The notes under the pieces are model-generated. The model did no database searches and was not told the origin of the DNA. It saw only the letters and a list, made by a program, of their open reading frames with translations. Positions 1 through 64,000 of a stretch of DNA of 64,000 bases are shown here, piece by piece; within the stretch, counting starts at the first letter, position 1; the number at the start of each line of letters is the position of its first letter. The translations under genes and the position numbers were made by a program. This DNA comes from Loktanella sp. SALINAS62 (GTDB taxonomy: Bacteria > Pseudomonadota > Alphaproteobacteria > Rhodobacterales > Rhodobacteraceae), in NCBI RefSeq assembly GCF_018263905.1, contig NZ_JAAFZU010000015.1, forward strand, positions 1 to 64,000, given 5' to 3'.

Positions 1-60
1 TATCATGTTCGAAGATCGCTTCAATGCGTAACTGTATCTGAAACCCGCATGCGCCAGACC

Positions 61-222
61 AGATACACAGAGTTCATGACACTCCCCGACAACGACTTCG
101 TCGGGCGACTGTGGCGAACCATCAAATACGAACAGTGCTACCCGCACACCTATGCAAGCGTTCCGAACCCCACGCCGGTAGCGTGGCTTTTGGAACAACA
201 GCCGACCTTACTCATCGCTTGA
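61..222 (+). pseudogene. IS3-family transposase C-terminal remnant
   Basis: The frame ending at the TGA at 220-222 reads DNDFVGRLWRTIKYEQCYPH, which matches the stretch after the last catalytic Asp region in IS3-family integrase-type transposases (usually DNxFIERLWRSIKYE). The reading continues for only about 25 residues before the stop, and the usual Glu-containing RPHQSL block is missing. No full transposase frame is visible upstream within the window, so this is a decayed or truncated element end rather than an active insertion sequence. Residues before position 61 are not clearly related. No terminal inverted repeat was identified. Confidence 0.6.
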
Positions 223-370
223 CGGCAAAACGCCGGATCAGGATTACTTAATCAACCGGGGCCAGACGCGGCATCGGCGCAAACAAGGCGAAAACACTCA
301 AGAAACGCCAGAACCCTGTTCGGACAAATCGAACCACATTTCTCCGTATTCCCATCCCAAGGACAACGTC

Positions 371-1393
371 ATGACAAAGCCGCTCATACTGTCGGTACCG
401 GAACCCCGTTCGCTCGATCTGATTTTCAGCACCGCTGCACGCAGGGATCTTCATGCTCGCTACGATGTGCTTGAGATCGAGACTGATGAAATCGAGGACT
501 TGGCCGACGACACGCTAGGCCGGATACACTACATTATTGGCCAGCCAGCGCTGTCACAGGAAACGTTGACGCGGATGAAAGCATTGCGCTGCATTTTCAA
601 TGTCGAAAGCAACCTGATCAACAACATGCCTTACGATCATCTGTTTGAACGGGGCATTCACGTCGTAACCACTGGTGCGGTTTTTGCAGAACCTGTTGCC
701 GAGTTGGGTGTCGCCATGGCGTTGTGCCTCGCGCGCGATGTGGTGGCGGCAGATCAGGCCTTTAAGGATGGTACCGAAACCTGGGGCGGTGAGAGCAACA
801 ATAACGCACAACTGCTTTCACGATCGGACATCGGGATCATCGGATTTGGCGACCTGGGTCGCGCACTGACGCGCCTACTCATCGGCTTTCGTGCCAACAT
901 TTCCGTCTACGACCCCTGGCTGCCACCGTCGCTTTTGGTAGAAGCTGGCGTCAGCCCCGCGTCGCTAGACAACGTATTGCGCGAAAACGACACCATTTTT
1001 GTCGTGGCCTCTGTCACCGAGGAGAACCGCGGTTTTCTGAACGCCAGCGCCTTTGCAAAAATGCGCAAGGGATCTCGGTTCATTTTGCTAAGCCGTTCGG
1101 ACGTCGTGAACTTTGAAGACCTGACCGATGCTGTGCAGTCGGGCCATATCCTTGCAGCAAGCGACGTTTTTCCCGAAGAGCCGATGCCCACGGATCACCC
1201 GGTTCGCAACATGAAAGGATTTCTTCGCTCTGCACACCGCGCCGGGGCTCTGGATACCGCATTTAAGAATATGGGCCAAATGGTCATGGAAGATCTCGAT
1301 CTTCTTGATCGTGGTCTTCCCCCAATCCGGAGCAAAAGAGCCGAACGTGAGACCGTCGCTAGAATGCGGTCAAAGCCAGTGAATAAGAACTAA
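371..1393 (+). CDS. D-isomer-specific 2-hydroxyacid dehydrogenase
   Basis: A 340-residue NAD-dependent oxidoreductase of the D-2-hydroxyacid dehydrogenase family (phosphoglycerate dehydrogenase fold). The Rossmann signature IIGFGDLG lies near residues 156-163. The catalytic trio is present: Arg242 (LLSRSD), Glu270 (DVFPEEP) and His289 (SAHRAG). The N-terminal half is the flavodoxin-like substrate domain. The ATG at 371 is preceded by AAGGA about 10 nt upstream. It stands alone, converging on the TetR gene. The substrate cannot be told from sequence; members of this family act on phosphoglycerate, glyoxylate/hydroxypyruvate and other 2-hydroxy acids. Family assignment is firm, substrate unknown. 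Confidence 0.85.
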   Translation: MTKPLILSVPEPRSLDLIFSTAARRDLHARYDVLEIETDEIEDLADDTLGRIHYIIGQPALSQETLTRMKALRCIFNVESNLINNMPYDHLFERGIHVVTTGAVFAEPVAELGVAMALCLARDVVAADQAFKDGTETWGGESNNNAQLLSRSDIGIIGFGDLGRALTRLLIGFRANISVYDPWLPPSLLVEAGVSPASLDNVLRENDTIFVVASVTEENRGFLNASAFAKMRKGSRFILLSRSDVVNFEDLTDAVQSGHILAASDVFPEEPMPTDHPVRNMKGFLRSAHRAGALDTAFKNMGQMVMEDLDLLDRGLPPIRSKRAERETVARMRSKPVNKN

Positions 1394-1405
1394 TAAAATT
1401 AGTTC
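1387..1405. terminator. AT-rich perfect inverted repeat over the stop codon
   Basis: GAACTAAT-AAA-ATTAGTTC is a perfect 8-bp inverted repeat with a 3-nt loop that contains the TAA stop codon of the upstream dehydrogenase. It is AT-rich and lacks a long T run, so it would be at best a weak terminator or a 3' mRNA end structure. The rest of the space to the next gene (1406-1601) shows nothing else that I recognise. Confidence 0.3.
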
Positions 1406-1601
1406 CTGTTGAGAAGTGCGACTATAAATTCTGCTGACCGCGGCGATGACAAATAATCTTTGGCATCGCTTTCGCGGCTCCTCAATCCGACTTGTCCACC
1501 CGCAACCCCGCCACACGTGTTCGGGCTTGCGTGATCGCACTTGACCGACGATGCGGCCTTGTTCTGGACGGGGCGAAGCGTGCGAATACTCGCTGAAAGT
1601 C

Positions 1602-2222
1602 TCAGGCTTTGAACAAGTTCCAGCCTGTGGTTGCGGCATCTGCGATCGCCAGCAGACGGGCCCGGTCGGCACCGTCCCGCGCCAGAACAGACATTCCTTG
1701 GGTGACGGCAAGTGTCAGGTCCGCCAGCGTTGCGGGACATGTGTGGGACGCCATCAGTCCTTTCGCAATATCCAGTTCAATCCGGCGGATGACGATGTTG
1801 CGTACCTTGCGTCGTTCAGCCGCCACTGCGTCACGGACGTACGCCGCATCCGGCGATCCGGTTGCGGCAGAACTGGCCAGCAGACAGCCGGGCGGGGTCG
1901 TTTCTCCGGTATAGAGAATTGCCGCCCCGCGCAGCATCTGGGCCACAGCGTCTCGCGCGGTCGGCGCGACCGCCATGGTCTGTTCCAGTACAGTGTGATC
2001 ACCCGCATAAAGGCGCACCGCTTCCAGAAAAAGCTGCTGCTTGTTGCCAAACGCCGCATAAAGACTTGGGGCTGTCACCCCCATGGCGGCGGTCAGATCC
2101 GTTATCGATGTCGTTTCATACCCACCGCCCCAAAACGCGAGCATAGCCTTTTCCAGCACGTCTTTGCGGTCGAACGACAACGGGCGGCCTGTCTTGCGTG
2201 ATGGCGATTCAGTTTCTTTCAT
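1602..2222 (-). CDS. TetR/AcrR-family transcriptional regulator
   Basis: A TetR-type repressor, 206 residues from the ATG at 2222 (an in-frame ATG at 2249 would add nine residues). The N-terminal helix-turn-helix is clear: a Lys/Arg-rich leader (KTGRPLSFDRKDVLEKAMLA), then the recognition part around TSITDLTAAMGVTAPSLYAA with the typical FGNKQQLF turn. The C-terminal two thirds is the variable ligand-binding helical domain. It is transcribed away from the aldo-keto reductase at 2307, with under 90 bp between them, so it most likely represses that gene and itself in response to a small carbonyl or aromatic compound. That regulatory link is inference from position. Confidence 0.85.
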   Translation of the reverse strand: MKETESPSRKTGRPLSFDRKDVLEKAMLAFWGGGYETTSITDLTAAMGVTAPSLYAAFGNKQQLFLEAVRLYAGDHTVLEQTMAVAPTARDAVAQMLRGAAILYTGETTPPGCLLASSAATGSPDAAYVRDAVAAERRKVRNIVIRRIELDIAKGLMASHTCPATLADLTLAVTQGMSVLARDGADRARLLAIADAATTGWNLFKA

Positions 2223-2306
2223 AGTGACTGCTATTAAATTCATTGACACGGGCGTACAAGGGGCGGATAGCTTTTGTATCGATCATTATGAAATACTGGA
2301 AATACT

Positions 2307-3401
2307 ATGTCCCTGACCCGCTACCGCACCCTTGGCCGATCCGGCTTGGTCGTCAGCCCCCTGTGCCTTGGCACTATGACCTTTGGTCCTGGCGACTGGG
2401 GCGTCGACGAGGCGGGGTCCCGCGCAATTTTTGACGCCTACCGCGACGCGGGTGGCAATTTTGTGGACACCGCAGACATCTATGCCGGCGGCATCAGCGA
2501 AGAATTCGTCGGCAAGTTCATCAAAGACACCGGCGCGCGCGACGAAATCGTGTTGGCCACAAAGTTTGGCTTCAACGGGTCGCGGAGTCCTTTGGCTGCA
2601 ACTCAGTCCGGTGGTGGCAACCCCCACGCCGGTGGTGCGGGGTCCAAGAACATCCACCGCGCGCTCGATGCTTCGCTCAGGCGGTTGGGCACTGACTATA
2701 TTGACCTGTACTGGATGCATATCTGGGACGGCGTCACACCGGTCGAGGAAATCGTGCAGACGCTTGGCGATCTGGTGCGGTCCGGCAAGATCCGCCACTA
2801 TGCGTTTTCTGACATGCCTGCGTGGCTGGCGATGAAGGCTGCAACCATCGCCAGCGAACGACGCGTGCCGGGACCGATCGCGATGCAGGTCGAATACTCA
2901 CTTGTCGCCCGCGACGTCGAGGCCGAACATTTTCCCGCAGCGCGTGACGGCGGAATGGGCATGATGCCGTGGAGCCCGCTGGCCGGAGGTTTCTTGACGG
3001 GGAAATACAATCGCGAAGACACATCTGGCACGGGTCGATTAAGCGGCGCCAACCCCTTTGGCGACAGCAAGTTCAGCGATCGCAACTGGAAGATACTGAA
3101 CGTTTTGAAAGCCGTGGCCGCGGAACAGGACCGCGAACCTGCGCAAATCGCACTGGCATGGGTCATGGCGCAACGGGGGGTGGTATCAACGCTTGTCGGG
3201 GCACGCAGCGTGTCACAGCTCAACGCCAACATTGCAGCGACCGACGTTGACCTCACAGGCGATCAGATGAACCGCCTTGATCAAATCAGTGCCGTTGCAG
3301 GTGGGTTTTCGGCCAGTCTGACCACCCCTGCCATTCGACGGATGATCTATGGTGGCCATGATGTGATGGGTTGGGATGACGAAAGCCCGTCACAAAACTG
3401 A
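2307..3401 (+). CDS. Aldo/keto reductase
   Basis: A 364-residue NADPH-dependent aldo/keto reductase with the (beta/alpha)8 fold. The catalytic tetrad can be read: Asp54 (NFVDTADIY), Tyr59, Lys86 (LATKFGF) and His138 (YWMHIW). The N-terminus TLGRSGLVVSPLCLGTMTFG is typical of the aryl-alcohol dehydrogenase/YakC-type subgroup that acts on aldehydes and ketones. The C-terminal cofactor segment (VGARSVSQLNANIAA) is present. The gene is divergent from a TetR regulator and is probably under its control. It is followed by a hairpin terminator. The exact substrate is not predictable. Confidence 0.88.
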   Translation: MSLTRYRTLGRSGLVVSPLCLGTMTFGPGDWGVDEAGSRAIFDAYRDAGGNFVDTADIYAGGISEEFVGKFIKDTGARDEIVLATKFGFNGSRSPLAATQSGGGNPHAGGAGSKNIHRALDASLRRLGTDYIDLYWMHIWDGVTPVEEIVQTLGDLVRSGKIRHYAFSDMPAWLAMKAATIASERRVPGPIAMQVEYSLVARDVEAEHFPAARDGGMGMMPWSPLAGGFLTGKYNREDTSGTGRLSGANPFGDSKFSDRNWKILNVLKAVAAEQDREPAQIALAWVMAQRGVVSTLVGARSVSQLNANIAATDVDLTGDQMNRLDQISAVAGGFSASLTTPAIRRMIYGGHDVMGWDDESPSQN

Positions 3402-3423
3402 TCGATCTTTTACCTGACCAAAT

Positions 3424-3462
3424 AGCTGACCTTCATCACCCTGAGGTGAAGATCAGCTTTGT
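3424..3462 (+). terminator. Rho-independent-type terminator after aldo/keto reductase
   Basis: The outer stem AGCTGA (3424-3429) pairs with TCAGCT (3453-3458). An inner stem CTTCA/TGAAG follows after one mismatch. A short T stretch TTTG comes directly after. It lies 23 nt past the aldo/keto reductase stop codon. The remaining bases up to the nasT start at 3693 show no other feature I can support. Confidence 0.5.
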
Positions 3463-3692
3463 CCGCGTGGCAGACCAGATTAACCTGTTTGGTCTGTCAG
3501 CAACCTTGGGGAACGATCGCGACCCGCGACAGCATGAAATTCCGACATCGGAGGGCTTGCACACCAAAGTCGAGCAATTCTTGCACGACGACATGTCATT
3601 GTGCGTAATCTTGCAGCACAAGCGATGTTACCGCTGCGGGTTTACAGACGTTTGACGTTGCCAATGATCGCAGGCCCTGTTCACGCTACGCC

Positions 3693-4277
3693 ATGCAGCG
3701 CCGTCTGAAAATCACCATTGTCGAAAGCGATCCGGCGCGGGCCGCCTTGATCGAGGAAAGCCTGTTGCGCGCGGGTCCATACGATCTGAACATCGTCTCT
3801 GACATGACACGGCTGACCGCGGCCATTAAATCCATCAATCCCGATATCGTTTTAATCGACCTGGACAATCCATCGCGCGATGCATTGGAAGAACTGACAC
3901 TGGCGACGGCGCCACTGGATCGGCCCGTTGCACTGTTCGTAGATCAGAGCGATGCGAACCTGACCCGGATCGCAATCGAGGCCGGCGTGTCCGCTTATGT
4001 GGTCGACGGGCTGCGCGCCGACCGGCTGAAGCCGATCATCGATGCTGCGGTCGCACGGTTCGATATGTTTCGACAGATGCGCACGGAATTGGCCGCGACC
4101 AAGCGTGCGCTTGAGGAACGTAAGGTCATTGACCGCGCCAAGGGCATCCTGATGAAGGCAAAGGGCATTGACGAAGAAGCGGCCTATGCCCTGTTGCGCA
4201 GGGCCGCGATGGATCAGGGCCGCAAAGTCATTGACGTGGCCGAAGCGCTGGTCAGCACGGCCGGGCTTTTGTCATGA
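3693..4277 (+). CDS. nasT: NasT: ANTAR-domain nitrate-responsive antiterminator
   Basis: A 194-residue response-regulator-like RNA-binding protein. The N-terminal part (about 1-120) is a receiver-like domain beginning KITIVESDPARAALIEE, with Asp56/Asp58 in VLIDLDNP. Residues about 125-190 form a coiled linker and the ANTAR three-helix domain (RAKGILMKAKGIDEEAAYAL). Known NasT/NasR proteins bind tandem hexaloop hairpins in the leader of nitrate assimilation mRNA and stop the terminator from forming. Such a leader is present at 5482-5588, just before nrtA. It overlaps nasS by 4 nt (ATGA), so the two are translationally coupled; NasS sequesters NasT when nitrate is absent. Confidence 0.9.
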   Translation: MQRRLKITIVESDPARAALIEESLLRAGPYDLNIVSDMTRLTAAIKSINPDIVLIDLDNPSRDALEELTLATAPLDRPVALFVDQSDANLTRIAIEAGVSAYVVDGLRADRLKPIIDAAVARFDMFRQMRTELAATKRALEERKVIDRAKGILMKAKGIDEEAAYALLRRAAMDQGRKVIDVAEALVSTAGLLS

Positions 4278-5374
4278 CGACAGTCATCCCCGTTGGCTTC
4301 GTGCCGTTGATCGATGCCGCCCCACTGATCGTTGCGGTCGAAATGGGGTTTGACCGCGCCGAAGGTTTGACCCTTGATCTGCGCCGGGCAAACGCATGGT
4401 CAGCGTTGCGCGACATGGTGTCGTTTGGGCAGGTCACTGCTGCGCAGATGCTATCGCCGATGCCGGTTGCCACAGCGCTGGGCTTGGGCGGTGCAGGTGC
4501 ACCCCTCGCCGCTGTTGCCGTCCTTTCCACGAATGGAGAGGTCGTCTGCGTTAGCATGGCGATGCAGCAGCGTCTTCATGCGCAAGGTTACGACTTTGAC
4601 TTTGACGACGCCCATGCGGCGGGACGCGCGCTGATCGCCGCTGCCGATGGGCCACTGCGTATCGCGGTGCCGTTCCCATTCTCGATGCACGCAGAATTGC
4701 TTTATCACTGGATGACAGCGCTGGGGCTGCCCGCACCCGCGAACCTGGATATCCGGACGGTGCCGCCATCACTTATGGCTGCGGCGCTTGCGTCGGGTGA
4801 AATCGACGCCTGCTGCGTGGGCGAACCCTGGGGGTCGATGGCAGTCGAACAGGGGGTCGGGGCGCTGCTGCTGCCGGGTTCCGCCATCTGGGCAGGCGCC
4901 CCCGAAAAGGTGCTGGGCGTGCGGGCCGATCTTGCAGAACGCGATCTGGAACCGGTGCAGGCCCTGATCCGTGCCTTGTGGCGTGCCGGCCAATGGCTTG
5001 GGGATCCGCAAAGCCGGACCACAGCCTGTGCGATGTTGTCTGGCCGTGGCTATCTGGATGTGCCGTCAGAGGTGATTGACCGTGCATTGTCCGGGCATTT
5101 GACGATCACATCGCGCGGGGACACGCGCGTCGTGCCACAGTTTGTCGATTTCGGGCGCTATACGCCACAAGCGGAACATGCCGCGTGGATCGCAGGACGG
5201 CTTGCCGCGCGTCTTGGATTGAATCGCGATACGGCGCAGCGCGCCGCCATTGCCACCTATCGCACCGATCTGCATCGCCGCGCGGTTCAGACGATTCCCG
5301 GATATGTGCCACAACCAATCCCGCACGATCGTTCGTTCGATGGTCAGGAATTCAGCACCGCACCGCTCGACTGA
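4274..5374 (+). CDS. nasS: NasS: cytoplasmic nitrate/nitrite sensor (NrtA-like)
   Basis: A 366-residue protein of the NrtA/CmpA solute-binding fold without a signal peptide (it starts TTVIPVGFVPLIDAAPLIVA), so it is cytoplasmic. Conserved NrtA-family pieces include DACCVGEPWGSMAVEQGVG and the C-terminal RGDTRVVPQFVDFGRY. In Paracoccus, Azotobacter and Pseudomonas, NasS holds NasT inactive and releases it on binding nitrate or nitrite. The start codon lies inside the nasT stop (ATGA), which supports a functional pair. The comparison with nrtA downstream is direct: both share the CVGEPW block, but only NrtA is exported. Confidence 0.88.
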   Translation: MTTVIPVGFVPLIDAAPLIVAVEMGFDRAEGLTLDLRRANAWSALRDMVSFGQVTAAQMLSPMPVATALGLGGAGAPLAAVAVLSTNGEVVCVSMAMQQRLHAQGYDFDFDDAHAAGRALIAAADGPLRIAVPFPFSMHAELLYHWMTALGLPAPANLDIRTVPPSLMAAALASGEIDACCVGEPWGSMAVEQGVGALLLPGSAIWAGAPEKVLGVRADLAERDLEPVQALIRALWRAGQWLGDPQSRTTACAMLSGRGYLDVPSEVIDRALSGHLTITSRGDTRVVPQFVDFGRYTPQAEHAAWIAGRLAARLGLNRDTAQRAAIATYRTDLHRRAVQTIPGYVPQPIPHDRSFDGQEFSTAPLD

Positions 5375-5481
5375 CCGAAAATGATGCGCCGGCATGCTGC
5401 GACGCAGAAAAATCAGTCAGCTTTGTCCGTAAACTTGTCCTTACCGTTGATTAACTAGCCCGCCTCATGTGTGCTGATGAA

Positions 5482-5503
5482 AGGCAGACAATGGCGTCCG
5501 CCT
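5482..5503 (+). promoter_or_regulatory. ANTAR RNA hairpin P1 in nrtA leader
   Basis: AGGC-a-GAC [AATGGC] GTC-c-GCCT: a 7-bp stem with one A/C mismatch closing a six-base loop. The loop has A at position 1 (5490) and G at position 4 (5493), the two bases conserved in ANTAR-target hairpins. It lies 107 nt after the nasS stop and 27 nt before the second hairpin. Binding by NasT is inferred from the known NasT/NasR/EutV mechanism. Confidence 0.75.
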
Positions 5504-5530
5504 GATCCCATTCCCAAAGTCCGGGTAACC

Positions 5531-5546
5531 CGAGCACAGCCGCTCG
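5531..5546 (+). promoter_or_regulatory. ANTAR RNA hairpin P2 in nrtA leader
   Basis: CGAGC [ACAGCC] GCTCG: a perfect 5-bp stem with a six-base loop, A at position 1 (5536) and G at position 4 (5539), again the ANTAR signature. Its loop and 3' arm (5538-5546) are also the first half of the 5' arm of the terminator that follows, so P2 and the terminator cannot form together. That is the geometry needed for antitermination by NasT. Confidence 0.78.
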
Positions 5547-5588
5547 ACCCTTCGTGCAAAAGCATGAGGTTGGTCAGCGGCTATTTTT
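5538..5588 (+). terminator. Leader terminator controlling nrtABCD-nirBD-nasA
   Basis: The 5' arm AGCCGCTcGACC (5538-5549) pairs with GGTC-AGCGGCT (5572-5582). An inner stem CTTCGTGC/GCATGAGG closes on an AAA(A) loop, giving one long hairpin followed by ATTTTTCGTTT. This is a strong intrinsic terminator 44 nt upstream of the nrtA start codon. Transcription of the whole nitrate operon should stop here unless NasT stabilises P1/P2. Confidence 0.8.
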
Positions 5589-5593
5589 CGTTT

Positions 5594-5614
5594 GTCCGGG
5601 TCTTTGTCCCGGAC
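5594..5614 (+). promoter_or_regulatory. Hairpin just upstream of the nrtA ribosome binding site
   Basis: GTCCGGG-TCTTTGT-CCCGGAC is a perfect 7-bp stem ending 17 nt before the nrtA ATG. The ribosome binding site AGAGGGA follows directly and stays outside the stem. There is no T run after it, so it is not a second terminator. It may protect the 5' end of the processed mRNA or help expose the ribosome binding site. Its function is not known. Confidence 0.4.
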
Positions 5615-5631
5615 CCAAGAGGGACGACACC

Positions 5632-6984
5632 ATGAACCATTTCACCGCCTGCCTTTTGTCGACAACGCTTCTGGCCAGTCCGGCCTTTGCCCAGATGCTG
5701 GAGCTTGAAAAAGACGAGTTGACGTTTGGCTTTATCAAGCTGACTGACATGGCCCCGCTCGCCGTGGCCTATGAAAACGGATATTTTCTGGACGAAGGCC
5801 TGTTCGTGACATTGGAGGCGCAAGCGAACTGGAAAGTTCTGCTGGACGGCGTCATCGACGGTCAACTGGACGGCGCGCATATGCTGGCAGGTCAACCGCT
5901 GGCCGCGACCATCGGTTACGGCACACAGGCACATATCATTACGCCCTTTTCCATGGACCTGAACGGCAACGGCATCACCGTGTCGAACAGCGTCTGGGAA
6001 CAGATGAAACCGAACATCCCCACAGACGCCGATGGCAAGCCCCAGCATCCGATCAGCGCCAGCGCATTGGCCCCGGTGGTCGCCTCTTACAAGGAGCAGG
6101 GCAAGTCGTTCAACATGGGCATGGTGTTTCCGGTATCCACCCACAATTACGAATTGCGCTATTGGCTGGCTGCGGGCGGGCTGAACCCGGGAACCTACAC
6201 CCCCAACGACACATCGGGCACCATCGGGGCGGACGTCATGCTGTCGGTCACGCCGCCACCGCAGATGCCCGCCACACTGGAGGCTGGCACCATCGACGGC
6301 TACTGCGTTGGAGAGCCATGGAACCAACAGGCCGTCGCCAAGGGGATCGGCGTGCCGGTCATCACCGACTACGAGCTGTGGAAAAACAACCCTGAAAAGG
6401 TGTTTGGCATCACCGAAGAATTTGCCGCAGAAAACCCCAACACCACGCTGGCACTGACAAAGGCATTGATCCGCGCCGCGATATGGCTGGACGAGAATGA
6501 CAATGCCAACCGCGAAGCGGCGGTCGAGATCCTAAGCCGTCCCGAATACGTCGGCGCGGATGCGGATGTGATCGCCGCCTCGATGACGGGCACGTTCGAA
6601 TACGAACCCGGTGACGTGCGCGATGTGCCAGATTTCAACGTGTTCTTTCGCTACAACGCGACCTATCCGTTTTATTCCGACGCCGTCTGGTATCTGACGC
6701 AGATGCGGCGCTGGGGACAGATCGCGGAACCAAAGGATGACGCGTGGTTCGATGAAACGGCGAAATCCGTCTATCGGCCCGACATCTACCTCGACGCTGC
6801 CCGGCTGCTGGTGGACGAAGGTCTGGCCGCAGAGGCTGATTTCCCCTGGGACAGCGACGGATACAAGGCGCCGACGCCCGCCGCCGATATCATCGACGGC
6901 ATCCCCTACGACGGCACACAGCCCAACGCCTACATCGACAGCCTGCCGATTGGCCTGAAATCCGCCGACGTGGCTGGCGGCTGA
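5632..6984 (+). CDS. nrtA: NrtA: periplasmic nitrate-binding protein
   Basis: A 450-residue substrate-binding protein of the NrtA/CmpA family for high-affinity nitrate (possibly nitrite) uptake. The chosen ATG at 5632 gives a clean Sec signal peptide ([20 protein letters not shown]) and follows AGAGGGA; the longer frame from 5554 would lie inside the leader terminator. Family blocks include [19 protein letters not shown], the [20 protein letters not shown] segment and a long C-terminal region about [10 protein letters not shown]. It is separated from nrtB by a GC-rich hairpin, which may keep nrtA mRNA more abundant than the permease mRNA. It is the first gene of the antiterminated operon. Confidence 0.92.
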
Positions 6985-6990
6985 CCTGAC

Positions 6991-7017
6991 GGTGCCGCCC
7001 CGCCTGCGGGCGGCACC
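6991..7017 (+). promoter_or_regulatory. Intercistronic GC hairpin between nrtA and nrtB
   Basis: GGTGCCGCCC-CGCCTGC-GGGCGGCACC is a perfect 10-bp stem located 7 nt after the nrtA stop. It is followed by CCCCCC and not by a T run. Structures of this kind after solute-binding-protein genes usually block 3' exonucleases and raise binding protein over permease. That role is inferred here. Confidence 0.6.
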
Positions 7018-7050
7018 CCCCCCTTCCGATCTGAATGCAAGGACAACGCC

Positions 7051-8133
7051 ATGACCGTCGTCGATCCCGACCATATCGAAGCCCAACACCGCGAAGCGCG
7101 CCGCGCCGTCTGGTTTACCCGCATCAACAAGGCAGACGCTTGGTTCACCGTCCTTGGTCTGGCGTGGGTCACACCACTGCTGAAGGCCGCCGCCGGCGAC
7201 AACCCGCGTGCGCAGTTCAAAGACGTCTGGCGTCTTTTGGGCGTGCCGGTTCTGTCCATCGCAGTATTTCTGATGCTTTGGGCAACACTGGCCCCGCGGG
7301 TCGTCACCTCGCTGGGCGCGATCCCCGGCCCCGCAGCCGTCTGGCAAGAGGCGCGCGGCCTGCATGAAGACGCGGCCGTCAAATGGGAAAAGCAGGCAGT
7401 GTTCGAAGACCGTCTGGATCAACGCAATCAAAGACTGATCGAAGCGGGACGTGCGGACGAGGTCAAGGACATCGCATTTACCGGTGCGCCGACTTACTAT
7501 GGGCAGATATGGACCTCGATCAAGACGGTGTTCTTCGGCTTTCTGATCGCATCCGTCATCGCCATTCCGCTGGGAATCATGGCGGGCCTGTCACCCACCG
7601 CCAACGCCGCGCTGAACCCGCTGATCCAGATCTTCAAACCCGTGTCGCCGCTGGCATGGCTGCCCATCGTCACGATGGTCGTCAGTGCGGTTTATGCGAC
7701 GAATGACGGTTTCCTTTCCAAATCCTTCCTCGTGTCCGCGATCACCGTGACGCTCTGCTCGCTTTGGCCGACGTTGATCAATACAGCACTTGGCGTCGCA
7801 TCCATCGACCGCGATCTGATCTCTGTCAGTCGCGTGCTGAAAATGGGCCCATACGCCAAGATCACCAAGCTGGTGTTGCCCTCGGCGCTGCCGCTGATCT
7901 TTACCGGGTTGCGCCTGTCGCTTGGTGTGGGCTGGATGGTGCTGATTGCGGCGGAAATGCTGGCGCAGAACCCCGGTCTGGGAAAATTCGTCTGGGATGA
8001 ATTCCAAAACGGATCGTCGCAGTCGCTGGCCCGGATCATCGTCGCTGTCCTTACCATCGGGATCATCGGGTTCCTGCTGGACCGTGTCATGTTCGCCTTG
8101 CAGTCGTTTTTCACCTTTTCGGCGCAGCGGTGA
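7051..8133 (+). CDS. nrtB: NrtB: nitrate ABC transporter permease
   Basis: A 360-residue inner-membrane permease. After a soluble N-terminal stretch there is one membrane segment around residues 65-90 (VPVLSIAVFLMLWATLAP), then a long periplasmic part, then about five more hydrophobic segments from residue 155 on. The EAA loop that contacts the ATPase is visible as VSRVLKMGPYAKITKLVLPS, with the typical Gly. The length is somewhat above the usual 270-300 residues for NrtB because of the extended N-terminus. An AAGGA site precedes the ATG. The stop codon overlaps the start of the ATPase gene. Confidence 0.9.
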   Translation: MTVVDPDHIEAQHREARRAVWFTRINKADAWFTVLGLAWVTPLLKAAAGDNPRAQFKDVWRLLGVPVLSIAVFLMLWATLAPRVVTSLGAIPGPAAVWQEARGLHEDAAVKWEKQAVFEDRLDQRNQRLIEAGRADEVKDIAFTGAPTYYGQIWTSIKTVFFGFLIASVIAIPLGIMAGLSPTANAALNPLIQIFKPVSPLAWLPIVTMVVSAVYATNDGFLSKSFLVSAITVTLCSLWPTLINTALGVASIDRDLISVSRVLKMGPYAKITKLVLPSALPLIFTGLRLSLGVGWMVLIAAEMLAQNPGLGKFVWDEFQNGSSQSLARIIVAVLTIGIIGFLLDRVMFALQSFFTFSAQR

Positions 8134-9812
8134 ACGGCATGAGCATCCTGTCATTCAAAAACGTCGGCAAAGGCTTTGGTGAAGGCACGCACCGGGCGGA
8201 GATCCTGCGCAACATCGACCTTGAGGTGCAGGAGGGTGAATTCCTTGCCATCCTTGGATTTTCCGGGACGGGCAAATCCACCCTGATGAACCTGATCGCC
8301 GGTTTGCAGATGCCGGACAGCGGCAGTCTGACATTTCGCGGCCAGCCGATTGATGGGCCGGGACCGGACCGGGGGCTGGTGTTTCAAAGCTACAGCCTGA
8401 TGCCGTGGCTGACCGTGCGCGGCAACATCATGTTGGCGATCGAGGCGGTCCACGGCAAATTGCCCAAGGGCGAAAAAACCGCAAAGGCCGACCACTACAT
8501 CGGCATGGTCGGCCTGTCCCACGCCGCCGGACGATACCCGTCCGAACTGTCGGGGGGCATGCGTCAGCGGGTCGCCGTGGCGCGTGCGCTGGCGATGGAA
8601 CCGGACCTGCTGTTGCTGGACGAGCCGCTGTCGGCGCTGGATGCGCTGACCCGCGCCAACCTTGCCGATGAGATTCTGGACATCTGGGAAGCCGACAAAA
8701 CCACCTGCATTCTGATCACCAACGATGTCGACGAGGCGATCCTGCTGGCCGACCGGATTATCGTGCTGAACCCCGACGGCACACTGGCAGACCCTGTCGC
8801 CGTCGATATCCCGCGCCCGCGCAACCGCGACGCGATGAACCAGGACGCGACGTTCAAAGCGCTGCGGGCGCAGGTGACGCAATACCTGATGGATGTCGGT
8901 ATCGCGGCCAAGGTCGCGGAAACGCGGCATTTGCCCAACGTGACGCCTGTTCACAAGATGGTCCCGGCTGCCGTCCGTGACAGCCGGGCTGGCATGATCG
9001 AAGACCGCTTTGTGGATTTCTCGCAACTGCACAAAGTCTATCCGACCCCGAAGGGTCCGCTGACCGTGGTGGAGGATTTCGATCTGAAGGTGAACCAAGG
9101 CGAATTCATCAGTCTGATCGGCCATTCCGGCTGCGGTAAATCGACGGTTCTGACGATGGCCGCAGGATTGAACGCCATCTCGAAGGGCGCGATCAAACTG
9201 GACGGACGCCACGTCGAGGGGGCCGATCCGGAACGCGCCGTCGTGTTCCAGTCGCCCAACCTTTTCCCGTGGCTGACCGCCAAGGAGAACGTCGCGATCG
9301 GGGTGGACAAGGTTTATCCCAAGGCCACGCAGGCCGAACGGCAGGATGTCGTGGAATATTACCTTGAACGTGTCGGGCTGGCCGATGCGATGGACCGTGG
9401 CGCCGCATCCATGTCGAACGGCATGAAACAGCGCGTCGGCATCGCCCGCGCCTTTGCCCTGTCGCCAAAGCTGCTGCTGTTGGATGAACCATTCGGGATG
9501 CTGGACAGCCTGACCCGGTGGGAACTGCAAGAGGTCCTGATGGAGGTCTGGTCGCGCACGAAGGTTACGGCGATCTGCGTCACCCACGACGTGGACGAGG
9601 CGATCCTGCTGGCCGACCGCGTCGTGATGATGACGAACGGGCCGCAGGCAACCATCGGCAAGATCACCGATGTAAAACTGCCGCGCCCACGCACCCGCAA
9701 GGCGCTGCTGGCGCATCCCGATTACTACGAATACCGGCAGGAGGTCCTCGATTTTCTGACCGAATATGAACACGGGGCCAAGCCAGCCCCCAAATCCATC
9801 GCGGCGGAGTAG
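8130..9812 (+). CDS. NrtC/NrtD fused tandem ATPase of nitrate transporter
   Basis: One 560-residue protein with two complete ABC ATPase domains. The first Walker A is GFSGTGKST (residues 43-51), with signature LSGGMRQR and Walker B LLLLDEPLSALD. The second Walker A is GHSGCGKST (about residue 330), with a modified signature MSNGMKQR and Walker B LLLLDEPFGMLD. A roughly 60-residue linker joins them. In cyanobacteria the two ATPases are separate (NrtC, NrtD) and NrtC carries a NrtA-like regulatory tail; here that tail is absent. The start is GTG at 8130 overlapping the nrtB stop, or ATG at 8139. Energises nitrate uptake with NrtA/NrtB. Confidence 0.9.
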   Translation: MNGMSILSFKNVGKGFGEGTHRAEILRNIDLEVQEGEFLAILGFSGTGKSTLMNLIAGLQMPDSGSLTFRGQPIDGPGPDRGLVFQSYSLMPWLTVRGNIMLAIEAVHGKLPKGEKTAKADHYIGMVGLSHAAGRYPSELSGGMRQRVAVARALAMEPDLLLLDEPLSALDALTRANLADEILDIWEADKTTCILITNDVDEAILLADRIIVLNPDGTLADPVAVDIPRPRNRDAMNQDATFKALRAQVTQYLMDVGIAAKVAETRHLPNVTPVHKMVPAAVRDSRAGMIEDRFVDFSQLHKVYPTPKGPLTVVEDFDLKVNQGEFISLIGHSGCGKSTVLTMAAGLNAISKGAIKLDGRHVEGADPERAVVFQSPNLFPWLTAKENVAIGVDKVYPKATQAERQDVVEYYLERVGLADAMDRGAASMSNGMKQRVGIARAFALSPKLLLLDEPFGMLDSLTRWELQEVLMEVWSRTKVTAICVTHDVDEAILLADRVVMMTNGPQATIGKITDVKLPRPRTRKALLAHPDYYEYRQEVLDFLTEYEHGAKPAPKSIAAE

Positions 9813-9816
9813 TGAC

Positions 9817-12261
9817 ATGACCAAGAAACTTGTCGTCATCGGGGCCGGTATGGCGTCTGGCCGCATGCTGGAGCATCTGTTCGAAACCCAGCCCGGCGCA
9901 TGGGACGTGACCCTGTTCAACGCGGAACCGCGCGGCAACTACAACCGGCTGATGCTGTCGCCCGTGTTGTCGGGCGAAAAGACCTATGCCGAGATCGTGA
10001 CGCACGATGCGGCCTGGTATGAAGAACACGGCGTGACCTGCCGCTTTGGTGAAAAAGTGCTGCGTATCGACCGCGCCGCACGTATCGTCGAAGGTGCCAA
10101 CGGCCCGGTTCCCTACGACCGTCTTGTCATCGCCACCGGGTCCAATCCGTTCATGATCCCATTGCCGGGCCACGATCTGAAAGGCGTCATTCCCTACCGC
10201 GATCTGGAAGATACCGAACGCATGATGGGACTGGGGGCGCGTCCGGGGTCCAAGGCCGTTGTGATCGGCGGCGGCCTGCTGGGGCTGGAGGCCGCCGCGG
10301 GCATGGCAGCACAGGGCGTCGATGTGACCGTTGTCCATGTCATGGGCCACCTGATGGAGCGGCAGTTGGACGAGGCGGCGGGGTATCTGTTGAAAAAGGC
10401 GCTGGAGGCAAAAGGTATCACCGTCCTGACTGCTGCCAATTCCAAGGAAATCATCGGCACAGACGGTCATGTCAGCGGGCTGACGTTGGATGACGGCACC
10501 ATGTTGCCTTGCGATCTATTGGTCATGGCGGTCGGCATTCGCCCCAATGTGGCGCTGGCACAAGACGCGGGTCTTGCGGTCGGGCGCGGCATCCACGTCG
10601 ATGATGCGATGGTCACGTCGGATGCGCATATCCTCGGTCTTGGCGAATGCGTCGAACATGCGGGCGCGATCTTTGGCCTTGTTGCACCGCTGTATGACCA
10701 GGCAAAGGTGGCCGCCGACACGTTGGGTGAAAAACCGGCCAGTTTTGTGCCTAAAGAGGTCGCAACAAAGCTGAAGGTGACGGGCTGTGACCTGTTCAGC
10801 GCTGGTGACTTTGCCGCGGGCGAAGGCCGCGACGACATCGTGTTCCGCGACCCGTCGCGCGGTGTCTACAAACGCCTCGTGCTGGAAGGCGAGAGGTTGA
10901 TCGGAGCGGTCATGTATGGCGATACATCGCATTCGGCGTGGTTCCACGGTCTGATCAAGGACCGCACCGACGTGAACGACATGCGCGATACGCTTATATT
11001 CGGGCCTGCCTTTCAGGGGGGTGCCCAAGCGGACCCTTTGGCGGCCGTTGCAGCCTTACCGGCTGACGCAGAGATCTGCGGCTGCAACGGCGTGTGTAAA
11101 TCGCGGATCGTGGACGCCATTCAAGGCGGTGCGGTGACCCTGACCGACGTGCGCGCCCAGACCAAGGCAAGCGCGTCCTGCGGCACCTGCACGGGACTTG
11201 TCGAACAGGTCATGGCGCTGACCCTTGGCGACGATTTCGAGGTGCAGACGGTCAAGCCGATGTGCCCCTGCACACCGCTGACCCACATGGACGTGCGCCG
11301 TCTGATCAAGTCGCGCGAACTGAAATCCATGCCCGCTGTCATGCAGGAATGCGGCTGGACGACATCCTGCGGCTGCGCCTCCTGCCGTCCGGCGCTGAAC
11401 TACTACCTGCTGTGCGACTGGCCCGGCGAATATCAGGACGACGACCAAAGCCGTTTCGTTAACGAACGGATGCATTCCAACATCCAGAAGGACGGCACCT
11501 ATTCGGTTGTGCCGCGGATGTGGGGCGGCATCACGACGCCCGGTGAACTTCGCGCGATTGCTGACGCTGCCGACAAATATCAGGTGCAGACGGTCAAGGT
11601 CACCGGCGGTCAGCGCATCGACCTGCTGGGCGTGAAAAAGCAGGATTTGCCTGACATCTGGGCCGACCTCAACGCTGCTGGCATGGTCAGCGGTCAGGCC
11701 TACGCAAAGGGGCTTCGCACAGTAAAGACATGTGTCGGCACCGATCATTGTCGATTTGGCACACAGGACAGCACGGGTCTGGGCATCCGCATGGAAAAGG
11801 CGCTGTGGGGGTCATGGACCCCGGCCAAGGTCAAGATGGCCGTGTCCGGGTGCCCCAGAAACTGTGCCGAAAGCACCTGCAAGGACGTCGGCGTGATCTG
11901 TGTGGACAGCGGATATGTGCTGCATATCGGGGGTGCGGCGGGTCTGCACATTCAAGGCACGGTCGTCATGTGCACCGTCAAGACCGAAGACGAGGTGATG
12001 GAATACACGGCCGCAGTCGTGCAGCTATACCGCGAGGAAGCCGCATATCTCGAACGGATGTATAAATGGTTGGACAACGTCGGCCTTGATCACATCGTGC
12101 AGCGTGTGGTGACGGATGGGGACAGCCGCCGCGCGCTGGCGGACCGCTTTTTCTACGCCCAGCAGTTCATGCAACAGGACCCTTGGGCCGAACGGACAAA
12201 GCCCGCCTACCGCGCACTTTATGCCCCGCTGGCCGATTTCACCGTGGAGGCTGCAGAATGA
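9817..12261 (+). CDS. nirB: NirB: assimilatory NAD(P)H nitrite reductase, large subunit
   Basis: An 814-residue cytoplasmic enzyme that reduces nitrite to ammonium with six electrons. Order of domains: an FAD/NAD(P)H reductase module (KLVVIGAGMASGR at the start, VVIGGGLLGLEAA near residue 150), two BFD-like [2Fe-2S] regions (CGCNGVCKSRI near 419 and the Cys cluster TSCGCASCRPAL), then the ferredoxin-like half domain and the [4Fe-4S]/siroheme site (TCVGTDHCRFG near 637 and SGCPRNCAESTC near 678). The ATG at 9817 is 4 nt after the ATPase stop. The nirD start overlaps its stop. Siroheme comes from CysG at the end of the operon. The gene is also called nasB or nasD in related clusters. Confidence 0.93.
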   Translation: MTKKLVVIGAGMASGRMLEHLFETQPGAWDVTLFNAEPRGNYNRLMLSPVLSGEKTYAEIVTHDAAWYEEHGVTCRFGEKVLRIDRAARIVEGANGPVPYDRLVIATGSNPFMIPLPGHDLKGVIPYRDLEDTERMMGLGARPGSKAVVIGGGLLGLEAAAGMAAQGVDVTVVHVMGHLMERQLDEAAGYLLKKALEAKGITVLTAANSKEIIGTDGHVSGLTLDDGTMLPCDLLVMAVGIRPNVALAQDAGLAVGRGIHVDDAMVTSDAHILGLGECVEHAGAIFGLVAPLYDQAKVAADTLGEKPASFVPKEVATKLKVTGCDLFSAGDFAAGEGRDDIVFRDPSRGVYKRLVLEGERLIGAVMYGDTSHSAWFHGLIKDRTDVNDMRDTLIFGPAFQGGAQADPLAAVAALPADAEICGCNGVCKSRIVDAIQGGAVTLTDVRAQTKASASCGTCTGLVEQVMALTLGDDFEVQTVKPMCPCTPLTHMDVRRLIKSRELKSMPAVMQECGWTTSCGCASCRPALNYYLLCDWPGEYQDDDQSRFVNERMHSNIQKDGTYSVVPRMWGGITTPGELRAIADAADKYQVQTVKVTGGQRIDLLGVKKQDLPDIWADLNAAGMVSGQAYAKGLRTVKTCVGTDHCRFGTQDSTGLGIRMEKALWGSWTPAKVKMAVSGCPRNCAESTCKDVGVICVDSGYVLHIGGAAGLHIQGTVVMCTVKTEDEVMEYTAAVVQLYREEAAYLERMYKWLDNVGLDHIVQRVVTDGDSRRALADRFFYAQQFMQQDPWAERTKPAYRALYAPLADFTVEAAE

Positions 12262-12593
12262 CCGACTGGACCGATATCGGCGCATTGACCGACATTCCCG
12301 CACGCGGCGCCCGCATCGTAAAGACCCACACGGGTTGCATCGCCGTGTTCCGCACGGCAGAGGACGAGGTCTTTGCCATCGACGACTCTTGCCCGCACAG
12401 GGGCGGACCCCTGTCAGAGGGGATCGTGCATGGTCGGTCCGTGACCTGCCCCTTGCACAACATGGTGCTACGGCTGGACACAGGGATAGCGCAGGGCGCG
12501 GACGAGGGATCGGTGAACACCTACGCGATCCGTGTCGAATCCGGCCGTCTGATGTTGGATACCGCGCGACTGCAGCGCAAGAGCGTGGCGTAA
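12258..12593 (+). CDS. nirD: NirD: nitrite reductase small subunit (Rieske-like)
   Basis: A 111-residue Rieske-type partner of NirB. Both metal-binding boxes are intact: CPHRGGPL near residue 44 and CPLHNMVL about 20 residues later, so it should hold a [2Fe-2S] cluster (many enterobacterial NirD proteins have lost these ligands). The chosen ATG (12258) overlaps the nirB TGA; the longer frame from 12183 runs inside nirB and is not used. Its stop overlaps the nasA ATG (TAATG). It is needed for a stable NADH-nitrite reductase. Confidence 0.9.
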   Translation: MTDWTDIGALTDIPARGARIVKTHTGCIAVFRTAEDEVFAIDDSCPHRGGPLSEGIVHGRSVTCPLHNMVLRLDTGIAQGADEGSVNTYAIRVESGRLMLDTARLQRKSVA

Positions 12594-15229
12594 TGGACGG
12601 CGCGGCGCTGCCACCGGAAATCCGCACGACCTGCGCTTATTGCGGGGTCGGTTGCGGCGTGCTGGCCCGACCCGATCATCGCGGCGGTATGACCGTAAGA
12701 GGAGATCCGGATCATCCAGCAAACTTTGGGCGGCTTTGTTCCAAGGGGATTGCACTGGGGGAAACGCTCTCGCTTGATGACCGCCTGTTGTCGCCACGCA
12801 TCGACGGGGCGGACGTGGATTGGGATACGGCGATGGGGCTGGTCGCCGACCGGTTCGCACAGACAATTTCCCAGCACGGTCCAGACTCGGTCGCATTCTA
12901 CGTGTCCGGACAACTGCTGACAGAAGATTACTATGTCGCCAACAAACTGATGAAAGGTTTCATCGGGTCAGCGAACATCGATACCAATTCAAGGTTGTGT
13001 ATGGCCTCGACCGTGGCGGGGCAAAAGCGCGCTTTCGGCACGGATACGGTGCCGGGCACTTATGACGACTTGGAACTTGCGGATCTGATTGTGCTGGTGG
13101 GCAGCAACCTCGCTTGGTGCCATCCGGTGCTGTATCAACGGATGGCCGCAGCCAAGGCGGCCCGGCCCGGTATGAAAGTCGTCGTGATCGACCCGCGCCG
13201 TACGGCGACCTGTGATCTTGCCGATCTTCATCTGCCGCTGGCGCCGGGTAGCGATGTCGCCCTGTTCAACCGTCTGCTGGCTGCCATCCACGAAAGCGGT
13301 GCTGTAGACGACGCCTATCTGCGCCACGTCAATGGCTTTGACGAGACCCTGCGCGCCGCAATGACGCATGATAGCGGCGTCACCGGACTCGACCCGGCGC
13401 AGATTTTGGACTTCTGCCAAATGTGGCTGCGGCATGAAAAGGTTGTCACCGTCTTTAGCCAAGGCGTAAACCAATCGTCTTCCGGCACAGACAAGGTCAA
13501 TGCGATTATCAATTGCCACCTTGCAACGGGCCGCATCGGCAAACCCGGCATGGGGCCGTTTTCCGTGACCGGCCAGCCCAACGCCATGGGCGGCCGCGAG
13601 GTTGGCGGCCTATCCAACGCGCTGGCATGCCATCTGGATATCGAGAATGCCGTTCATCGCGATCTGGTCCGCACGTTCTGGGATGCCCCCGCAATGCCCG
13701 AAGGACAGGGACCAAAGGCAGTGGACCTGTTCGAGCGGGTCGCAGATGGGCGGATCAAGGCCCTGTGGATCATGTGCACCAATCCCGCCGTGTCACTGCC
13801 CGACGCGGACCGCGTGGCCGCTGCCATCGCAGGTTGCGACTTCGTTGTGGTCAGTGACGTTACCGCAAATACCGACACAGCAAGGCTGGCTGATGTCCTG
13901 CTGCCCGCCACCGGCTGGGGTGAAAAGGACGGAACTGTCACAAATTCCGACCGCACCATCAGCCGCCAGCGCAGCGTGCTGCCCGCGCCGGGGATGGCAC
14001 GGGCCGACTGGGCGATCATGGTAGATTTCGCACATCGGATGGGCTGGCAGGACGCGTTCGATTACACGTCGTCTGCCGAAATTTTTGACGAGTATGCAGC
14101 TTTGTCCGGTCGCGCGGCGGCAATGGGCCGTGATTTTGATATCTCGGGCCTGACCGGGCTTGGTCAGGCAGGTTACGACGCCCTGCCCCCAACGCGGTGG
14201 CCTGTCACGGGACAGGGCCAAACAACCCGCTTTTTTGCGGATGGTCAGTTCTTTACGCCCGACGGTCACGCCCGCATGGTGCCGGTGACGCACCGCGCCC
14301 CAGCGGCCCGCACCGGTCCGCGCTATCCCTTCCGTCTGAACACCGGGCGCATTCGCGATCAGTGGCATACGATGACGCGCACCGCCAAATCGCCGCGCCT
14401 GAACCAACATCTGGGAGAGCCGTTTCTGGAAATCCACCCGGATGATGCCGCATCCCTTGGCATCGCCCCCGCCACGCTGGTGACAGTCAAAAGCCCGACC
14501 GGCACCTGCATCCTGCGGGCGCTGATCACCGACCGGGTACAAACGGGTCAGGTCTTTGCCCCCATGCACTGGACGGGTGAAACTGCACCGACCGGGCGCA
14601 TCGACGCATTGGTGCCGGGGGTGGTCGACCCGCTGTCGGGTCAGCCCGAAAGCAAGGCTGCTGTTGTGGCCGTGACGCCCTTTGATGCTGCATGGTTCGG
14701 ATTTGCCGTCAGCACCGAAGCACTGGTCCTGACGTCTGATTATTGGGCGCGCAGCAAGGTGGCCGGCGGCTGGCGCGCGGAACTTGCCGGACGCGCCGCC
14801 CCCCCATCGTGGGAGGACGCGGCGCGCCGTCTTTTTGCATTGCCGGATGTGCCGTGCCAAAGCATCACCGACCCCGCGACCGGAACAGTCCGACTGGCGT
14901 TCCAACGGGGTGACCGCCTGATCGCTGCGCTGTTCGTATCGCGCGCGCCGGTCGCCGTGTCACGCGACCATCTGGTATCACTGCTGGATCAATCCGCAGT
15001 ATCGCCGTTGTCGGGTCGCCCAAGCGTCGACATGCCCGACCCCGGCCCCATCGTCTGCGCCTGTCTGAATGTGGGCGTCAATACGATCAATGCCGCCATC
15101 ACCGGCGGGCAGGCGACAAGTGTCGCGCAGATCGGGGATTGCACCGGGGCCGGGACGAACTGCGGATCTTGCCGGCCCGAAATCGCCGTTCTGCTGGCTG
15201 GGTCACACCGGCTGGAGGCTGCGGAATGA
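12593..15229 (+). CDS. nasA: NasA: assimilatory nitrate reductase catalytic subunit
   Basis: An 878-residue molybdopterin-guanine-dinucleotide enzyme that reduces nitrate to nitrite in the cytoplasm. The N-terminal [4Fe-4S] ligands are Cys14, Cys17, Cys21 and Cys49 (CAYCGVGCGV and LCSKG). Mo-cofactor regions follow, for example GKPGMGPFSVTGQPNAMGGR. The dinucleotide-binding domain has the typical LNTGRIRDQWHTMTRTAKS. An extra C-terminal BFD-like [2Fe-2S] module (CACLNVGVN and GTNCGSCRPE) replaces a separate small subunit and suggests direct electron entry there. No signal peptide. The ATG overlaps the nirD stop. Also called nasC in Paracoccus-type naming. Confidence 0.92.
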   Translation: MDGAALPPEIRTTCAYCGVGCGVLARPDHRGGMTVRGDPDHPANFGRLCSKGIALGETLSLDDRLLSPRIDGADVDWDTAMGLVADRFAQTISQHGPDSVAFYVSGQLLTEDYYVANKLMKGFIGSANIDTNSRLCMASTVAGQKRAFGTDTVPGTYDDLELADLIVLVGSNLAWCHPVLYQRMAAAKAARPGMKVVVIDPRRTATCDLADLHLPLAPGSDVALFNRLLAAIHESGAVDDAYLRHVNGFDETLRAAMTHDSGVTGLDPAQILDFCQMWLRHEKVVTVFSQGVNQSSSGTDKVNAIINCHLATGRIGKPGMGPFSVTGQPNAMGGREVGGLSNALACHLDIENAVHRDLVRTFWDAPAMPEGQGPKAVDLFERVADGRIKALWIMCTNPAVSLPDADRVAAAIAGCDFVVVSDVTANTDTARLADVLLPATGWGEKDGTVTNSDRTISRQRSVLPAPGMARADWAIMVDFAHRMGWQDAFDYTSSAEIFDEYAALSGRAAAMGRDFDISGLTGLGQAGYDALPPTRWPVTGQGQTTRFFADGQFFTPDGHARMVPVTHRAPAARTGPRYPFRLNTGRIRDQWHTMTRTAKSPRLNQHLGEPFLEIHPDDAASLGIAPATLVTVKSPTGTCILRALITDRVQTGQVFAPMHWTGETAPTGRIDALVPGVVDPLSGQPESKAAVVAVTPFDAAWFGFAVSTEALVLTSDYWARSKVAGGWRAELAGRAAPPSWEDAARRLFALPDVPCQSITDPATGTVRLAFQRGDRLIAALFVSRAPVAVSRDHLVSLLDQSAVSPLSGRPSVDMPDPGPIVCACLNVGVNTINAAITGGQATSVAQIGDCTGAGTNCGSCRPEIAVLLAGSHRLEAAE

Positions 15230-16185
15230 CCCTTGCACCCTACGTCGCCATCCTCGGTCGCGGACAAGGGCGCGCGCGGTCCCTGACGCAAGCCGAAGCG
15301 CACGCGGCGATGACCTGTATCCTGTCAGGCAAAGCGGCACCGGAGGCATTGGGCGCACTGCTGATGCTGATGCGGATGAAGGGCGAAGTGGCCGAGGAGA
15401 TCGCTGGTTTCACCGCTGCTGCCCGCGCGTCGCTGCCTGCTTGGCATGGCCCACGGCCCACCGTGGACTGGCCATCCTATGCCGCGGGCCGGACGCGGGG
15501 ACAGCCGTGGTTTCTGGCCGCCGCTCGACTGGTCGCACGGGCGGGCCATCCGGTGCTGCTGCACGGTTCGAATTCGCATCAAGCGACCGGTGCGTCGGTC
15601 CGCGATGCTTTGCACTGCGTCGGTATTGCGCAGGTCACGTGGGCGGATGCCCCCGTCACGCTGGCCCGTGACGGCATCGCCTATGTCCCATTGGAAAACC
15701 TCTCACCCGCCCTGATGGATGTGCTGCGCCTGCGTGACGTCTTTGGACTGCGGTCCTGCATCAATACCGTGCTGCGGATGCTGAATCCCGTCAGCGCATC
15801 TGTCGCGCTGCAAGGTGTCTTTCATCCCGCCTACCGCACATTACAGCGCGACGCCGCCATGCTGCTGCAACAGCCCACGTTGCGGGTTCTCAAGGGTGGC
15901 GGCGGCGAATTTGAACATCACCCCGCCAAAGACATCACCCTGCACGGCCTTACGGACGGTGCTGTCTGGGAAGGTCCGACAGGTGCGCCGGTGACGGCCC
16001 ACCAGCGACTGTCCGAAACCGGCAGCACATTGGCGCAGGTCTGGCACGGCGACGCCACCGATGCCTTTGCCACAGCCATCATCACCAGCACTGCAGCCCT
16101 GGCCCTGTCCGCATGTGGCGTCAGCGACGCCAACCGTGTGTCGCAGGATCTGTGGCAGCACCGGCATCGCGCACAAGCCGCCTGA
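15226..16185 (+). CDS. TrpD-like glycosyltransferase-family protein in nitrate operon
   Basis: A 319-residue protein of the anthranilate phosphoribosyltransferase/nucleoside phosphorylase fold (TrpD2/YbiB-like, often labelled glycosyl transferase family protein). The N-terminal helical domain is recognisable (LTQAEAHAAMTCILSGKAAP then ALLMLMRMKGE), and a phosphoribosyltransferase-like central part follows, with PVLLHGSNSHQATGASVRDAL. It starts on an ATG overlapping the nasA stop, which puts it firmly in the nitrate operon. Related YbiB proteins are reported to bind nucleic acid rather than make tryptophan precursors. Its role in nitrate assimilation is not known. It is not the tryptophan enzyme judging by context. 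Confidence 0.7.
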   Translation: MTLAPYVAILGRGQGRARSLTQAEAHAAMTCILSGKAAPEALGALLMLMRMKGEVAEEIAGFTAAARASLPAWHGPRPTVDWPSYAAGRTRGQPWFLAAARLVARAGHPVLLHGSNSHQATGASVRDALHCVGIAQVTWADAPVTLARDGIAYVPLENLSPALMDVLRLRDVFGLRSCINTVLRMLNPVSASVALQGVFHPAYRTLQRDAAMLLQQPTLRVLKGGGGEFEHHPAKDITLHGLTDGAVWEGPTGAPVTAHQRLSETGSTLAQVWHGDATDAFATAIITSTAALALSACGVSDANRVSQDLWQHRHRAQAA

Positions 16186-16213
16186 ACGGCGAGACCACTT
16201 TGAAAGGATCATC

Positions 16214-17611
16214 ATGAAAAGCTTTCCCATGTTCATCCGCACAACCGGTCGCCGCGTCGTCGTGGCGGGCGGTGGCGAACAGGCAGCGCAAAAGGCGCGG
16301 CTGATGCTCAAGACAGATGCCACACTGGTCCTGCTGGCCCCCGCGCTGGACGCCGAACTGGCCGATCTGGTGGACAAGGGACGTGCCACGCAGGATGCAG
16401 GGCCGATCACGCCTGACAGCTTTGCCGATGCGGCACTTGTCTTTATCGCGACCGGCTGCCCCGGTCTTGACGCTGCCCTGCATGCAATCGCAAAGGCAGG
16501 CGGTGCGCAGGTCAACGTCGTGGACCAGCCCGCGCTGTGCGACATGACAACGCCGTCGCTGGTGGACCGCGACCCGGTCGTTGTCGCCATCGGCACCGAA
16601 GGCACCGCACCGGTGCTTGCACGTCAGATCAAGACGCAGATCGAACAGATACTGGACCCGACGCTTGGCAGCTTTGCCGCGCTCGCCGGTCGCCTGCGCG
16701 GGGCCGTGGCGGCCCATGTTCCCAAACCCGACCGCCGCGCATTCTGGCGCTGGGCCTTTGCCGACGGTCCATGGCAGTTGCATCGCAGCGGACAGGAACG
16801 CGCCGCCGCTGATCTGCTGAAACAGACGATCCAGACCCGCGCCCTACCGCCCACGCAGGGTCACATCGCACTGGTTGGTGCTGGCCCCGGTGCCCGCGAT
16901 CTGCTGACACTGCGCGCCGTCCAGCGTTTGCAGGAGGCCGACGTGATCTTTTACGACCGGCTGGTCGATCCCGACGTGCTGGAACTGGCCCGCCGTGACG
17001 CGGAACGGGTATACGTCGGCAAGGTCGTCGGCGCCCACGCTTGGCCACAGGACCGTATCTGCGCATTGATCGTGTCCGAGGCCGTAAAGGGGCGCCGCGT
17101 CGTGCGTCTGAAATCCGGTGATCCCAGCATTTTCGGTCGCGCAACCGAGGAACTTGACGCAGCCCATAACGCTGGCATCCAGGTCGAAATTGTGCCCGGC
17201 ATTACCGCAGCCAGCGCTGCCGCTTCCATCATCGGGCAGTCGTTGACGGAACGCGGGTCATCCAGCACGCTGGTTTTGACCACAGGAAAACACTGTGACG
17301 CCAATGCCAAGGAAACATGGGCGGATCACGCAGTGCCCGGAACAACGCTGGTTTTTTATATGGGCGTCAGCACCGTCAACAAGATTCAAAAATCATTGCT
17401 GGACAAGGGTATTGCAGGTGAAACGATAGTTTTCGTGGCCGCTGATGTCACCAGACCTGAACAATGTGTTCTGCAAACAACCGTCGACGCCCTTGCACGT
17501 GACGTTCTTTGCAGTGGGATCAACGGAAATGCGTTGCTTATGCTGCGGATTTCGTCTGCTGCGGCTTTGGACCAAAGCGCAGACGTAGAGGCAGCGCTGG
17601 CGTTGGCCTGA
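16214..17611 (+). CDS. cysG: CysG: siroheme synthase
   Basis: A 465-residue multifunctional enzyme that makes siroheme for NirB. The N-terminal half (1 to about 205) is precorrin-2 dehydrogenase/ferrochelatase: an NAD-binding start (RRVVVAGGGEQAAQKARLML) and a helical region ending near AHVPKPDRRAFWRWAF. The C-terminal half is uroporphyrinogen-III C-methyltransferase with VGAGPGARDLLTLRAVQRL, DVIFYDRLV and VVRLKSGDPSIFGR. The ATG at 16214 follows GAAAGGA; upstream in-frame starts lie inside the preceding gene. As the last gene of the nitrate operon it matches the cofactor need of nitrite reductase. Confidence 0.93.
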   Translation: MKSFPMFIRTTGRRVVVAGGGEQAAQKARLMLKTDATLVLLAPALDAELADLVDKGRATQDAGPITPDSFADAALVFIATGCPGLDAALHAIAKAGGAQVNVVDQPALCDMTTPSLVDRDPVVVAIGTEGTAPVLARQIKTQIEQILDPTLGSFAALAGRLRGAVAAHVPKPDRRAFWRWAFADGPWQLHRSGQERAAADLLKQTIQTRALPPTQGHIALVGAGPGARDLLTLRAVQRLQEADVIFYDRLVDPDVLELARRDAERVYVGKVVGAHAWPQDRICALIVSEAVKGRRVVRLKSGDPSIFGRATEELDAAHNAGIQVEIVPGITAASAAASIIGQSLTERGSSSTLVLTTGKHCDANAKETWADHAVPGTTLVFYMGVSTVNKIQKSLLDKGIAGETIVFVAADVTRPEQCVLQTTVDALARDVLCSGINGNALLMLRISSAAALDQSADVEAALALA

Positions 17612-17846
17612 GTGCGTCACAAAATGCAAATGGCATTTGGCACCATTCGCCCGGGCCTAAAGCAATTCTTTACTGATGTGATGCTCAGCAATCCGGATAT
17701 TGTCCGATCTTCTTCGGATACGGCTTTGCCGCAACACTGAATGGCAAAAAGAGGTGCCACCGATCCGGTCGCACCACTTTGGTAAATGGTCATCGATGGG
17801 ATGGGTCTGCGACGGCCCTCAGACGATCAGAGCCGCGTCGCTCCGA

Positions 17847-18203
17847 TCAGAACCAGTTGTCGGAAACATCCAGAATGGCCCCCGACACCGGGTCGAACTC
17901 GATCTCGACCTCATTGCCGTCTGGCGCGTAGGCCTCTACCTCGTAGCGGCCCCACTCCACGTCAAGATCGTGGATGTTGGTGTAGCCCATCGCCATCATG
18001 CGATCGACCGCTTCGGTGGTGGTCATGTAGGTGGGTGCCGCGTCGCCATAAATTTCGACGAACATCGTGTCGGCCGCTTCGTCAGCAGCTGTCATTTCTT
18101 CTTGCGTCACTTGGTCTTCCATCGTGGCATCGTCGGTCTGTGCCACGGCAGCGGTTGCCAGAAAAAAGCCGCAGGCGGTCGTGCTCAGGAATGCCTTGGT
18201 CAT
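17847..18203 (-). CDS. Periplasmic PepSY-domain protein
   Basis: A 118-residue exported protein. The signal peptide (KAFLSTTACGFFLATAAVAQ) ends near residue 21. An acidic stretch (DDATMEDQVTQEEMTAADEA) leads to a PepSY-like repeat at the C-terminus (TTEAVDRMMAMGYTNIHDLD, then YEVEAYAPDGNEVEIEFDP). PepSY domains are thought to bind or inhibit peptidases, or sense periplasmic state. The ATG at 18203 was chosen over the longer frame because of the signal peptide and the GAAAGGA site. A GTGTGTG/CACACAC hairpin lies in its 5' region. It converges on cysG; the 235 bases between them hold no clear terminator. Confidence 0.75.
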   Translation of the reverse strand: MTKAFLSTTACGFFLATAAVAQTDDATMEDQVTQEEMTAADEAADTMFVEIYGDAAPTYMTTTEAVDRMMAMGYTNIHDLDVEWGRYEVEAYAPDGNEVEIEFDPVSGAILDVSDNWF

Positions 18204-18541
18204 TGGTATGATCCTTTCTTCGGTTTGTGTGTGACAAAAACACACACCCTTTCTCTTGGTTCCCCAAAAATCATTCTTGCGGACGCGACCGACCGGGACC
18301 GCACCAAGCCAAGACCACCGGCACCGATTTCGTGAAGGAACTTCGGACGGCGCGCGATTGTTCAGCCCCTGAAACCCGGAAAAGAAAGGGAAATCCTTTT
18401 GCGACCGATGTCCACGCTGCGGCCCTTTTGGCGATGATTTGAACGTCGTCGCTGCGGTCTGACCAGCCAGACAGAAACTGGTTTCCCAATCCAATCGCCG
18501 GTCTGTTTCGTTCAGACAACACCATCCAAAGGAGAACAAAC
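18204..18541. other. Intergenic region between divergent periplasmic-protein genes
   Basis: 338 bp between the PepSY gene (minus) and the SurA-like gene (plus). It holds the inverted repeat GTGTGTG-ACAAAAA-CACACAC at 18227-18247, 24 bp upstream of the PepSY start. Read on the minus strand the loop is TTTTTGT and the stem precedes the ribosome binding site. Both promoters must lie here but I cannot point to convincing -35/-10 boxes. No protein gene is supported in it. Confidence 0.5.
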
Positions 18542-19177
18542 ATGACATCCAGAACGCTTTTACGCCGCACCACTGTCGGTATCGCTATGATCGCCGCGCT
18601 CGCCACCACGCCGCTGACGGCGCAGGAAAGCGAGACGACCGCGCCGAGTGAAAGCCAGAGCCAGCCCAGCGCTTCTCAAATGATAAGCCCGGACCAGCTG
18701 GTTGCGTCGGTGGGTGAGACCGAAATCATCGGATCTGACGTCAGCGAATTCATCGAAAGCCTACCGCCGGGGATGCGCGAACAGCCGCCGGAAATGTTGA
18801 TATCCATGGCGGTGCAGCAGATCGTGTTGCGCGAACTGCTACTGCAAGAGGCCGAAGCGCAAAACCTCGGTGAAGATCCCGAAGTCGAATCGATCGTCGC
18901 GCAGTCCGACGATATGACCCGCGATGACGCTATGGTCCAAGTTTACCTGACGCGCGAGATCGAGGACAGCGTGACCGATGAAGCGGTGCAACAGACCTAT
19001 GATCAGATTGCAGAGCAGACAGAGGAAGACTTGCCGCCGCTCGAAGACGTTCGTCTTCAGATCGAACAGCAGCTTCAGCAGCAAACCGTCGAGGGTTTAC
19101 GACAGGATCTCGCCGCTAACGTCGAAATCGTGTTCTACGGCCCCGATGGCGAACCGATGGTCGCCGGTTCCGACTGA
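18542..19177 (+). CDS. SurA-N-domain-like periplasmic protein without PPIase domain
   Basis: A 211-residue exported protein. The signal peptide ends near residue 28 (MIAALATTPLTAQ). A low-complexity Ser/Glu/Gln segment follows, then a region like the N-terminal chaperone part of SurA/peptidyl-prolyl isomerases (LVASVGETEIIGSDVSEFIE, QIVLRELLLQEAEAQNLGED). No parvulin domain is present, and the protein ends after a Gln-rich helix (RLQIEQQLQQQTVEGLRQDL). It most likely acts as a periplasmic chaperone-like factor. Preceded by AAAGGAGAACA, a good ribosome binding site. Function beyond this is unknown. Confidence 0.65.
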   Translation: MTSRTLLRRTTVGIAMIAALATTPLTAQESETTAPSESQSQPSASQMISPDQLVASVGETEIIGSDVSEFIESLPPGMREQPPEMLISMAVQQIVLRELLLQEAEAQNLGEDPEVESIVAQSDDMTRDDAMVQVYLTREIEDSVTDEAVQQTYDQIAEQTEEDLPPLEDVRLQIEQQLQQQTVEGLRQDLAANVEIVFYGPDGEPMVAGSD

Positions 19178-19408
19178 CTGAAGTCGGACAGGCGGTCAGA
19201 TCGTGATTGCAGTCGCATTTTGCGCCGTCGCGGGCTTGTCCCCCGCTGCGGCTTAATTTTTTGAATCGTCTGCAAGCCTTTTGGCAAACCTTCTTCATTA
19301 ATCATCAAAGCGGCGGATCTGGGTGACAGGACTGCGCAATTTTCAGCCGACCGATGACGCAAAATACGTTTCACCGGAATTAATTGGGATTTCACACCAG
19401 CGCCTTGG

Positions 19409-19426
19409 TTGTCACGGGGGTGTTAC
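19409..19426 (+). promoter_or_regulatory. Possible Pho box upstream of alkaline phosphatase
   Basis: TTGTCAC-GGGG-GTGTTAC: two 7-base repeats spaced 11 bp start to start, the layout of PhoB-binding boxes (CTGTCAT repeats with 4-bp gaps). It lies 50 bp upstream of the alkaline phosphatase start. Several positions differ from consensus, so this is a tentative call supported mainly by location. The rest of the 19178-19475 gap shows nothing else I can support. Confidence 0.35.
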
Positions 19427-19475
19427 CAAGCACCGATAGCCCATCGGGTGTTTCACACCTGAAGGAGAAACTGTC

Positions 19476-20969
19476 GTGAAAACCTCATTCCTTGCAATCG
19501 GTGCCGCAATCGCCGCGTCCGGTGCAGCAGCCCAAGACTTGCCCCAAGCCAGCAGCGACTGGTTCACTGCCGGTCAGGCCACCATCGAAGCGCGTCTTGC
19601 GCTCGAACCCAACACCAATCGGGCCCGCAACGTCATTTTGCTGAACGCGGACGGCAACGGCGTTGGCACGAACTATGCCCTACGCCTGTTCGCGGGCCAG
19701 CAGGCCGGTGGCTTGGGCGACGATCATGTGCTGCCGCACGAGACGTTCGCGCACATGGCACTGGTCAAGACCTACACGACCAACGGGCAGACGCCCGATT
19801 CAGCCCCCACTGCTTCGGCAATGCTGACCGGCGTGAAAAGCAGGAACACGATGATCAACGTTTCCGAAAACGTCGCCGTCGGTGATTGCGCCAATTTGCC
19901 GGGTAACGAACTGACCACCCTGTCCCAGATTGCGGACGACATGGGCAAGTCGGTCGGCATCGTTTCGACCGCCCGCATCACACACGCGACGCCTGCCGCT
20001 GCCTATGCAGTTACCGCGAACCGCAACTGGGAAGACGATTCAGCCCTGCCCGAAGACTGCACCACGCAGGCCGACATCGCAGCACAGCTTGTCGATGGTA
20101 TGGAAAGCGGCCTGATTGATCTGGCCATGGGCGGCGGACGACGTCACTTTGTTCCGGCCGGGACGGTCAGCGAAGAAGGCAACGAAGGCACGCGGACCGA
20201 CGGCCGCAACCTGATCGAAGAGATGGAAGCGCTTGGCGCGCAATACGTCTGGAATGACGAAACCTTTGGCGCGCTGACCGAACTTGGCAATGCTCCGATC
20301 ATCGGCCTGTTCCAGGATTCGCACATGATGTACGAACATGACCGGACAGACGAGCCATCGCTGGCCGAAATGACTGCCGCGGCTATCACCGCGCTTTCGA
20401 CCAACGAGGAAGGCTACTTTCTGTCGATCGAAGGTGGACGCGTCGACCACGCCAACCACGCCGGCAACCTGCACCGCGTGCTGACCGACGGCGTGGCCTT
20501 TGCAGAAGCCGTACAGATGGCCATCGACATGACCGACGACAGCGATACGCTGATCATCGTGACCGCCGACCACGAGCACGCCATTGCCTTTAACGGGTAC
20601 TGCGGCCGTGGTTCCGACATTACCGGCCTGTGCATGGGCATCGACAACGAAGGCGTGGAAAACACCGGCGAACCCAACCTTGGGTCCGACGGCAAGCCCT
20701 ACACCGTTGCCGGTTACCTTAACGGTGCAGGTTCGGTGTTGATCGAACAAGAAGACGGCACCTATTCGGGCGAGCGTCCGGACGTAACCAACGAAGAGGC
20801 GATGGACCCCGACTACTTGCAGCAGGCGCTGGTGCCGATGTCGTCGGAAACCCATTCGGGTACCGATGTCGCGGCCTATGCGCATGGTCCTTATGCGCAC
20901 CTTCTTGGCGGCACCATCGAGCAGAACGTGATCTTTCACGTGATGCATCACGCGATGACCGCAGAGTAA
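19476..20969 (+). CDS. phoA: Alkaline phosphatase (PhoA family)
   Basis: A 497-residue periplasmic phosphomonoesterase. A signal peptide ends near residue 20 (AIAASGAAAQ). Active-site features: Asp59 in NVILLNADGNGVG, nucleophile Ser109 in TPDSAPTASAMLTG, zinc ligands in EGGRVDHANHAGN and in VTADHEHA, and a last His in SSETHSGTDVAAYAHGP. The start is GTG at 19476, preceded by an excellent GAAGGAG 7 nt away. It is a single-gene unit followed by a strong hairpin terminator. A possible Pho box upstream suggests induction by phosphate starvation. It releases phosphate from organic phosphates. Confidence 0.92.
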   Translation: MKTSFLAIGAAIAASGAAAQDLPQASSDWFTAGQATIEARLALEPNTNRARNVILLNADGNGVGTNYALRLFAGQQAGGLGDDHVLPHETFAHMALVKTYTTNGQTPDSAPTASAMLTGVKSRNTMINVSENVAVGDCANLPGNELTTLSQIADDMGKSVGIVSTARITHATPAAAYAVTANRNWEDDSALPEDCTTQADIAAQLVDGMESGLIDLAMGGGRRHFVPAGTVSEEGNEGTRTDGRNLIEEMEALGAQYVWNDETFGALTELGNAPIIGLFQDSHMMYEHDRTDEPSLAEMTAAAITALSTNEEGYFLSIEGGRVDHANHAGNLHRVLTDGVAFAEAVQMAIDMTDDSDTLIIVTADHEHAIAFNGYCGRGSDITGLCMGIDNEGVENTGEPNLGSDGKPYTVAGYLNGAGSVLIEQEDGTYSGERPDVTNEEAMDPDYLQQALVPMSSETHSGTDVAAYAHGPYAHLLGGTIEQNVIFHVMHHAMTAE

Positions 20970-20988
20970 GCAACTTTTGCAGATGCAG

Positions 20989-21013
20989 CGGGCCCTGATT
21001 TCAGGGCCCGTTT
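20989..21013 (+). terminator. Terminator after alkaline phosphatase
   Basis: CGGGCCCTG-ATTT-CAGGGCCCG followed by TTTGCGC. A perfect 9-bp GC stem with a tetraloop, 20 nt after the phoA stop codon. The T run is short. Confidence 0.75.
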
Positions 21014-21112
21014 GCGCTTGTCACCCCTGCCTGAGGCGCCGATCTTTGGTTGTGGTGCGATGTTATCAAGCTGTCACGTTGCTGCGCTATCCAGTTGCCA
21101 AAGGAAGAATCG

Positions 21113-21550
21113 ATGCAAAACCTGACCCGGCGTTCCCTTTTGTCCCTGATCTGTGCGGCACCACTGGCGCTGCCCGGTCGCTTGTTCGCACAGGATGCCC
21201 CGATCAAACTGCGTGATCTTTACAATCGAGATATGAGCTTTTCCGACATTGCACTTGCGCATGAAGGCTTGCGCATCACGATCGCAGGGTTCATGGCGCC
21301 CCCCCTCAAGGCCGAATCCGATTTCTTTGTCCTGACAAAGATGCCGATGGCGGTCTGCCCCTTTTGCGAACCGGGAACCCCTTGGCCGGATGACATCCTT
21401 GCCGTCTACACCAAGCGTATCGTCAACGTGGTTCCCTTTAACGTCCCGCTAGAAACGACGGGCGTGCTGGATCTGGGCGAATACGTCGATCCCGAACTTG
21501 GTTTTTATTCCGAAGTGCGCCTGACCGACGCGGTCTATGGCCGTGCTTGA
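21113..21550 (+). CDS. DUF3299-like exported protein of ABC unit
   Basis: A 145-residue secreted protein with a twin-arginine-type signal (NLTRRSLLSLICAAPLALPG) cleaved after about residue 27. The mature part resembles DUF3299 proteins: an OB-like segment EGLRITIAGFMAPP followed by FFVLTKMPMAVCPFCEPG. Cys82 and Cys85 form a CxxC motif that could bind a metal or act in thiol chemistry. The ATG at 21113 follows AAGGAAG. It overlaps the ATPase gene by 14 nt, so it is the first gene of a four-gene unit with an ABC exporter and a PCuAC-like protein. Function is not established. Confidence 0.6.
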   Translation: MQNLTRRSLLSLICAAPLALPGRLFAQDAPIKLRDLYNRDMSFSDIALAHEGLRITIAGFMAPPLKAESDFFVLTKMPMAVCPFCEPGTPWPDDILAVYTKRIVNVVPFNVPLETTGVLDLGEYVDPELGFYSEVRLTDAVYGRA

Positions 21551-22244
21551 TGCGGGCCAACATCCCGGTTTGCCGCTGGTGGTCACCGATCTTGATCTGC
21601 GCGGGATCGACGGGCGGCCTCTGGTGTCACTTCCGCGACTGAACGTCACCGCAGGTTCGTCCCTGGCGATACGCGGACCGTCCGGCGCAGGCAAATCGAC
21701 GCTTCTTCATGCCTTTTCGGGTCTGGTGACACCTGCTGGCGGACGCGTCGTCTGGGGCGGGACCGACATTGCCGGATTGAGCGATAGTGCCCGCACAAGA
21801 TTTCGTCGTCAGAACGTCGGACTGATTTTTCAGGATTTCCTGCTGTTTGAAGAATTGGGAGCGTTGGACAATGCGTCCCTGTCAGCCGCATTCGCACCGC
21901 GCGCCGAACGCGCAGCCCTGCGGGACCGGGCTGCCAGCTGGCTCAACCGGTTCGGCTTGGGCCAGGCCGGAACACGGCGCGCCGACAGCTTTTCAGGGGG
22001 CGAACGTCAGCGGGTCGCCGTGGCCCGTGCGCTGAGCAACGATCCCGCCGTGATCCTGGCCGATGAGCCGACTGCCAGCCTTGATCGTGCCACGGCTGAC
22101 CGGCTGATTGATGATCTGGTCGCCCTGTCGCAAGATTCAGGGCGGACCCTGATCGTCGTGACGCATGACGCAACACTCGCAACCCGACTTGACCGTGTTG
22201 TGACCATGGCCGATGGCCGCATTGTAGAAGATTCCGATGAATAG
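21537..22244 (+). CDS. MacB/LolD-type ABC transporter ATPase
   Basis: A 235-residue ATPase with Walker A GPSGAGKST, signature FSGGERQR and Walker B VILADEPTASLDR. Its closest general type is the LolD/MacB/YbbA group that works with FtsX-like permeases and moves material out of, or within, the cell envelope instead of importing solutes. The start overlaps the preceding DUF3299-like gene by 14 nt and the end overlaps the permease gene by 8 nt, so production is coupled. Cargo is unknown. Confidence 0.85.
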   Translation: MAVLDAGQHPGLPLVVTDLDLRGIDGRPLVSLPRLNVTAGSSLAIRGPSGAGKSTLLHAFSGLVTPAGGRVVWGGTDIAGLSDSARTRFRRQNVGLIFQDFLLFEELGALDNASLSAAFAPRAERAALRDRAASWLNRFGLGQAGTRRADSFSGGERQRVAVARALSNDPAVILADEPTASLDRATADRLIDDLVALSQDSGRTLIVVTHDATLATRLDRVVTMADGRIVEDSDE

Positions 22245-23556
22245 CTTTGGCGATTTTTGGGCCGGTTTGCCTGCGGCGGCGCAGGATATCTTGGTCGTCG
22301 CGCTGCTGTTGTTGCCCGGCCTTGCGACCGGCTTGATCGTGCTGCGCGGCTATGCACCCGGGCGGCTTGTGCGGGCGATGTTGCGACGCTTCAGCGTCTC
22401 GAACGGCATATTTGTGTGCCTTATCGCGGTTTCGGTCGCGATCGGTGTCGGCCTGACCGCGCAGGAACGTGGTTTGCGTCAGGGCAGCGCGAGAGCCGCC
22501 GCCGCCTTTGACTTGATCGTTGCGGCCCCCGGCAGCGAAATCACCGTCATGCTGGCCGCTGTCTATCTACAACCATCGGACGTGCCGCTGCTGACAGGGG
22601 ATCAATATACCCAGATCGCAACAGATCCTGACGTGACGCTGGCCGCCCCGATCGCGTTCGGCGATAGTTACGACGGTGCCCCAGTGGTGGGAACGACCGC
22701 CGATTTTGTAACGCACCTGGCCGGTGATTTGGCCGATGGTCGAATTTTTGCCACGTCTGCCGAAGCGGTCGCCGGGGCTTTTGCCCCGGTCGCGTTGGGC
22801 GAAAGTTTCACGCCCGCCCACGGCCACGGCGCCACAGCCGAAGACGCTGCGCATGCGGGATCGTCCTACACAATCATTGGTCGCATGGCCGCAACTGGTA
22901 GCCCGTGGGACCGCGCCATCCTTGTTCCAATCGAAGGCGTCTGGGAAGTTCACGGTCTGGCAAACGGACATGCGCCCGCTGCGGGGGACCAGATCGGGCC
23001 ACCATTCGATGCGGCCTATTTCCCCGGAACCCCAGCGGTGCTGGTCCGCGCGGATGCGCTATGGGGCAGTTACGCCCTGCAATCGCGATTTACCCGCCCG
23101 GACATGATGGCGTTCTTTCCGGGCACGGTGTTGGCACAGATGCACAGCCTGATGCGCGACGTGCGAGAGGCGATGTCGCTGCTGGCGGTGGTGACGCAGG
23201 TTCTGGTGACGGTGTCGATCTTGGCCGGACTGGTCATTCTGACACGCATCTTTGCCCGTGGTCTGGCATTGCTGCGTGCCATCGGTGCAGGTCGGCGATT
23301 TGTCTTTGCCGTCGTCTGGAGCTACAGCGCGACGCTGATTGCAGCGGGATCTTTGCTTGGTCTCGGGCTTGGCTGGCTGGCCGCGATGGGCTTTTCGCAT
23401 GTCATCACTGCACGCACCGATATCCTTGTGACCGCAAGTGTGACCTGGACAGAGGTCCAGCTTGTCGCAGGGTTTGTCAGCCTCACGCTTATTCTGGCCC
23501 TTTTACCGGCACTGGCTGCGACGCGCCGCCAGCTTCTGACCGATCTTCGCAACTGA
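22237..23556 (+). CDS. FtsX/MacB-type ABC permease
   Basis: A 439-residue membrane protein of the FtsX-like permease type. One hydrophobic segment near the N-terminus (AQDILVVALLLLPGLATGLI) and another near residues 55-75 come before a large periplasmic domain of about 220 residues. Three membrane segments follow at the C-terminus (VLVTVSILAGLVILTRIF, TLIAAGSLLGLGLGWLAAMG, LVAGFVSLTLILALLPALAA). This is the mechanotransmission layout seen in MacB/LolCE. Four-nucleotide-type overlaps link it to the ATPase. The periplasmic partners are probably the flanking exported proteins. Confidence 0.82.
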   Translation: MNSFGDFWAGLPAAAQDILVVALLLLPGLATGLIVLRGYAPGRLVRAMLRRFSVSNGIFVCLIAVSVAIGVGLTAQERGLRQGSARAAAAFDLIVAAPGSEITVMLAAVYLQPSDVPLLTGDQYTQIATDPDVTLAAPIAFGDSYDGAPVVGTTADFVTHLAGDLADGRIFATSAEAVAGAFAPVALGESFTPAHGHGATAEDAAHAGSSYTIIGRMAATGSPWDRAILVPIEGVWEVHGLANGHAPAAGDQIGPPFDAAYFPGTPAVLVRADALWGSYALQSRFTRPDMMAFFPGTVLAQMHSLMRDVREAMSLLAVVTQVLVTVSILAGLVILTRIFARGLALLRAIGAGRRFVFAVVWSYSATLIAAGSLLGLGLGWLAAMGFSHVITARTDILVTASVTWTEVQLVAGFVSLTLILALLPALAATRRQLLTDLRN

Positions 23557-23572
23557 CTACAGGACCTCCATC

Positions 23573-24049
23573 ATGCGCACTTTTAGCCTTGTCACCGTCT
23601 TCGCGCTTGCCACCACGCCATTGGCTGCACAGGACGATAATGACCACCTGTCCGAAATCGATGGCCTGCGCGTCGTCCATGCCTGGACCGCAGCCACCAG
23701 TGGCACCGAAGCCTTGATCTACATGGAAATCGAAAACAACATGGAAACCTTGCAGACCCTGACCGGCGCCGAGATCGAAAATGGTCTGACCGCTGAACTG
23801 GTGGGGTTTACCTATGTCGACGGCGTCGAAGCCTGGAAGGTGTTACCGGGCATTCCGATTGCAGCAGGCCAGCATCTTGACCTTGCGCCGCGCGCGATTG
23901 CGTTCCGGTTGTCCGGTCTGGATTCGGCACTGAACGTCGGTGATGAGGTCGAGATGGAGGTGATGTTCGGCGATCTTCATCTCGACGTCCATGTCGCAGT
24001 TGAAGCCGAAAGTGCGACCGATCACAGCCATGCCGGTCATAATCATTGA
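23573..24049 (+). CDS. PCuAC-like periplasmic protein with His-rich tail
   Basis: A 158-residue exported protein; the signal peptide ends near residue 20 (ALATTPLAAQ). The mature part has the beta-sandwich pattern of PCuAC/DUF461 copper chaperones (VVHAWTAATSGTEALIYMEI, then IPIAAGQHLDLAP and VGDEVEMEVMFGD). The classical copper ligands (H-M...HxM) are not at the expected places: the segment that usually holds HxM reads AIAFRL. Instead the C-terminus ends DHSHAGHNH, a His cluster able to bind zinc, nickel or copper. It closes the DUF3299/ABC unit, 16 nt after the permease. Metal handling is likely, the metal unknown. Confidence 0.6.
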   Translation: MRTFSLVTVFALATTPLAAQDDNDHLSEIDGLRVVHAWTAATSGTEALIYMEIENNMETLQTLTGAEIENGLTAELVGFTYVDGVEAWKVLPGIPIAAGQHLDLAPRAIAFRLSGLDSALNVGDEVEMEVMFGDLHLDVHVAVEAESATDHSHAGHNH

Positions 24050-24297
24050 TAACCCGTGTGAAAAAATCGGCCACGCGCACTTGTTATATCATGGCTCGCT
24101 GGCAGCATCTTAGCGACGCAACACGACTGCTTCGGGCCAGCAAGCAGCCCCATAAATGGCAAGCTTAATAAGAATCTGCTAAAATCGCTCGCTCGTCATC
24201 GATGATTTGCACAAAAATCTTGCATAGGGGTTCACTGCACCAGGAATTGCTTTGAACTCTTTACAGGTCGGTGCGCGTGGCGCAGTGTACTTGAAAC

Positions 24298-24328
24298 GGC
24301 CGCCATGTCGGCCAAGGCAATCGAGCCT
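24298..24328 (+). promoter_or_regulatory. Tandem hexaloop hairpins in amiC leader (possible AmiR target)
   Basis: GGCCG [CCATGT] CGGCC (24298-24313) and AGGC [AATCGA] GCCT (24315-24328) are adjacent stems each closing a six-base loop. The 3' arm of the second is the 5' arm of the terminator that follows, the same geometry as in the nrtA leader. However, the loops do not carry the A1/G4 bases typical of ANTAR targets (the second has A1 but C4), so AmiR binding is only suggested by layout. Confidence 0.4.
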
Positions 24329-24366
24329 CGTATTTCTCTGTTAACGCAGGGATGCGGGGCTTTTTT
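24324..24366 (+). terminator. Leader terminator before amiC
   Basis: AGCCTCGTA (24324-24332) pairs with TGCGGGGCT (24353-24361) using two G-T pairs. The inner stem TCTCTG/CAGGGA closes a TTAACG loop, and TTTTTC follows. It ends 18 nt before the GTG start of amiC. It would stop transcription of the whole amide operon unless overridden, most likely by AmiR. Confidence 0.75.
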
Positions 24367-24384
24367 CATTTAAAAGGGGTCAAA

Positions 24385-25497
24385 GTGGCTCTCAAACTGG
24401 GACTGATCTTTTCGACCAGCGGCAGCTACGCCGCCCTTGGGCAGAGTGCGCTGGCAGGCGCATTGGGTGCGATCGATGCCCTGAAAGAGTCTGGAATCGC
24501 AGACATTACACCCGTCATACGTGACCCTGGCGGTGACGTGTCCCGTTACGAAAAAGCGGCGGCCGAACTGTTGGATGACGGCGTCCAGCATCTGCTTGGT
24601 GCGATTACGTCGTGGAGCCGAAAGGACATGATCCCAGTGCTCGAACGTAAGGGCGGGTTGCTCTGGTATCCCTGCCCGTACGAAGGGTTCGAATGCAACG
24701 ATCACGTGGTTTATCTGGGCACGTCACCGAACCACCATGTTTTGCCAGCCGTTGACTGGGTCGCGTCCAAAGGCATGCGACGCGCCTATCTCGTCGGGTC
24801 GAATTACGTGTGGGGCTGGGAAACGCTACGCCTTGCGCGCGAACGACTGCAAGCCGCAGGACTAGAGGTCGTGGGCGAGCGTTACGTACCATTGGGGTCA
24901 ACAGATCATGCACATGTTGTCGATGAAATCTGCGCATCCCCGGTGGATTGCGTCATCAACAGTCTGATCGGACCATCCAATACGACCTTTATGCGTGATC
25001 TGATGGCCAGCGAACCTGAACGCAAAGCCCGGCCCGGCCACATCGTCAGCTTTAACCAGACAGAAGCGGATCTGGCTGAGCTTGGACCAGCCGCAGATGG
25101 TCTACTATCGGTCGGGAACTTCTTTGAGGAAGAGGCGAACGCCGCGCTGCGACGCGCGGCCCTTGCCTATGCGCCCAACGGTCGTGTTTCGGCCTTTCTT
25201 GCCAATGCATACGCGTCGGTTGAAATGTTTGCAGCAGGCGCAAACCTTGCGCGCAGTACCGACCCGCGCGCTGTGTTTTCCGCAGTTGCCGCCGCTCCTG
25301 TTCAGACGGCAATCGGCCCGATACAGGTCGATCCCGTGATGCGCCACGCCGCCTTTGCCCCCCGGATCGCGCTGGCTGACGCAGGACAGTTCCAGATCAT
25401 CGAGCGGGCACCGAACGCCATTGCCGCAGATCCCTACCTTGCGAGGCAAAGCACCAGTTCCACCGCGCGTCGCGTCGACCTGAGGATTGTGAATTGA
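24385..25497 (+). CDS. amiC: AmiC-like amide sensor (negative regulator of AmiR)
   Basis: A 370-residue type-1 periplasmic-binding-fold protein (Leu/Ile/Val-binding family) without a signal peptide, as in Pseudomonas AmiC, the cytoplasmic amide receptor that holds AmiR inactive. Typical blocks: LGLIFSTSGSYAALGQSALAG, GAITSWSRKDMIPVLE and WYPCPYEGFECNDHVVYLG. The GTG at 24385 has AAAGGGG in front; the ATG at 24352 lies inside the leader terminator and is rejected. The gene is directly followed by an ANTAR protein and a transport/amidase set, so it should sense the imported amide or its product. The ligand is unknown. Confidence 0.8.
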   Translation: MALKLGLIFSTSGSYAALGQSALAGALGAIDALKESGIADITPVIRDPGGDVSRYEKAAAELLDDGVQHLLGAITSWSRKDMIPVLERKGGLLWYPCPYEGFECNDHVVYLGTSPNHHVLPAVDWVASKGMRRAYLVGSNYVWGWETLRLARERLQAAGLEVVGERYVPLGSTDHAHVVDEICASPVDCVINSLIGPSNTTFMRDLMASEPERKARPGHIVSFNQTEADLAELGPAADGLLSVGNFFEEEANAALRRAALAYAPNGRVSAFLANAYASVEMFAAGANLARSTDPRAVFSAVAAAPVQTAIGPIQVDPVMRHAAFAPRIALADAGQFQIIERAPNAIAADPYLARQSTSSTARRVDLRIVN

Positions 25498-26084
25498 GAT
25501 CATTCCCCTTGCATAACTTTGCCGGCCTCACAGCGATCGTGCTGCATCGCTCGGAAGAGCCTATGCGGAAGGTTGTGGAGGTTTGCGACCGTCTGGGGGT
25601 CCGGGCCGTGCCAAAGACCGGTGAACTGACAGCCGAAGCGGTTCGTGGCGCAGATATGATCATTCTCGACATCGACACCGGCCATGACGAGCAGTTTCCA
25701 TGGGGGGTCGCAGATGCGCCAGTGCCGCTGATCGGGCTTGTTGGTTCTGAAAGTCCCGGCAGGCTTGCATGGGCGATTGGGCAGCAGGTCGACGCTTATT
25801 TGCCGATTTCAGCACTTGGAAATTTATTCTCTGCGCTTGTGATTGCGCATGAAACATTTGCAAGGAAAGCCGATCGAACGCGCCACGAACGTGAAATCGC
25901 CCGGCAGCGTGCGGGACGTCTCGACGTCATTCGTGCCGTTTTGCTTCTGATGCCGGAATGTCGCGACGAGGCTCTGGCGCTCAAGCAGTTGCGCACAATG
26001 GCGATGGTGGAACAGATAACGCTCGAAGAAGCAGCCGCGCGCCTTCTGTCCGAAAGACAGGTCAAGCGGGTGGACGGCCAATGA
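25494..26084 (+). CDS. amiR: AmiR-like ANTAR antiterminator
   Basis: A 196-residue RNA-binding antiterminator. The N-terminal part is a receiver-like domain lacking the acidic phosphorylation pocket (AIVLHRSEEPMRKVVEVCD), as in AmiR. A coiled segment (ERTRHEREIARQ type, about residues 125-140) leads into the ANTAR domain (LDVIRAVLLLMPECRDEALA, then EEAAARLLSERQ). The start is TTG at 25494 overlapping the amiC stop with GAGGA nearby; an ATG at 25563 would remove part of the fold. By analogy AmiC releases it when amide is bound, and it then prevents the leader terminator. Overlaps the next gene by 4 nt. Confidence 0.8.
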   Translation: MRSFPLHNFAGLTAIVLHRSEEPMRKVVEVCDRLGVRAVPKTGELTAEAVRGADMIILDIDTGHDEQFPWGVADAPVPLIGLVGSESPGRLAWAIGQQVDAYLPISALGNLFSALVIAHETFARKADRTRHEREIARQRAGRLDVIRAVLLLMPECRDEALALKQLRTMAMVEQITLEEAAARLLSERQVKRVDGQ

Positions 26085-26992
26085 GCGTGACGCAAGACAT
26101 TCGCCAGACCCCACCTGCACCTGGTTCTGGCAAGTCGCGCGCCCGCGTCGTGCTGGGTGAACTGTTGCGTCGACCACGTGCGGCTTTTGGCCTGATCATC
26201 ATTGCATTGATGGTTTTCACCGCCGTGTTTGCGCCGTGGATTATGCCACAAGACCCATTCGAACAAAGCTTCGATGGCCTCAGCCTGATGGGCGGGCCTT
26301 TGCCACCAAGCGGTGACTATATTCTTGGGACCGATCTGCTGGGGCGGGATTTGGCGTCGCGTCTCATTTTGGGAACGCAGACGTCGCTTATCATTGGCGT
26401 CGTGGCCAACGGCATTGCTGTTCTTCTTGGTGCGGGCGTCGGGATCACCGCCGGTTACTTCGGCGGGTGGACAGCGGCTATACTCATGCGGTTCACCGAC
26501 CTGATGATGGCGTTTCCGGCGTTATTGCTGGCCATCGTTCTGGCGGCGATATTTCAGCCGTCGCTCATGATCGTCGCGCTGGTCATTGCGATGGTCAACT
26601 GGGTTCAGATGTCGCGGGTGATCTACACCGAAACGCGCAGTCTGGCCGAACGGGAGTTTATTCAGGTCCAGCGTGCCATCGGCTCTGGTCCGTTCAGAAT
26701 ACTGGGCAAACATCTGCTGCCCCATTTGCTGTCTTCGATCATCGTATTCGGGACGCTGGGAATCTCGACGACTGTTCTTTTGGAGGCAACGCTGAGCTTT
26801 CTTGGCGTCGGGGTGCAGCCGCCAATGCCGTCCTGGGGCAACATCATTTTCGAAAACCAGACCTATTTCTCGACAGCGCCGTGGCTGGTGTTCTTTCCGG
26901 GACTTCTGATCGTTTTGCTGGCCTTGGCGTTCAACCTCGTCGGTGATGCGCTGCGGGACATACTCGATCCCACATTGAAGGGGCGGCATTGA
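26081..26992 (+). CDS. DppC-type ABC permease
   Basis: A 303-residue inner-membrane permease of the dipeptide/oligopeptide/nickel family. It has a short N-terminal cytoplasmic part, a first membrane span (AAFGLIIIALMVFTAVFAPW), a periplasmic loop with the family motif YILGTDLLGRDLASRLI, and five more spans. The EAA loop reads EFIQVQRAIGSGPFRILGKH. The ATG at 26081 overlaps the amiR stop. Unusually for Dpp operons, the C-type permease gene precedes the B-type. Works with the permease, binding protein and fused ATPase that follow. Confidence 0.88.
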   Translation: MSVTQDIRQTPPAPGSGKSRARVVLGELLRRPRAAFGLIIIALMVFTAVFAPWIMPQDPFEQSFDGLSLMGGPLPPSGDYILGTDLLGRDLASRLILGTQTSLIIGVVANGIAVLLGAGVGITAGYFGGWTAAILMRFTDLMMAFPALLLAIVLAAIFQPSLMIVALVIAMVNWVQMSRVIYTETRSLAEREFIQVQRAIGSGPFRILGKHLLPHLLSSIIVFGTLGISTTVLLEATLSFLGVGVQPPMPSWGNIIFENQTYFSTAPWLVFFPGLLIVLLALAFNLVGDALRDILDPTLKGRH

Positions 26993-27912
26993 TGACCAGT
27001 TATCTCATCCGACGTCTGTTCGAAAGCGCGCTGATCCTGCTGGGGATTACATTCGTCACGTTTATCCTGCTGTATCTTTTGCCTGCCGACCCCGCGCGAC
27101 AGATCGCCGGACGGTCAGCGACGGCAGAGACCGTGGCGAATATTCGCGACCAGCTTGGCCTGAACGATCCGCTTTTCGTGCAGTACTGGCGGTATCTGAC
27201 CGGATTGCTTCAGGGCGACATGGGTCGATCCTATTTGCAAAGAGCCGAGGTTTCATCTCTCATTGCCGCGCGCTTGCCGGCAAGCCTGATGCTGATGGTG
27301 TCAGCGATCGTGACTGAATTGATTATCGGACTAACGATCGGCGTCGTGGCTGCCCTGCGCCGCAATCGTCCTGCCGATCATGGCTTGATGATCTTTTCCT
27401 TCGTTGCGATCTCGGCCCCGCAATTCGTGATCGGCATTTTGTTGCTTTATGTGTTCGCCGTGCAGTTAGGCTGGTTCCCGATCGGCGGTTACGGAACGCC
27501 CGCACATTTCGTTCTGCCTTCCATCACGCTCGGGCTGCTGGGCGCGGGGTGGTATTCACGGATGATGCGGTCATCAATGATCGAGGTTCTCAATCAGGAC
27601 CTTGTGCGCACCGCGCGGGCCAAGGGCCTGTCCAAGATGCGCATCGTCACCCGGCATGTCATGCCGAATGCGATCCTGCCCATCATCGCGATGATCGGGA
27701 TCGATATCGGCTTGTTCATGTCGGGAATCGTCGTCGTCGAAAGCGTCTTTGGCTGGCCCGGGATCGGTCAGCTTGCCTGGCAGGCCATCCAGCGCGTCGA
27801 CATTCCCGTGATCATGGGGGTCACCATGGTCTCAGCTACTGCCATCGTCATCGGCAACCTTCTTGCCGATCTCGTGGCGCCCCTGATCGATCCCAGAATA
27901 AAGACGAAATAA
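26992..27912 (+). CDS. DppB-type ABC permease
   Basis: A 306-residue permease with the standard DppB start (TSYLIRRLFESALILLGITF), a long periplasmic loop holding DQLGLNDPLFVQYWRYLTGL and GDMGRSYLQ, and a C-terminal membrane block. The ATPase-contacting loop is DLVRTARAKGLSKMRIVTRH. The start is ATG at 26992, inside the TGATG overlap with the preceding gene; a TTG one codon earlier is also possible. Forms the membrane channel together with the DppC-type partner. Confidence 0.88.
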   Translation: MTSYLIRRLFESALILLGITFVTFILLYLLPADPARQIAGRSATAETVANIRDQLGLNDPLFVQYWRYLTGLLQGDMGRSYLQRAEVSSLIAARLPASLMLMVSAIVTELIIGLTIGVVAALRRNRPADHGLMIFSFVAISAPQFVIGILLLYVFAVQLGWFPIGGYGTPAHFVLPSITLGLLGAGWYSRMMRSSMIEVLNQDLVRTARAKGLSKMRIVTRHVMPNAILPIIAMIGIDIGLFMSGIVVVESVFGWPGIGQLAWQAIQRVDIPVIMGVTMVSATAIVIGNLLADLVAPLIDPRIKTK

Positions 27913-27931
27913 TCAACAGTGGAGAAAACAA

Positions 27932-29545
27932 ATGAAGAAACTGCTTCTTTCAACAGCGATTGCGCTGACGGCAACCGGCGCGCTTGCGCAGGTCGATGAA
28001 AACGCACCGCAGGGCGGGGACATGGTCGTCACTTATCAGGACGATGTTGCGACCCTTGATCCCGCAATCGGCTACGACTGGCAGAACTGGTCGATGATCA
28101 AATCGCTTTTCGATGGCCTGATGGGCTACGAGCCCGGCACGACGATCCTGCGCAACGAACTTGCGGAAAACCATGAGGTCAGCGAAGACGGTCTGGTGCA
28201 CACCTTTACCCTGAAAGACGGGATCAAGTTTCACAACGGGCGGGAAATCACGGCAGAGGACGTGAAATATTCGCTCGACCGTGTGACGAACCCCGAAACG
28301 CGTAGCCCCGGCGCCGGCTTTTTCGGCCAAATTGCAGGTTTTGACGCGTGGAATTCAGGAGAAGGCGAAGGTCTGTCCGGGATCACGGTGATTGACGACA
28401 AGACGCTTGAAATAACCCTGTCGCGCCCCGATGCCACCTTTGGCCACGTTATGGCGCTGAATTTTGCGTCAATCGTGCCGCGCGAAGCTGTGGAAGAGGC
28501 CGGTGAGGATTTTGGACGTCAGCCCGTCGGATCGGGCGCGTTTCAGTTGGCAGAATGGACGCCCGGCCAGCGGCTCGTGTTCGAGCGTTTCGAGGATTAC
28601 CACCGTGCAGGTGTGCCAAAGTTGGACCAAGTGACATTTGAAATCGGACTTGACCCGACGGTCGCTTTGCTGCGGCTGCAGAACGGTGAAGCGGATGTGC
28701 CGGGCGACGGCATCCCGCCCGCGCAATTTCTTCAGGTCGTCAACGACGCAGAGCTTGAAGACCAGATTGTCGAAGGCGGACAGCTGCAGACAGGCTATAT
28801 CACGATGAACACGCAAATGGCGCCGTTCGACAACGTCGACGTACGCAAAGCGTTGAACATGGCGATCAACAAGGACCGCATTGTCCAGATGATCAACAAT
28901 CGCGCCGTTCCCGCCAACCAGCCGCTGCCGCCGACCATGCCAGGTTATGCAGAGGATTACGAAGGCTACGCCTATGATCCCGAAGCGGCACGACAGATGC
29001 TTGCAGATGCGGGATTTGCCGATGGTTTCGAGACCGAGCTTTATGTCATGAACGTCGACCCGAACCCACGCATCGCGCAGGCGATCCAGCAGGACCTCAG
29101 CCAGATCGGTGTGAACGCCGAAATTCGCAGCCTCGCGCAATCCAACGTGATTGCCGCCGGTGGCGAGGCAGATCAGGCACCGATGATCTGGTCGGGTGGC
29201 ATGGCTTGGATCGCAGACTTTCCGGACCCGTCAAACTTCTACGGGCCGATCCTTGGTTGCGCCGGTGCAACCCCCGGCGGCTGGAACTGGTCATGGTACT
29301 GCAACGAAGAGATTGATCAGCGCGCGGCAGACGCCGATGCGATGGTCGGGGACGAGTCCGCGCGTGAAGAGGCATGGCGTCAAATCTACGTCGACATCAT
29401 GGACGAAGCACCATGGATTCCGGTCTTTAATGAGCAGCGGTTTACGCTCCACTCTGAAAACGTCGCTGGCGATGACAGTCTGTTCGTTGATCCGGTCCAC
29501 ATCCCGGTCAACTACGACTACATCTTCTCGACCGAGGCGCAGTAA
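27932..29545 (+). CDS. Family-5 ABC solute-binding protein (dipeptide type)
   Basis: A 537-residue periplasmic binding protein. The signal peptide MKKLLLSTAIALTATGALAQ is clear. The mature part has the family-5 layout: NELAENHEVSEDGLVHTFTL, DGIKFHNGREITAEDVKYSL near residue 95, and the long C-terminal lobe with PVGSGAFQLAEWTPG. GGAG lies 10 nt before the ATG. Binding proteins of this family take peptides, nickel, or small nitrogen compounds; the amiC/amiR and formamidase neighbours suggest an amide or amino-amide ligand. That specificity is inferred. Confidence 0.87.
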   Translation: MKKLLLSTAIALTATGALAQVDENAPQGGDMVVTYQDDVATLDPAIGYDWQNWSMIKSLFDGLMGYEPGTTILRNELAENHEVSEDGLVHTFTLKDGIKFHNGREITAEDVKYSLDRVTNPETRSPGAGFFGQIAGFDAWNSGEGEGLSGITVIDDKTLEITLSRPDATFGHVMALNFASIVPREAVEEAGEDFGRQPVGSGAFQLAEWTPGQRLVFERFEDYHRAGVPKLDQVTFEIGLDPTVALLRLQNGEADVPGDGIPPAQFLQVVNDAELEDQIVEGGQLQTGYITMNTQMAPFDNVDVRKALNMAINKDRIVQMINNRAVPANQPLPPTMPGYAEDYEGYAYDPEAARQMLADAGFADGFETELYVMNVDPNPRIAQAIQQDLSQIGVNAEIRSLAQSNVIAAGGEADQAPMIWSGGMAWIADFPDPSNFYGPILGCAGATPGGWNWSWYCNEEIDQRAADADAMVGDESAREEAWRQIYVDIMDEAPWIPVFNEQRFTLHSENVAGDDSLFVDPVHIPVNYDYIFSTEAQ

Positions 29546-29551
29546 TCCGGC

Positions 29552-30493
29552 ATGTGCAAGAACTGCGATTACACCATCCACGGTCATCATCATCACGGGT
29601 GGGATCATGCGATCCCCCCCGCACAGACGGTGGCACCCGGCAGTCGGTTGCATTTTCAGTGCCTCGACAGTTCGGGCGGTCAGTTCACCAAGGACAGCAC
29701 GTCCGCCGACGTGCCAACGCTGGATTTCGGCAAGATCAATCCGGTCACCGGTCCCATCTACGTAGATGGGGCCGAGCCGGGGGATATCCTGAAGGTCCAA
29801 ATCGAAGCGTTTCATCCTTCGGGTTTTGGGTGGACTGCAAACATTCCGGGGTTCGGCCTGCTGGCCGACCAGTTCACAGAGCCACATCTTAAGATCTGGG
29901 ATTACAACCCGGACACCTTGGAACCGGCGCTGTTTTCGGACATCGCCAAGGTTCCGTTGAAACCTTTTGCCGGAACTATCGGTCTTGCCCCAGCAGAGGC
30001 CGGGTTGCATTCTGTGGTGCCGCCGCGACGGATGGGTGGCAACCTTGATATCCGCGATCTGGCGGCGGGAACGACGTTATACCTGCCGGTCGAGGTTGCG
30101 GGTGCGCTGTTTTCTATTGGGGACACACATGCCGCACAGGGCGACGGAGAGGTCTGTGGCACAGCGATCGAGTCGCCGATGGATGTCGAGGTGACGCTTG
30201 ACCTCGTGAAGCAGGAAAAACTTGCTTTTCCACGGTTCACCACCCCCGGCCCGGTCACCCGGCATCTTGATGCCAAGGGATATGAGGTGACGACTGGCAT
30301 CGGACCGGACATGATGACCGGTGCAAAGGACGCTGTTTCCGCAATGGTGGACCTTTTGTGCAAGCATCACGGCTTTGCCGCCGAAGACGCCTATCTGCTG
30401 TGTTCCGTGGCAGGCGATCTTCGGATTTCCGAGATCGTGGATATGCCGAACTGGGTCGTGTCGTTCTACTTTCCGCGGATCGTTCTGGAATGA
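29552..30493 (+). CDS. Acetamidase/formamidase-family amidohydrolase
   Basis: A 313-residue enzyme of the FmdA/AmdA family, which hydrolyses formamide, acetamide or related short amides to ammonium and the acid. Recognisable parts are LDFGKINPVTGPIYVDGAEP, the GFGLLADQFTEPHLKIWDYN block, the ARMGGN-like RRMGGNLDIRDL, and GDGEVCGTAIESPMDVEVTL. An N-terminal His run (HGHHHHGWDH) may contribute to metal binding. It begins 6 nt after the binding-protein stop and its stop overlaps the ATPase start, so it is an integral part of the transporter operon. Confidence 0.85.
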   Translation: MCKNCDYTIHGHHHHGWDHAIPPAQTVAPGSRLHFQCLDSSGGQFTKDSTSADVPTLDFGKINPVTGPIYVDGAEPGDILKVQIEAFHPSGFGWTANIPGFGLLADQFTEPHLKIWDYNPDTLEPALFSDIAKVPLKPFAGTIGLAPAEAGLHSVVPPRRMGGNLDIRDLAAGTTLYLPVEVAGALFSIGDTHAAQGDGEVCGTAIESPMDVEVTLDLVKQEKLAFPRFTTPGPVTRHLDAKGYEVTTGIGPDMMTGAKDAVSAMVDLLCKHHGFAAEDAYLLCSVAGDLRISEIVDMPNWVVSFYFPRIVLE

Positions 30494-32274
30494 GTGACGC
30501 TTTGAACAACGGAGGGGGCGGTGACCGCCCCCTCTTGACCGTGCGGGACCTGAAAGTGCAGGTCGCAACGCAGGCAGGGGCAAAGACGGTTCTTGACGGG
30601 CTGTCCTTTGACTTGGTGTCGGGCGAAACGCTGGCACTGGCAGGCGAAAGCGGCTCTGGTAAATCGATGACTGCACTGGCCATCATGGGGCTTCTTCCCA
30701 AGCCGATGGCGCGGATCGCGGGCGGCACAATCAAACTGGGCGCGGACGAACTGACCGGGCTGGACGAGCGTGGTTACCGCAAGATCCGCTCTGCGCGGAT
30801 TGCCATGATCTTTCAAGAGCCGATGACGTCGCTCAATCCACTGATGACAGTGGAACGGCAGCTTAGCGAGGTGCTGCTGGAGCACGATATCTGCGACAGA
30901 TCAGAGGCCCCGAACCGAGCGCTGAAGTTGTTGCAAGACGTACGCCTGACCGAACCCGAACGTCGCCTGAAGCAATACCCCCACGAGCTTTCGGGCGGCA
31001 TGCGACAACGCGTGATGATTGCCATTGCGCTGGCCTGCGATCCCGAAATCCTGATTGCGGATGAACCGACCACGGCGCTTGACGTGACTGTGCAGGCAGA
31101 GATCCTTGATCTTATCCGCACCTTACAGTCCCAACACGGCACGGCAGTTCTGATGATTACCCACGATATGGGTGTGGTGGCCGAAATGGCGGACCGTGTG
31201 ATCATCCTGCGTGAAGGCAAACAGGTAGAGGCGGCACCGGTCCATGATCTGTTCTCTGCACCGCGAACGGACTACGCGCGGACGCTGCTTGCCGCCGTTC
31301 CGCGACTGGGGACTGCACCCGCACGGCCCGTTTCCGAAAGCCGCAACAAAATCGTCGAGGTCGACGACCTGAGCGTCCGCTTTGACATCACGGGCGGCTT
31401 TCTGGGCCGCACCGTTGCCCGGGTCCATGCGGTCGAAAGCGTTTCATTTCATATTCGAGAGAAAGAGACACTGGCGCTGGTCGGCGAGTCCGGCTGTGGA
31501 AAATCGACCATTGGAAAGGCGCTTTTGGGTCTGGTCCCGTGGGATGGATCGGTACGTGTAAACGGCGTCCAGACGCTGGGTCGATCGCGTGCCGCGATGC
31601 GTCCCGTCCTGCGTGACATACAGATGGTATTTCAGGACCCTGGCGCATCGATGGATGCGCGGATGACCGTCGGAGAGCAGGTGGTCGAGCCGATGCGCGT
31701 GCACGGATTGGCAAAGGGGTCCGAACTTGATGATCGGGCCGAATGGCTGTTCAAACGGGTTGGACTGTCGCCTGACATGCTGTCGCGGTTTCCACACGAG
31801 TTTTCCGGTGGCCAGCGACAAAGGGTCTGCATCGCGCGGGCACTGTCACTGTCGCCCAAGGTCATTGTGGCAGACGAAAGCGTTTCGGCGCTTGATGTCA
31901 GCGTACAGGCACAGGTTCTGGACCTGCTACAGGAACTTCAGGAAGAAGACGGGTTGTCCTACCTCTTTATCAGTCACGACATGGCTGTCATCGAACAGGT
32001 GGCCGACCGCGTGATGGTGATGCGGCTTGGACAGGTGGTGGAAGAAGGGCCGCGCGACGCAGTGCTCCGCGATCCGCAACACGCCTATACCAAACGCCTG
32101 ATCTCGGCCGTGCCGATCCCCGATCCAACGCGGACGCGCCCGCCCATGCCGGACATCGCGGGTGTCGAAAATACGAGCCCTATTTTTTCTGTGGGCCAAT
32201 CACCCGTCCGCATCAAGCTTACTGAATTGAAGCAGGGCCACCGCGTTGCCCGTTCTGAAGCGGCATCGCTCTGA
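30490..32274 (+). CDS. DppD-DppF fused tandem ATPase (GsiA-like)
   Basis: A 594-residue protein with two oligopeptide-type ABC ATPase domains. First: Walker A GESGSGKS near residue 53, signature LSGGMRQR, Walker B ILIADEPTTALDVT. Second: Walker A GESGCGKST near residue 332, signature FSGGQRQR, Walker B VIVADESVSALDVS. The C-terminal AYTKRLISAVPIPDP tail is typical of OppF/DppF. GsiA of the glutathione importer has the same arrangement. The ATG at 30490 overlaps the amidase stop; the longer frame from 30358 lies inside the amidase gene. Last gene of the amide operon. Confidence 0.9.
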   Translation: MSDALNNGGGGDRPLLTVRDLKVQVATQAGAKTVLDGLSFDLVSGETLALAGESGSGKSMTALAIMGLLPKPMARIAGGTIKLGADELTGLDERGYRKIRSARIAMIFQEPMTSLNPLMTVERQLSEVLLEHDICDRSEAPNRALKLLQDVRLTEPERRLKQYPHELSGGMRQRVMIAIALACDPEILIADEPTTALDVTVQAEILDLIRTLQSQHGTAVLMITHDMGVVAEMADRVIILREGKQVEAAPVHDLFSAPRTDYARTLLAAVPRLGTAPARPVSESRNKIVEVDDLSVRFDITGGFLGRTVARVHAVESVSFHIREKETLALVGESGCGKSTIGKALLGLVPWDGSVRVNGVQTLGRSRAAMRPVLRDIQMVFQDPGASMDARMTVGEQVVEPMRVHGLAKGSELDDRAEWLFKRVGLSPDMLSRFPHEFSGGQRQRVCIARALSLSPKVIVADESVSALDVSVQAQVLDLLQELQEEDGLSYLFISHDMAVIEQVADRVMVMRLGQVVEEGPRDAVLRDPQHAYTKRLISAVPIPDPTRTRPPMPDIAGVENTSPIFSVGQSPVRIKLTELKQGHRVARSEAASL

Positions 32275-32430
32275 TAGTTCGCTAAACCGATTAATTCAGC
32301 CTGTAGAGGACGGTGCGGTTCTGACCATGGCGCACGGTGTCGCCGAATGATGATTTCGGCGCCTATCTCTTCTTTCCACTGACCAACAGACCGAGTAGTC
32401 ATGCCCATTGTTAACGGCGCGGGGCAGACC

Positions 32431-32976
32431 ATGGCGCAAAATGCCACCATTTATAAAGTAGAATTGTCGGTCTCTGATATGGATCGCCACTATTACGAAA
32501 CCCATAAACTGACCGTTGCAAAGCATCCGTCAGAGACAGAGGCACGCCTGATGGTGCGCATCGTCGCCTTTGCACTGAATGCCCACGAACATTTGGAAAT
32601 GACCAAAGGACTGTCGACAGACGACGAGCCGGATATCTGGCAAAAAAGCCTCAGCGGCGAGATCGACTTGTGGGTGGCACTGGGGCTTCCGAGCGAAAAG
32701 ATCATCCGACAATCAAGCAACAAAGCTGCGAAGATGATCGTCTATCCCTACGGCGGCAAGGTTGCAGAGGTGTGGTGGGACAAGGTCAAGAACGGCACCA
32801 CCCGTTTCGACAATGTCCAAGTGGTCAATTTCTCCGAAGCCGACATGGCCGCACTGGAAAAGCTGGCCAGCCGCGCGATGAAGATTCAGGTCAATATCCA
32901 AGACGGCGACGTCATGGTCAGTGTCGATGAACATGTCGTCTACGTCACGCCCGAAATTTGGAAGCGCGCAGCATAG
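32431..32976 (+). CDS. yaeQ: YaeQ family protein
   Basis: A 181-residue protein, the same length as E. coli YaeQ, with strong family blocks: ATIYKVELSVSDMDRHYYET, LTVAKHPSETEARLMVRI, DDEPDIWQKSL, IDLWVALGLPSEKIIRQ and QVNIQDGDVMVSVD. The ATG at 32431 was chosen over 32401 because it matches the usual YaeQ start. The fold is a PD-(D/E)XK-like nuclease fold; YaeQ has been linked to suppression of rfaH defects, but its activity is not established. It stands alone between the amide operon and the sulfur genes. Confidence 0.92.
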   Translation: MAQNATIYKVELSVSDMDRHYYETHKLTVAKHPSETEARLMVRIVAFALNAHEHLEMTKGLSTDDEPDIWQKSLSGEIDLWVALGLPSEKIIRQSSNKAAKMIVYPYGGKVAEVWWDKVKNGTTRFDNVQVVNFSEADMAALEKLASRAMKIQVNIQDGDVMVSVDEHVVYVTPEIWKRAA

Positions 32977-33351
32977 GTTGCGTTAACCAAGGACCCAGCC
33001 GGATTTGCTGCCGCTGACCTGCCCCCCAATCAGGGTAGGTTGACGCTAAACCACCCCACCCTGCCCCACCACGGTGCATTCCGAACGCGTGCTTCTTGGC
33101 GGATAAAACACCTTTCACGGCGCCTTGGGGTTTCTTGAAGGTCAGGCTGTGAGAGTAGGCGCAAGGATCCGCGTGCAACACGGCTGAGGCGCGATATCGG
33201 CAGTTCAAATTTTAAGAGCCACTGCAGAATGTGGTCGCGCCTGTGAGCGATTTTCACAACTGATTTAACCTCCAAACAAACCGCCCTGATGCAAAGGAAT
33301 GTTGCCCGAACGTACAAATTCGAATAACTAGATGTGATGGGGGGGGACATC
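32977..33351. other. Intergenic region with no recognisable gene
   Basis: 375 bp between yaeQ and the first metallo-beta-lactamase gene. CAGGGT (33034-33039) and ACCCTG (33058-33063) form a modest inverted repeat about 55 nt after yaeQ that might act as a terminator, but there is no T run. An 88-codon frame on the minus strand shows no similarity I recognise. A G-rich run (GGGGGGGG) directly before the next gene contains its ribosome binding site. Confidence 0.4.
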
Positions 33352-34269
33352 ATGAAATTCACGCGACGCAGTATTCTGAAGACAGCCGCCTGCGCTCCGT
33401 TGTCGGCCTTGGCGTGGCCGAGTCTCGCAATTTCGCAGGTTCAGATTGGCGATGCCACTCTGACGACTGTCAGCGATGGACATCTGGTTCTTCCCAAAGA
33501 CTTGGTCTTTGACGCGATGCCGCAGGAAGATTTGGCGCAGCTGTTGTCGGCTTTCGACCTGCGTTCCGATCAGCTGGAGCCGGAGTGCAATCTGACCCTT
33601 TATCAAGACGGCACCAGAACCGTATTGTTCGATGCAGGATCTGGTCCTGATTTTATGCCGACGGCAGGGCGTGTTCTGGATAGCCTATCGGCGTTGGCGG
33701 TCTCGGCTCAGGATATAACGCATCTGGTATTCACTCATGCACACCCCGACCATATCTGGGGCACGTTAGACGATTTTGGCGACCCGCTGTTTTCAAATGC
33801 TTTGCATCTGATGGGACAGAATGAATGGGACTATTGGTGGAACCCACAAACCGTCGATACGATCGGCAGCGCGCGTCAGACTTTCGCCGTTGGGGCAAAG
33901 AACAGGATGACGGCTTTGGAGGATCGTTTTGAATTCTTTCAGGACGGCCAAGAGTTACTGCCCGGAATTCAAGCCATCGAAAGCCCCGGACATACACCGG
34001 GGCACATGAGTTTCGAGGTGCGTCAAGGCACCCAAGCCGTATTTGTGACGGGCGACGCCATCGGAAATCATCACATCGCATTCCGCAGACCCATGTGGCC
34101 CAGCGGGTCGGATCAGGATGTGGAACAGGCGATTGCGACCCGCCAACGCCTGTTCGACCGCATCATCATCGACGATTTGGCCATCGCAGGCTTTCATCTA
34201 CCCAATGGTGGCGTGGGCCGGGTCGAGGCTGTGGAAGACGGATATCGTTTTGTGCAGGATCCCACATGA
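33352..34269 (+). CDS. Exported metallo-beta-lactamase-fold hydrolase (SoxG-like)
   Basis: A 305-residue periplasmic hydrolase with a twin-arginine signal (MKFTRRSILKTAACAPLSAL). The zinc site is complete: His129, His131, Asp133, His134 (FTHAHPDHIWG), then ESPGHTPGHMSF, GDAIGNHH and AGFHLPNGG. The start at 33352 follows a G-run. It lies next to the sox operon with a second metallo-beta-lactamase gene overlapping its end, matching the soxG-soxH pair at the end of the Paracoccus sox cluster. A role in periplasmic thiol or sulfur-ester hydrolysis is inferred. It could also be a general lactonase-like enzyme. Confidence 0.6.
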   Translation: MKFTRRSILKTAACAPLSALAWPSLAISQVQIGDATLTTVSDGHLVLPKDLVFDAMPQEDLAQLLSAFDLRSDQLEPECNLTLYQDGTRTVLFDAGSGPDFMPTAGRVLDSLSALAVSAQDITHLVFTHAHPDHIWGTLDDFGDPLFSNALHLMGQNEWDYWWNPQTVDTIGSARQTFAVGAKNRMTALEDRFEFFQDGQELLPGIQAIESPGHTPGHMSFEVRQGTQAVFVTGDAIGNHHIAFRRPMWPSGSDQDVEQAIATRQRLFDRIIIDDLAIAGFHLPNGGVGRVEAVEDGYRFVQDPT

Positions 34270-35210
34270 AACGCTTGCTTGCGCTTGCCCTTATCGGCTC
34301 ACCAGTCTTTGCCAGCGAGGATATCGCGGACCAATACCCCGGTTCGCTGCTCTATTCCAAACCGGTCGAAGTCATCCCCCACGTCTGGTCGGCCATCGGG
34401 GCAACCGCGCCGCCCACATATGAAAACGCAGGCCATAACAATAACCTTAGCTTTATCGTGACGGGAGATGGCGTGGTCGTGGTGAACGGGGGCGCGTCCT
34501 ATCATCTGGCAGAAGCGCTGCATGCCGAAATCCATGCCATAACAGACCAGCCCGTCAAACTGGTTATTGACGAGAATGGACAAGGCCACGCGATGCTGGG
34601 CAATGCATACTGGGCCACGCAGGACGTACCGATCCTTGCCCATGTTGACGCAGCAGCCCATTTCGAACGCGATGGCCCGCAAACGCTGCGCCAGCATCAG
34701 GACGTACTAAAAGAGCGATCCAATGGCACGGTGCTGACACCGCCGACAGAGACATTTGACGACAGCCGCACCATCAAAATGGGGAACATGCGGATCGAAA
34801 TCCTGCATCTTGGCCCTGCCCACGGTCCCGGTGACACGCAGGTCTGGCTTCCTGATCTTGGTCTGGTGATCGCAGGGGACATTGCGTTTCACGAGCGGAT
34901 GTTGCCGATCTTTGACGACACGAACACGCGCGACTGGATCGAAACATGGGAAACCGCATTCGAACCGCTGGGTGCGACCTATGTCATTCCGGGCCATGGC
35001 CATCCGACCAACATGGATCAGGTGCGGCGCTATACCCACGACTACCTGGTCTTTCTGCGCGCGCGGATCGCAGAACATATCGACGCGGGCGGCGATCTCG
35101 CCGGGTCATACTACGTGGACCAATCGCCGTATGCCAAACTGGATACGTTCGAAGAGCTTGCAACAAAAAACGCCGGTCGCGTCTACGAACAGATGGAATT
35201 CGATTTCTGA
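34266..35210 (+). CDS. soxH: Periplasmic metallo-beta-lactamase-fold protein (SoxH-like) with altered metal site
   Basis: A 314-residue exported protein; signal peptide MKRLLALALIGSPVFASE. The fold is clear (NNNLSFIVTGDGVVVVNGGA, LGPAHGPGDTQVWLPDLGL, IAGD, VIPGHGHPTN). The first zinc motif HxHxDH is replaced by N104-G-Q106-G-H108-A109 in DENGQGHAMLGN, so at most one metal site remains; the later His/Asp ligands are kept. The gene overlaps the preceding metallo-beta-lactamase gene by 4 nt and converges on hemA at the end of the sox operon. SoxH of Paracoccus is a dispensable thiol-ester-type hydrolase. Assignment to SoxH rests on fold, size and location. Confidence 0.6.
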   Translation: MKRLLALALIGSPVFASEDIADQYPGSLLYSKPVEVIPHVWSAIGATAPPTYENAGHNNNLSFIVTGDGVVVVNGGASYHLAEALHAEIHAITDQPVKLVIDENGQGHAMLGNAYWATQDVPILAHVDAAAHFERDGPQTLRQHQDVLKERSNGTVLTPPTETFDDSRTIKMGNMRIEILHLGPAHGPGDTQVWLPDLGLVIAGDIAFHERMLPIFDDTNTRDWIETWETAFEPLGATYVIPGHGHPTNMDQVRRYTHDYLVFLRARIAEHIDAGGDLAGSYYVDQSPYAKLDTFEELATKNAGRVYEQMEFDF

Positions 35211-35235
35211 AACAGGCCGCAGTGACGATCCCGGA

Positions 35236-36453
35236 TTACTGAGCGGCTACATCTACCCTCGCCAGATTGCACTGCGTCCACAGATCTTCCAGCGCATCGA
35301 CAAGGCGGTCGATATCGCCGGGCGTGTGGACCGGCGACGGGGTGATGCGCAAACGCTCCGTCCCTTTGGGAACAGTCGGATAGTTGATCGGCTGGATATA
35401 AATGCCGTGGTCGTGCATCAAAAGATCGCTGATATATTTGCATTTGGCCGCATCGCCGACAATGACCGGGATGATATGGCTGGGGTTGTCGAGATGCGGC
35501 AGCCCTATCGCGTCCAGCCGGGCGCGAACTTCAGCGACATTGGCCTGATGCAACGCACGTTCCGTGCCACAGACCTTAAGATGTCTGATGGAGGCGGTCG
35601 CCCCCGCAGCCACCGCGGGTGGCAACGCGGTCGTAAAGATGAATCCGCTGGCAAAGGACCGGACGAAATCGCAGAGCGCTGCACTGGCCGCAATATAGCC
35701 GCCCATCACGCCGAACGCTTTGCCCAAAGTGCCCTCGATCACCGTTATCCGGTCCATAAGGCCCTCTCGTTCGGCCACACCGCCGCCGCGCGGACCGTAA
35801 AGGCCCACGCCATGCACTTCGTCCAGATAGGTCATTGCGCCATAACGGTCGGCAAGGTCGCAGATTTCGGCGATGGGGGCGACGTCTCCATCCATTGAAT
35901 AGACCGATTCGAATGCGATCAGCTTGGGCACATCCGGCGGAAGTGCTGCCAGTTTTTGTTCAAGATCGGCAACGTCGTTGTGTTTCCAGACAACCTTGGA
36001 CGCGCCAGAATGACGAATGCCCTCTATCATCGAGGCATGGTTCAACGCGTCCGACAGCACCACACAGCCGGGGATGCGCGACGCCAAAGTGCCAAGTGCT
36101 GCCCAATTTGACACGTAGCCAGAGGTAAACAGCAGCGCATCGGCTTTGCCATGCAGGTCGGCCAGCTCGGCCTCCAGTTCTACATGGGCGTGGGTCGTGC
36201 CGGAAATGTTGCGCGTGCCCCCCGCCCCTGCACCGGTACTGTCGAGCGTGTCATGCATCGCCTCTAACACCTTTGGGTGTTGTCCCATGCCAAGGTAATC
36301 GTTGGAACACCAGATGGTCACATAGGCTGGGCCAGTATGACAGCGCGCCTGCGGGAAATTGCCCCGCAGACGTTCCAGTTCGGCAAAGGTGCGATAGTTG
36401 CCCTGATCGCGCAGCAGGTCGAGTTCGGATCGAAAATAGGCGTCAAAATCCAT
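35236..36453 (-). CDS. hemA: 5-aminolevulinate synthase
   Basis: A 405-residue PLP enzyme that condenses glycine and succinyl-CoA to 5-aminolevulinate, the first step of haem synthesis in alphaproteobacteria. Family blocks include the N-terminal [53 protein letters not shown], the Asp of [12 protein letters not shown], and the PLP lysine in [14 protein letters not shown]. The start overlaps the stop of the DUF302 gene (ATGA). Its position at the end of the sox operon makes sense because SoxA, SoxX, SoxD and SoxE all need haem. A second, housekeeping copy may exist elsewhere. Confidence 0.95.
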
Positions 36454-36890
36454 CAGAACGCCGTCGCCTCTGCCACGATGTCCGACAGCAGGGTCTGCAC
36501 GGCCTGCATCGGGCCATCGGGATAGCTGCGGTATCCCACCGCCACGTCACCGCCCTGATCGGCAACGAAAATGCCGTAGGGACAGTGGACGATGTTCATC
36601 GGATCAGCCTCCATCACCTGACGGCTGACCACGGCAGAGCAAAATATAAAAATTTCGGCGGCGCCGAATATCACCTCATCGCTGCCAACGTCGCTGCCGG
36701 TTCGGTTCAGCATGTCGCCCACATGGCTGACATAGTCGATGACAAGACCCTTGTTCACGATGGCATTTTCAACAGCAAAGGTCGCATCATCAAAAGTACC
36801 GTCGAATAGGGTCGTCACGACCATTTGGGCTTTTGCGGCTGTGGCCAACGGCAGAACCGCGGCGATGACCAGTGATTTCAGAATGCGCAT
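36453..36890 (-). CDS. Periplasmic DUF302 protein in sox operon
   Basis: A 145-residue exported protein with signal peptide ending near residue 22 ([13 protein letters not shown]). The mature part is a DUF302 domain: [19 protein letters not shown]-type start, [47 protein letters not shown]302 genes are common near sox genes and near haem or metal genes, but the activity is unknown. Two Cys residues (FIFCSAV and IVHCPYG) are notable in a periplasmic sulfur context. It is coupled to hemA by a 1-nt overlap and separated from soxF by a hairpin. Confidence 0.75.
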
Positions 36891-36914
36891 AATGAACCTT
36901 TCGTGGATCAGGAT

Positions 36915-36939
36915 ACCCCGCCCCTGACAGGGCCGGGGT
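36915..36939 (-). promoter_or_regulatory. Intercistronic hairpin between soxF and DUF302 gene
   Basis: ACCCCG and CGGGGT arms with an inner CCCTG/CAGGG stem form a GC-rich hairpin in the 56-nt gap. In the direction of the operon no T run follows, so it looks like a processing or stability element rather than a terminator. Read on the plus strand a T run does follow, but no plus-strand gene ends here. Confidence 0.4.
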
Positions 36940-36946
36940 GAATTTT

Positions 36947-38215
36947 TCAGGCTTTGCCAAACATGTCTTCGGTGATGGCCTGATACCAGCCGACCGACTC
37001 TTCATACGTTTCTTCACGCACCTCGGCGGTTTCGTTTGTCTGACTGATAAAGCTGTCGATCGCTACGATCTCTGACTCGCCTGCCTCGTAGCTGGCGCCA
37101 ACCTTTACGCCGTCGTCGGTATCGATCAACGACCAGCAGGTGTTCGAGAACCGCGCCGGGAACACGGTCGAACCTGTCAGCGCGCCCCCTACGGCATTGG
37201 CGCAGACTTTGGCCTGGCTGTTCGCGGCAAAACCGGATTTTGGCATCGCACCTTGTGCCGCCGCGTCGCCTAGAACGTGGATGTTTTCGTCCATGCTGGA
37301 CGACAGGTCCGTCGGGTTCACCGGGGCCCAGTTGCCATCGGTCAGACCTGCGGCCTCTGCGATCTGGCCGGCCTTTTGCGCCGGAATGACGTTGCAGACA
37401 TCGACCTTTTGCACATCACCGTCGATGTCGACCGTCATCTCTTCGGGGTTCACGCTGACGTTGCCGCCGCCGAAATCCGGGCCGATCCGTTCGATCATGC
37501 CGGGATAATGGGTCTGCCAGCCTTCAACGAACAACGCCTGCTTGGAAAACGCTTCCTTGGGGTCAAGGATCAGGATCTTGGCGGTTGGGTTTTCGGCCTT
37601 CAGCTTGTGCGCGATCATCGAGACCCGTTCATACGGACCCGGCGGGCAGCGGTAGGGGTTCGGCGGCGCGATCATGGCGAATGTGCCGCCTTGCGGCATC
37701 GCCTCGATCTGCGCCTTGAGCAGTTCGGTCTGGCTGCCGCCCTTGTAGGCATGCGGCATCGCGTTTTGCGACTCGACCGACCAGCCGGGAACAGAATCTT
37801 CGATAAAATCGATGCCGGGCGAGAGGATCAGCCGATCATACGGCAACGATCCGCCAGAGGCGAGCGAGACAGTCTTTGCATCCCGGTCCACGCTGATCAC
37901 CCAGTCATGGACAACGTTTATCCCGAATTTAGAAGCCAGAGTGCCATAGCTGTGCGCGATGCTTTGCAGATCGCGGAGACCGCCGATGTATAGATTCGAG
38001 AAGAAGCAGGTGTAATATGTCCGCGACGGCTCGATCAGCGTGACGTCGATCGCACCTTTACTGTCTTTTGCGATATAACGCGCGGCGGTGGCGCCCCCCG
38101 CGCCGCCACCGACCACAACAACGCGCGGTTTGCCTTGTGCGCGGACCATCGGTACAGCCAACCCGCCCGCCGCGGCGATTGATGTGCCCAGAAACAGGCG
38201 CCTGTTCAGTGTCAT
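36947..38215 (-). CDS. soxF: SoxF: FAD sulfide dehydrogenase (FccB-like)
   Basis: A 422-residue periplasmic flavoprotein with a twin-arginine signal (TLNRRLFLGTSIAAAGGLAV). The FAD-binding start is KPRVVVVGGGAGGATAARYI. Redox-active Cys regions match flavocytochrome c sulfide dehydrogenase: TYYTCFFSNLYIGGLRD near residue 70 and NPYRCPPGPYERV near 190, and the C-terminal SNTCWSLIDTDDGV. In Paracoccus SoxF is a sulfide dehydrogenase monomer that speeds thiosulfate oxidation. It follows soxE by a short gap, and SoxE is its likely cytochrome partner. Confidence 0.92.
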   Translation of the reverse strand: MTLNRRLFLGTSIAAAGGLAVPMVRAQGKPRVVVVGGGAGGATAARYIAKDSKGAIDVTLIEPSRTYYTCFFSNLYIGGLRDLQSIAHSYGTLASKFGINVVHDWVISVDRDAKTVSLASGGSLPYDRLILSPGIDFIEDSVPGWSVESQNAMPHAYKGGSQTELLKAQIEAMPQGGTFAMIAPPNPYRCPPGPYERVSMIAHKLKAENPTAKILILDPKEAFSKQALFVEGWQTHYPGMIERIGPDFGGGNVSVNPEEMTVDIDGDVQKVDVCNVIPAQKAGQIAEAAGLTDGNWAPVNPTDLSSSMDENIHVLGDAAAQGAMPKSGFAANSQAKVCANAVGGALTGSTVFPARFSNTCWSLIDTDDGVKVGASYEAGESEIVAIDSFISQTNETAEVREETYEESVGWYQAITEDMFGKA

Positions 38216-38240
38216 GTCTCTCTCCCTTGGTGTGCGTCGG

Positions 38241-38903
38241 TCAATCGACGCTTTCGAAATAAGCGGCCAATGCGGCGATCTCCTCGTTCGAGAGCCGACC
38301 AGCCATCATCGTCATCACCGGGTGGGTGACAGCCCCTTGCTTGTAGGCCTGCATCAAGGTGACGAAAGCGTCGCGCGACAGACCCGAGATCGACGGTATC
38401 CCATCATCTGTGCCGCGCGCATGGCAGGCGGTGCAGTCACCCGACAGGTATTCGCCGTAGGCCAGATCGCCTTGCAACGCGAGGATTTCTGGCGCGACGT
38501 TGAACGTCGCCTCTGCTGTGGCGTCGTCCGGACCTGTGGCCAAAAAGGCGATCAGCGTTGCGCGATCCTGCGGGTCGGGCATCCCACGATATCCCATCGA
38601 CGTGTGCGGCAGCATGTCCATTGGATTTGTCAAAAAGGCATCAAGCGTGTCTTTGGTCCAGACCATACCCGCCGCGCCAGCCGCGGACATCGCCTTGGAA
38701 TAAGGGTATCCTTCAACACCCGCTGCCAGACGTCCGATCAGATCGTTCAGATGAGGCCCGACAGAGTTTTCTGAATCCGGTCCGATCTGATGGCAGGCAA
38801 TGCATTCACGATAAAGCGCCTGACCGTCCCCACCCTGCGCCCCGACGGGTCCTGCGAGCAAGGTTCCCGTCAAGAGCGTCAGATAGATCGGTCTACTCGG
38901 CAC
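38241..38903 (-). CDS. soxE: SoxE: dihaem c-type cytochrome
   Basis: A 220-residue periplasmic cytochrome with signal peptide (YLTLLTGTLLAGPVGAQ). Two haem-binding CxxCH motifs: CIACH at residues 34-38 and CTACH near residue 156. Met ligands are plausible in SMGYRGMPDPQDR and VMTMMAGRLSNE. In Paracoccus SoxE is the electron acceptor of SoxF. Its start overlaps the end of soxD by 11 nt, so the two are translated together. Confidence 0.9.
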   Translation of the reverse strand: MPSRPIYLTLLTGTLLAGPVGAQGGDGQALYRECIACHQIGPDSENSVGPHLNDLIGRLAAGVEGYPYSKAMSAAGAAGMVWTKDTLDAFLTNPMDMLPHTSMGYRGMPDPQDRATLIAFLATGPDDATAEATFNVAPEILALQGDLAYGEYLSGDCTACHARGTDDGIPSISGLSRDAFVTLMQAYKQGAVTHPVMTMMAGRLSNEEIAALAAYFESVD

Positions 38904-40170
38904 TCGCCTGCTCCAAGTAGATAATGACGGCGTCGATATCCGCAGGATCCTGGATGCCGCGATAGCTCATCTTTGTGCCCGGCATCGCCTCGCGCGGGTT
39001 GGCAAGGAAGGCGGTCAGCGCCTCCATTGTCCAGACGTCACCGGCGTCATGTGCTTCGTCAAAACTGCGCGAATAACGAAAGCCCTCGACGCTGCCGATA
39101 GGTCGCCCGACAATCGCGTTAAGCTGCGGTCCCGACTTGTTCGCGGCGCCCTCGCCTACGGCGTGACATGCCTTACACGCCCGAAAGACGCCCTCGCCTG
39201 CCGCGATCAGTGCGGGATCGGCAGCGGCCAGAATGACCTCTTCAGCGCTATCCGGCACAGCGGACTCGGCGACTTGCTCTGGCATGTCGTCGCTTGCGTC
39301 TTCGGTTGCATCGGCCATCTGGGCGTCAGTCACTTCGCCGTCAGAGTATTCGACCTCTGCCGAAGCTTCGGAGACCGCTTCGGTCGCCGCACCGTCTTCG
39401 CTGTCGGGTGTTACATCCAGAACGGCGGCGCGCATGGTGATCTCGACGCTGTCCTTGCAACGTTCCATGCAGACCTCGCCGGAAAAGGCGACCAGTTCCG
39501 TGTCGGCCCGGTCATCGGGGAAGAATCCGTCGGCGTTCGGCATTTCGACATCTAGGAATGTCTCGTTCGACAACTCGAAGTCGTCTTCGACGATATTGTT
39601 GAGATATAGCAGATACGCGGTGATCGCATAGATCTCGTCAGGTTCCAGCGACTGTGCGTTACCAAAGGGCATGGCGCGGTTGATGTAGTCGTAAACCGTT
39701 GAAAGATAGGGCCAGTAGGACCCGATGGTTTTGACGGGGTCTTGCCGTTCCAGCGTGTCCCAACCACCGGCAAGCACGGGCCAACGGCCCACAGCCTCTC
39801 CAAAGTCGCCGTGACACATGGCGCAATTTTCGACATAGACCTCTTCACCGGTCCAGACATCGCCGGACCCTGCGGGCAAACCTTGACCATCCGGACGAAT
39901 GTCGATGTCCCATGCGGCGACTTCGACCTCCAGCGCGGGACGACCCAGGCCAAAACCAGCGCTTTCCGCAGGCTCAGAGGCCACCAAACCATGCGCGCTT
40001 TCCTGTACCGTTTCGGTGCCGACTTGCGCATGCGCGGCGTCGATGGCGAAGGTCTCGCGCACCGGGGCGGGCATGTCGACGACAAGCTGGTCGGCCAGCA
40101 CGTATGCCATGGTTAACATACCCGCGGTCCCGCCCAGCGCGGGTGCCAAAATCTTAAGATATTTCAACAT
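38893..40170 (-). CDS. soxD: SoxD: dihaem cytochrome subunit of sulfane dehydrogenase
   Basis: A 425-residue periplasmic cytochrome that pairs with SoxC and oxidises the sulfane sulfur bound to SoxY. It starts with a membrane-type leader (KYLKILAPALGGTAGMLTMA). Haem motifs: CAMCHGDFGEA near residue 113 and CKACHAVGEG near 329. Between them lies an acidic, Ala/Glu/Asp-rich linker at about 250-315. The ATG at 40170 was chosen from the match to the SoxD start; the longer frame runs inside soxC. It overlaps both soxC (17 nt) and soxE (11 nt). Its presence predicts complete oxidation to sulfate without sulfur globules. Confidence 0.92.
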   Translation of the reverse strand: MLKYLKILAPALGGTAGMLTMAYVLADQLVVDMPAPVRETFAIDAAHAQVGTETVQESAHGLVASEPAESAGFGLGRPALEVEVAAWDIDIRPDGQGLPAGSGDVWTGEEVYVENCAMCHGDFGEAVGRWPVLAGGWDTLERQDPVKTIGSYWPYLSTVYDYINRAMPFGNAQSLEPDEIYAITAYLLYLNNIVEDDFELSNETFLDVEMPNADGFFPDDRADTELVAFSGEVCMERCKDSVEITMRAAVLDVTPDSEDGAATEAVSEASAEVEYSDGEVTDAQMADATEDASDDMPEQVAESAVPDSAEEVILAAADPALIAAGEGVFRACKACHAVGEGAANKSGPQLNAIVGRPIGSVEGFRYSRSFDEAHDAGDVWTMEALTAFLANPREAMPGTKMSYRGIQDPADIDAVIIYLEQASAE

Positions 40171-41425
40171 TTTCCGCCGTCCCTTCTTCGGTAACATACC
40201 AGGTCTGGATGCCGTTATTGTGGTAGATCGAGTTTTCGCCGCGCACCTTGCGCAGCATATTCTTGGTTGGCTGGACGTAGCCGGTGCTATCGTGCGCGCG
40301 GCTTTGCAGCAGCAGCGGTGAGCCATCCCAATCGAATTCATAGTAGAAACGGTGCATCGACTTATCCATCGAGGGGCCTGACATGCGGGCTTGATGCCAC
40401 GTCATGCCGCCATCGATGGTAACGTCCACACGCGGAATACTGCCGCGACCGGACCATGCCACACCGGTTAGAACCGTCGATCCCGGACCGTGCGTGATCG
40501 GGGCCTGCGGGCTGGGGTTCGTGATGACCGACTTGGCGTCCATCTCCCAGGTGAACCTGCGGGCCTGACCGTTTTCCAACAGGTCGGTGTATTTGCTGGT
40601 CTCTTCGCGGTGATGCCAGGGCTGGTCGCCGACCTCGATCCGGCGCAGCCATTTGACCCACATGTTACCTTCCCAACCGGGCACGACCAGGCGCACGGGA
40701 TAGCCCTGTTCGGGACGCAGCGCCTCGCCATTCATCTTGAACGCCACCAGGCAATCATCCATTGCCTTTTCCATCGGGATCGAGCGGGTCATCCCTGACG
40801 CATCGGCCCCTTCCGGCAGGATCCATTTGCCCGACGTCTTCACCCCGGCCTCTGCGAGGATCAGGCGAAGCGGCACCCCCGTATACATCACGTTGTGAAT
40901 CATGCCGTGCGTGTATTGGCAGCCATTCAGTTGGGCGCCCGCCCATTCCATGCCAGAGTTCGCAGCGCATTCTAGAAAATAGACGTGGTTCTCGCGCGGG
41001 AAACGCATCAGGTCTTCCATCGTGAATACGACCGGGTTGTCGACCAATCCATTGATCATCAGGCGATGTTCAGCGGGGTCGACCTCTGCGATACCAGCGT
41101 GGTGGCGTTCAAAGCACAACCCGTTTGGCGTGATGATCCCATCAAGCTCGTGCAGCGGGGTGAAATTGACAGATGACACCGGATCAGCCGTCAACCACGG
41201 CACGTCGCGGCGGACCACGTCGGATTCGAATTTCGACGGCATGCCATAGGGACGCGCATCGACTCCGTCGCCAAGATACTGGTTCCATGGCTGTTTGTTG
41301 ACGATGGCCGGATCGGCGTCTTGTGCAAACGCGCGGCTTCCGGCGGCTGCAGCCAATGGGGCGGCTGCGGCGGCTTTCAGAAAATTGCGGCGACTGGGTT
41401 TGGCGCCTTTGACTTGAATGACCAT
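40154..41425 (-). CDS. soxC: SoxC: molybdenum subunit of sulfane dehydrogenase
   Basis: A 423-residue periplasmic molybdoenzyme of the sulfite oxidase family with a twin-arginine signal (KPSRRNFLKAAAAAPLAAAA). The Mo-ligand Cys153 is in HVYFLECAANSGMEW. Other family blocks: RHHAGIAEVDPAEHRLMING, YPVRLVVPGWEGNMWVKWLR and the dimer domain with SGRGSIPRVDVTIDGG. With SoxD it removes six electrons from the SoxY-bound sulfane. It overlaps soxD by 17 nt and follows soxB after 9 nt. Confidence 0.95.
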   Translation of the reverse strand: MVIQVKGAKPSRRNFLKAAAAAPLAAAAGSRAFAQDADPAIVNKQPWNQYLGDGVDARPYGMPSKFESDVVRRDVPWLTADPVSSVNFTPLHELDGIITPNGLCFERHHAGIAEVDPAEHRLMINGLVDNPVVFTMEDLMRFPRENHVYFLECAANSGMEWAGAQLNGCQYTHGMIHNVMYTGVPLRLILAEAGVKTSGKWILPEGADASGMTRSIPMEKAMDDCLVAFKMNGEALRPEQGYPVRLVVPGWEGNMWVKWLRRIEVGDQPWHHREETSKYTDLLENGQARRFTWEMDAKSVITNPSPQAPITHGPGSTVLTGVAWSGRGSIPRVDVTIDGGMTWHQARMSGPSMDKSMHRFYYEFDWDGSPLLLQSRAHDSTGYVQPTKNMLRKVRGENSIYHNNGIQTWYVTEEGTAENVEIS

Positions 41426-41434
41426 TCTGCCCTC

Positions 41435-43129
41435 CTATCCGGCAACGACGGCGATTGTGGTGTTTTCGGGCACGGAAACGGTGCCCTGATTGCGAATGTA
41501 CGCCTCGACCACATCCCAGATGGGCGGCCCTTCGGTGCCTTCGTTGACGCTGGCCCAGCCCGACACGACGTAGGACTTGTCCGCCGCAATCGCCTCTCCC
41601 GTCTTCAGCAAGGTCATGTCGGTGATCCGGCTGCCCTGCGGTTGGCTGATATCGATCCGGTAGCCCATGCCACCAACGCGGACCATGTCGCCGCCCTGCT
41701 GATAATAGGGATCGGGGTTGAACAGGTTGTCGGCCACGTCTTCAAGGATGAGATGCAGCATCTCGCCTGTCATTTCAGACCGGTAGGCATTGGGATAGCT
41801 CATCGCGGTGGCGTTAAAGACATCCTCTCGCGTGATGTCCTGACCGGGCATGACACTGGCCCCCCAGCGAAAACCAGGTGACAGGGCGATATCGGCTTCG
41901 CGCTCTTGAAGCAGCGCCTTGCAAATCAGATCGTCCCAGGTACCGTTGAAATTGCCGCGGCGGTAAAGCATGTCCTCCGTCTGGCCCAGCACCTCTGCCA
42001 TTTCGTCTTTGAACGGCGCGCGAGTGTCCTCGACAAGAGCAGCCATTTCGGGGTCGGGCGCGATCACATCGGAAAAGATAGGGATCAGGCGGTGTTCGAT
42101 CCCCTGCATCCCGCCGTCGCGGATATCCAGATCGACGCGGCTGACGAACTTGCCGTGCGACCCGCTGGCGATCAAAAACGTGTCGCCTACCTGAACTGGC
42201 TCGGGGATGGCGTCATGCGTGTGACCCGTCAGGATCACATCGATCCCGGTGACATTCTGCGCGACCTTTCGGTCGACGTCGAAACCGTTGTGCGACAGCA
42301 GGACCACGCATTCGGCCCCAGCCGCACGTGCATCGTTCACGACCTGCTGGATACGTTCTTGGCGCACGCCGAATGACAGATCCGGGAACATGTGGCTGGG
42401 ATTCGCGATGGGCAGATATGGGAACGCCTGACCGATCACAGCGACCTTTGTGCCGCCGCGTTCGAACATCTGCGTGCTTTCGTATGCAGGTTCGTCCCAC
42501 GTGGCATCAAAAATATTGGCGCCGAGGAAGGGGAAATTCAGCTCGTTCTCGACGATCTCTGTCACACGGTCGATGCCCAGCGTAAATTCCCAGTGCGATG
42601 TCATCGCATCCGTGCCCAGCGCGTTGAACAGGCGCACCATGTCGGCACCGTTTGTGCGCAGCGCTGGCAGCGGCCCCTGCCAAGTGTCGCCACCGTCCAG
42701 CACGATGGCGTCCTCGCGGTCACCCTTGATGTGTTTTACCACCGTCGCGATCCGGTCCAGCCCACAAATTTTGCCATAGGTCTGGCCCAATGCGACGACA
42801 TCATCGTAGGTCAGCGCATAGTCCAGCGCGCTGCCTTGCGCGATCCCGAACATGTCGCGGAATGCCGCACCGGACACATGGGGCGGTTTACCCTGCGCGT
42901 CACCGACGCCAAGATTAATTTCCGGTTCACGAAACCAGATCGGCTGCGTTTGCGCATGGATATCGGTAATGTGGATCAACGTCACATTGCCCGTTGTCGG
43001 CTGGTCCAGCAAATCTGACTGGCTCAGTCGCTGCTGGGCCGCCAGCCGTCCCCAGTTGCCGAAACCACTGGCACCTACGAGGGCCGCAGCAGACAGGCTG
43101 GCCTGCAGGAAATGGCGTTTAGAGATCAT
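41435..43129 (-). CDS. soxB: SoxB: dimanganese thiosulfohydrolase
   Basis: A 564-residue periplasmic enzyme of the 5'-nucleotidase/metallophosphoesterase family that releases sulfate from SoxY-bound thiosulfonate. A twin-arginine-like signal is weak (MISKRHFLQASLSAAALVGA, with KR). Metal-site blocks: LIHITDIHAQTQPIWFREPE, VLDGGDTWQGP, MTSHWEFTLG, VVLLSHNGFD and LTGHTHDAIPEP. The ATG at 43129 follows GAGGG. A dyad like those at the other sox promoters ends 12 nt upstream of the start, and a terminator-like hairpin separates the gene from soxA. Confidence 0.95.
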   Translation of the reverse strand: MISKRHFLQASLSAAALVGASGFGNWGRLAAQQRLSQSDLLDQPTTGNVTLIHITDIHAQTQPIWFREPEINLGVGDAQGKPPHVSGAAFRDMFGIAQGSALDYALTYDDVVALGQTYGKICGLDRIATVVKHIKGDREDAIVLDGGDTWQGPLPALRTNGADMVRLFNALGTDAMTSHWEFTLGIDRVTEIVENELNFPFLGANIFDATWDEPAYESTQMFERGGTKVAVIGQAFPYLPIANPSHMFPDLSFGVRQERIQQVVNDARAAGAECVVLLSHNGFDVDRKVAQNVTGIDVILTGHTHDAIPEPVQVGDTFLIASGSHGKFVSRVDLDIRDGGMQGIEHRLIPIFSDVIAPDPEMAALVEDTRAPFKDEMAEVLGQTEDMLYRRGNFNGTWDDLICKALLQEREADIALSPGFRWGASVMPGQDITREDVFNATAMSYPNAYRSEMTGEMLHLILEDVADNLFNPDPYYQQGGDMVRVGGMGYRIDISQPQGSRITDMTLLKTGEAIAADKSYVVSGWASVNEGTEGPPIWDVVEAYIRNQGTVSVPENTTIAVVAG

Positions 43130-43141
43130 CCGACCCTCATA

Positions 43142-43159
43142 TATTCAATAATATGCATA
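43142..43159 (-). promoter_or_regulatory. Candidate SoxR operator at soxA/soxB junction
   Basis: On the plus strand TATTCA-ATAATA-TGCATA, i.e. on the coding strand TATGCA-TATTAT-TGAATA. It matches the soxW/soxX element at 17 of 19 positions over the shared core and has one perfect TATTCA half. It lies 13-30 bp upstream of the soxB start. It implies that soxB has its own SoxR-controlled promoter. Confidence 0.5.
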
Positions 43160-43171
43160 TTAATTCCGACG

Positions 43172-43203
43172 AAAAAGCCCGCCCTGCGCAGTGCAAGGCG
43201 GGC
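43172..43203 (-). terminator. Terminator/attenuator between soxA and soxB
   Basis: In the operon direction GCCCGCC-13 nt-GGCGGGC is followed by TTTTTC, starting 8 nt after the soxA stop. It looks like a genuine intrinsic terminator inside the sox operon. It should cut transcription from the soxX promoter, leaving soxB-F to partial read-through or to a separate promoter. Confidence 0.7.
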
Positions 43204-43211
43204 CTTTTGGT

Positions 43212-44048
43212 TCAGTTTCTGACCGACGGACCTTCGACGCCCAGACCGTTGCCACGTGACGCCACGTAGAGTTCCAGCGCCACGAATTCGGGGCTGCCCG
43301 CACTGAATGTTTCTGCGCGGGTGTCGCGCACGCATCCCTTGAAACGGGCATGGACCGTGTTGAGTTTCGCGTTCTTCAGACGATAGGTCGGAAAACCGTT
43401 GATCTGGCCTTGGCTCAGGTGGTCGGCACGGATGTTGTTGCCGTAATTGTCCTCGTGGCAATTGGCGCAGGACAGTTCGAGCTGGCCAGTACGGGTGTAA
43501 TAAAGTTCTTCACCAAGGGCCCATGCGTCTGCAACCGGGCCATCCGTCGCAACGTTGATCGGCAAACCGCGAGACACAGACGCAAGAAGTGCCTCCATGT
43601 TGGCCATGTCCCCAGATGTGTAACCCCAAGGCTCGGCCTCCATCCGGGTTTCACGGCAATCGTTGACCTGCATGGCCAGCGTGCGCACCTCTCCGGCCTC
43701 TTCGTTCCACTTCGGATAGACGGGACGGACGCCCGCCATCTTTTCTGGATCGCCATGGCAGGACTGGCAGGATTCACCTGCATTGCCTTCGACCGTGGAC
43801 CAGGTTTCAATCGCATCGTCGACAAAGATCATGCCCGGATTGTCAAAGTCGTCCATTTGCAAAGCCTGTGTTTCGTCTGACCGGAAGACCCAGCCAGATA
43901 GAACCTCGGACATCGGAACGTGATCCGGCGCAGGTGCGCGGACGGTGATCTCCAGATCGCCGTTAACGACCAGATCGGCCTCCTCGTCGGCCCATGCGGG
44001 TGTCATAGCAACTGCCCCGATTAAAGCTGCAAAAGCGTAGGTTTTCAT
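43212..44048 (-). CDS. soxA: SoxA: dihaem cytochrome subunit of thiosulfate-conjugating complex
   Basis: A 278-residue periplasmic cytochrome with signal peptide (YAFAALIGAVAMTPAWA). Two haem motifs, CQSCH at 94-98 and CANCH at 194-198, and the active-site Cys239 (RFKGCVRDTRAE) that becomes a cysteine persulfide haem ligand. Cys131 (QVNDCRE) is a likely ligand or disulfide residue for the first haem. With SoxX it joins thiosulfate to the SoxY Cys. It lies 42 nt after soxZ. Confidence 0.95.
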   Translation of the reverse strand: MKTYAFAALIGAVAMTPAWADEEADLVVNGDLEITVRAPAPDHVPMSEVLSGWVFRSDETQALQMDDFDNPGMIFVDDAIETWSTVEGNAGESCQSCHGDPEKMAGVRPVYPKWNEEAGEVRTLAMQVNDCRETRMEAEPWGYTSGDMANMEALLASVSRGLPINVATDGPVADAWALGEELYYTRTGQLELSCANCHEDNYGNNIRADHLSQGQINGFPTYRLKNAKLNTVHARFKGCVRDTRAETFSAGSPEFVALELYVASRGNGLGVEGPSVRN

Positions 44049-44090
44049 GCGGTTGTCCCTCCCGTGACACCCATGCGCCGGACCATCGGG

Positions 44091-44420
44091 TCAGGCGACA
44101 GTGATTTCCTTCGATTCTTCGTAGACGGAGCCGTCATCGTCGTACCAGGTGAAGTTGAAAGTCCCGCTTTCGGGCACGAACGCCTGGAATTCAAAGAACG
44201 GGTTGGTCGAGATCGCAGGGGCGAGTGCCACGTCGATGACGTTCTCTCCGTTGAAATCGACCACGAAGCGGTTGATAATCGCGCGCGGGATGACGTTGCC
44301 GTCGGAATCTTTGCGCTGACCGCTTTCCATCAGATGACTGATGAGGGTCTTGATGGTGATCGCCTCGCCGGCGGAGGCCTCGGAGGGCACGCGGACGCGC
44401 GGTGTTACATTTTCTGCCAT
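44091..44420 (-). CDS. soxZ: SoxZ: sulfur-carrier complex subunit
   Basis: A 109-residue protein with an immunoglobulin-like fold that forms the SoxYZ carrier. Blocks: TPRVRVPSEASAGEAITIKT at the start, LISHLMESGQRKDSDGNVIP, INRFVVDFNGENVIDVALAP and FNFTWYDDDGSVYEESKEI at the end. No signal peptide is present; SoxZ is carried to the periplasm by SoxY. It directly follows soxY. Confidence 0.95.
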   Translation of the reverse strand: MAENVTPRVRVPSEASAGEAITIKTLISHLMESGQRKDSDGNVIPRAIINRFVVDFNGENVIDVALAPAISTNPFFEFQAFVPESGTFNFTWYDDDGSVYEESKEITVA

Positions 44421-44443
44421 TTTTCTCTTCCTCTATCCCTGCC

Positions 44444-44860
44444 TCAGCCGCCGCAGCCGCCGATGGTGACTTTCACTTCCTGACGCACTTCGGCAAAGCT
44501 GCCGTCGGCCATTTTTGCCACGGCGACCACATGCTGCGTGCCCGCCAGACGAATCCGGGTAGATGCCATCTGGGCCGCGGCGAGCGGACCGAACAAAAAG
44601 GTTGCGACATCAGGCGTCGGGTTACCGGCCGCATAGACACGAATTTCCGTCGCACCCGGCGCCGATACCTCGATCGGGACGGTGTTGCCGTTTTCGGCGA
44701 TTTCCGGGGCAGTCAGCGTGATGCCATTGGCACCCGGCGCAGCACCGCCGGTAAAGTCCGCAATCGCCGCGTCGGCGGCTGCGGTGGCACGCATCGGCAG
44801 GACCGCCACGAATGCGGTACCCATGGCGGCCAAGATAGTGGCTCGTCTCGTCAGTTTCAT
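44444..44860 (-). CDS. soxY: SoxY: sulfur-carrier protein
   Basis: A 138-residue periplasmic protein with a twin-arginine signal (KLTRRATILAAMGTAFVAVL). The C-terminus ends VTIGGCGG, with Cys136 on the flexible swinging arm that carries the thiosulfate-derived sulfur through the cycle. The rest of the domain (LTAPEIAENGNTVPIEVSAP, ASTRIRLAGTQHVVAVAKM) fits SoxY. It exports its partner SoxZ with it. Confidence 0.95.
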   Translation of the reverse strand: MKLTRRATILAAMGTAFVAVLPMRATAAADAAIADFTGGAAPGANGITLTAPEIAENGNTVPIEVSAPGATEIRVYAAGNPTPDVATFLFGPLAAAQMASTRIRLAGTQHVVAVAKMADGSFAEVRQEVKVTIGGCGG

Positions 44861-44895
44861 GTCTCTCTCCCTCGCGGACTGGCTATGGGCCGCGT

Positions 44896-45381
44896 TCAGT
44901 TGGATTCGTTCAGTGTCATCAGATAGGCCACGACGTCCTCGACCTCTTGCGCGGTCAGGATCGGGGCCAGCGGTTCTTGGGCCGCCTTGCCGGTGTAATC
45001 ATCGCCCGGACGAATGTAGCCTTCAGTCTTGTAGAATGCCGGCATCATCGTGCCCGGAAAGGCCATTTTCGCGTTGGCGACGATCCCGCGCAGATCGCTT
45101 TCCGTCCAGCGGTCCGCAACACCGTCCAGCGACGGGCCGACCTCGCCGTGGAATGGAAATTCTTCCAGCGCGGTGACCTGATGGCAGGCGATACAATTGC
45201 CCTTGCCCCTGTTTGTCATCACGACCATGCCGTTCGCATTGTCCCCTGGCGCGCCGGTCAAGGACATCTCGACCTCGCCGTATTCGCCATAGGCAACGGC
45301 GGTCGGCGCAACAGTTTCGGCCCAAGCGCCTGTCGCAAGACATCCCGCAATCACAGCCGCAAATTCGGTTGAATAACTCAT
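44896..45381 (-). CDS. soxX: SoxX: monohaem cytochrome subunit of SoxAX
   Basis: A 161-residue periplasmic cytochrome. The ATG at 45381 has GGGAGG 6 nt upstream and gives a signal peptide ending near residue 21 (VIAGCLATGAWAE). Haem motif CIACH at 63-67; a distal Met is likely in AFPGTMMPAFYKTEG. It accepts electrons from SoxA during thiosulfate conjugation. It is the first gene behind the soxW/soxX control region. Confidence 0.93.
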   Translation of the reverse strand: MSYSTEFAAVIAGCLATGAWAETVAPTAVAYGEYGEVEMSLTGAPGDNANGMVVMTNRGKGNCIACHQVTALEEFPFHGEVGPSLDGVADRWTESDLRGIVANAKMAFPGTMMPAFYKTEGYIRPGDDYTGKAAQEPLAPILTAQEVEDVVAYLMTLNESN

Positions 45382-45450
45382 GGCACCTCCCAACGCCGCC
45401 TGCTCCCTTGTGCATACCGTAGCGCACAAAGGTCGCAGATCGCAACTACA

Positions 45451-45468
45451 TATTCATATTATTGATTA
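45451..45468 (-). promoter_or_regulatory. Candidate SoxR operator at soxW/soxX junction
   Basis: TATTCA-TATTAT-TGATTA, an 18-bp imperfect dyad with one perfect half, 70 bp upstream of the soxX start. In related bacteria SoxR represses from an operator between soxW and soxX and another between soxS and soxV. The similar sequences at 43142-43159 and 46817-46834 support this reading. Confidence 0.6.
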
Positions 45469-45485
45469 CGTTGCAGCGCAGCATT

Positions 45486-46037
45486 TCAGTTCGCAAGGCG
45501 AGCCGCATTAAAATCACGAAGGCTGACGCCCTCCATCGCGGCATCACTTTGCGCCCACACCAGCAGGCCAAGCATATCGTCGACTTCAAGTGCCCCGGGT
45601 ATGACCGTCAAAGCGGCCAGTGGTGCTGGCACGGCTGGCGTTTCTGCGCCTGCAAACACCATGATTGTGGGCGTAAATCGATATCCCCATTCCCTAACCA
45701 TGTCAGCTGCGGTTCTGGTCACACCATCGAAATCGGTCACTTCGGTCGCACCGAACATGTCGATTTGAACGGCAAAGTAGTCGTCCATCAGAATCGCATT
45801 CACCTTTGGGTCGGTGAACACCTGCTCGTGCATCCGCTTACAGTAGATGCAGCCACGCTGCTCGATGAGCACGATAAGGTTGCGACCGTCGGCGCGCGCT
45901 TCTGCGAAATCTTCGGCCAGATCCTTGAAGGTCATGCGCAGGAATGGCGCATCGTGCAGACCATCATCGCCGACCTCGGCCAGGACTGGCGCGGCAGTGG
46001 CGATCAGTGCCACCAAAAGCGTAAGAATACGTCGCAT
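45486..46037 (-). CDS. soxW: SoxW: periplasmic thioredoxin
   Basis: A 183-residue exported thioredoxin-fold protein with signal peptide (ILTLLVALIATAAPVLA). The redox motif is Cys63-Ile-Tyr-Cys66 in IEQRGCIYCKRMHEQVF, and a cis-Pro is in FTPTIMVFAG. In Paracoccus it is reduced by the membrane protein SoxV and keeps SoxYZ active. It lies 15 nt after soxV and before the SoxR operator region of soxX. Confidence 0.92.
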   Translation of the reverse strand: MRRILTLLVALIATAAPVLAEVGDDGLHDAPFLRMTFKDLAEDFAEARADGRNLIVLIEQRGCIYCKRMHEQVFTDPKVNAILMDDYFAVQIDMFGATEVTDFDGVTRTAADMVREWGYRFTPTIMVFAGAETPAVPAPLAALTVIPGALEVDDMLGLLVWAQSDAAMEGVSLRDFNAARLAN

Positions 46038-46052
46038 GATTGTCTCCTTTGG

Positions 46053-46817
46053 TTAACCCACCGTCTGAAACCAGGGCACGTGCTCCAGCATCCATTGGGC
46101 GATGGCGTTGACGGAATTGGTGGCGATCAGCAGTCCGAATATGATCAAGAGCACGCCCATGACCTTTTCCATAACGCCAAGGTGACGCCGGAAACGTGAC
46201 ACGAACCGCATGAACGGGCCGATGAAAAAAGCGGCAGCGACGAACGGCAATGTCATCCCTGCGCCATAGACGAACAAGAGCCAGACACCGTTCCAGACCG
46301 TTTCCTGCCCAGCTGCCGTGAACAGGATCGCCGTCAGCACAGGTCCCACGCAGGGCGTCCAGCCAAACGCAAACGCCAACCCGATCACATATGCCCCGGC
46401 AAACGTCGCGGCCCGCGACTGGCCCACATCGGCGCGCAACTGACGATACAGAATCGGGATGCGGATCACCCCTACAAAGTGAAAGCCCATGGCGATGATG
46501 AGAGCGGCAGCGACCCAGCGCAGCACATCAAACCATTCCCTGACCAGTTGACCAAACAGCGTGGCGCTGGCCCCAAGTCCCATGAAAACGGTAATGACAC
46601 CCAGCGCGAAACAACAGGCCGATATCACCGCACGGCGCCGCACGGCAGGGGTGACCGGTGCATCCGCATTGATCTGATTCATACCGACGCCAGCCAGATA
46701 ACTCAGGTAAAATGGTACGATCGGCAGGATGCAGGGCGACAGGAATGATAATAGTCCCGCCAGCAGTGCGCCCAGAAAGGTCACGTCAAACACGCTTGGC
46801 ACCACTCTGCTTGTCAC
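46053..46817 (-). CDS. soxV: SoxV: CcdA-like membrane thiol transporter
   Basis: A 254-residue inner-membrane protein with six spans of the CcdA/DsbD type. It begins VTFLGALLAGLLSFLSPCIL (redox Cys in SPC) and has the second conserved Cys in FGWTPCVGPVLTAIL. It moves reducing power from cytoplasmic thioredoxin to SoxW. Start uncertain: the first codon GTG at 46817 overlaps the candidate SoxR operator and has no ribosome binding site; GTG at 46793 (FDVTFLG) is a reasonable alternative. It is the first gene of the minus-strand operon. Confidence 0.92.
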   Translation of the reverse strand: MTSRVVPSVFDVTFLGALLAGLLSFLSPCILPIVPFYLSYLAGVGMNQINADAPVTPAVRRRAVISACCFALGVITVFMGLGASATLFGQLVREWFDVLRWVAAALIIAMGFHFVGVIRIPILYRQLRADVGQSRAATFAGAYVIGLAFAFGWTPCVGPVLTAILFTAAGQETVWNGVWLLFVYGAGMTLPFVAAAFFIGPFMRFVSRFRRHLGVMEKVMGVLLIIFGLLIATNSVNAIAQWMLEHVPWFQTVG

Positions 46818-46834
46818 ATTCAGGAATAAGATTA
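46817..46834. promoter_or_regulatory. Candidate SoxR operator at soxS/soxV junction
   Basis: On the plus strand CATTCA-GGAATA-AGATTA; the complementary strand aligns with the soxW/soxX element at 13 of 19 positions. It sits between the divergent soxV and soxS starts, where SoxR binding is known in Paracoccus-type clusters. Weakest of the three sites. Confidence 0.4.
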
Positions 46835-46870
46835 TGTTTATGCCTCACCCTGCGTCAATCGGAGTTCCCA

Positions 46871-47239
46871 ATGCGCTTGCCGTTCCTGACCGCCGCGCTG
46901 TGTCTGCTCCCTACTATCTTGTGGGCAGAGGTGGGTCTGGTCATGGCCGAAGAACGTGGCTGCATTTACTGCGCCCGCTGGAACGCCGACATCGCCAATA
47001 TCTACCCAAAAACACCCGAAGGTCGCGCAGCCCCACTGATGCGCTACGACATTCACGACGACGAACCGCCAGCGGACTTGGTGTCGCGCGTCATATTCAC
47101 ACCGACATTCGTGCTCGTGCAGGACGGGGTAGAAATTGATCGACTGGAAGGGTATCCTGGAGAAGACTTTTTTTGGGGGTTGCTCGGAAAGATGTTGAGC
47201 AACGCGAACATCCCCCTCCATCCCGAGGACGACATGTGA
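46871..47239 (+). CDS. soxS: SoxS: periplasmic thioredoxin-like protein
   Basis: A 122-residue exported protein; the ATG at 46871 gives a signal peptide (RLPFLTAALCLLPTILWAE). The redox pair is Cys31/Cys34 in EERGCIYCARWNAD, and a cis-Pro is in IFTPTFVLVQDG. SoxS proteins are thioredoxin-fold factors that help keep the Sox carrier reduced and are needed for full sox expression in Paracoccus. Its stop overlaps the GTG start of soxR. Confidence 0.9.
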   Translation: MRLPFLTAALCLLPTILWAEVGLVMAEERGCIYCARWNADIANIYPKTPEGRAAPLMRYDIHDDEPPADLVSRVIFTPTFVLVQDGVEIDRLEGYPGEDFFWGLLGKMLSNANIPLHPEDDM

Positions 47240-47583
47240 CTGCCCGAAGCGCGCTTCCGGTCTTTGACGAGACGACGACAAACGAAGACATGGACCGAAT
47301 GGTGCGCAATGCCGAACGGGCTTGCACCTTTTTGAAATCCATCGCCCACGAAGGGCGCATGATGATCCTGTGCCACCTTGCCACCGGCGAAAAGTCGGTG
47401 ACCGAACTAGAGGATCTGCTGTCTGCACGTCAGGCCGCAGTGTCACAGCAACTGGGCCGCCTGCGTATGGAAGGTCTGGTGCAACCGCGACGCGACGGCA
47501 AGACGATCTACTATAGCCTGACGGACGACCGGCCAAAGCAAATCATGGAAGTCGTCTATGACCTGTTTTGCAACGATGAATAA
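47236..47583 (+). CDS. soxR: SoxR: ArsR-family sulfur-responsive repressor
   Basis: A 115-residue winged-helix repressor. The GTG at 47236 overlaps the soxS stop; ATG at 47290 is an alternative. HTH region: SVTELEDLLSARQAAVSQQL; wing: PRRDGKTIYYSL. Cys46 (MMILCHLA) and Cys112 (DLFCNDE) sit at the places used by the persulfide-sensing SqrR/BigR/SoxR group, so it most likely senses sulfane sulfur by forming a tetrasulfide or persulfide. Cys30 is a third Cys. Targets are probably the three dyads in this cluster. It is not related to the redox regulator SoxR of enterobacteria. Confidence 0.9.
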   Translation: MTARSALPVFDETTTNEDMDRMVRNAERACTFLKSIAHEGRMMILCHLATGEKSVTELEDLLSARQAAVSQQLGRLRMEGLVQPRRDGKTIYYSLTDDRPKQIMEVVYDLFCNDE

Positions 47584-47615
47584 TCGCACCTGATCGGGGG
47601 GACCGGGGGGATATC

Positions 47616-48668
47616 ATGATAGACACACTCGGAGAGGCGAACGCAGCCGCAATCGTCGGTTTGCTGGGTGGACTGATGCTTGGCCTTGCGGCCAGAATTG
47701 GTCGGTTCTGCACACTGGGCGCGATCGAGGACTATCTGTATTCATCCGACGACCGCCGCTTGCGGATGTGGGGCCTGGCGATCGGTACCGCCATCATTGG
47801 TGCGCATCTGGCGATGGCAAACGGCAGTCTCATCGGTTCGGACACGGCTTACCTTGGACAGGCCTGGAACCCAGTTGCCACGATCCTGGGCGGGTTATTG
47901 TTTGGCTATGGCATGGCACTCAGCGGCAACTGTGGCTACGGGGCATTGGCCCGGCTCGGCGGTGGTGACATGCGGTCCTTTGTTATCGTCGTCGTCATGG
48001 GGCTGTCGGCCTATTTCGTCATGTCCGGGCCGCTTGCGACCACCCGTCTATGGCTGTTCCCGGTCAACCCTGCCGGTACGTCACCGCAAGGTATCGGCCA
48101 GATTTTGGAACCCTATGGGATCGGTCTTGCCACATCGGGCTTTGTGTTCGGGGCGGTCATACTGGCCGCATCCCTCGCCAGCCGCACGATGCTGCGGTCC
48201 CCCTCGCATGTGATCTGGGGTGTCGTCGTCGGCGTGGCGATCGTGTCTGGCTGGGTGGGCACCGCGTGGATTGCGCGCACGGGCTTCGCGCCGACCGCGC
48301 TTCAGACGCATACCTTTGCCGCCCCGATCGGTGATACGCTGCTATGGGGCATGACCGCATCGGGGACCGCATTGTCGTTCAGCGTCGGTTCCGTCATCGG
48401 CGTCCTGCTGGGCGCCTGTCTAGGCAGTTTCTCCAAAGGACATTTTCGCTGGGAAGCCTGCGACGATCCGCGGGAACTGCGCCGCCAGATATTCGGCGCG
48501 GCGTTAATGGGGCCAGGTGCCGTCCTTGCGGTCGGATGCAGTGTGGGACAGGGTATTTCTGCGTTTTCGCTGCTGGCTTTCAGCGCCCCGGTGGCATTCG
48601 CAGCAATTTTTGTCGGTGCGGCCGTTGGGTTAAACCAGCTTATCACCGGCTTTGCTGCCATCGACTGA
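47616..48668 (+). CDS. soxT: SoxT/YeeE-family sulfur compound transporter
   Basis: A 350-residue membrane protein of the YeeE/YedE (TsuA) family with about nine or ten hydrophobic segments. The pore Cys motifs are present: ARIGRFCTLGAIEDYL, YGMALSGNCGYGALARLGGG and AVGCSVGQGISAFSLLAF. The thiosulfate importer YeeE uses such Cys residues for substrate passage. Located next to soxR, the likely function is moving thiosulfate or another sulfur species across the inner membrane, possibly to report sulfur status to SoxR. soxT is the name used in sox clusters. Confidence 0.85.
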   Translation: MIDTLGEANAAAIVGLLGGLMLGLAARIGRFCTLGAIEDYLYSSDDRRLRMWGLAIGTAIIGAHLAMANGSLIGSDTAYLGQAWNPVATILGGLLFGYGMALSGNCGYGALARLGGGDMRSFVIVVVMGLSAYFVMSGPLATTRLWLFPVNPAGTSPQGIGQILEPYGIGLATSGFVFGAVILAASLASRTMLRSPSHVIWGVVVGVAIVSGWVGTAWIARTGFAPTALQTHTFAAPIGDTLLWGMTASGTALSFSVGSVIGVLLGACLGSFSKGHFRWEACDDPRELRRQIFGAALMGPGAVLAVGCSVGQGISAFSLLAFSAPVAFAAIFVGAAVGLNQLITGFAAID

Positions 48669-49394
48669 AACGAGTGCGAAAAAGAGATCCAAGGTGACCC
48701 TTCCCCGTCGGGACGTGATGCCACGGGCGGTCGACCGTTCACTCTCCAGCCTGATCAACAGGCTTTTGCCCGGACAGCGACACGAACACCCTGCCCGCCA
48801 ATGTGTCCGCAAGAGGCGATTATTACAAACGTTCCAGAAGCAGGATTTTGCCGCGTCAACCGCATTTTTGCGCGGATGTGGCATGGCACAATCGAGCCCA
48901 AGGTATAATGCGCGACACGAACGCATAGCCCCCAGTTGATGGTTCACCGACATCTGGAGCGCCTCAAGACCAAGGGCCGGGTGGCCTCGAACCGTGCAGC
49001 GATCGTGTCCAATCCCTACTATCGCGAAGCCCTCCACAAAATGACGGCAGAGACACCTCTCACTACGGCGGACAAGTTCCAGAGACCTCCTGTGCCGGAT
49101 CAGGCACCCGTCAGGCCACCTCAAGATCTGGTAGCTGATATGTCATCGGGATAATCACCACTTGAACAGATTTTGACCGGCGACTGGGGTATCCCGGACG
49201 GTTACGGAATCATGCTATTTTCTAGGGCTGAGCGCGCCGAAACTGCCGCCCCCGTCTGGGGTGACGTATAGGGACCGTGGCCCCGGGCTGCGTCCGCTTG
49301 CGCAACATACTTTTTGGTTTCGGCACGACCGTTGGCGGCGTCCCTATGACCAATTCGTGCAGAAACAGCAGCGACGCCGTAAAGCGCCGCCGCC
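48669..49394. other. Gene-poor region between sox cluster and catabolic island
   Basis: 726 bp with no convincing gene. An open frame at 48936-49154 (72 codons, plus) begins near VHRHLERLKTKGRVASNR but has no ribosome binding site and no family I recognise; it could be a remnant. Composition and stop-codon density suggest decayed sequence. This is the junction between two functional clusters and a plausible site of past insertion or deletion, though no transposase remnant is visible here. Confidence 0.5.
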
Positions 49395-50111
49395 TCAGTG
49401 GATGTCAGTCCGTTCCCGGGCCGCCCAGATTGCGCCGCGCCGGATCATTTCGGTGACTTGCGGCACCTTCAGATCGTCCAATTCATGACCGATCGAACAA
49501 TAGAAAACACGGCCCTTGTCCCAGCGGCGGGTCCAGGTGACGGGGATCACGGTGCCCTCTATCCACCACAGATGATCGCCAGAAAATGTCGTTGTGGCCA
49601 GCACGTTGTTGGACGGGTCGGTCAGCATGTAATATTGTTCCGAACGGATGCGGAAACTGCGAATGCCATTGACCAGCGGATGATCGGGCTGGCAGATCGT
49701 CACGTCGTAGTCGATGTAATCCTCTGCCGGTTGCAGGTTGTCCGGCCAGCCGGGCGGGTGGGCCACGAACTGGCCGCCGATCAAAAAGTGATAGGTTGGC
49801 CGATCGCGGAACGCGTCGCCCATGTGACCGTGCCACCCCGCAAGGCCGCAGCCGTCGCCGATTAGCTTCAGCAAGCCGTCCTCTTGCAGTTTGGTCATGT
49901 TGCCGAATTCCGCCTGATGTCCGGACCTGGCAGAGGACCAGATCGGGGTGATCAGGTCCACATCTGCCAGGTCGGCAGGCCGTTCCAACGGTTCGAGTGT
50001 GTCGTAGACATCGACAGTAAATCCGTTGCTTTTCAACAGTGTTTCATACCAGTCGGCAAAGGCGGTGGGCGTGTGGCCTTCCCAGCCACCGACAAACAAT
50101 GCAGCTTTCAT
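49395..50111 (-). CDS. ThuA-like protein
   Basis: A 238-residue protein of the ThuA (trehalose utilisation) family, a class I glutamine-amidotransferase-like fold without known catalysis. Blocks: AALFVGGWEGHTPTAFADWY, LAGWHGHMGDAFRDRPTYHF, HPLVNGIRSFRI, TWTRRWDKGRVFYCSIGHEL. Such genes often sit with sugar ABC importers and NAD-dependent dehydrogenases. It overlaps the neighbouring dehydrogenase gene by 4 nt and is last in the minus-strand transport operon. Confidence 0.85.
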   Translation of the reverse strand: MKAALFVGGWEGHTPTAFADWYETLLKSNGFTVDVYDTLEPLERPADLADVDLITPIWSSARSGHQAEFGNMTKLQEDGLLKLIGDGCGLAGWHGHMGDAFRDRPTYHFLIGGQFVAHPPGWPDNLQPAEDYIDYDVTICQPDHPLVNGIRSFRIRSEQYYMLTDPSNNVLATTTFSGDHLWWIEGTVIPVTWTRRWDKGRVFYCSIGHELDDLKVPQVTEMIRRGAIWAARERTDIH

Positions 50112-50977
50112 ACAGCACCTTTTCGCATAAAATTCAGAATTGCCGCCATGTCGCGTGCACCATAACCATCGCGTTCGGCGGCCAGCAGTATGTCCAGCGT
50201 GACGCGGCCCTGCGGTATCGCGGTGCCAAGCATGTCGGCCAGTGCGGCTGTTGCCTGCATATCCTTGCGGGCCAGCGCCACGGTAAAGGTCACGTCGTGT
50301 GACGCCTCGTCAAGATACAGCGGACGGCGATAGGAAATCATCGGGGCGGCAGCGGCGCTGTTCTCGATCACATCAAGGGCCGCGTCAGGTGCGATGCCCG
50401 CCGCCTCTGCCAGTGTCATCGCTTCTGCCAGCGTCTGGTTGAGCCCGTGGATCAATGCGTTGACCGCCAGTTTCATGACGGACCCTGCACCACGCGCACC
50501 CAGACAAATCGTCTTGCGCCCCAGCGCGTCCAGAACCGGGTGCAGCGGTGCCGCCTCCTCTGGTGTGCATCCCGCCATCAGCAACAACTGCGCGTCGGTA
50601 GCCGCCTGCGTCGCGCCGGAAACCGGTATGTCGATCACGGTCGTGCCAACCGGTGCCGCCCGCACAAGTGCTGCGATATGATCCGGCGACATGGTGCCCA
50701 TTTCGATCAGCGTGCGGTGCCCGGTCGCCGCAAACAGCCCCGCGTCGCCCCTGTGCACGGTGTCCGACGCGGTATCGTCGGCCAACATCGTGACGACAAC
50801 CTGCGACACTTCGGCAAGCGCCTTTGGCGTGTCAGCCACACGCACGCCGATCCGGTCCGACAGCGCATGCGACTTTTGCGGTGACCGGTTCCAGACCGTT
50901 ACGTCATGCCCGGCCTTTGCCAGATTGACGGCCATGGGTGTCCCCATCCGCCCCAGTCCAACAACGCCGACCCGCAT
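50108..50977 (-). CDS. NAD(P)-dependent dehydrogenase, 3-hydroxyisobutyrate dehydrogenase family
   Basis: A 289-residue beta-hydroxyacid dehydrogenase. NAD-binding GLGRMGTPMA starts at residue 7; the substrate block DIPVSGATQAATD is near 118; the catalytic Lys is in GSVMKLAVNALIHG near 170. Related enzymes oxidise 3-hydroxyisobutyrate, tartronate semialdehyde, gamma-hydroxybutyrate and similar. It shares its start/stop with the ABC ATPase gene upstream (1-nt overlap). The substrate is probably an intermediate of the compound imported by the adjacent transporter. Confidence 0.85.
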   Translation of the reverse strand: MRVGVVGLGRMGTPMAVNLAKAGHDVTVWNRSPQKSHALSDRIGVRVADTPKALAEVSQVVVTMLADDTASDTVHRGDAGLFAATGHRTLIEMGTMSPDHIAALVRAAPVGTTVIDIPVSGATQAATDAQLLLMAGCTPEEAAPLHPVLDALGRKTICLGARGAGSVMKLAVNALIHGLNQTLAEAMTLAEAAGIAPDAALDVIENSAAAAPMISYRRPLYLDEASHDVTFTVALARKDMQATAALADMLGTAIPQGRVTLDILLAAERDGYGARDMAAILNFMRKGAV

Positions 50978-52488
50978 TACGCCACCCGGTCTTCGCTAAG
51001 CCCCGATATGGCCTGTACAAGATTGTTTTCCGTCACTTCTTCGGTCGTGAATTCCCGCATCACACGGCCCGAAAACATTGCCACGATCCGGTCCGACACG
51101 TGCAGCACCTCTGGCATTTCGGAACTGACCACAATGACTGCATAGCCCTGCGCCGCCAGATCACGGATCAGATTGTGAATTTCAGATTTTGATCCCACGT
51201 CGATGCCGCGTGTCGGTTCATCGACGATCAGCACCTTGGGATGCATCGACAGCCATTTTCCGATGACGATCTTTTGCTGGTTGCCGCCGGACAGGTTGCC
51301 CACCGTCTGCCGCCAACCCGGTGTGCGGATATCCAGCGCATCATGATATTTATCGAAAATGGCGACCTCTGCCTTATCGCTGGTGAACGGTCCGCTGGTC
51401 AGCTCTCCGATCTGCGGCAGGGTCATGTTGTCCCGGCAGTTCATGCCCAGCACCAACCCCTGCCCCTTGCGATCCTCTGGCACCAGACTGATGCCCCGTG
51501 CGATCGCGTCCTGCGGGGAATTGATCGTGACCTCTTGGCCGTCCAGCAGAATCTTGCCTGCAGACGGCTCGCGTAGGCCAAAGATCGTTTCGGCGATTTC
51601 CGTGCGGCCCGCGCCAACAAGCCCGTAAAAGCCGACGACTTCTCCTTTGCGGACGGTGAAACTGACGTCATGGAACAGTTTACCGCAACTCAGGTTGCGG
51701 ACTTCCAATGCGACGTCGCCCATCTCGTGTTGGACCTTGTTCCGGCTCAGATCCAGTTTGCGGCCGATCATCAACTGGGTCACGTCTTCTTCGTTCGTCT
51801 CGGCGGTGTTGAGCGTACCGCGATAACTGCCATCGCGCAGGACGCTGATCCGGTCGGTGATCTTGAAAATCTCTTCCATCCGGTGGGAAATGTAAATCAC
51901 ACCGACGCCGCGCGATTGCAGATCGGCGATCACATCGAACAGTACGACCTTTTCGGAATCCGTCAGCGACGCTGTCGGTTCGTCAAAGATAACGGCGCGC
52001 GGATCAACGGTCAGCGCACGGGCAATTTCGACCATTTGCTGATTGGCGATGGACAGGTCACCGACACGGGTGCGGGCGTTGAACCCGACGTTCAGGCGGT
52101 CGAGGATGGCGTCCGTGTCGGTATAAAGCTTTTCCCAGTCAACACGGCCAAGGCTTTTACGCGGCAGTTCCCCCAAAAAGATATTTTCGGCCACGCTCAA
52201 TTCATCCGCAAGGCTCAGTTCCTGATGGATAAAAACCACACCATTTTGCTTGGCAGTCTGCGGGCGGTCCATGACGACCTGCTTTTCGCCGATATAGATC
52301 TTGCCTTCGTTCGGCTGATGCAGCCCGCCCAGCACTTTCATCAGGGTGGATTTGCCTGCACCGTTTTCGCCCATCAGGGCGTGGACCTCTCCGGGGCGCA
52401 GATCAAGCGATACACCGTCCAGCGCCCGGACACCGGGGAACGCCTTGACGATATTTTCCAGCCGCAGAATGGGGGATTGATCGGTCAT
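50977..52488 (-). CDS. Ribose-type ABC importer ATPase (RbsA/MglA-like)
   Basis: A 503-residue protein with two ATPase halves as in RbsA/MglA/XylG. First: Walker A GENGAGKSTLMK, signature DLSIANQQMVEI, Walker B AVIFDEPTASLTDSE. Second half: LVGAGRTEIAETIFGLREP, signature NLSGGNQQKIVIGKWL, Walker B VLIVDEPTRGIDVG. The ATG at 52488 was chosen from the family start (LRLENIVKAFPGVRALDGV). It overlaps the permease gene by 4 nt. Energises uptake of a monosaccharide or polyol. Confidence 0.92.
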   Translation of the reverse strand: MTDQSPILRLENIVKAFPGVRALDGVSLDLRPGEVHALMGENGAGKSTLMKVLGGLHQPNEGKIYIGEKQVVMDRPQTAKQNGVVFIHQELSLADELSVAENIFLGELPRKSLGRVDWEKLYTDTDAILDRLNVGFNARTRVGDLSIANQQMVEIARALTVDPRAVIFDEPTASLTDSEKVVLFDVIADLQSRGVGVIYISHRMEEIFKITDRISVLRDGSYRGTLNTAETNEEDVTQLMIGRKLDLSRNKVQHEMGDVALEVRNLSCGKLFHDVSFTVRKGEVVGFYGLVGAGRTEIAETIFGLREPSAGKILLDGQEVTINSPQDAIARGISLVPEDRKGQGLVLGMNCRDNMTLPQIGELTSGPFTSDKAEVAIFDKYHDALDIRTPGWRQTVGNLSGGNQQKIVIGKWLSMHPKVLIVDEPTRGIDVGSKSEIHNLIRDLAAQGYAVIVVSSEMPEVLHVSDRIVAMFSGRVMREFTTEEVTENNLVQAISGLSEDRVA

Positions 52489-53486
52489 ACCCGCAACTCC
52501 TCTTTGCCCTTGCGATTCAGCTGACGGTCCAGAAACAACACGGCGATCAGGATCAGACCGATAACAAGGTTCACCGTTTCGGTGTCGGAACCGATGTGAC
52601 CCAATCCCTTGCGCAGCAGTTGGATTGCGATGACGCCGCCAAGGGTCGATATGATGGACCCATATCCCCCTGTCAGTTTGGTCCCGCCCAGCACGACAGC
52701 GGTAATCGCCCAAAGTTCGTACAGCATCCCGTCGTTGGGATTCACCGACCCGCTTTCGGAATAGAACACCACGGCGGACAGCGCAGACAGGAAGCCGATC
52801 AGCATGAAATTCCACAGAAAATGCGGGCCGACGCGGATACCCGCGTTCACCGCCGCCTCGCGGTTATTGCCGATGGCATAGGCGTTGCGGCCATGCACGG
52901 TACGGGTCATGACCAGCCACAGGATCAGCGCCACCACAAGCAAGAACCACGTCGCCGTATGCAGTCCAAGAAACCGGGCCTCTGCGAAATCGACAAGTGT
53001 CCAGTTCAGGTGACTGGTCGGCTGTTCACCGTTGTACATAAAGACAAGACCACGGTAGCCCAGCATCGACCCCAGCGTGACAATAAAGGCGTCGACACCG
53101 GTTTTCCAAACGATAAGCCCATTGATCGCCCCCAGCACGACGCCGGTCAGCAACGCCAACCCCCAAGAGATAGGGATTGACCAAACGCCCAGCGATTGCA
53201 TCCACGCCCATCCCATGCTGTCCAGCAAGATGACCGCCGACATTGCAAAGATGGCCCCAACGCTCAGGTCGATATTGCCGTTGATCATGACAATCGTCAT
53301 GCCCAGCGCGATGATCCCGATGGGCGCCGATTGCTTGAGCAGCAGCAGCATGTTTTCAGGGTCCATAAACGTCGCGTCCGTCACCGACAGGAATTTCCCG
53401 GCGATTGAAAAGAACGCCAGTTCGACCGCGATGAAGGCCCAGATCGCGCCCTGCTTGATCAGGTCAGTCCGGTTTATATTACTCAT
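52485..53486 (-). CDS. Ribose-type ABC permease
   Basis: A 333-residue RbsC-like permease with eight to ten hydrophobic segments. Typical features: PIGIIALGMTIVMINGNIDL near residue 50, GAINGLIVWKTGVDAFIVTL, and the family segment AVVLGGTKLTGGYGSIISTL. The ATG at 53486 is chosen because the longer frame enters the upstream permease. It lies 11 nt after that permease; two permease genes indicate a heterodimeric channel. Confidence 0.88.
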   Translation of the reverse strand: MSNINRTDLIKQGAIWAFIAVELAFFSIAGKFLSVTDATFMDPENMLLLLKQSAPIGIIALGMTIVMINGNIDLSVGAIFAMSAVILLDSMGWAWMQSLGVWSIPISWGLALLTGVVLGAINGLIVWKTGVDAFIVTLGSMLGYRGLVFMYNGEQPTSHLNWTLVDFAEARFLGLHTATWFLLVVALILWLVMTRTVHGRNAYAIGNNREAAVNAGIRVGPHFLWNFMLIGFLSALSAVVFYSESGSVNPNDGMLYELWAITAVVLGGTKLTGGYGSIISTLGGVIAIQLLRKGLGHIGSDTETVNLVIGLILIAVLFLDRQLNRKGKEELRV

Positions 53487-53497
53487 CCCGTTTCCCC

Positions 53498-54472
53498 TCA
53501 GGCGATCGGTGACAGAAGGCGACCGCGCTTGGCCGCGATGTCCAGCCAGACAGCCAGAATGATGATAACCCACGTCACGACGTATTGCGCGTAGAAGGCC
53601 AGCCCCATCAGCAAAAGTCCGTTCTGGATAAATCCAAGGATCAGGACGCCGATCACGGTCTTGAAAATGGTGCCCGACCCGCCAAGCAAGGACGCGCCGC
53701 CAAGGATGACAGCCGCCAAGACCTCTAGTTCGAGCCCTTGACCGACGGTGTTTTGGCTGCCCAGGCTACGGCTGGCCTGCATCAGGCCCGCCATGGCGAC
53801 GCAGAACGATGACATCAGATAGGTCAGGAATACGATCCGTGCGCGGGGGATTCCCGAAAACACCGCTGCCGTGCCGTTGCCGCCAACGGCATAGACCTTG
53901 CGCCCGAACGCTGTGCGCGACAGCACGACACCTAGTCCCGCTGCCAGTAGCGCAAACATCAGGATCGGTATCGGAATGCCAATGATATCGCCCTGCCCGA
54001 ACACATTGAACCATGTGCCGCGCTTGTCGGCGATATCCATGTTCTGCCCGCCGGAATAGGTCAGGGTCAGCCCATGGATCGCGGACAACATCCCCAGCGT
54101 GACGATCAGCGAATTCAGTTTGAGATACCCCACCAGAAACCCGATGAACGCACCAAGGCACAAGGTCATGCCGAACATCGCAGGAATGGCGAGCGCCGGT
54201 CCGATCTTGTCGTGCAGGTCCAGCACGACGATGGTCGAAAACGACATCATCGACCCAACAGACAGGTCCAGATTGCCGCCGATGACCACAAACGTCACAC
54301 CCAATGCCATGACCCCAAGGATCGCGCTGGACCGGATGACGCCAGAGATATTGTCAATGTCGATGAACCGCGGGTTCGCGATCGCAAAGACGATCATAAA
54401 GACCGCGAAAGCCACGATGATGCCCTGACGGGCCAGAAATCCGCTTAGTCCCGCTTTGGATATTTCTGCCAT
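53498..54472 (-). CDS. Ribose-type ABC permease
   Basis: A 324-residue RbsC-like permease, paralogous to the next gene. Features: GVMALGVTFVVIGGNLDLSV, GYLKLNSLIVTLGMLSAIHG, AVILGGASLLGGSGTIFKTV. It probably forms the channel together with the second permease. It follows the short-chain dehydrogenase gene by 43 nt. Confidence 0.88.
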   Translation of the reverse strand: MAEISKAGLSGFLARQGIIVAFAVFMIVFAIANPRFIDIDNISGVIRSSAILGVMALGVTFVVIGGNLDLSVGSMMSFSTIVVLDLHDKIGPALAIPAMFGMTLCLGAFIGFLVGYLKLNSLIVTLGMLSAIHGLTLTYSGGQNMDIADKRGTWFNVFGQGDIIGIPIPILMFALLAAGLGVVLSRTAFGRKVYAVGGNGTAAVFSGIPRARIVFLTYLMSSFCVAMAGLMQASRSLGSQNTVGQGLELEVLAAVILGGASLLGGSGTIFKTVIGVLILGFIQNGLLLMGLAFYAQYVVTWVIIILAVWLDIAAKRGRLLSPIA

Positions 54473-54515
54473 TCATCCCTCCCGTCTGGCTGTCGTGTCC
54501 GGTCCGCGACCGGTG

Positions 54516-55328
54516 TCAAACCAAGGTCATTCCACCGTCGATCATCACGATCTGCCCGGTCATGTAATCGCTGTCGCGTGACGCCAGAAAGGTCGTCGTT
54601 CCTGTCACGTCCGCAGGCTTGGCCACGCGGCCCTTCAGGATTTGCGACGAAAACTCCTCCATCGCCTGTCCGGGGCGGTTGGCGGCACCGATGTCCATCA
54701 GGTCCTGATCGACCTGCTCCCACATCTCTGTCGCAACCACACCGGGGGCGAACCCGGTGACGGTGATCCCGTGCTTGCCCAGATCGCGCGCACCCGATTG
54801 CGTCAGCGCCACAACCGCGAATTTACTGGCGCAATAGGGCGCGACATTGTCGAACCCCTGTCGGCTGGCGATTGATGCGGTATTGACGATCTTACCCGCC
54901 ATGCCGTCCGCATCGCGACCCTGAGAGATCATTTGCCGGGCAGCTTCCTGCATGCCGATCATGCAGCCCAGACCATTGATCCCCATAATGAAATTCCAGT
55001 TTTCCTCTGTCACGTCGAGGAAATTCATCGGTTTGTTGACACCCGCGTTATTGAATTTCACGTCAAGGCGCCCGAACCGTTCGACTGTTCTTGCAATCAT
55101 TTCCCGGACCTGATCGCGGTCGGTGACGTTGACCGGGGCGCTCATTACCAGTCCACCGGCGTTTGCCGCGCGTTCTGCGTTCGCTTCGACGACTTCGGCC
55201 AGCTTTTTGGCGTTGATGTCTGCGAAACAGACATTGGCGCCTTCGTCGAGCAAGGCTTCTCCGATGGCGCGGCCGATCCCTTGGGCGGCGCCGGTCACAA
55301 TGCAGGACCGTCCGTAAACACGGGCCAT
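54516..55328 (-). CDS. Short-chain dehydrogenase/reductase (polyol-type)
   Basis: A 270-residue SDR. Cofactor motif TGAAQGIG at residues 12-19, NNAG in VKFNNAGVNKPMNF, catalytic Ser in NTASIASRQ and YxxxK in APYCASKFAV. Asp in CFADINAKK suggests NAD preference. The C-terminal DLMDIGAANRPGQAMEEF segment resembles sorbitol/galactitol-type dehydrogenases. It is located between the binding protein and permease genes, so it probably acts on the imported compound. It is clearly paralogous to the SDR at 58398 (shared NAG-NKP, MQEAARQM, GFAPGVV and MTGQ blocks). Confidence 0.88.
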   Translation of the reverse strand: MARVYGRSCIVTGAAQGIGRAIGEALLDEGANVCFADINAKKLAEVVEANAERAANAGGLVMSAPVNVTDRDQVREMIARTVERFGRLDVKFNNAGVNKPMNFLDVTEENWNFIMGINGLGCMIGMQEAARQMISQGRDADGMAGKIVNTASIASRQGFDNVAPYCASKFAVVALTQSGARDLGKHGITVTGFAPGVVATEMWEQVDQDLMDIGAANRPGQAMEEFSSQILKGRVAKPADVTGTTTFLASRDSDYMTGQIVMIDGGMTLV

Positions 55329-55370
55329 TACGGAACCCCTCTATTAATCAGAATACACGTGTAAGATCCG

Positions 55371-55404
55371 TGATGCGGGCCGACGCGAACGCCGACCCGC
55401 ATCA
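55371..55404 (-). promoter_or_regulatory. Hairpin after the solute-binding protein gene
   Basis: TGATGCGGG (55371-55379) pairs with CCCGCATCA (55396-55404), a 9-bp stem 11 nt beyond the stop of the binding-protein gene, with no T run in the direction of transcription. Likely a 3' stability element giving more binding protein than permease, as at nrtA-nrtB. Confidence 0.5.
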
Positions 55405-55414
55405 TCGGGGAGGA

Positions 55415-56374
55415 TCAGAAAACAGGCTTGGTATAGTCGCCCATGTTGTCCTGCGTGATCTTCGGTGTGTCGAAGTAGTTCAGGAACGGCACCTCTTCGC
55501 CGTTCAGCACGTCGATAGCGGTCTGCAACGCGGCCTCTGCGTCATCAACCGGGGACTGGTAGATCGATCCCCAGTAATCGCCAGCTTCCATCGCTTCGTA
55601 GCCCACCGCAAAGTTGGTGGCCCCGACGAAAACGATGTCGCCCGCACGGTCAGCGGCACGGGCCGCGTTCAATGCGCCCACACCCATGTTGTCGTCACCG
55701 GCATAGACGCCGTCGATGTCGTCATACTTGACCAGGAACGCTTCCATGACCTGCTGGGACTTTTCACGGTTCCAGTCGCCGGGCTGGGTTTCGACCAGCG
55801 TAACGTTCGGGCAGACCTCTGGCAGACGCTCTTCAAAGCCCTGTGCGCGTTCGATTGCGGTGGTGTAGCCGGGCTGGCCCGAAATCTGGACGACCCGCGC
55901 TTCGTCCTGCATACCCAGTGCGGTGAAACGGTCACACATGATCTCTGCCGACCGTGCGCCCTGCGTGATGTTGTCCGGGCCTGAAAAGGAAGCCACGAAA
56001 TCAAAACCGGCCTCGGCGATGTTCGAGTTGGTGACGACAACCGGGATGTCAGCCTGGCTGGCCTTGCGGACAGCGGGAATGACGGCTTCACCGTTGGTCG
56101 GCCAGATGATGATGGCATCGACGCTTTGCTGGATCAGGTCTTCGACCTGCGCGATTTGCCGGGCAACATCGCCGCCGGCATCCAGCACGACGACGTCGAC
56201 GTTTTCGTTGGCTTCGGCAGCGGCGATGAACGCCTGTTCATAGGTGGTCTGATAGCTGTCGACGCCCACGTTGTTTTGCGTGATGCCGATGGTCATCGGG
56301 CCATGTGCTTCTGCAAAGGCGGCAGAGCCGATCAGCGCCGTCGTGCATGCAAGTGCGATAGAAGTTGTCTTCAT
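55415..56374 (-). CDS. Ribose-type periplasmic solute-binding protein
   Basis: A 319-residue binding protein of the periplasmic-binding-protein type 1 (RbsB-like) group. The signal peptide ends near residue 22 (TTALIGSAAFAEA). The mature part has the expected MTIGITQNNVGVDSYQTTYE start, DAIIIWPTNGEAVIPAVRKA, VVVTNSNIAEAG and IDGVYAGDDNMGVGALNAAR. It is the first gene of the minus-strand transport operon, divergent from the HTH/solute-binding regulator. The ligand is probably a sugar or polyol. Confidence 0.9.
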   Translation of the reverse strand: MKTTSIALACTTALIGSAAFAEAHGPMTIGITQNNVGVDSYQTTYEQAFIAAAEANENVDVVVLDAGGDVARQIAQVEDLIQQSVDAIIIWPTNGEAVIPAVRKASQADIPVVVTNSNIAEAGFDFVASFSGPDNITQGARSAEIMCDRFTALGMQDEARVVQISGQPGYTTAIERAQGFEERLPEVCPNVTLVETQPGDWNREKSQQVMEAFLVKYDDIDGVYAGDDNMGVGALNAARAADRAGDIVFVGATNFAVGYEAMEAGDYWGSIYQSPVDDAEAALQTAIDVLNGEEVPFLNYFDTPKITQDNMGDYTKPVF

Positions 56375-56501
56375 CGTAATTCCTCCCAGTCAAAAATGTC
56401 GATCGCGGCCAACCTCCTGGCCCGAAGCCGTCTGGCCCCTGCAATCTGACGTCTACAAAGCCTGACTTACCGCAACGAATCCCCGCCCATCTTGTCCGGA
56501 T

Positions 56502-56519
56502 TGGATTAAATTATATCCA
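56502..56519. promoter_or_regulatory. Candidate operator between transporter and its regulator
   Basis: TGGAT-TAAATTAT-ATCCA, a perfect 5-bp dyad with an 8-bp AT-rich spacer, in the 203-bp space between the divergent binding-protein gene and the HTH fusion regulator. A second TGGAT occurs at 56545-56549 (TGGATATC). Likely bound by the fusion regulator; no direct proof. Confidence 0.35.
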
Positions 56520-56577
56520 TTTTGATCTTTTTTGGAATACTCACTGGATATCAAATCGAACAATTTAGAGGCACGCC

Positions 56578-58386
56578 ATGAAGAAACCAGCCATCCCCAC
56601 CCCTGATCAACATAAATCCGGTGCCATGCATTATCAGTCGGCAGAAAATATCCATAACGGACATCACACGGCGGATTCATCCGCCGCGTCCGCTGGTCTG
56701 GATATGCCGCAAATCGTCGGGTTTCTGCAGGAGCTGCTGACAGAGCTGGACAGTGCGATCGAACCGGGCGCCCCGAACCCCTATATGAACATGCTGCTGC
56801 ACCTTCTCGACTCTCATTTCGAGGGTCGGGTGGTGTCGCCGTCGTCGATGGTCGCGAGTTCAGGTGTTCCCTACGCCACCAGCACGCGCAAGCTTGCGGA
56901 AATCACCGACGCGGGCCTGATCGAACAGCGTGCCCGGACCAAGACCGGCAAAACGTTTTCACTGCATCCCAGCCCAAAACTGCTGTCGCTGTTTCATCAG
57001 CTCAGCAGTCGGATCGACCGGATCGCACGCGAACGCTATGGCCAGACGAGTGCAGCCAGCACCGATTACTACTTCGGCGAGTCCTATCAGCCGGGTCAGG
57101 CAACGATCCCCCCGCCCCGTGCCTTGCGCCAAGCGCTGAAATTGCCGGGCGGCCTGCGTATTCTGGTGCATGGCGATCCGACGTTCATGGTCATGGAAAA
57201 CCTCAAACGTCAGTTTGAACAGATGATCGGCACGGACATCGTTCAGCGCGCATTTTCCATCGACCGTCTGCGCGAAGAAAGCCTGCGCAACGCCGACCGC
57301 GCCAAAAGCCGCTATGACCTGATCGCGGTCGATTTGCCGTGGGTTGGGGAATTCGTCAAAAAGGGCGTCATCCGTCCCCTGCACGATGTCATGGACATCA
57401 ACCGGCTGGACCCCAGCGATTTCCACACCGCCGGATGGCGCGCGGCCCATTGGGAAGGTGTGCCTTATGGCGTTCCCAGCCAAACGACACCGGAACTGAT
57501 GTTCTATCGGCGGGACTGGTTCTCTCGGGCTGGACTGCAGGCCCCCAAGACGACCGACGATGTCATCGCCGCAGCACGTCAGTTTCACGAACCGCAACAC
57601 GGTCGCTACGGTGTGGCTTGGAACGGCGCGCGCGGCACCGCACTGGGACATACGTTCATGATGACCTGTGCCGATTTCGGACAGCCGGTCATCGACATGG
57701 GCGCCATCGCGGGTGGCTATGACGCCGATCATCTGGATCGCGACGATTTACGCCCGATGCTGGACAGTGACCGCGCGCTTGCCGCTGCGGAATACCTGAT
57801 GGAGCTGCTGGATTATTCCCCGCCCGATATCCTGTCGATGTCGTGGTACGAACGGGTCCGCCCCTATGCGGCCGGTCGCGTGGCGATGGCCTATGGCTAT
57901 ACCCTTCTGGCCCCGTATTTCGAACTGGACGATACCTGCCCGGCCCATGGCAATACAGGCTATGTGCCGCATCCACACGGGCCGAACGCCGCCCCCATCG
58001 CGCCTGTCGGCGGGTATGTCCTGTGCATTCCGGCCAACCTGCCCGATGACCGGATCCCCGACACGGTCGAGGCGCTGGTCGCCTTTACCTCGCCCGCCGC
58101 ACAAAAGCTTTACGCGCTTGAAGGCAGCCGCACAGCACCGCGTTATTCGGTCGGATCGGACCCGGACGTCCGCCGCCTATCGCCGATCTTTGAACTGGTC
58201 GACCAGATGTCCTGGCGGGACGAGCTTCAATTCTGGCCGCGCCCGCCAATTCCGCAGATTTCAGACATCATCAGCGTCTGCGGCACAGAACTGCATGACA
58301 TGCTGCGCGGGATCGTCACGCCCCGGCAGGCGCTTGCCCGCGCGCAGGCGCAGGCAGAACAGCTACTACGACAATCGGTCACTTGA
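56578..58386 (+). CDS. Fusion regulator: winged HTH plus family-1 solute-binding domain
   Basis: A 602-residue protein with no signal peptide. Residues about 45-150 form a winged-helix region: PYMNMLLHLLDSHFEGRVV, SPSSMVASSGVPYATSTRKL as helix-turn-helix, and EQRARTKTGKTFSLHPS as the wing. From about 195 to 565 there is an extracellular solute-binding protein family-1 domain (LRILVHGDPTFMVMENLKRQ, YDLIAVDLPWVGEFVKKGVI, GVPYGVPSQTTPELMFYRRD, VAMAYGYTLLAP). A cytoplasmic DNA-binding protein using a maltose-binding-protein-type domain as ligand sensor is unusual. It is divergent from the transporter operon and heads the SDR-M24-E1-E2 operon, so it should regulate both. AGAGG precedes the ATG. 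Confidence 0.8.
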   Translation: MKKPAIPTPDQHKSGAMHYQSAENIHNGHHTADSSAASAGLDMPQIVGFLQELLTELDSAIEPGAPNPYMNMLLHLLDSHFEGRVVSPSSMVASSGVPYATSTRKLAEITDAGLIEQRARTKTGKTFSLHPSPKLLSLFHQLSSRIDRIARERYGQTSAASTDYYFGESYQPGQATIPPPRALRQALKLPGGLRILVHGDPTFMVMENLKRQFEQMIGTDIVQRAFSIDRLREESLRNADRAKSRYDLIAVDLPWVGEFVKKGVIRPLHDVMDINRLDPSDFHTAGWRAAHWEGVPYGVPSQTTPELMFYRRDWFSRAGLQAPKTTDDVIAAARQFHEPQHGRYGVAWNGARGTALGHTFMMTCADFGQPVIDMGAIAGGYDADHLDRDDLRPMLDSDRALAAAEYLMELLDYSPPDILSMSWYERVRPYAAGRVAMAYGYTLLAPYFELDDTCPAHGNTGYVPHPHGPNAAPIAPVGGYVLCIPANLPDDRIPDTVEALVAFTSPAAQKLYALEGSRTAPRYSVGSDPDVRRLSPIFELVDQMSWRDELQFWPRPPIPQISDIISVCGTELHDMLRGIVTPRQALARAQAQAEQLLRQSVT

Positions 58387-58397
58387 GGGAGGAAATC

Positions 58398-59207
58398 ATG
58401 GACCCCAAACGCCTAGAAGGTAAGAATATCCTGATCACCGGCGCCGCGCGCGGCATGGGTGCGGCGAACGCCGAAGCCTTTGCCGCACAGGGTGCGAACG
58501 TCTGCATTGGCGATCTGGACGGTGATGCCGCACAGGATATGGCCGACAAGATCAACGCCGCCGGCAACGGCAAGGCCGTGGCGATCCGGATGGATGTGAC
58601 AAAGCGCGAAGACAACGCCGCCGCCGTCGCTGCCACGGTCGAGGCATTCGGGTCCATCAACGTCGGCCTGTTCAACGCGGGCCTGAACAAACCCCGTTTC
58701 TTCATGGATATCGATGAAGACAACTGGGACATGATCATGACTGTCAACACAAAGGCGATGTGGCTGGGCATGCAGGAAACCGCCCGCCAGATGATTGCCC
58801 AGGGACCGATGGACAAACACCCCTACAAGATCATCAATGTCGGTTCCATCGCGTCCCGCAAGCCGCTTTTGGACGTGACCGTCTACTGCACCTCGAAATA
58901 CGGCGTGCTGGCGCTGACCCATTGCGGCGCACTGGGACTGTCCGAACACAACATTACCGTCAACGGTTATGCGCCCGGCGTCGTGGTCACCCCGCTGTGG
59001 GAACAGTTGGACAAGGATCTGGTCGATATCGGCTTCAAGCAAAAAGAGGGTCAGGCCTACGAGGACATCGTCCGCGACGCGCTTCAGATCAAGCGCGTGT
59101 CTTACCCCGACGACATCACCGGCACCGCGTCGTTCCTTGTCAGCAATGACAGCGATTACATGACCGGTCAGATGATCCACATCGATGGCGGCTGGTGCAT
59201 CCAGTAA
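58398..59207 (+). CDS. Short-chain dehydrogenase/reductase, paralogue of the SDR at 54516
   Basis: A 269-residue SDR starting at ATG 58398 with GAGGAAAT upstream. Cofactor motif TGAARGMG near residues 15-22, NAG in FNAGLNKPRFF, Ser in NVGSIASRK and YxxxK in VYCTSKYGV. Acidic residue in CIGDLDGD suggests NAD. Many blocks are shared with the SDR of the transport operon, suggesting two successive oxidations of a polyol, or two isomers. It is 11 nt after the regulator gene. Confidence 0.88.
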   Translation: MDPKRLEGKNILITGAARGMGAANAEAFAAQGANVCIGDLDGDAAQDMADKINAAGNGKAVAIRMDVTKREDNAAAVAATVEAFGSINVGLFNAGLNKPRFFMDIDEDNWDMIMTVNTKAMWLGMQETARQMIAQGPMDKHPYKIINVGSIASRKPLLDVTVYCTSKYGVLALTHCGALGLSEHNITVNGYAPGVVVTPLWEQLDKDLVDIGFKQKEGQAYEDIVRDALQIKRVSYPDDITGTASFLVSNDSDYMTGQMIHIDGGWCIQ

Positions 59208-59266
59208 CCAACCACACCCTTTTTCACAAACACTGACCGGGCCGTTTCCGCCCGAAGGAGAGACCT

Positions 59267-60565
59267 ATGTCACGCGCATTGATGCCGAACCTTTTGACCC
59301 CACAGGATCTGGAACCAAACTGGGAATGGCGGGAAAAAATCCCGGCATGGGGTCATATGTCCGTCGATTTCGAACGCCGGATCGATCACGACCGCCTGCG
59401 CCGCTATCGTCTGGCGCGCACGGAACAGGCGCTGAAAGCGTCTGGCGCGGGCACGTTGTTGCTGTTTGACGTGAACAACATCCGTTACGTCAGCGCGACC
59501 AAAATCGGTGAATGGGAACGGGACAAGATGTGCCGCTTCTGCCTGCTGACCGGCGATGAAAGCCCGTATGTCTGGGACTTTGGTTCGGCGGCGATGCACC
59601 ACAAACGCCATTCCGACTGGCTGGAACCTGACCACTGCCTTGCTGGCGTCGTCGGCATGCGCGGGACGATCCCGCCTGAATTCGGTCTGATGCAGAAATA
59701 TGCCAAGCAGATCGCCGGACTGATCCGCGATGCGGGCATGGGCGATATGCCGGTGGGTGTGGATTACGCGGAAACCGCGATGTTCCACGCACTGAAGGAA
59801 GAAGGTCTGAACATCGTCGATGGCCAGCAGATCATGCTGTCTGCCCGCGAAATCAAGAACTGGGACGAAATCCAGCTTTTGACGCAGGCGGCGGCAATGG
59901 TCGATGGCGTCTACCACATGATCTACGAAGAACTGAAACCCGGCGTGCGCGAAAATGATATCGTCGCGATGTCCAACAAGATGTTGTACGAAATGGGGTC
60001 GGATGACGTCGAGGCGATCAACGCCATTTCCGGCGAACGCTGCAACCCGCATCCGCACAATTTCACCGACCGTTTGATCCGGCCCGGTGATCAGGCTTTC
60101 TTTGACATCCTGCAATCCTATCAGGGATATCGCACCTGCTATTACCGGACCTTTAACGTGGGCCGCGCGACGCCGTCGCAGAATGACGCCTATGTCAAAG
60201 CGCGCGAATGGATCGACGCGTCGATCGCGATGATCAAACCTGGTGTCAGCACCGACAAGGTGGCAGAGGTCTGGCCGACCGCGCAAAGCCTTGGCTTTGA
60301 AAACGAGGATCAGGCCTTTGGTCTGCAATTCGGGCACGGTCTGGGTCTGGCGCTGCATGAACGGCCGATCATCAGCCGCGCGGTCAGCATGGATCACCCG
60401 ATGGAAATCCAGACGGGTATGGTTTTCGCGCTGGAAACCTATTGCCCCGCCACTGACGGCTATTCCGCCGCCCGGATCGAGGAAGAGGTCGTCGTGACCG
60501 AAAACGGGTGTGAGGTCATCAGCCTGTTCCCCGCCGAAGAACTGCCCATCGCGAACCGTTACTGA
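59267..60565 (+). CDS. M24 peptidase-fold protein with Asp-to-Cys metal-site change
   Basis: A 432-residue protein of the M24 (Xaa-Pro aminopeptidase/creatinase) fold. It has an N-terminal creatinase-like domain (GTLLLFDVNNIRYVSATKIG) and the pita-bread C-terminal domain. Metal ligands expected at five positions: Asp280 is present, the second Asp (11 residues later) is Cys291 (YRTCYYRTF), His357 is present (GHGLGLALHERP), Glu390 is present (FALETYCP) and Glu405/406 is present (RIEEEVVV). So the metal centre is changed. It might be a non-peptidase hydrolase or lyase (as DMSP lyase DddP is within this fold, but the sequence is not DddP). AAGGAG precedes the ATG. Confidence 0.82.
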   Translation: MSRALMPNLLTPQDLEPNWEWREKIPAWGHMSVDFERRIDHDRLRRYRLARTEQALKASGAGTLLLFDVNNIRYVSATKIGEWERDKMCRFCLLTGDESPYVWDFGSAAMHHKRHSDWLEPDHCLAGVVGMRGTIPPEFGLMQKYAKQIAGLIRDAGMGDMPVGVDYAETAMFHALKEEGLNIVDGQQIMLSAREIKNWDEIQLLTQAAAMVDGVYHMIYEELKPGVRENDIVAMSNKMLYEMGSDDVEAINAISGERCNPHPHNFTDRLIRPGDQAFFDILQSYQGYRTCYYRTFNVGRATPSQNDAYVKAREWIDASIAMIKPGVSTDKVAEVWPTAQSLGFENEDQAFGLQFGHGLGLALHERPIISRAVSMDHPMEIQTGMVFALETYCPATDGYSAARIEEEVVVTENGCEVISLFPAEELPIANRY

Positions 60566-60577
60566 CGCGTGCAGCCT

Positions 60578-60605
60578 CCCACCCTGCGACACCCCGCAGG
60601 GTGGG
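60578..60605 (+). promoter_or_regulatory. Intercistronic hairpin before E1 alpha gene
   Basis: CCCACCCTGCG-ACACCC-CGCAGGGTGGG, an 11-bp perfect stem in the 69-nt gap after the M24 gene, followed by ATCTG and no T run. Probably a processing or stability element between operon parts, not a terminator. Confidence 0.5.
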
Positions 60606-60634
60606 ATCTGTCCCGCCCCCCCGGAGGATTTCCC

Positions 60635-61612
60635 ATGGCCAAGGCCAAGACCAATACCGAAGACTATCTGCGCATGTACCGCCAAATGGTGCGCATCCGC
60701 ACCTTCGAGGATAACGCAAACCAGCTTTATCTGAACGCCAAGATGCCGGGCCTGACGCATATGTATTCCGGTGAAGAAGCTGTCGCCGTGGGTATTTGTG
60801 AAGCGCTGACCGACGACGACCGCATTACGTCCACCCACCGCGGGCACGGGCATTGCGTCGCCAAAGGCGCGAATTTCAAGGAAATGTTCTGCGAACTGCT
60901 GGGCAAGGAAGAAGGCTACTGTCGCGGCAAGGGCGGGTCGATGCACATTGCCGATCAAAGCCACGGCAACCTTGGGGCCAATGCCATCGTGGGCGGATCA
61001 ATGGGGATCGCCACGGGATCGGCGCTGCGGGCCAAGTTGCTGGGACAGGACGACGTCACCGTCTGTTTTTTCGGTGACGGCGCTACGGCGCAGGGTCTGC
61101 TGTACGAGGTCATGAACATGGCCGCACTTTGGAACCTGCCCGTCATCTATGCCTGCGAAAACAACGGCTATTCCGAATATACGAAGACAGAAGAAATCGC
61201 CGCTGGCTCTATCACGGCACGCGCCGAAGCCTTTGGGATCGAGGCGTTCAAGGTCGACGGTCAGGATGTGCTGGCCGTAAACGAATTGACGCAAAAACTG
61301 GTCGCCCGCTGCCGCAAGGGCGAAGGCCCGTTCTTTATCGAATTGGAAACATATCGCTACCACGGCCACCACGTCGGCGACATCAACCGCGAATATTACC
61401 GGACCAAGGACGAAGAAAAGTCCTGGAAAGAGGATCGCGACCCGATCGTGCGCTTTCGTGGCTATCTGGTCGAACAGGGCATCGCCACCGAAGACGAACT
61501 GGAAGCGATGAACGCCGAAATTGCAAAAGACGCAAGCGAGGCCGTCGCCTACGCCGAACAGGCCGCCTATCCCGACGGATCAGAGGTCAACATGCACGTT
61601 TACGCGGACTGA
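60635..61612 (+). CDS. ThDP-dependent dehydrogenase E1 component, alpha subunit
   Basis: A 325-residue E1 alpha of the pyruvate/acetoin dehydrogenase type. Blocks: MVRIRTFEDNANQLYLNAKM, GLTHMYSGEEAVAVGICEAL, THRGHGHCVAKG, GKGGSMHIAD and the ThDP/Mg motif CFFGDGATAQG ... CENNGYSEYT (about residues 145-182). HGHHVGD is in the place of the family's C-terminal His loop. The ATG at 60635 follows GGAGG. No E3 gene is seen in the window. Together with the beta subunit and a lipoyl protein it resembles acetoin dehydrogenase AcoABC more than a housekeeping pyruvate complex. Confidence 0.88.
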   Translation: MAKAKTNTEDYLRMYRQMVRIRTFEDNANQLYLNAKMPGLTHMYSGEEAVAVGICEALTDDDRITSTHRGHGHCVAKGANFKEMFCELLGKEEGYCRGKGGSMHIADQSHGNLGANAIVGGSMGIATGSALRAKLLGQDDVTVCFFGDGATAQGLLYEVMNMAALWNLPVIYACENNGYSEYTKTEEIAAGSITARAEAFGIEAFKVDGQDVLAVNELTQKLVARCRKGEGPFFIELETYRYHGHHVGDINREYYRTKDEEKSWKEDRDPIVRFRGYLVEQGIATEDELEAMNAEIAKDASEAVAYAEQAAYPDGSEVNMHVYAD

Positions 61613-61623
61613 GGAGAGCCACC

Positions 61624-62619
61624 ATGAGAGAGATCACACTGTCCCAGGCCGTCAACGAAGCCCTGGCCGAGGAAATGCGCCGCGACCCCACAACCTTTAT
61701 CTTGGGCGAGGACGTTGCCGAAGCGGGCACACCGTTCAAGGTGCTGTCCGGTCTGGTCGAAGAATTCGGCACCGCGCGTGTTATCGACACGCCCATATCG
61801 GAACCCGGCTTTATGGGTCTGGCCGTCGGGGCCGCGATGACCGGCGCACGTCCCATCGTCGACCTGATGTTCGGCGACTTCATCTTTTTGATCATGGACC
61901 AGCTTTGCAATCAGGCGGCCAAAATCCATTATATGTCCGGCGGCAAACTGAACGTGCCGCTGGTCCTGCGCACCAACATGGGTGCCACCCGTCGGTCCGC
62001 TGCACAGCACAGCCAATCGCTTCAGGCCCTGGTGGCGCATATTCCCGGCGTCAAGGTCGCGATGCCGTCGTCCGCATACGAGGCAAAGGGACTGCTGAAA
62101 ACGGCGATCCGCGACAACAACCCTGTCGTCATCTTCGAAGACAAGTTGATGTATCAGGACAAGGCACCCGTGCCGGAAGAGGAATACCTGATCCCCTTTG
62201 GCGTCGCGAACGTCAAACGCGAAGGGTCCGACATCACGCTGATTGCCACGTCATCAATGGTACAGGTCGCGGAAAAAGCCGCCGCAACGCTGGCCAAGGA
62301 AGGCATCGAATGTGAAGTGATCGATCCGCGCACCATCGTCCCGCTGGACGAGGCGACACTGATCGCAAGCGTCAAGAAAACCAGCCGCGCCATCGTCATC
62401 GACGAAGGGCATCAAAGCTACGGTGTGACATCGGAAATTGCCTCTCGCCTGAACGAAAAGGCATTCTACTACCTTGACGCACCCGTGGTGCGCATGGGGG
62501 CGATGGACGTGCCGATCCCTTTCAGCCCCGCGCTGGAAGACCTGACCGTGCCCACACCCGAAGCGGTCGCAGACATGGCGCGCAAACTTTGCGCCGGGGA
62601 CATGATCCATGCCGCATGA
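61624..62619 (+). CDS. ThDP-dependent dehydrogenase E1 component, beta subunit
   Basis: A 331-residue E1 beta with the transketolase-like central fold. Blocks: ITLSQAVNEALAEEMRRDPT, ILGEDVAEAGTPFKVLSGLV, VIDTPISEPGFMGLAVGAAM, and the C-terminal YGVTSEIASRLNEKAFYYLD plus RMGAMDVPIPFSPALED. The ATG at 61624 follows GGAGAG. It completes the E1 heterotetramer with the alpha subunit and overlaps the lipoyl-protein gene by 11 nt. Confidence 0.88.
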   Translation: MREITLSQAVNEALAEEMRRDPTTFILGEDVAEAGTPFKVLSGLVEEFGTARVIDTPISEPGFMGLAVGAAMTGARPIVDLMFGDFIFLIMDQLCNQAAKIHYMSGGKLNVPLVLRTNMGATRRSAAQHSQSLQALVAHIPGVKVAMPSSAYEAKGLLKTAIRDNNPVVIFEDKLMYQDKAPVPEEEYLIPFGVANVKREGSDITLIATSSMVQVAEKAAATLAKEGIECEVIDPRTIVPLDEATLIASVKKTSRAIVIDEGHQSYGVTSEIASRLNEKAFYYLDAPVVRMGAMDVPIPFSPALEDLTVPTPEAVADMARKLCAGDMIHAA

Positions 62620-63925
62620 CGTAACAATGCCACAGCTTGGCATGGCACAGGACGCGGGCAAGCTCGTGACCTGGATCAAGGCCGAGGGGGACGCGGTGAA
62701 AAAGGGCGACGCCCTATTCGAGGTCGAAACCGACAAGGCCACGATGGAGGTCGAAGCCCAAGCCGACGGTTTTCTGACCCATCTGTCGGCGTCAGAAGGT
62801 GACGATGTGCCTGTGGGGGCCGTCATTGCGCGTATCTCTGACAGTGCCGACGCACCGGCCCCGGCCGCCGCCTCCGCCCCACCCGAAACGGACGATACCG
62901 CCGACGCCCTGCCAGACGGAAAACCCGTCACAATGCCCCAGCTTGGCATGGCACAGGACACTGGCATGCTGGTCGGCTGGCACAAATCGCCCGGCGACGC
63001 TGTCGCCGTGGGCGACATTCTGTTCGAGGTTGAAACCGACAAAGCCACCATGGACGTCGAGGCAGACAAAGCCGGTTATCTGGCGGCGACGCTGGCCGCC
63101 GCTGGCGATGACGTGCCCGTGGGCCAGACCGTCGCGATCATCAGTGACGAAAAACCCGCCACGCCAATCGCACGGTCGGTCGCGGACGCCGCCGCTGCAT
63201 CCGCACCAAAAAGCGCCAAGGCGGACGATACACCCGCGCAGCCAACATCCGATCCTAAACCGCCAAAACCCGCACCAGCACCCGAACGGGCGACGTCTCA
63301 GGCTGGTCAATCGGGGGGGCGCATCCTTGCCTCGCCCAAGATGCGAAGACTGGCTATCGAACAGGGCCTTGATCTGCAACGGCTGGTCGACGCCGGTCAT
63401 CCGCAACCTTTTCACTGCAACGATCTGGATGCGCTCAAGGCGTTGCCAGACCCCGCATCCCAAACCGCAGCAACCACCGGGGCCACAGCGGCACTTCGGC
63501 TTGTCGCAGAGGTCGCGGGCGAAGCGCTGGCAGATTTCACCGCTTGGGCCAGCGGCAACGGCAGCGCGGATGCGACCGCCATTCTTGCGGGCCTCGCGGC
63601 GGCGTCACTGCCTGCCCCCGGTCCCGTTGCTGTCAGCTATTTTGGTCGCACCACAACATATGTCCTGCCCGCCGACCGGCGTCTGGCCGGAACAGCCCCG
63701 ACCGAAGATACCCCGGCGCTGACACTGCGTGACCTGCGCGGATCGCCCCTGTCCTTTGTGGCACTGGGCGCAGAGGACACCCCGGTTCTGACCCTGACAG
63801 GACAGGGCGACACCATGACGTTGACGCTGGAATGCAGCCCCGCCCATCTGGACCCGCAGGATGCGATCCAGTTTCTGACCGATTTTGCAGGCCGGGTGCA
63901 GCAACCGCTGCGCCACCTGCTGTGA
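62609..63925 (+). CDS. Lipoyl/E3-binding protein with shrunken E2 domain
   Basis: A 438-residue E2-type protein. Two lipoyl domains: the first with ETDKATMEVEA near residue 40, the second with ETDKATMDVEA near residue 150, each with a lipoylated Lys. An Ala/Pro-rich linker leads to an E3/E1-binding domain (ILASPKMRRLAIEQGLDLQR). The C-terminal part is about 160 residues instead of the usual 230. Where E2 acyltransferases have HRVVDG, it reads HLDPQD (His413), so the Asp is misplaced and transferase activity is doubtful. It may act only as a lipoyl carrier/assembly core. Overlaps the E1 beta gene. Confidence 0.8.
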   Translation: MPHDVTMPQLGMAQDAGKLVTWIKAEGDAVKKGDALFEVETDKATMEVEAQADGFLTHLSASEGDDVPVGAVIARISDSADAPAPAAASAPPETDDTADALPDGKPVTMPQLGMAQDTGMLVGWHKSPGDAVAVGDILFEVETDKATMDVEADKAGYLAATLAAAGDDVPVGQTVAIISDEKPATPIARSVADAAAASAPKSAKADDTPAQPTSDPKPPKPAPAPERATSQAGQSGGRILASPKMRRLAIEQGLDLQRLVDAGHPQPFHCNDLDALKALPDPASQTAATTGATAALRLVAEVAGEALADFTAWASGNGSADATAILAGLAAASLPAPGPVAVSYFGRTTTYVLPADRRLAGTAPTEDTPALTLRDLRGSPLSFVALGAEDTPVLTLTGQGDTMTLTLECSPAHLDPQDAIQFLTDFAGRVQQPLRHLL

Positions 63926-63942
63926 CCCTGACGGAGACCGAC

Positions 63943-64000
63943 ATGGACTATACCGATCTCTATATCGACGGCGCATGGCGCGCGACCGAAACACGTTTTG
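63943..64000 (+). CDS. Aldehyde dehydrogenase, N-terminus (cut by window end)
   Basis: Only 19 codons are visible: MDYTDLYIDGAWRATETRF, a typical N-terminus of an NAD-dependent aldehyde dehydrogenase (YIDGxW motif). ACGGAG lies 6 nt upstream of the ATG, 17 nt after the lipoyl-protein stop, so it belongs to the same operon. An aldehyde dehydrogenase here fits oxidation of an aldehyde released by ThDP-dependent cleavage. Confidence 0.6.
   Translation, partial: MDYTDLYIDGAWRATETRF

Follow-up and report, generated by a model that had tools for sequence, protein, structure and literature searches.

A putative one-component regulator in Loktanella and related Alphaproteobacteria that combines a MarR-type winged helix with a family-1 solute-binding domain

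Introduction

Does the gene that lies divergently from a CUT2-type transporter operon in Loktanella sp. SALINAS62 encode one more exported binding protein, or a transcription regulator that senses a solute inside the cell? The gene is contained in a stretch of 64,000 nucleotides (positions 1 to 64,000 of contig NZ_JAAFZU010000015.1), which was analysed as a whole and is referred to here as the window. The use of a transport-receptor fold as a cytoplasmic sensor is familiar from LacI/GntR-type regulators; their sensor is of the RbsB type, whereas that of the window protein has the family-1 fold. GntR fusions to SBP_bac_1 in Firmicutes, if real, would mean that the domain pair in a broad sense is not unique. 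In this study, the domains, distribution, gene neighbourhood, relatives and upstream region of the window protein were examined computationally. The features of the locus are collected in Table 1.

Table 1. Features of the regulator locus, in window coordinates
Feature	Position	Strand	Remarks
Remainder of transporter cluster: SDR, two CUT2 permeases, ATPase	50977..55328	-	
RbsB-type (CUT2) exported solute-binding protein (SBP)	55415..56374	-	Peripla_BP_4 E 1.6e-52; divergent from regulator
Predicted three-way-junction RNA	56400..56446	-	presumed leader of the RbsB-type transporter operon, between operator and RbsB start
Predicted operator dyad 1	56494..56506		degenerate here, 2 mismatches to ATCCA-N3-TGGAT; footprint over 69 regions
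Predicted operator dyad 2	56515..56527		21 bp from dyad 1; degenerate, with a poorly matching right arm (at least 2 mismatches)
Third, weaker conserved element, TGGATATCAAATCGAACA	56545..56562		footprint consensus; near regulator start
Regulator gene, 602 aa	56578..58386	+	ATG start; MarR-type winged helix (wHTH) and family-1 solute-binding domain
Predicted winged helix region, residues 43-154	56704..57039	+	DSSP on AlphaFold2 models
Solute-binding domain, residues 184-602	57127..58383	+	5iai structural match and Pfam SBP_bac_1
SDR dehydrogenase, first gene after regulator	58398..59207	+	scanned from upstream in-frame start
M24-family enzyme, distantly DddP-like	59267..60565	+	
E1 alpha, E1 beta and lipoyl-domain (E2-like) genes	60569..63925	+	named from annotation of orthologous locus L170

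Results

The regulator is predicted to contain a complete family-1 fold and a winged helix

In Pfam scans, the window protein matched SBP_bac_1 (E 5.6e-23, residues 246-509) and SBP_bac_8 (E 5e-18), and no match to a Peripla_BP (RbsB-type) domain was obtained at E≤1. SBP_bac_1 was also present in 63 of 63 family members when each was scanned singly; this alignment held the window protein, 41 of the 80 named loci and 21 paralogues, and L125, omitted for a frame problem, was recovered later. The whole regulator was modelled by AlphaFold2 from an alignment of 71 sequences (mean pLDDT 79, pTM 0.67). In the model, residues 1-41 are of low confidence. A helical, winged part (43-154) comes next and is joined by a weak linker (155-174) to a full solute-binding fold. 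The best solved match to the sensor, as ranked by VIA-align, was 5iai (Z 44.2, rmsd 2.7, 395 aligned residues, residues 184-597 of the regulator), and MalE3, SmoF and TMBP were among the next-ranked matches. By Pfam and predicted structure alike, the two-lobe SBP_bac_1 fold is complete in the regulator.

Given that no HTH was found in the window protein alone by Pfam (E≤1) or by NCBIfam, the N-terminal domain was established through relatives and folds. DSSP on the AlphaFold2 models placed helices at residues 43-60, 68-81, 88-93 and 133-154 and a wing at 115-131; the first and last of these helices are predicted to flank the domain in the monomer models, and helix 99-111 is likely the recognition helix. 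Y99, A100, R104, R118, R120 and G124 were invariant in this domain in the alignment of 71 orthologue sequences. When residues 40-158 were folded alone, a winged helix was again obtained (pLDDT 88.3, pTM 0.81), with helices at 4-21, 29-43, 49-54, 60-72 and 94-115 and strands at 76-80 and 88-92 in the numbering of that fragment. Searches with this model returned mainly MarR-family structures, both by Foldseek (where the putative DNA-binding protein 2pg4 scored best, E 9.9e-4) and by VIA (best MepR, with a Z of 8.8 that is near the tool's stated background). MarR_2 was matched in 43 of the 63 singly scanned members at E≤1, with a best E of 2.8e-4 and modest individual scores. Because the VIA Z values lie near background, the MarR label is based on the combined evidence of element order, Pfam matches and match lists. 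Structure prediction, which had been named beforehand as a possible refutation, thus placed a winged helix in about residues 43-154 and a solute-binding fold in 184-602, and the original prediction of a one-component regulator with a winged HTH and a full family-1 domain was borne out computationally by Pfam, predicted folds and conservation.

No export signal is evident in the regulator

Export was judged from hydropathy only. No strongly hydrophobic N-terminal stretch was found in the regulator, where the maximum Kyte-Doolittle (KD) value over 15-residue spans of the first 70 residues was 1.08, compared with 1.41-2.20 in nine exported binding-protein controls; the claim that the protein lacks an export signal therefore held, neither a signal nor an anchor being found. 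The value was below 1.6 in 70 of 71 orthologues, the window protein included, and 1.73 in the remaining one, whose start was not checked; three of the nine exported controls also fall below 1.6, so that the two groups overlap at the margin. The 21 paralogues gave 0.42-1.19.

These values bear on the reading, in line with public annotation, of an ordinary ABC-transporter binding protein that is exported and whose N-terminal extension has no regulatory function. Among the 25 matches listed from the 47 plasmid records that match the regulator, 21 carry annotation, and all 21 name a binding protein ('extracellular solute-binding protein', 20) or a 'periplasmic component' (1). Against such a protein speak the lack of an evident signal sequence, the conservation of the N-terminal 110 residues as a predicted winged helix, and the fact that the adjoining CUT2-type transporter already has an RbsB-type binding protein of its own. 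We regard this reading as scarcely credible.

The architecture is conserved at a catabolic locus

Matches spanning both domains (query start ≤70, end ≥570) were found in at least 49 of 295 same-family genomes, that of the window included. A contig scan confirmed 151 relatives, from which 80 named loci were kept; orthologue alignments used 70 of these together with the window, ten being left out as redundant by judgement, since several look almost identical to others. The homology search for the same domain pair was successful, since the winged helix and the family-1 domain occurred together, at a conserved locus, in 80 of the 80 named loci, and also in paralogues. Because the orthologues, at 59-76% identity, include both the winged helix and the genomic setting, the architecture is not attributable to chance. 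Paralogues at 30-51% identity were present in several alphaproteobacterial families, including small AT-rich genomes. At least 23 of 196 genomes matched in the order sample (E≤1e-60) and at least 16 of 385 in a profile search of the class sample (E≤1e-30), where nine matches in eight genomes spanned both domains. In the phylum sample, at least 7 of 398 genomes matched (E≤1e-40), six with both domains, and the single full-length match outside the class was in G794. All these genome counts are lower bounds, because genomes are shared between samples and only few candidates in each genome are scored at first. The genome of the window itself has one regulator copy and one weak match to the binding domain elsewhere (E 3.8e-4).

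Many of the surrounding genes were conserved as well (Table 1). The RbsB-type gene was divergent from the regulator in 80 of 80 named loci, with less than 500 bp between matches. At ≥40% identity and in their own place, the ATPase, both permeases and the downstream SDR were present in 80/80 loci, the M24 gene in 75, the transporter-cluster SDR in 68, E1 alpha in 68, E1 beta in 67, E2 in 65, a ThuA-like gene in 40 and a HIBADH-like gene in 37; in some loci these counts are reduced by contig ends and the 8-kb flanks. The E1/E2 genes, whose start codons are not settled, encode a complex of the 2-oxoacid/acetoin-dehydrogenase type. E1 genes were not beside the regulator in L078, L093, L108 and L109, where the sequence stretch runs on. 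An annotated Phaeobacter copy of the locus has, in addition, a succinate-semialdehyde-type dehydrogenase, E2 and LpdA. Positions 50977-63925 of the window thus form a conserved catabolic cluster of a CUT2 transporter, two SDRs, an M24 enzyme and an E1/E2 complex. Substrate assignment from the PDB relatives of the RbsB-type binding protein and the M24 enzyme was also attempted and was not decisive.

Sensor and adjoining transporter had been predicted to come from different binding-protein families, and a family-1 sensor beside a CUT2 transporter is indeed the rule: it was seen in 80/80 orthologue loci and in 21 of 25 paralogue loci (20 and five further), with CUT1 transporters at the exceptions L117 and L171. 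At L117 only a CUT1 transporter and no CUT2 transporter was detected, and at L119, L126 and L129 neither type was detected. The five annotated plasmid loci comprised two orthologues (L170 and L173), L174 with a CUT2 transporter, L172 with neither type, and L171. At this last locus, on an Agrobacterium plasmid (L171:7911-12137), the regulator has a CUT2 transporter on one side and, on the other, a CUT1 transporter that possesses a binding protein of its own. One cluster contains two different paralogous regulators (L118 and L120), which are encoded on opposite strands at a distance of about 6 kb and flank a single CUT2 transporter.

Three small genomes (1.4 Mb, with a GC content of 0.36-0.37 in the stretch retrieved) encode a regulator of 30-32% identity that faces a CUT2 binding protein, and have genes for an SDR (57-58%) and an M24 enzyme (64-65%) nearby. 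In such small AT-rich alphaproteobacterial genomes, the SDR and M24 genes accompany a different CUT2 transporter and stand beside sugar-isomerase-like and Gfo/Idh-like genes (named by eye). Parts of the catabolic set therefore persist across loci while transporter subfamilies differ, which fits a regulator tied to catabolism. It is possible that the sensor reads a molecule different from the transported solute, such as an intermediate.

The sensor domain is close to an exported binding protein

A tree of 51 sensor domains was built from 38 regulators and 13 other binding proteins, after nine duplicates had been dropped from 60 rows. The regulators fell on one side of a single branch (96/87), which was present in 96% of bootstrap trees. 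Next to them joined a binding protein at L151 (L151:8243-9592), the nearest non-regulator relative found, which is 41% identical to the window sensor domain. Its N-terminus is signal-like (KD 1.97), and it adjoins CUT1-like permease and ATPase genes (named by eye). Its place as sister to the regulators is provisional, since the tree tool warns of long-branch joining, including at this very join. The simplest reading of these sequences is that the regulator family arose by one fusion event of a transport receptor.

We also considered that the protein might bind DNA as a regulator but have lost the ability to bind a small solute, its solute-binding domain serving instead in oligomerisation or in contact with another protein, such as the transporter's ATPase or a pathway enzyme. 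The exported protein at L151 keeps 21 of the 22 sensor residues that are invariant in the 63 regulators (ligand contacts among these are not distinguished), and the regulator sensor therefore does not look degenerate; moreover, a full two-lobe fold is predicted. Loss of solute binding thus appears unlikely, and the sensor is treated below as a functional one.

Tandem dyads form a predicted operator

The intergenic regions between the regulator and the RbsB-type gene were compared in a set of 69 (the window and 68 loci; L069 and L090 were left out for uncertain starts). Tandem ATCCA-N3-TGGAT dyads were conserved in the aligned regions. At ≤2 mismatches, 121 dyads were found in 65 of the 69 regions, compared with 13.1 in shuffled regions (maximum 22), and at ≤1 mismatch 79 were found in 52 of the 69, compared with 1.33 (maximum 6). 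Moreover, 43 pairs of dyads (≤2 mismatches) were spaced at exactly 21 bp. These data suggest that the tandem dyads are likely the operator of the regulator. The third conserved element in Table 1 is possibly a half site. A search of the window for ATCCANNNTGGAT at ≤1 mismatch missed the local dyads, and a search of the window's own genome for the tandem pattern at ≤2 mismatches gave five matches, none of them at the regulator locus. A promoter scan gave as its sole candidate a minus-strand promoter (56402 to 56373), which is weak, overlaps the RbsB start and was not used.

When 18 genomes were searched for the tandem pattern at ≤2 mismatches, 16 gave matches and two gave none. The match lay upstream of the regulator in only nine of the 18 genomes, five with 0-1 mismatch and four with two. 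All five tandem matches with ≤1 mismatch adjoined the upstream side of the regulator; the others, all with two mismatches, were at other places, and one of these, in G251, belongs to the regulator's cluster and by its position falls within the downstream genes.

Upstream regions of paralogues were scored against a 17-mer consensus. In 11 of 27 regions the best match was reached by ≤5% of shuffles, in three by 6-10% and in 13 by 36% or more. These 13, in which the match was no better than chance (cut 0.3), were L112-L114, L116, L123, L127, L128, L130, L131, L152, L154, L155 and L160; for L154 and L160 the upstream start used was not a start codon, and at L127, L128, L130 and L131 another gene immediately precedes the regulator. 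Clade-specific dyads were found afterwards in L123 and the three small genomes, which are among the 13. TC[AC][AG]-N3-TGGAC occurred upstream in eight of eight members of a clade with GMC-like neighbours (shuffle mean 0.03, maximum 1), and TATTCAA-N-TTGAATA in three of three small AT-rich genomes (0 of 1000 shuffles each), where some 6+6 palindrome is common in any case (70-99 of 200). Both patterns were chosen after looking, and the GMC label was given by eye. Related dyads thus precede about half of the paralogues.

Binding of the dyads by the regulator is read from their position and conservation only, which leaves room for another binder, such as an unlinked repressor, with the window protein acting elsewhere. 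Such a binder would have to account for dyads that accompany the regulator gene in several clades of paralogues, although neighbours differ and dyad letters have changed there, and for the restriction of tandem sites at ≤1 mismatch, in the 18 genomes searched, to the vicinity of the regulator. We consider this quite unlikely, and the dyads are discussed below as predicted sites of the regulator.

A structured leader RNA is predicted for the transporter operon

Between the dyads and the RbsB start, a three-way-junction RNA was named by eye from single-sequence folds and an alignment and was then counted in 41 sequences, so that the count leans towards that consensus. In the outer stem, 93.3% of cells were paired and double changes were seen at five of six pairs. 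For the whole structure, 82.1% were paired, compared with 26-47% when the structure was slid along the alignment. None of 500 shuffles was as high in percentage paired, in pairs and cells changed on both sides, or in covariation score, and six of 500 were as high in further pair types; shuffles of this kind can, as the tool cautions, be beaten by relatedness alone. G-U cells (42) exceeded A-C cells (20), and the transporter-mRNA strand is therefore favoured. Against an RNA counts the result of RNAalifold, which predicted no pairs on the gapped alignment. In 28 more diverged loci, the RNA model recovered two at the expected position with E<0.01 and two others weakly, so the leader RNA is not family-wide. 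The genome of the window has one clear copy (39 bits; next best, 25.4 bits). One hairpin loop carries a GGAGG-like run that resembles the probable ribosome-binding site, which is closer to the start codon. Four Rfam rows obtained for 55900-57000, none at the gathering score (best E 0.11), were set aside as chance.

Discussion

The protein is very probably a cytoplasmic one-component regulator in which a MarR-type winged helix is joined to a family-1 sensor, and which would bind the dyads and control both divergent operons in response to a solute. In the mechanism that we propose, the winged helix would bind the tandem dyads, probably as dimers, at two sites that are two helical turns apart and face the same side of the DNA. 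Closure of the two sensor lobes on a sugar- or polyol-like solute would then change DNA binding. The regulator would in this way control the divergent transporter operon together with its own operon, which encodes the SDR, the M24 enzyme and the E1/E2 complex. The closeness of the dyads to the regulator's start suggests autorepression.

The closest described parallel is SgrR. Its Vibrio homologue DsvR is described as an HTH with an SBP_bac5 domain (PMC13060122). Because SgrR activates other genes (sgrS, setA and alaC, according to a passage of PMC4021124) and represses itself (negative autoregulation, according to a passage of PMC13060122), the window regulator could, by analogy, activate the transporter promoter from sites upstream of it. 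Like members of the SgrR family, the window regulator has an N-terminal HTH fused to a solute-binding domain of the transport type; the sensor is SBP_bac_5 in SgrR, whereas it is SBP_bac_1 (with an SBP_bac_8 match) in the window regulator. SgrR_N (PF12793) had no match in the genome of the window at E≤0.001, in a search that detected it in the E. coli and B. subtilis control genomes, nor in the window protein at E≤1, nor among the 25 families listed of 34 Pfam families in the 63 members. The window regulator is therefore classed as an analogue and not a member of the SgrR family. In 55900-57000, none of the four Rfam rows up to E 10 was SgrS. With the MarR family it shares the wHTH fold, weak Pfam matches and the best structural matches, and it differs from the listed MarR proteins, of about 130-170 aa, in adding a sensor domain of about 419 residues. 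With the exported family-1 (CUT1) binding proteins (5iai, 1eu8 and L151) it shares a complete fold and a conserved core, but it has no evident signal sequence and has gained a DNA-binding domain.

The combination had been called rarely described. This stands for the pair of HTH and family-1 binding domain, no description of which was found in narrow word searches of the literature (most subscription journals lay outside them), and it has to be qualified for the wider type, of which the SgrR-type pair of HTH and SBP_bac_5 is a described analogue.

A more far-reaching scenario may be added. An exported CUT1 receptor may have been turned, once, into a cytoplasmic sensor by acquiring a MarR-type winged helix, the family following catabolic modules and reading an internalised product unlike the transported solute, with the structured RNA leader as a second, independent sensor. 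We hold this to be rather unlikely as a whole; if true, uptake would be gated at both the DNA and the RNA level.

In the public annotation seen, a conserved family of predicted transcription factors is filed as exported transport proteins and would, given such annotation, be absent from regulon maps of Alphaproteobacteria from sea and soil. Its origin, ligand and mechanism are directly testable, since a closely related exported protein and a predicted operator are at hand, and the family provides a clear example of a transport receptor converted into a gene switch. The regulator's ligand would, in turn, help to identify the substrate of the conserved pathway formed by the CUT2 transporter, the SDRs, the M24 enzyme and the E1/E2 complex.
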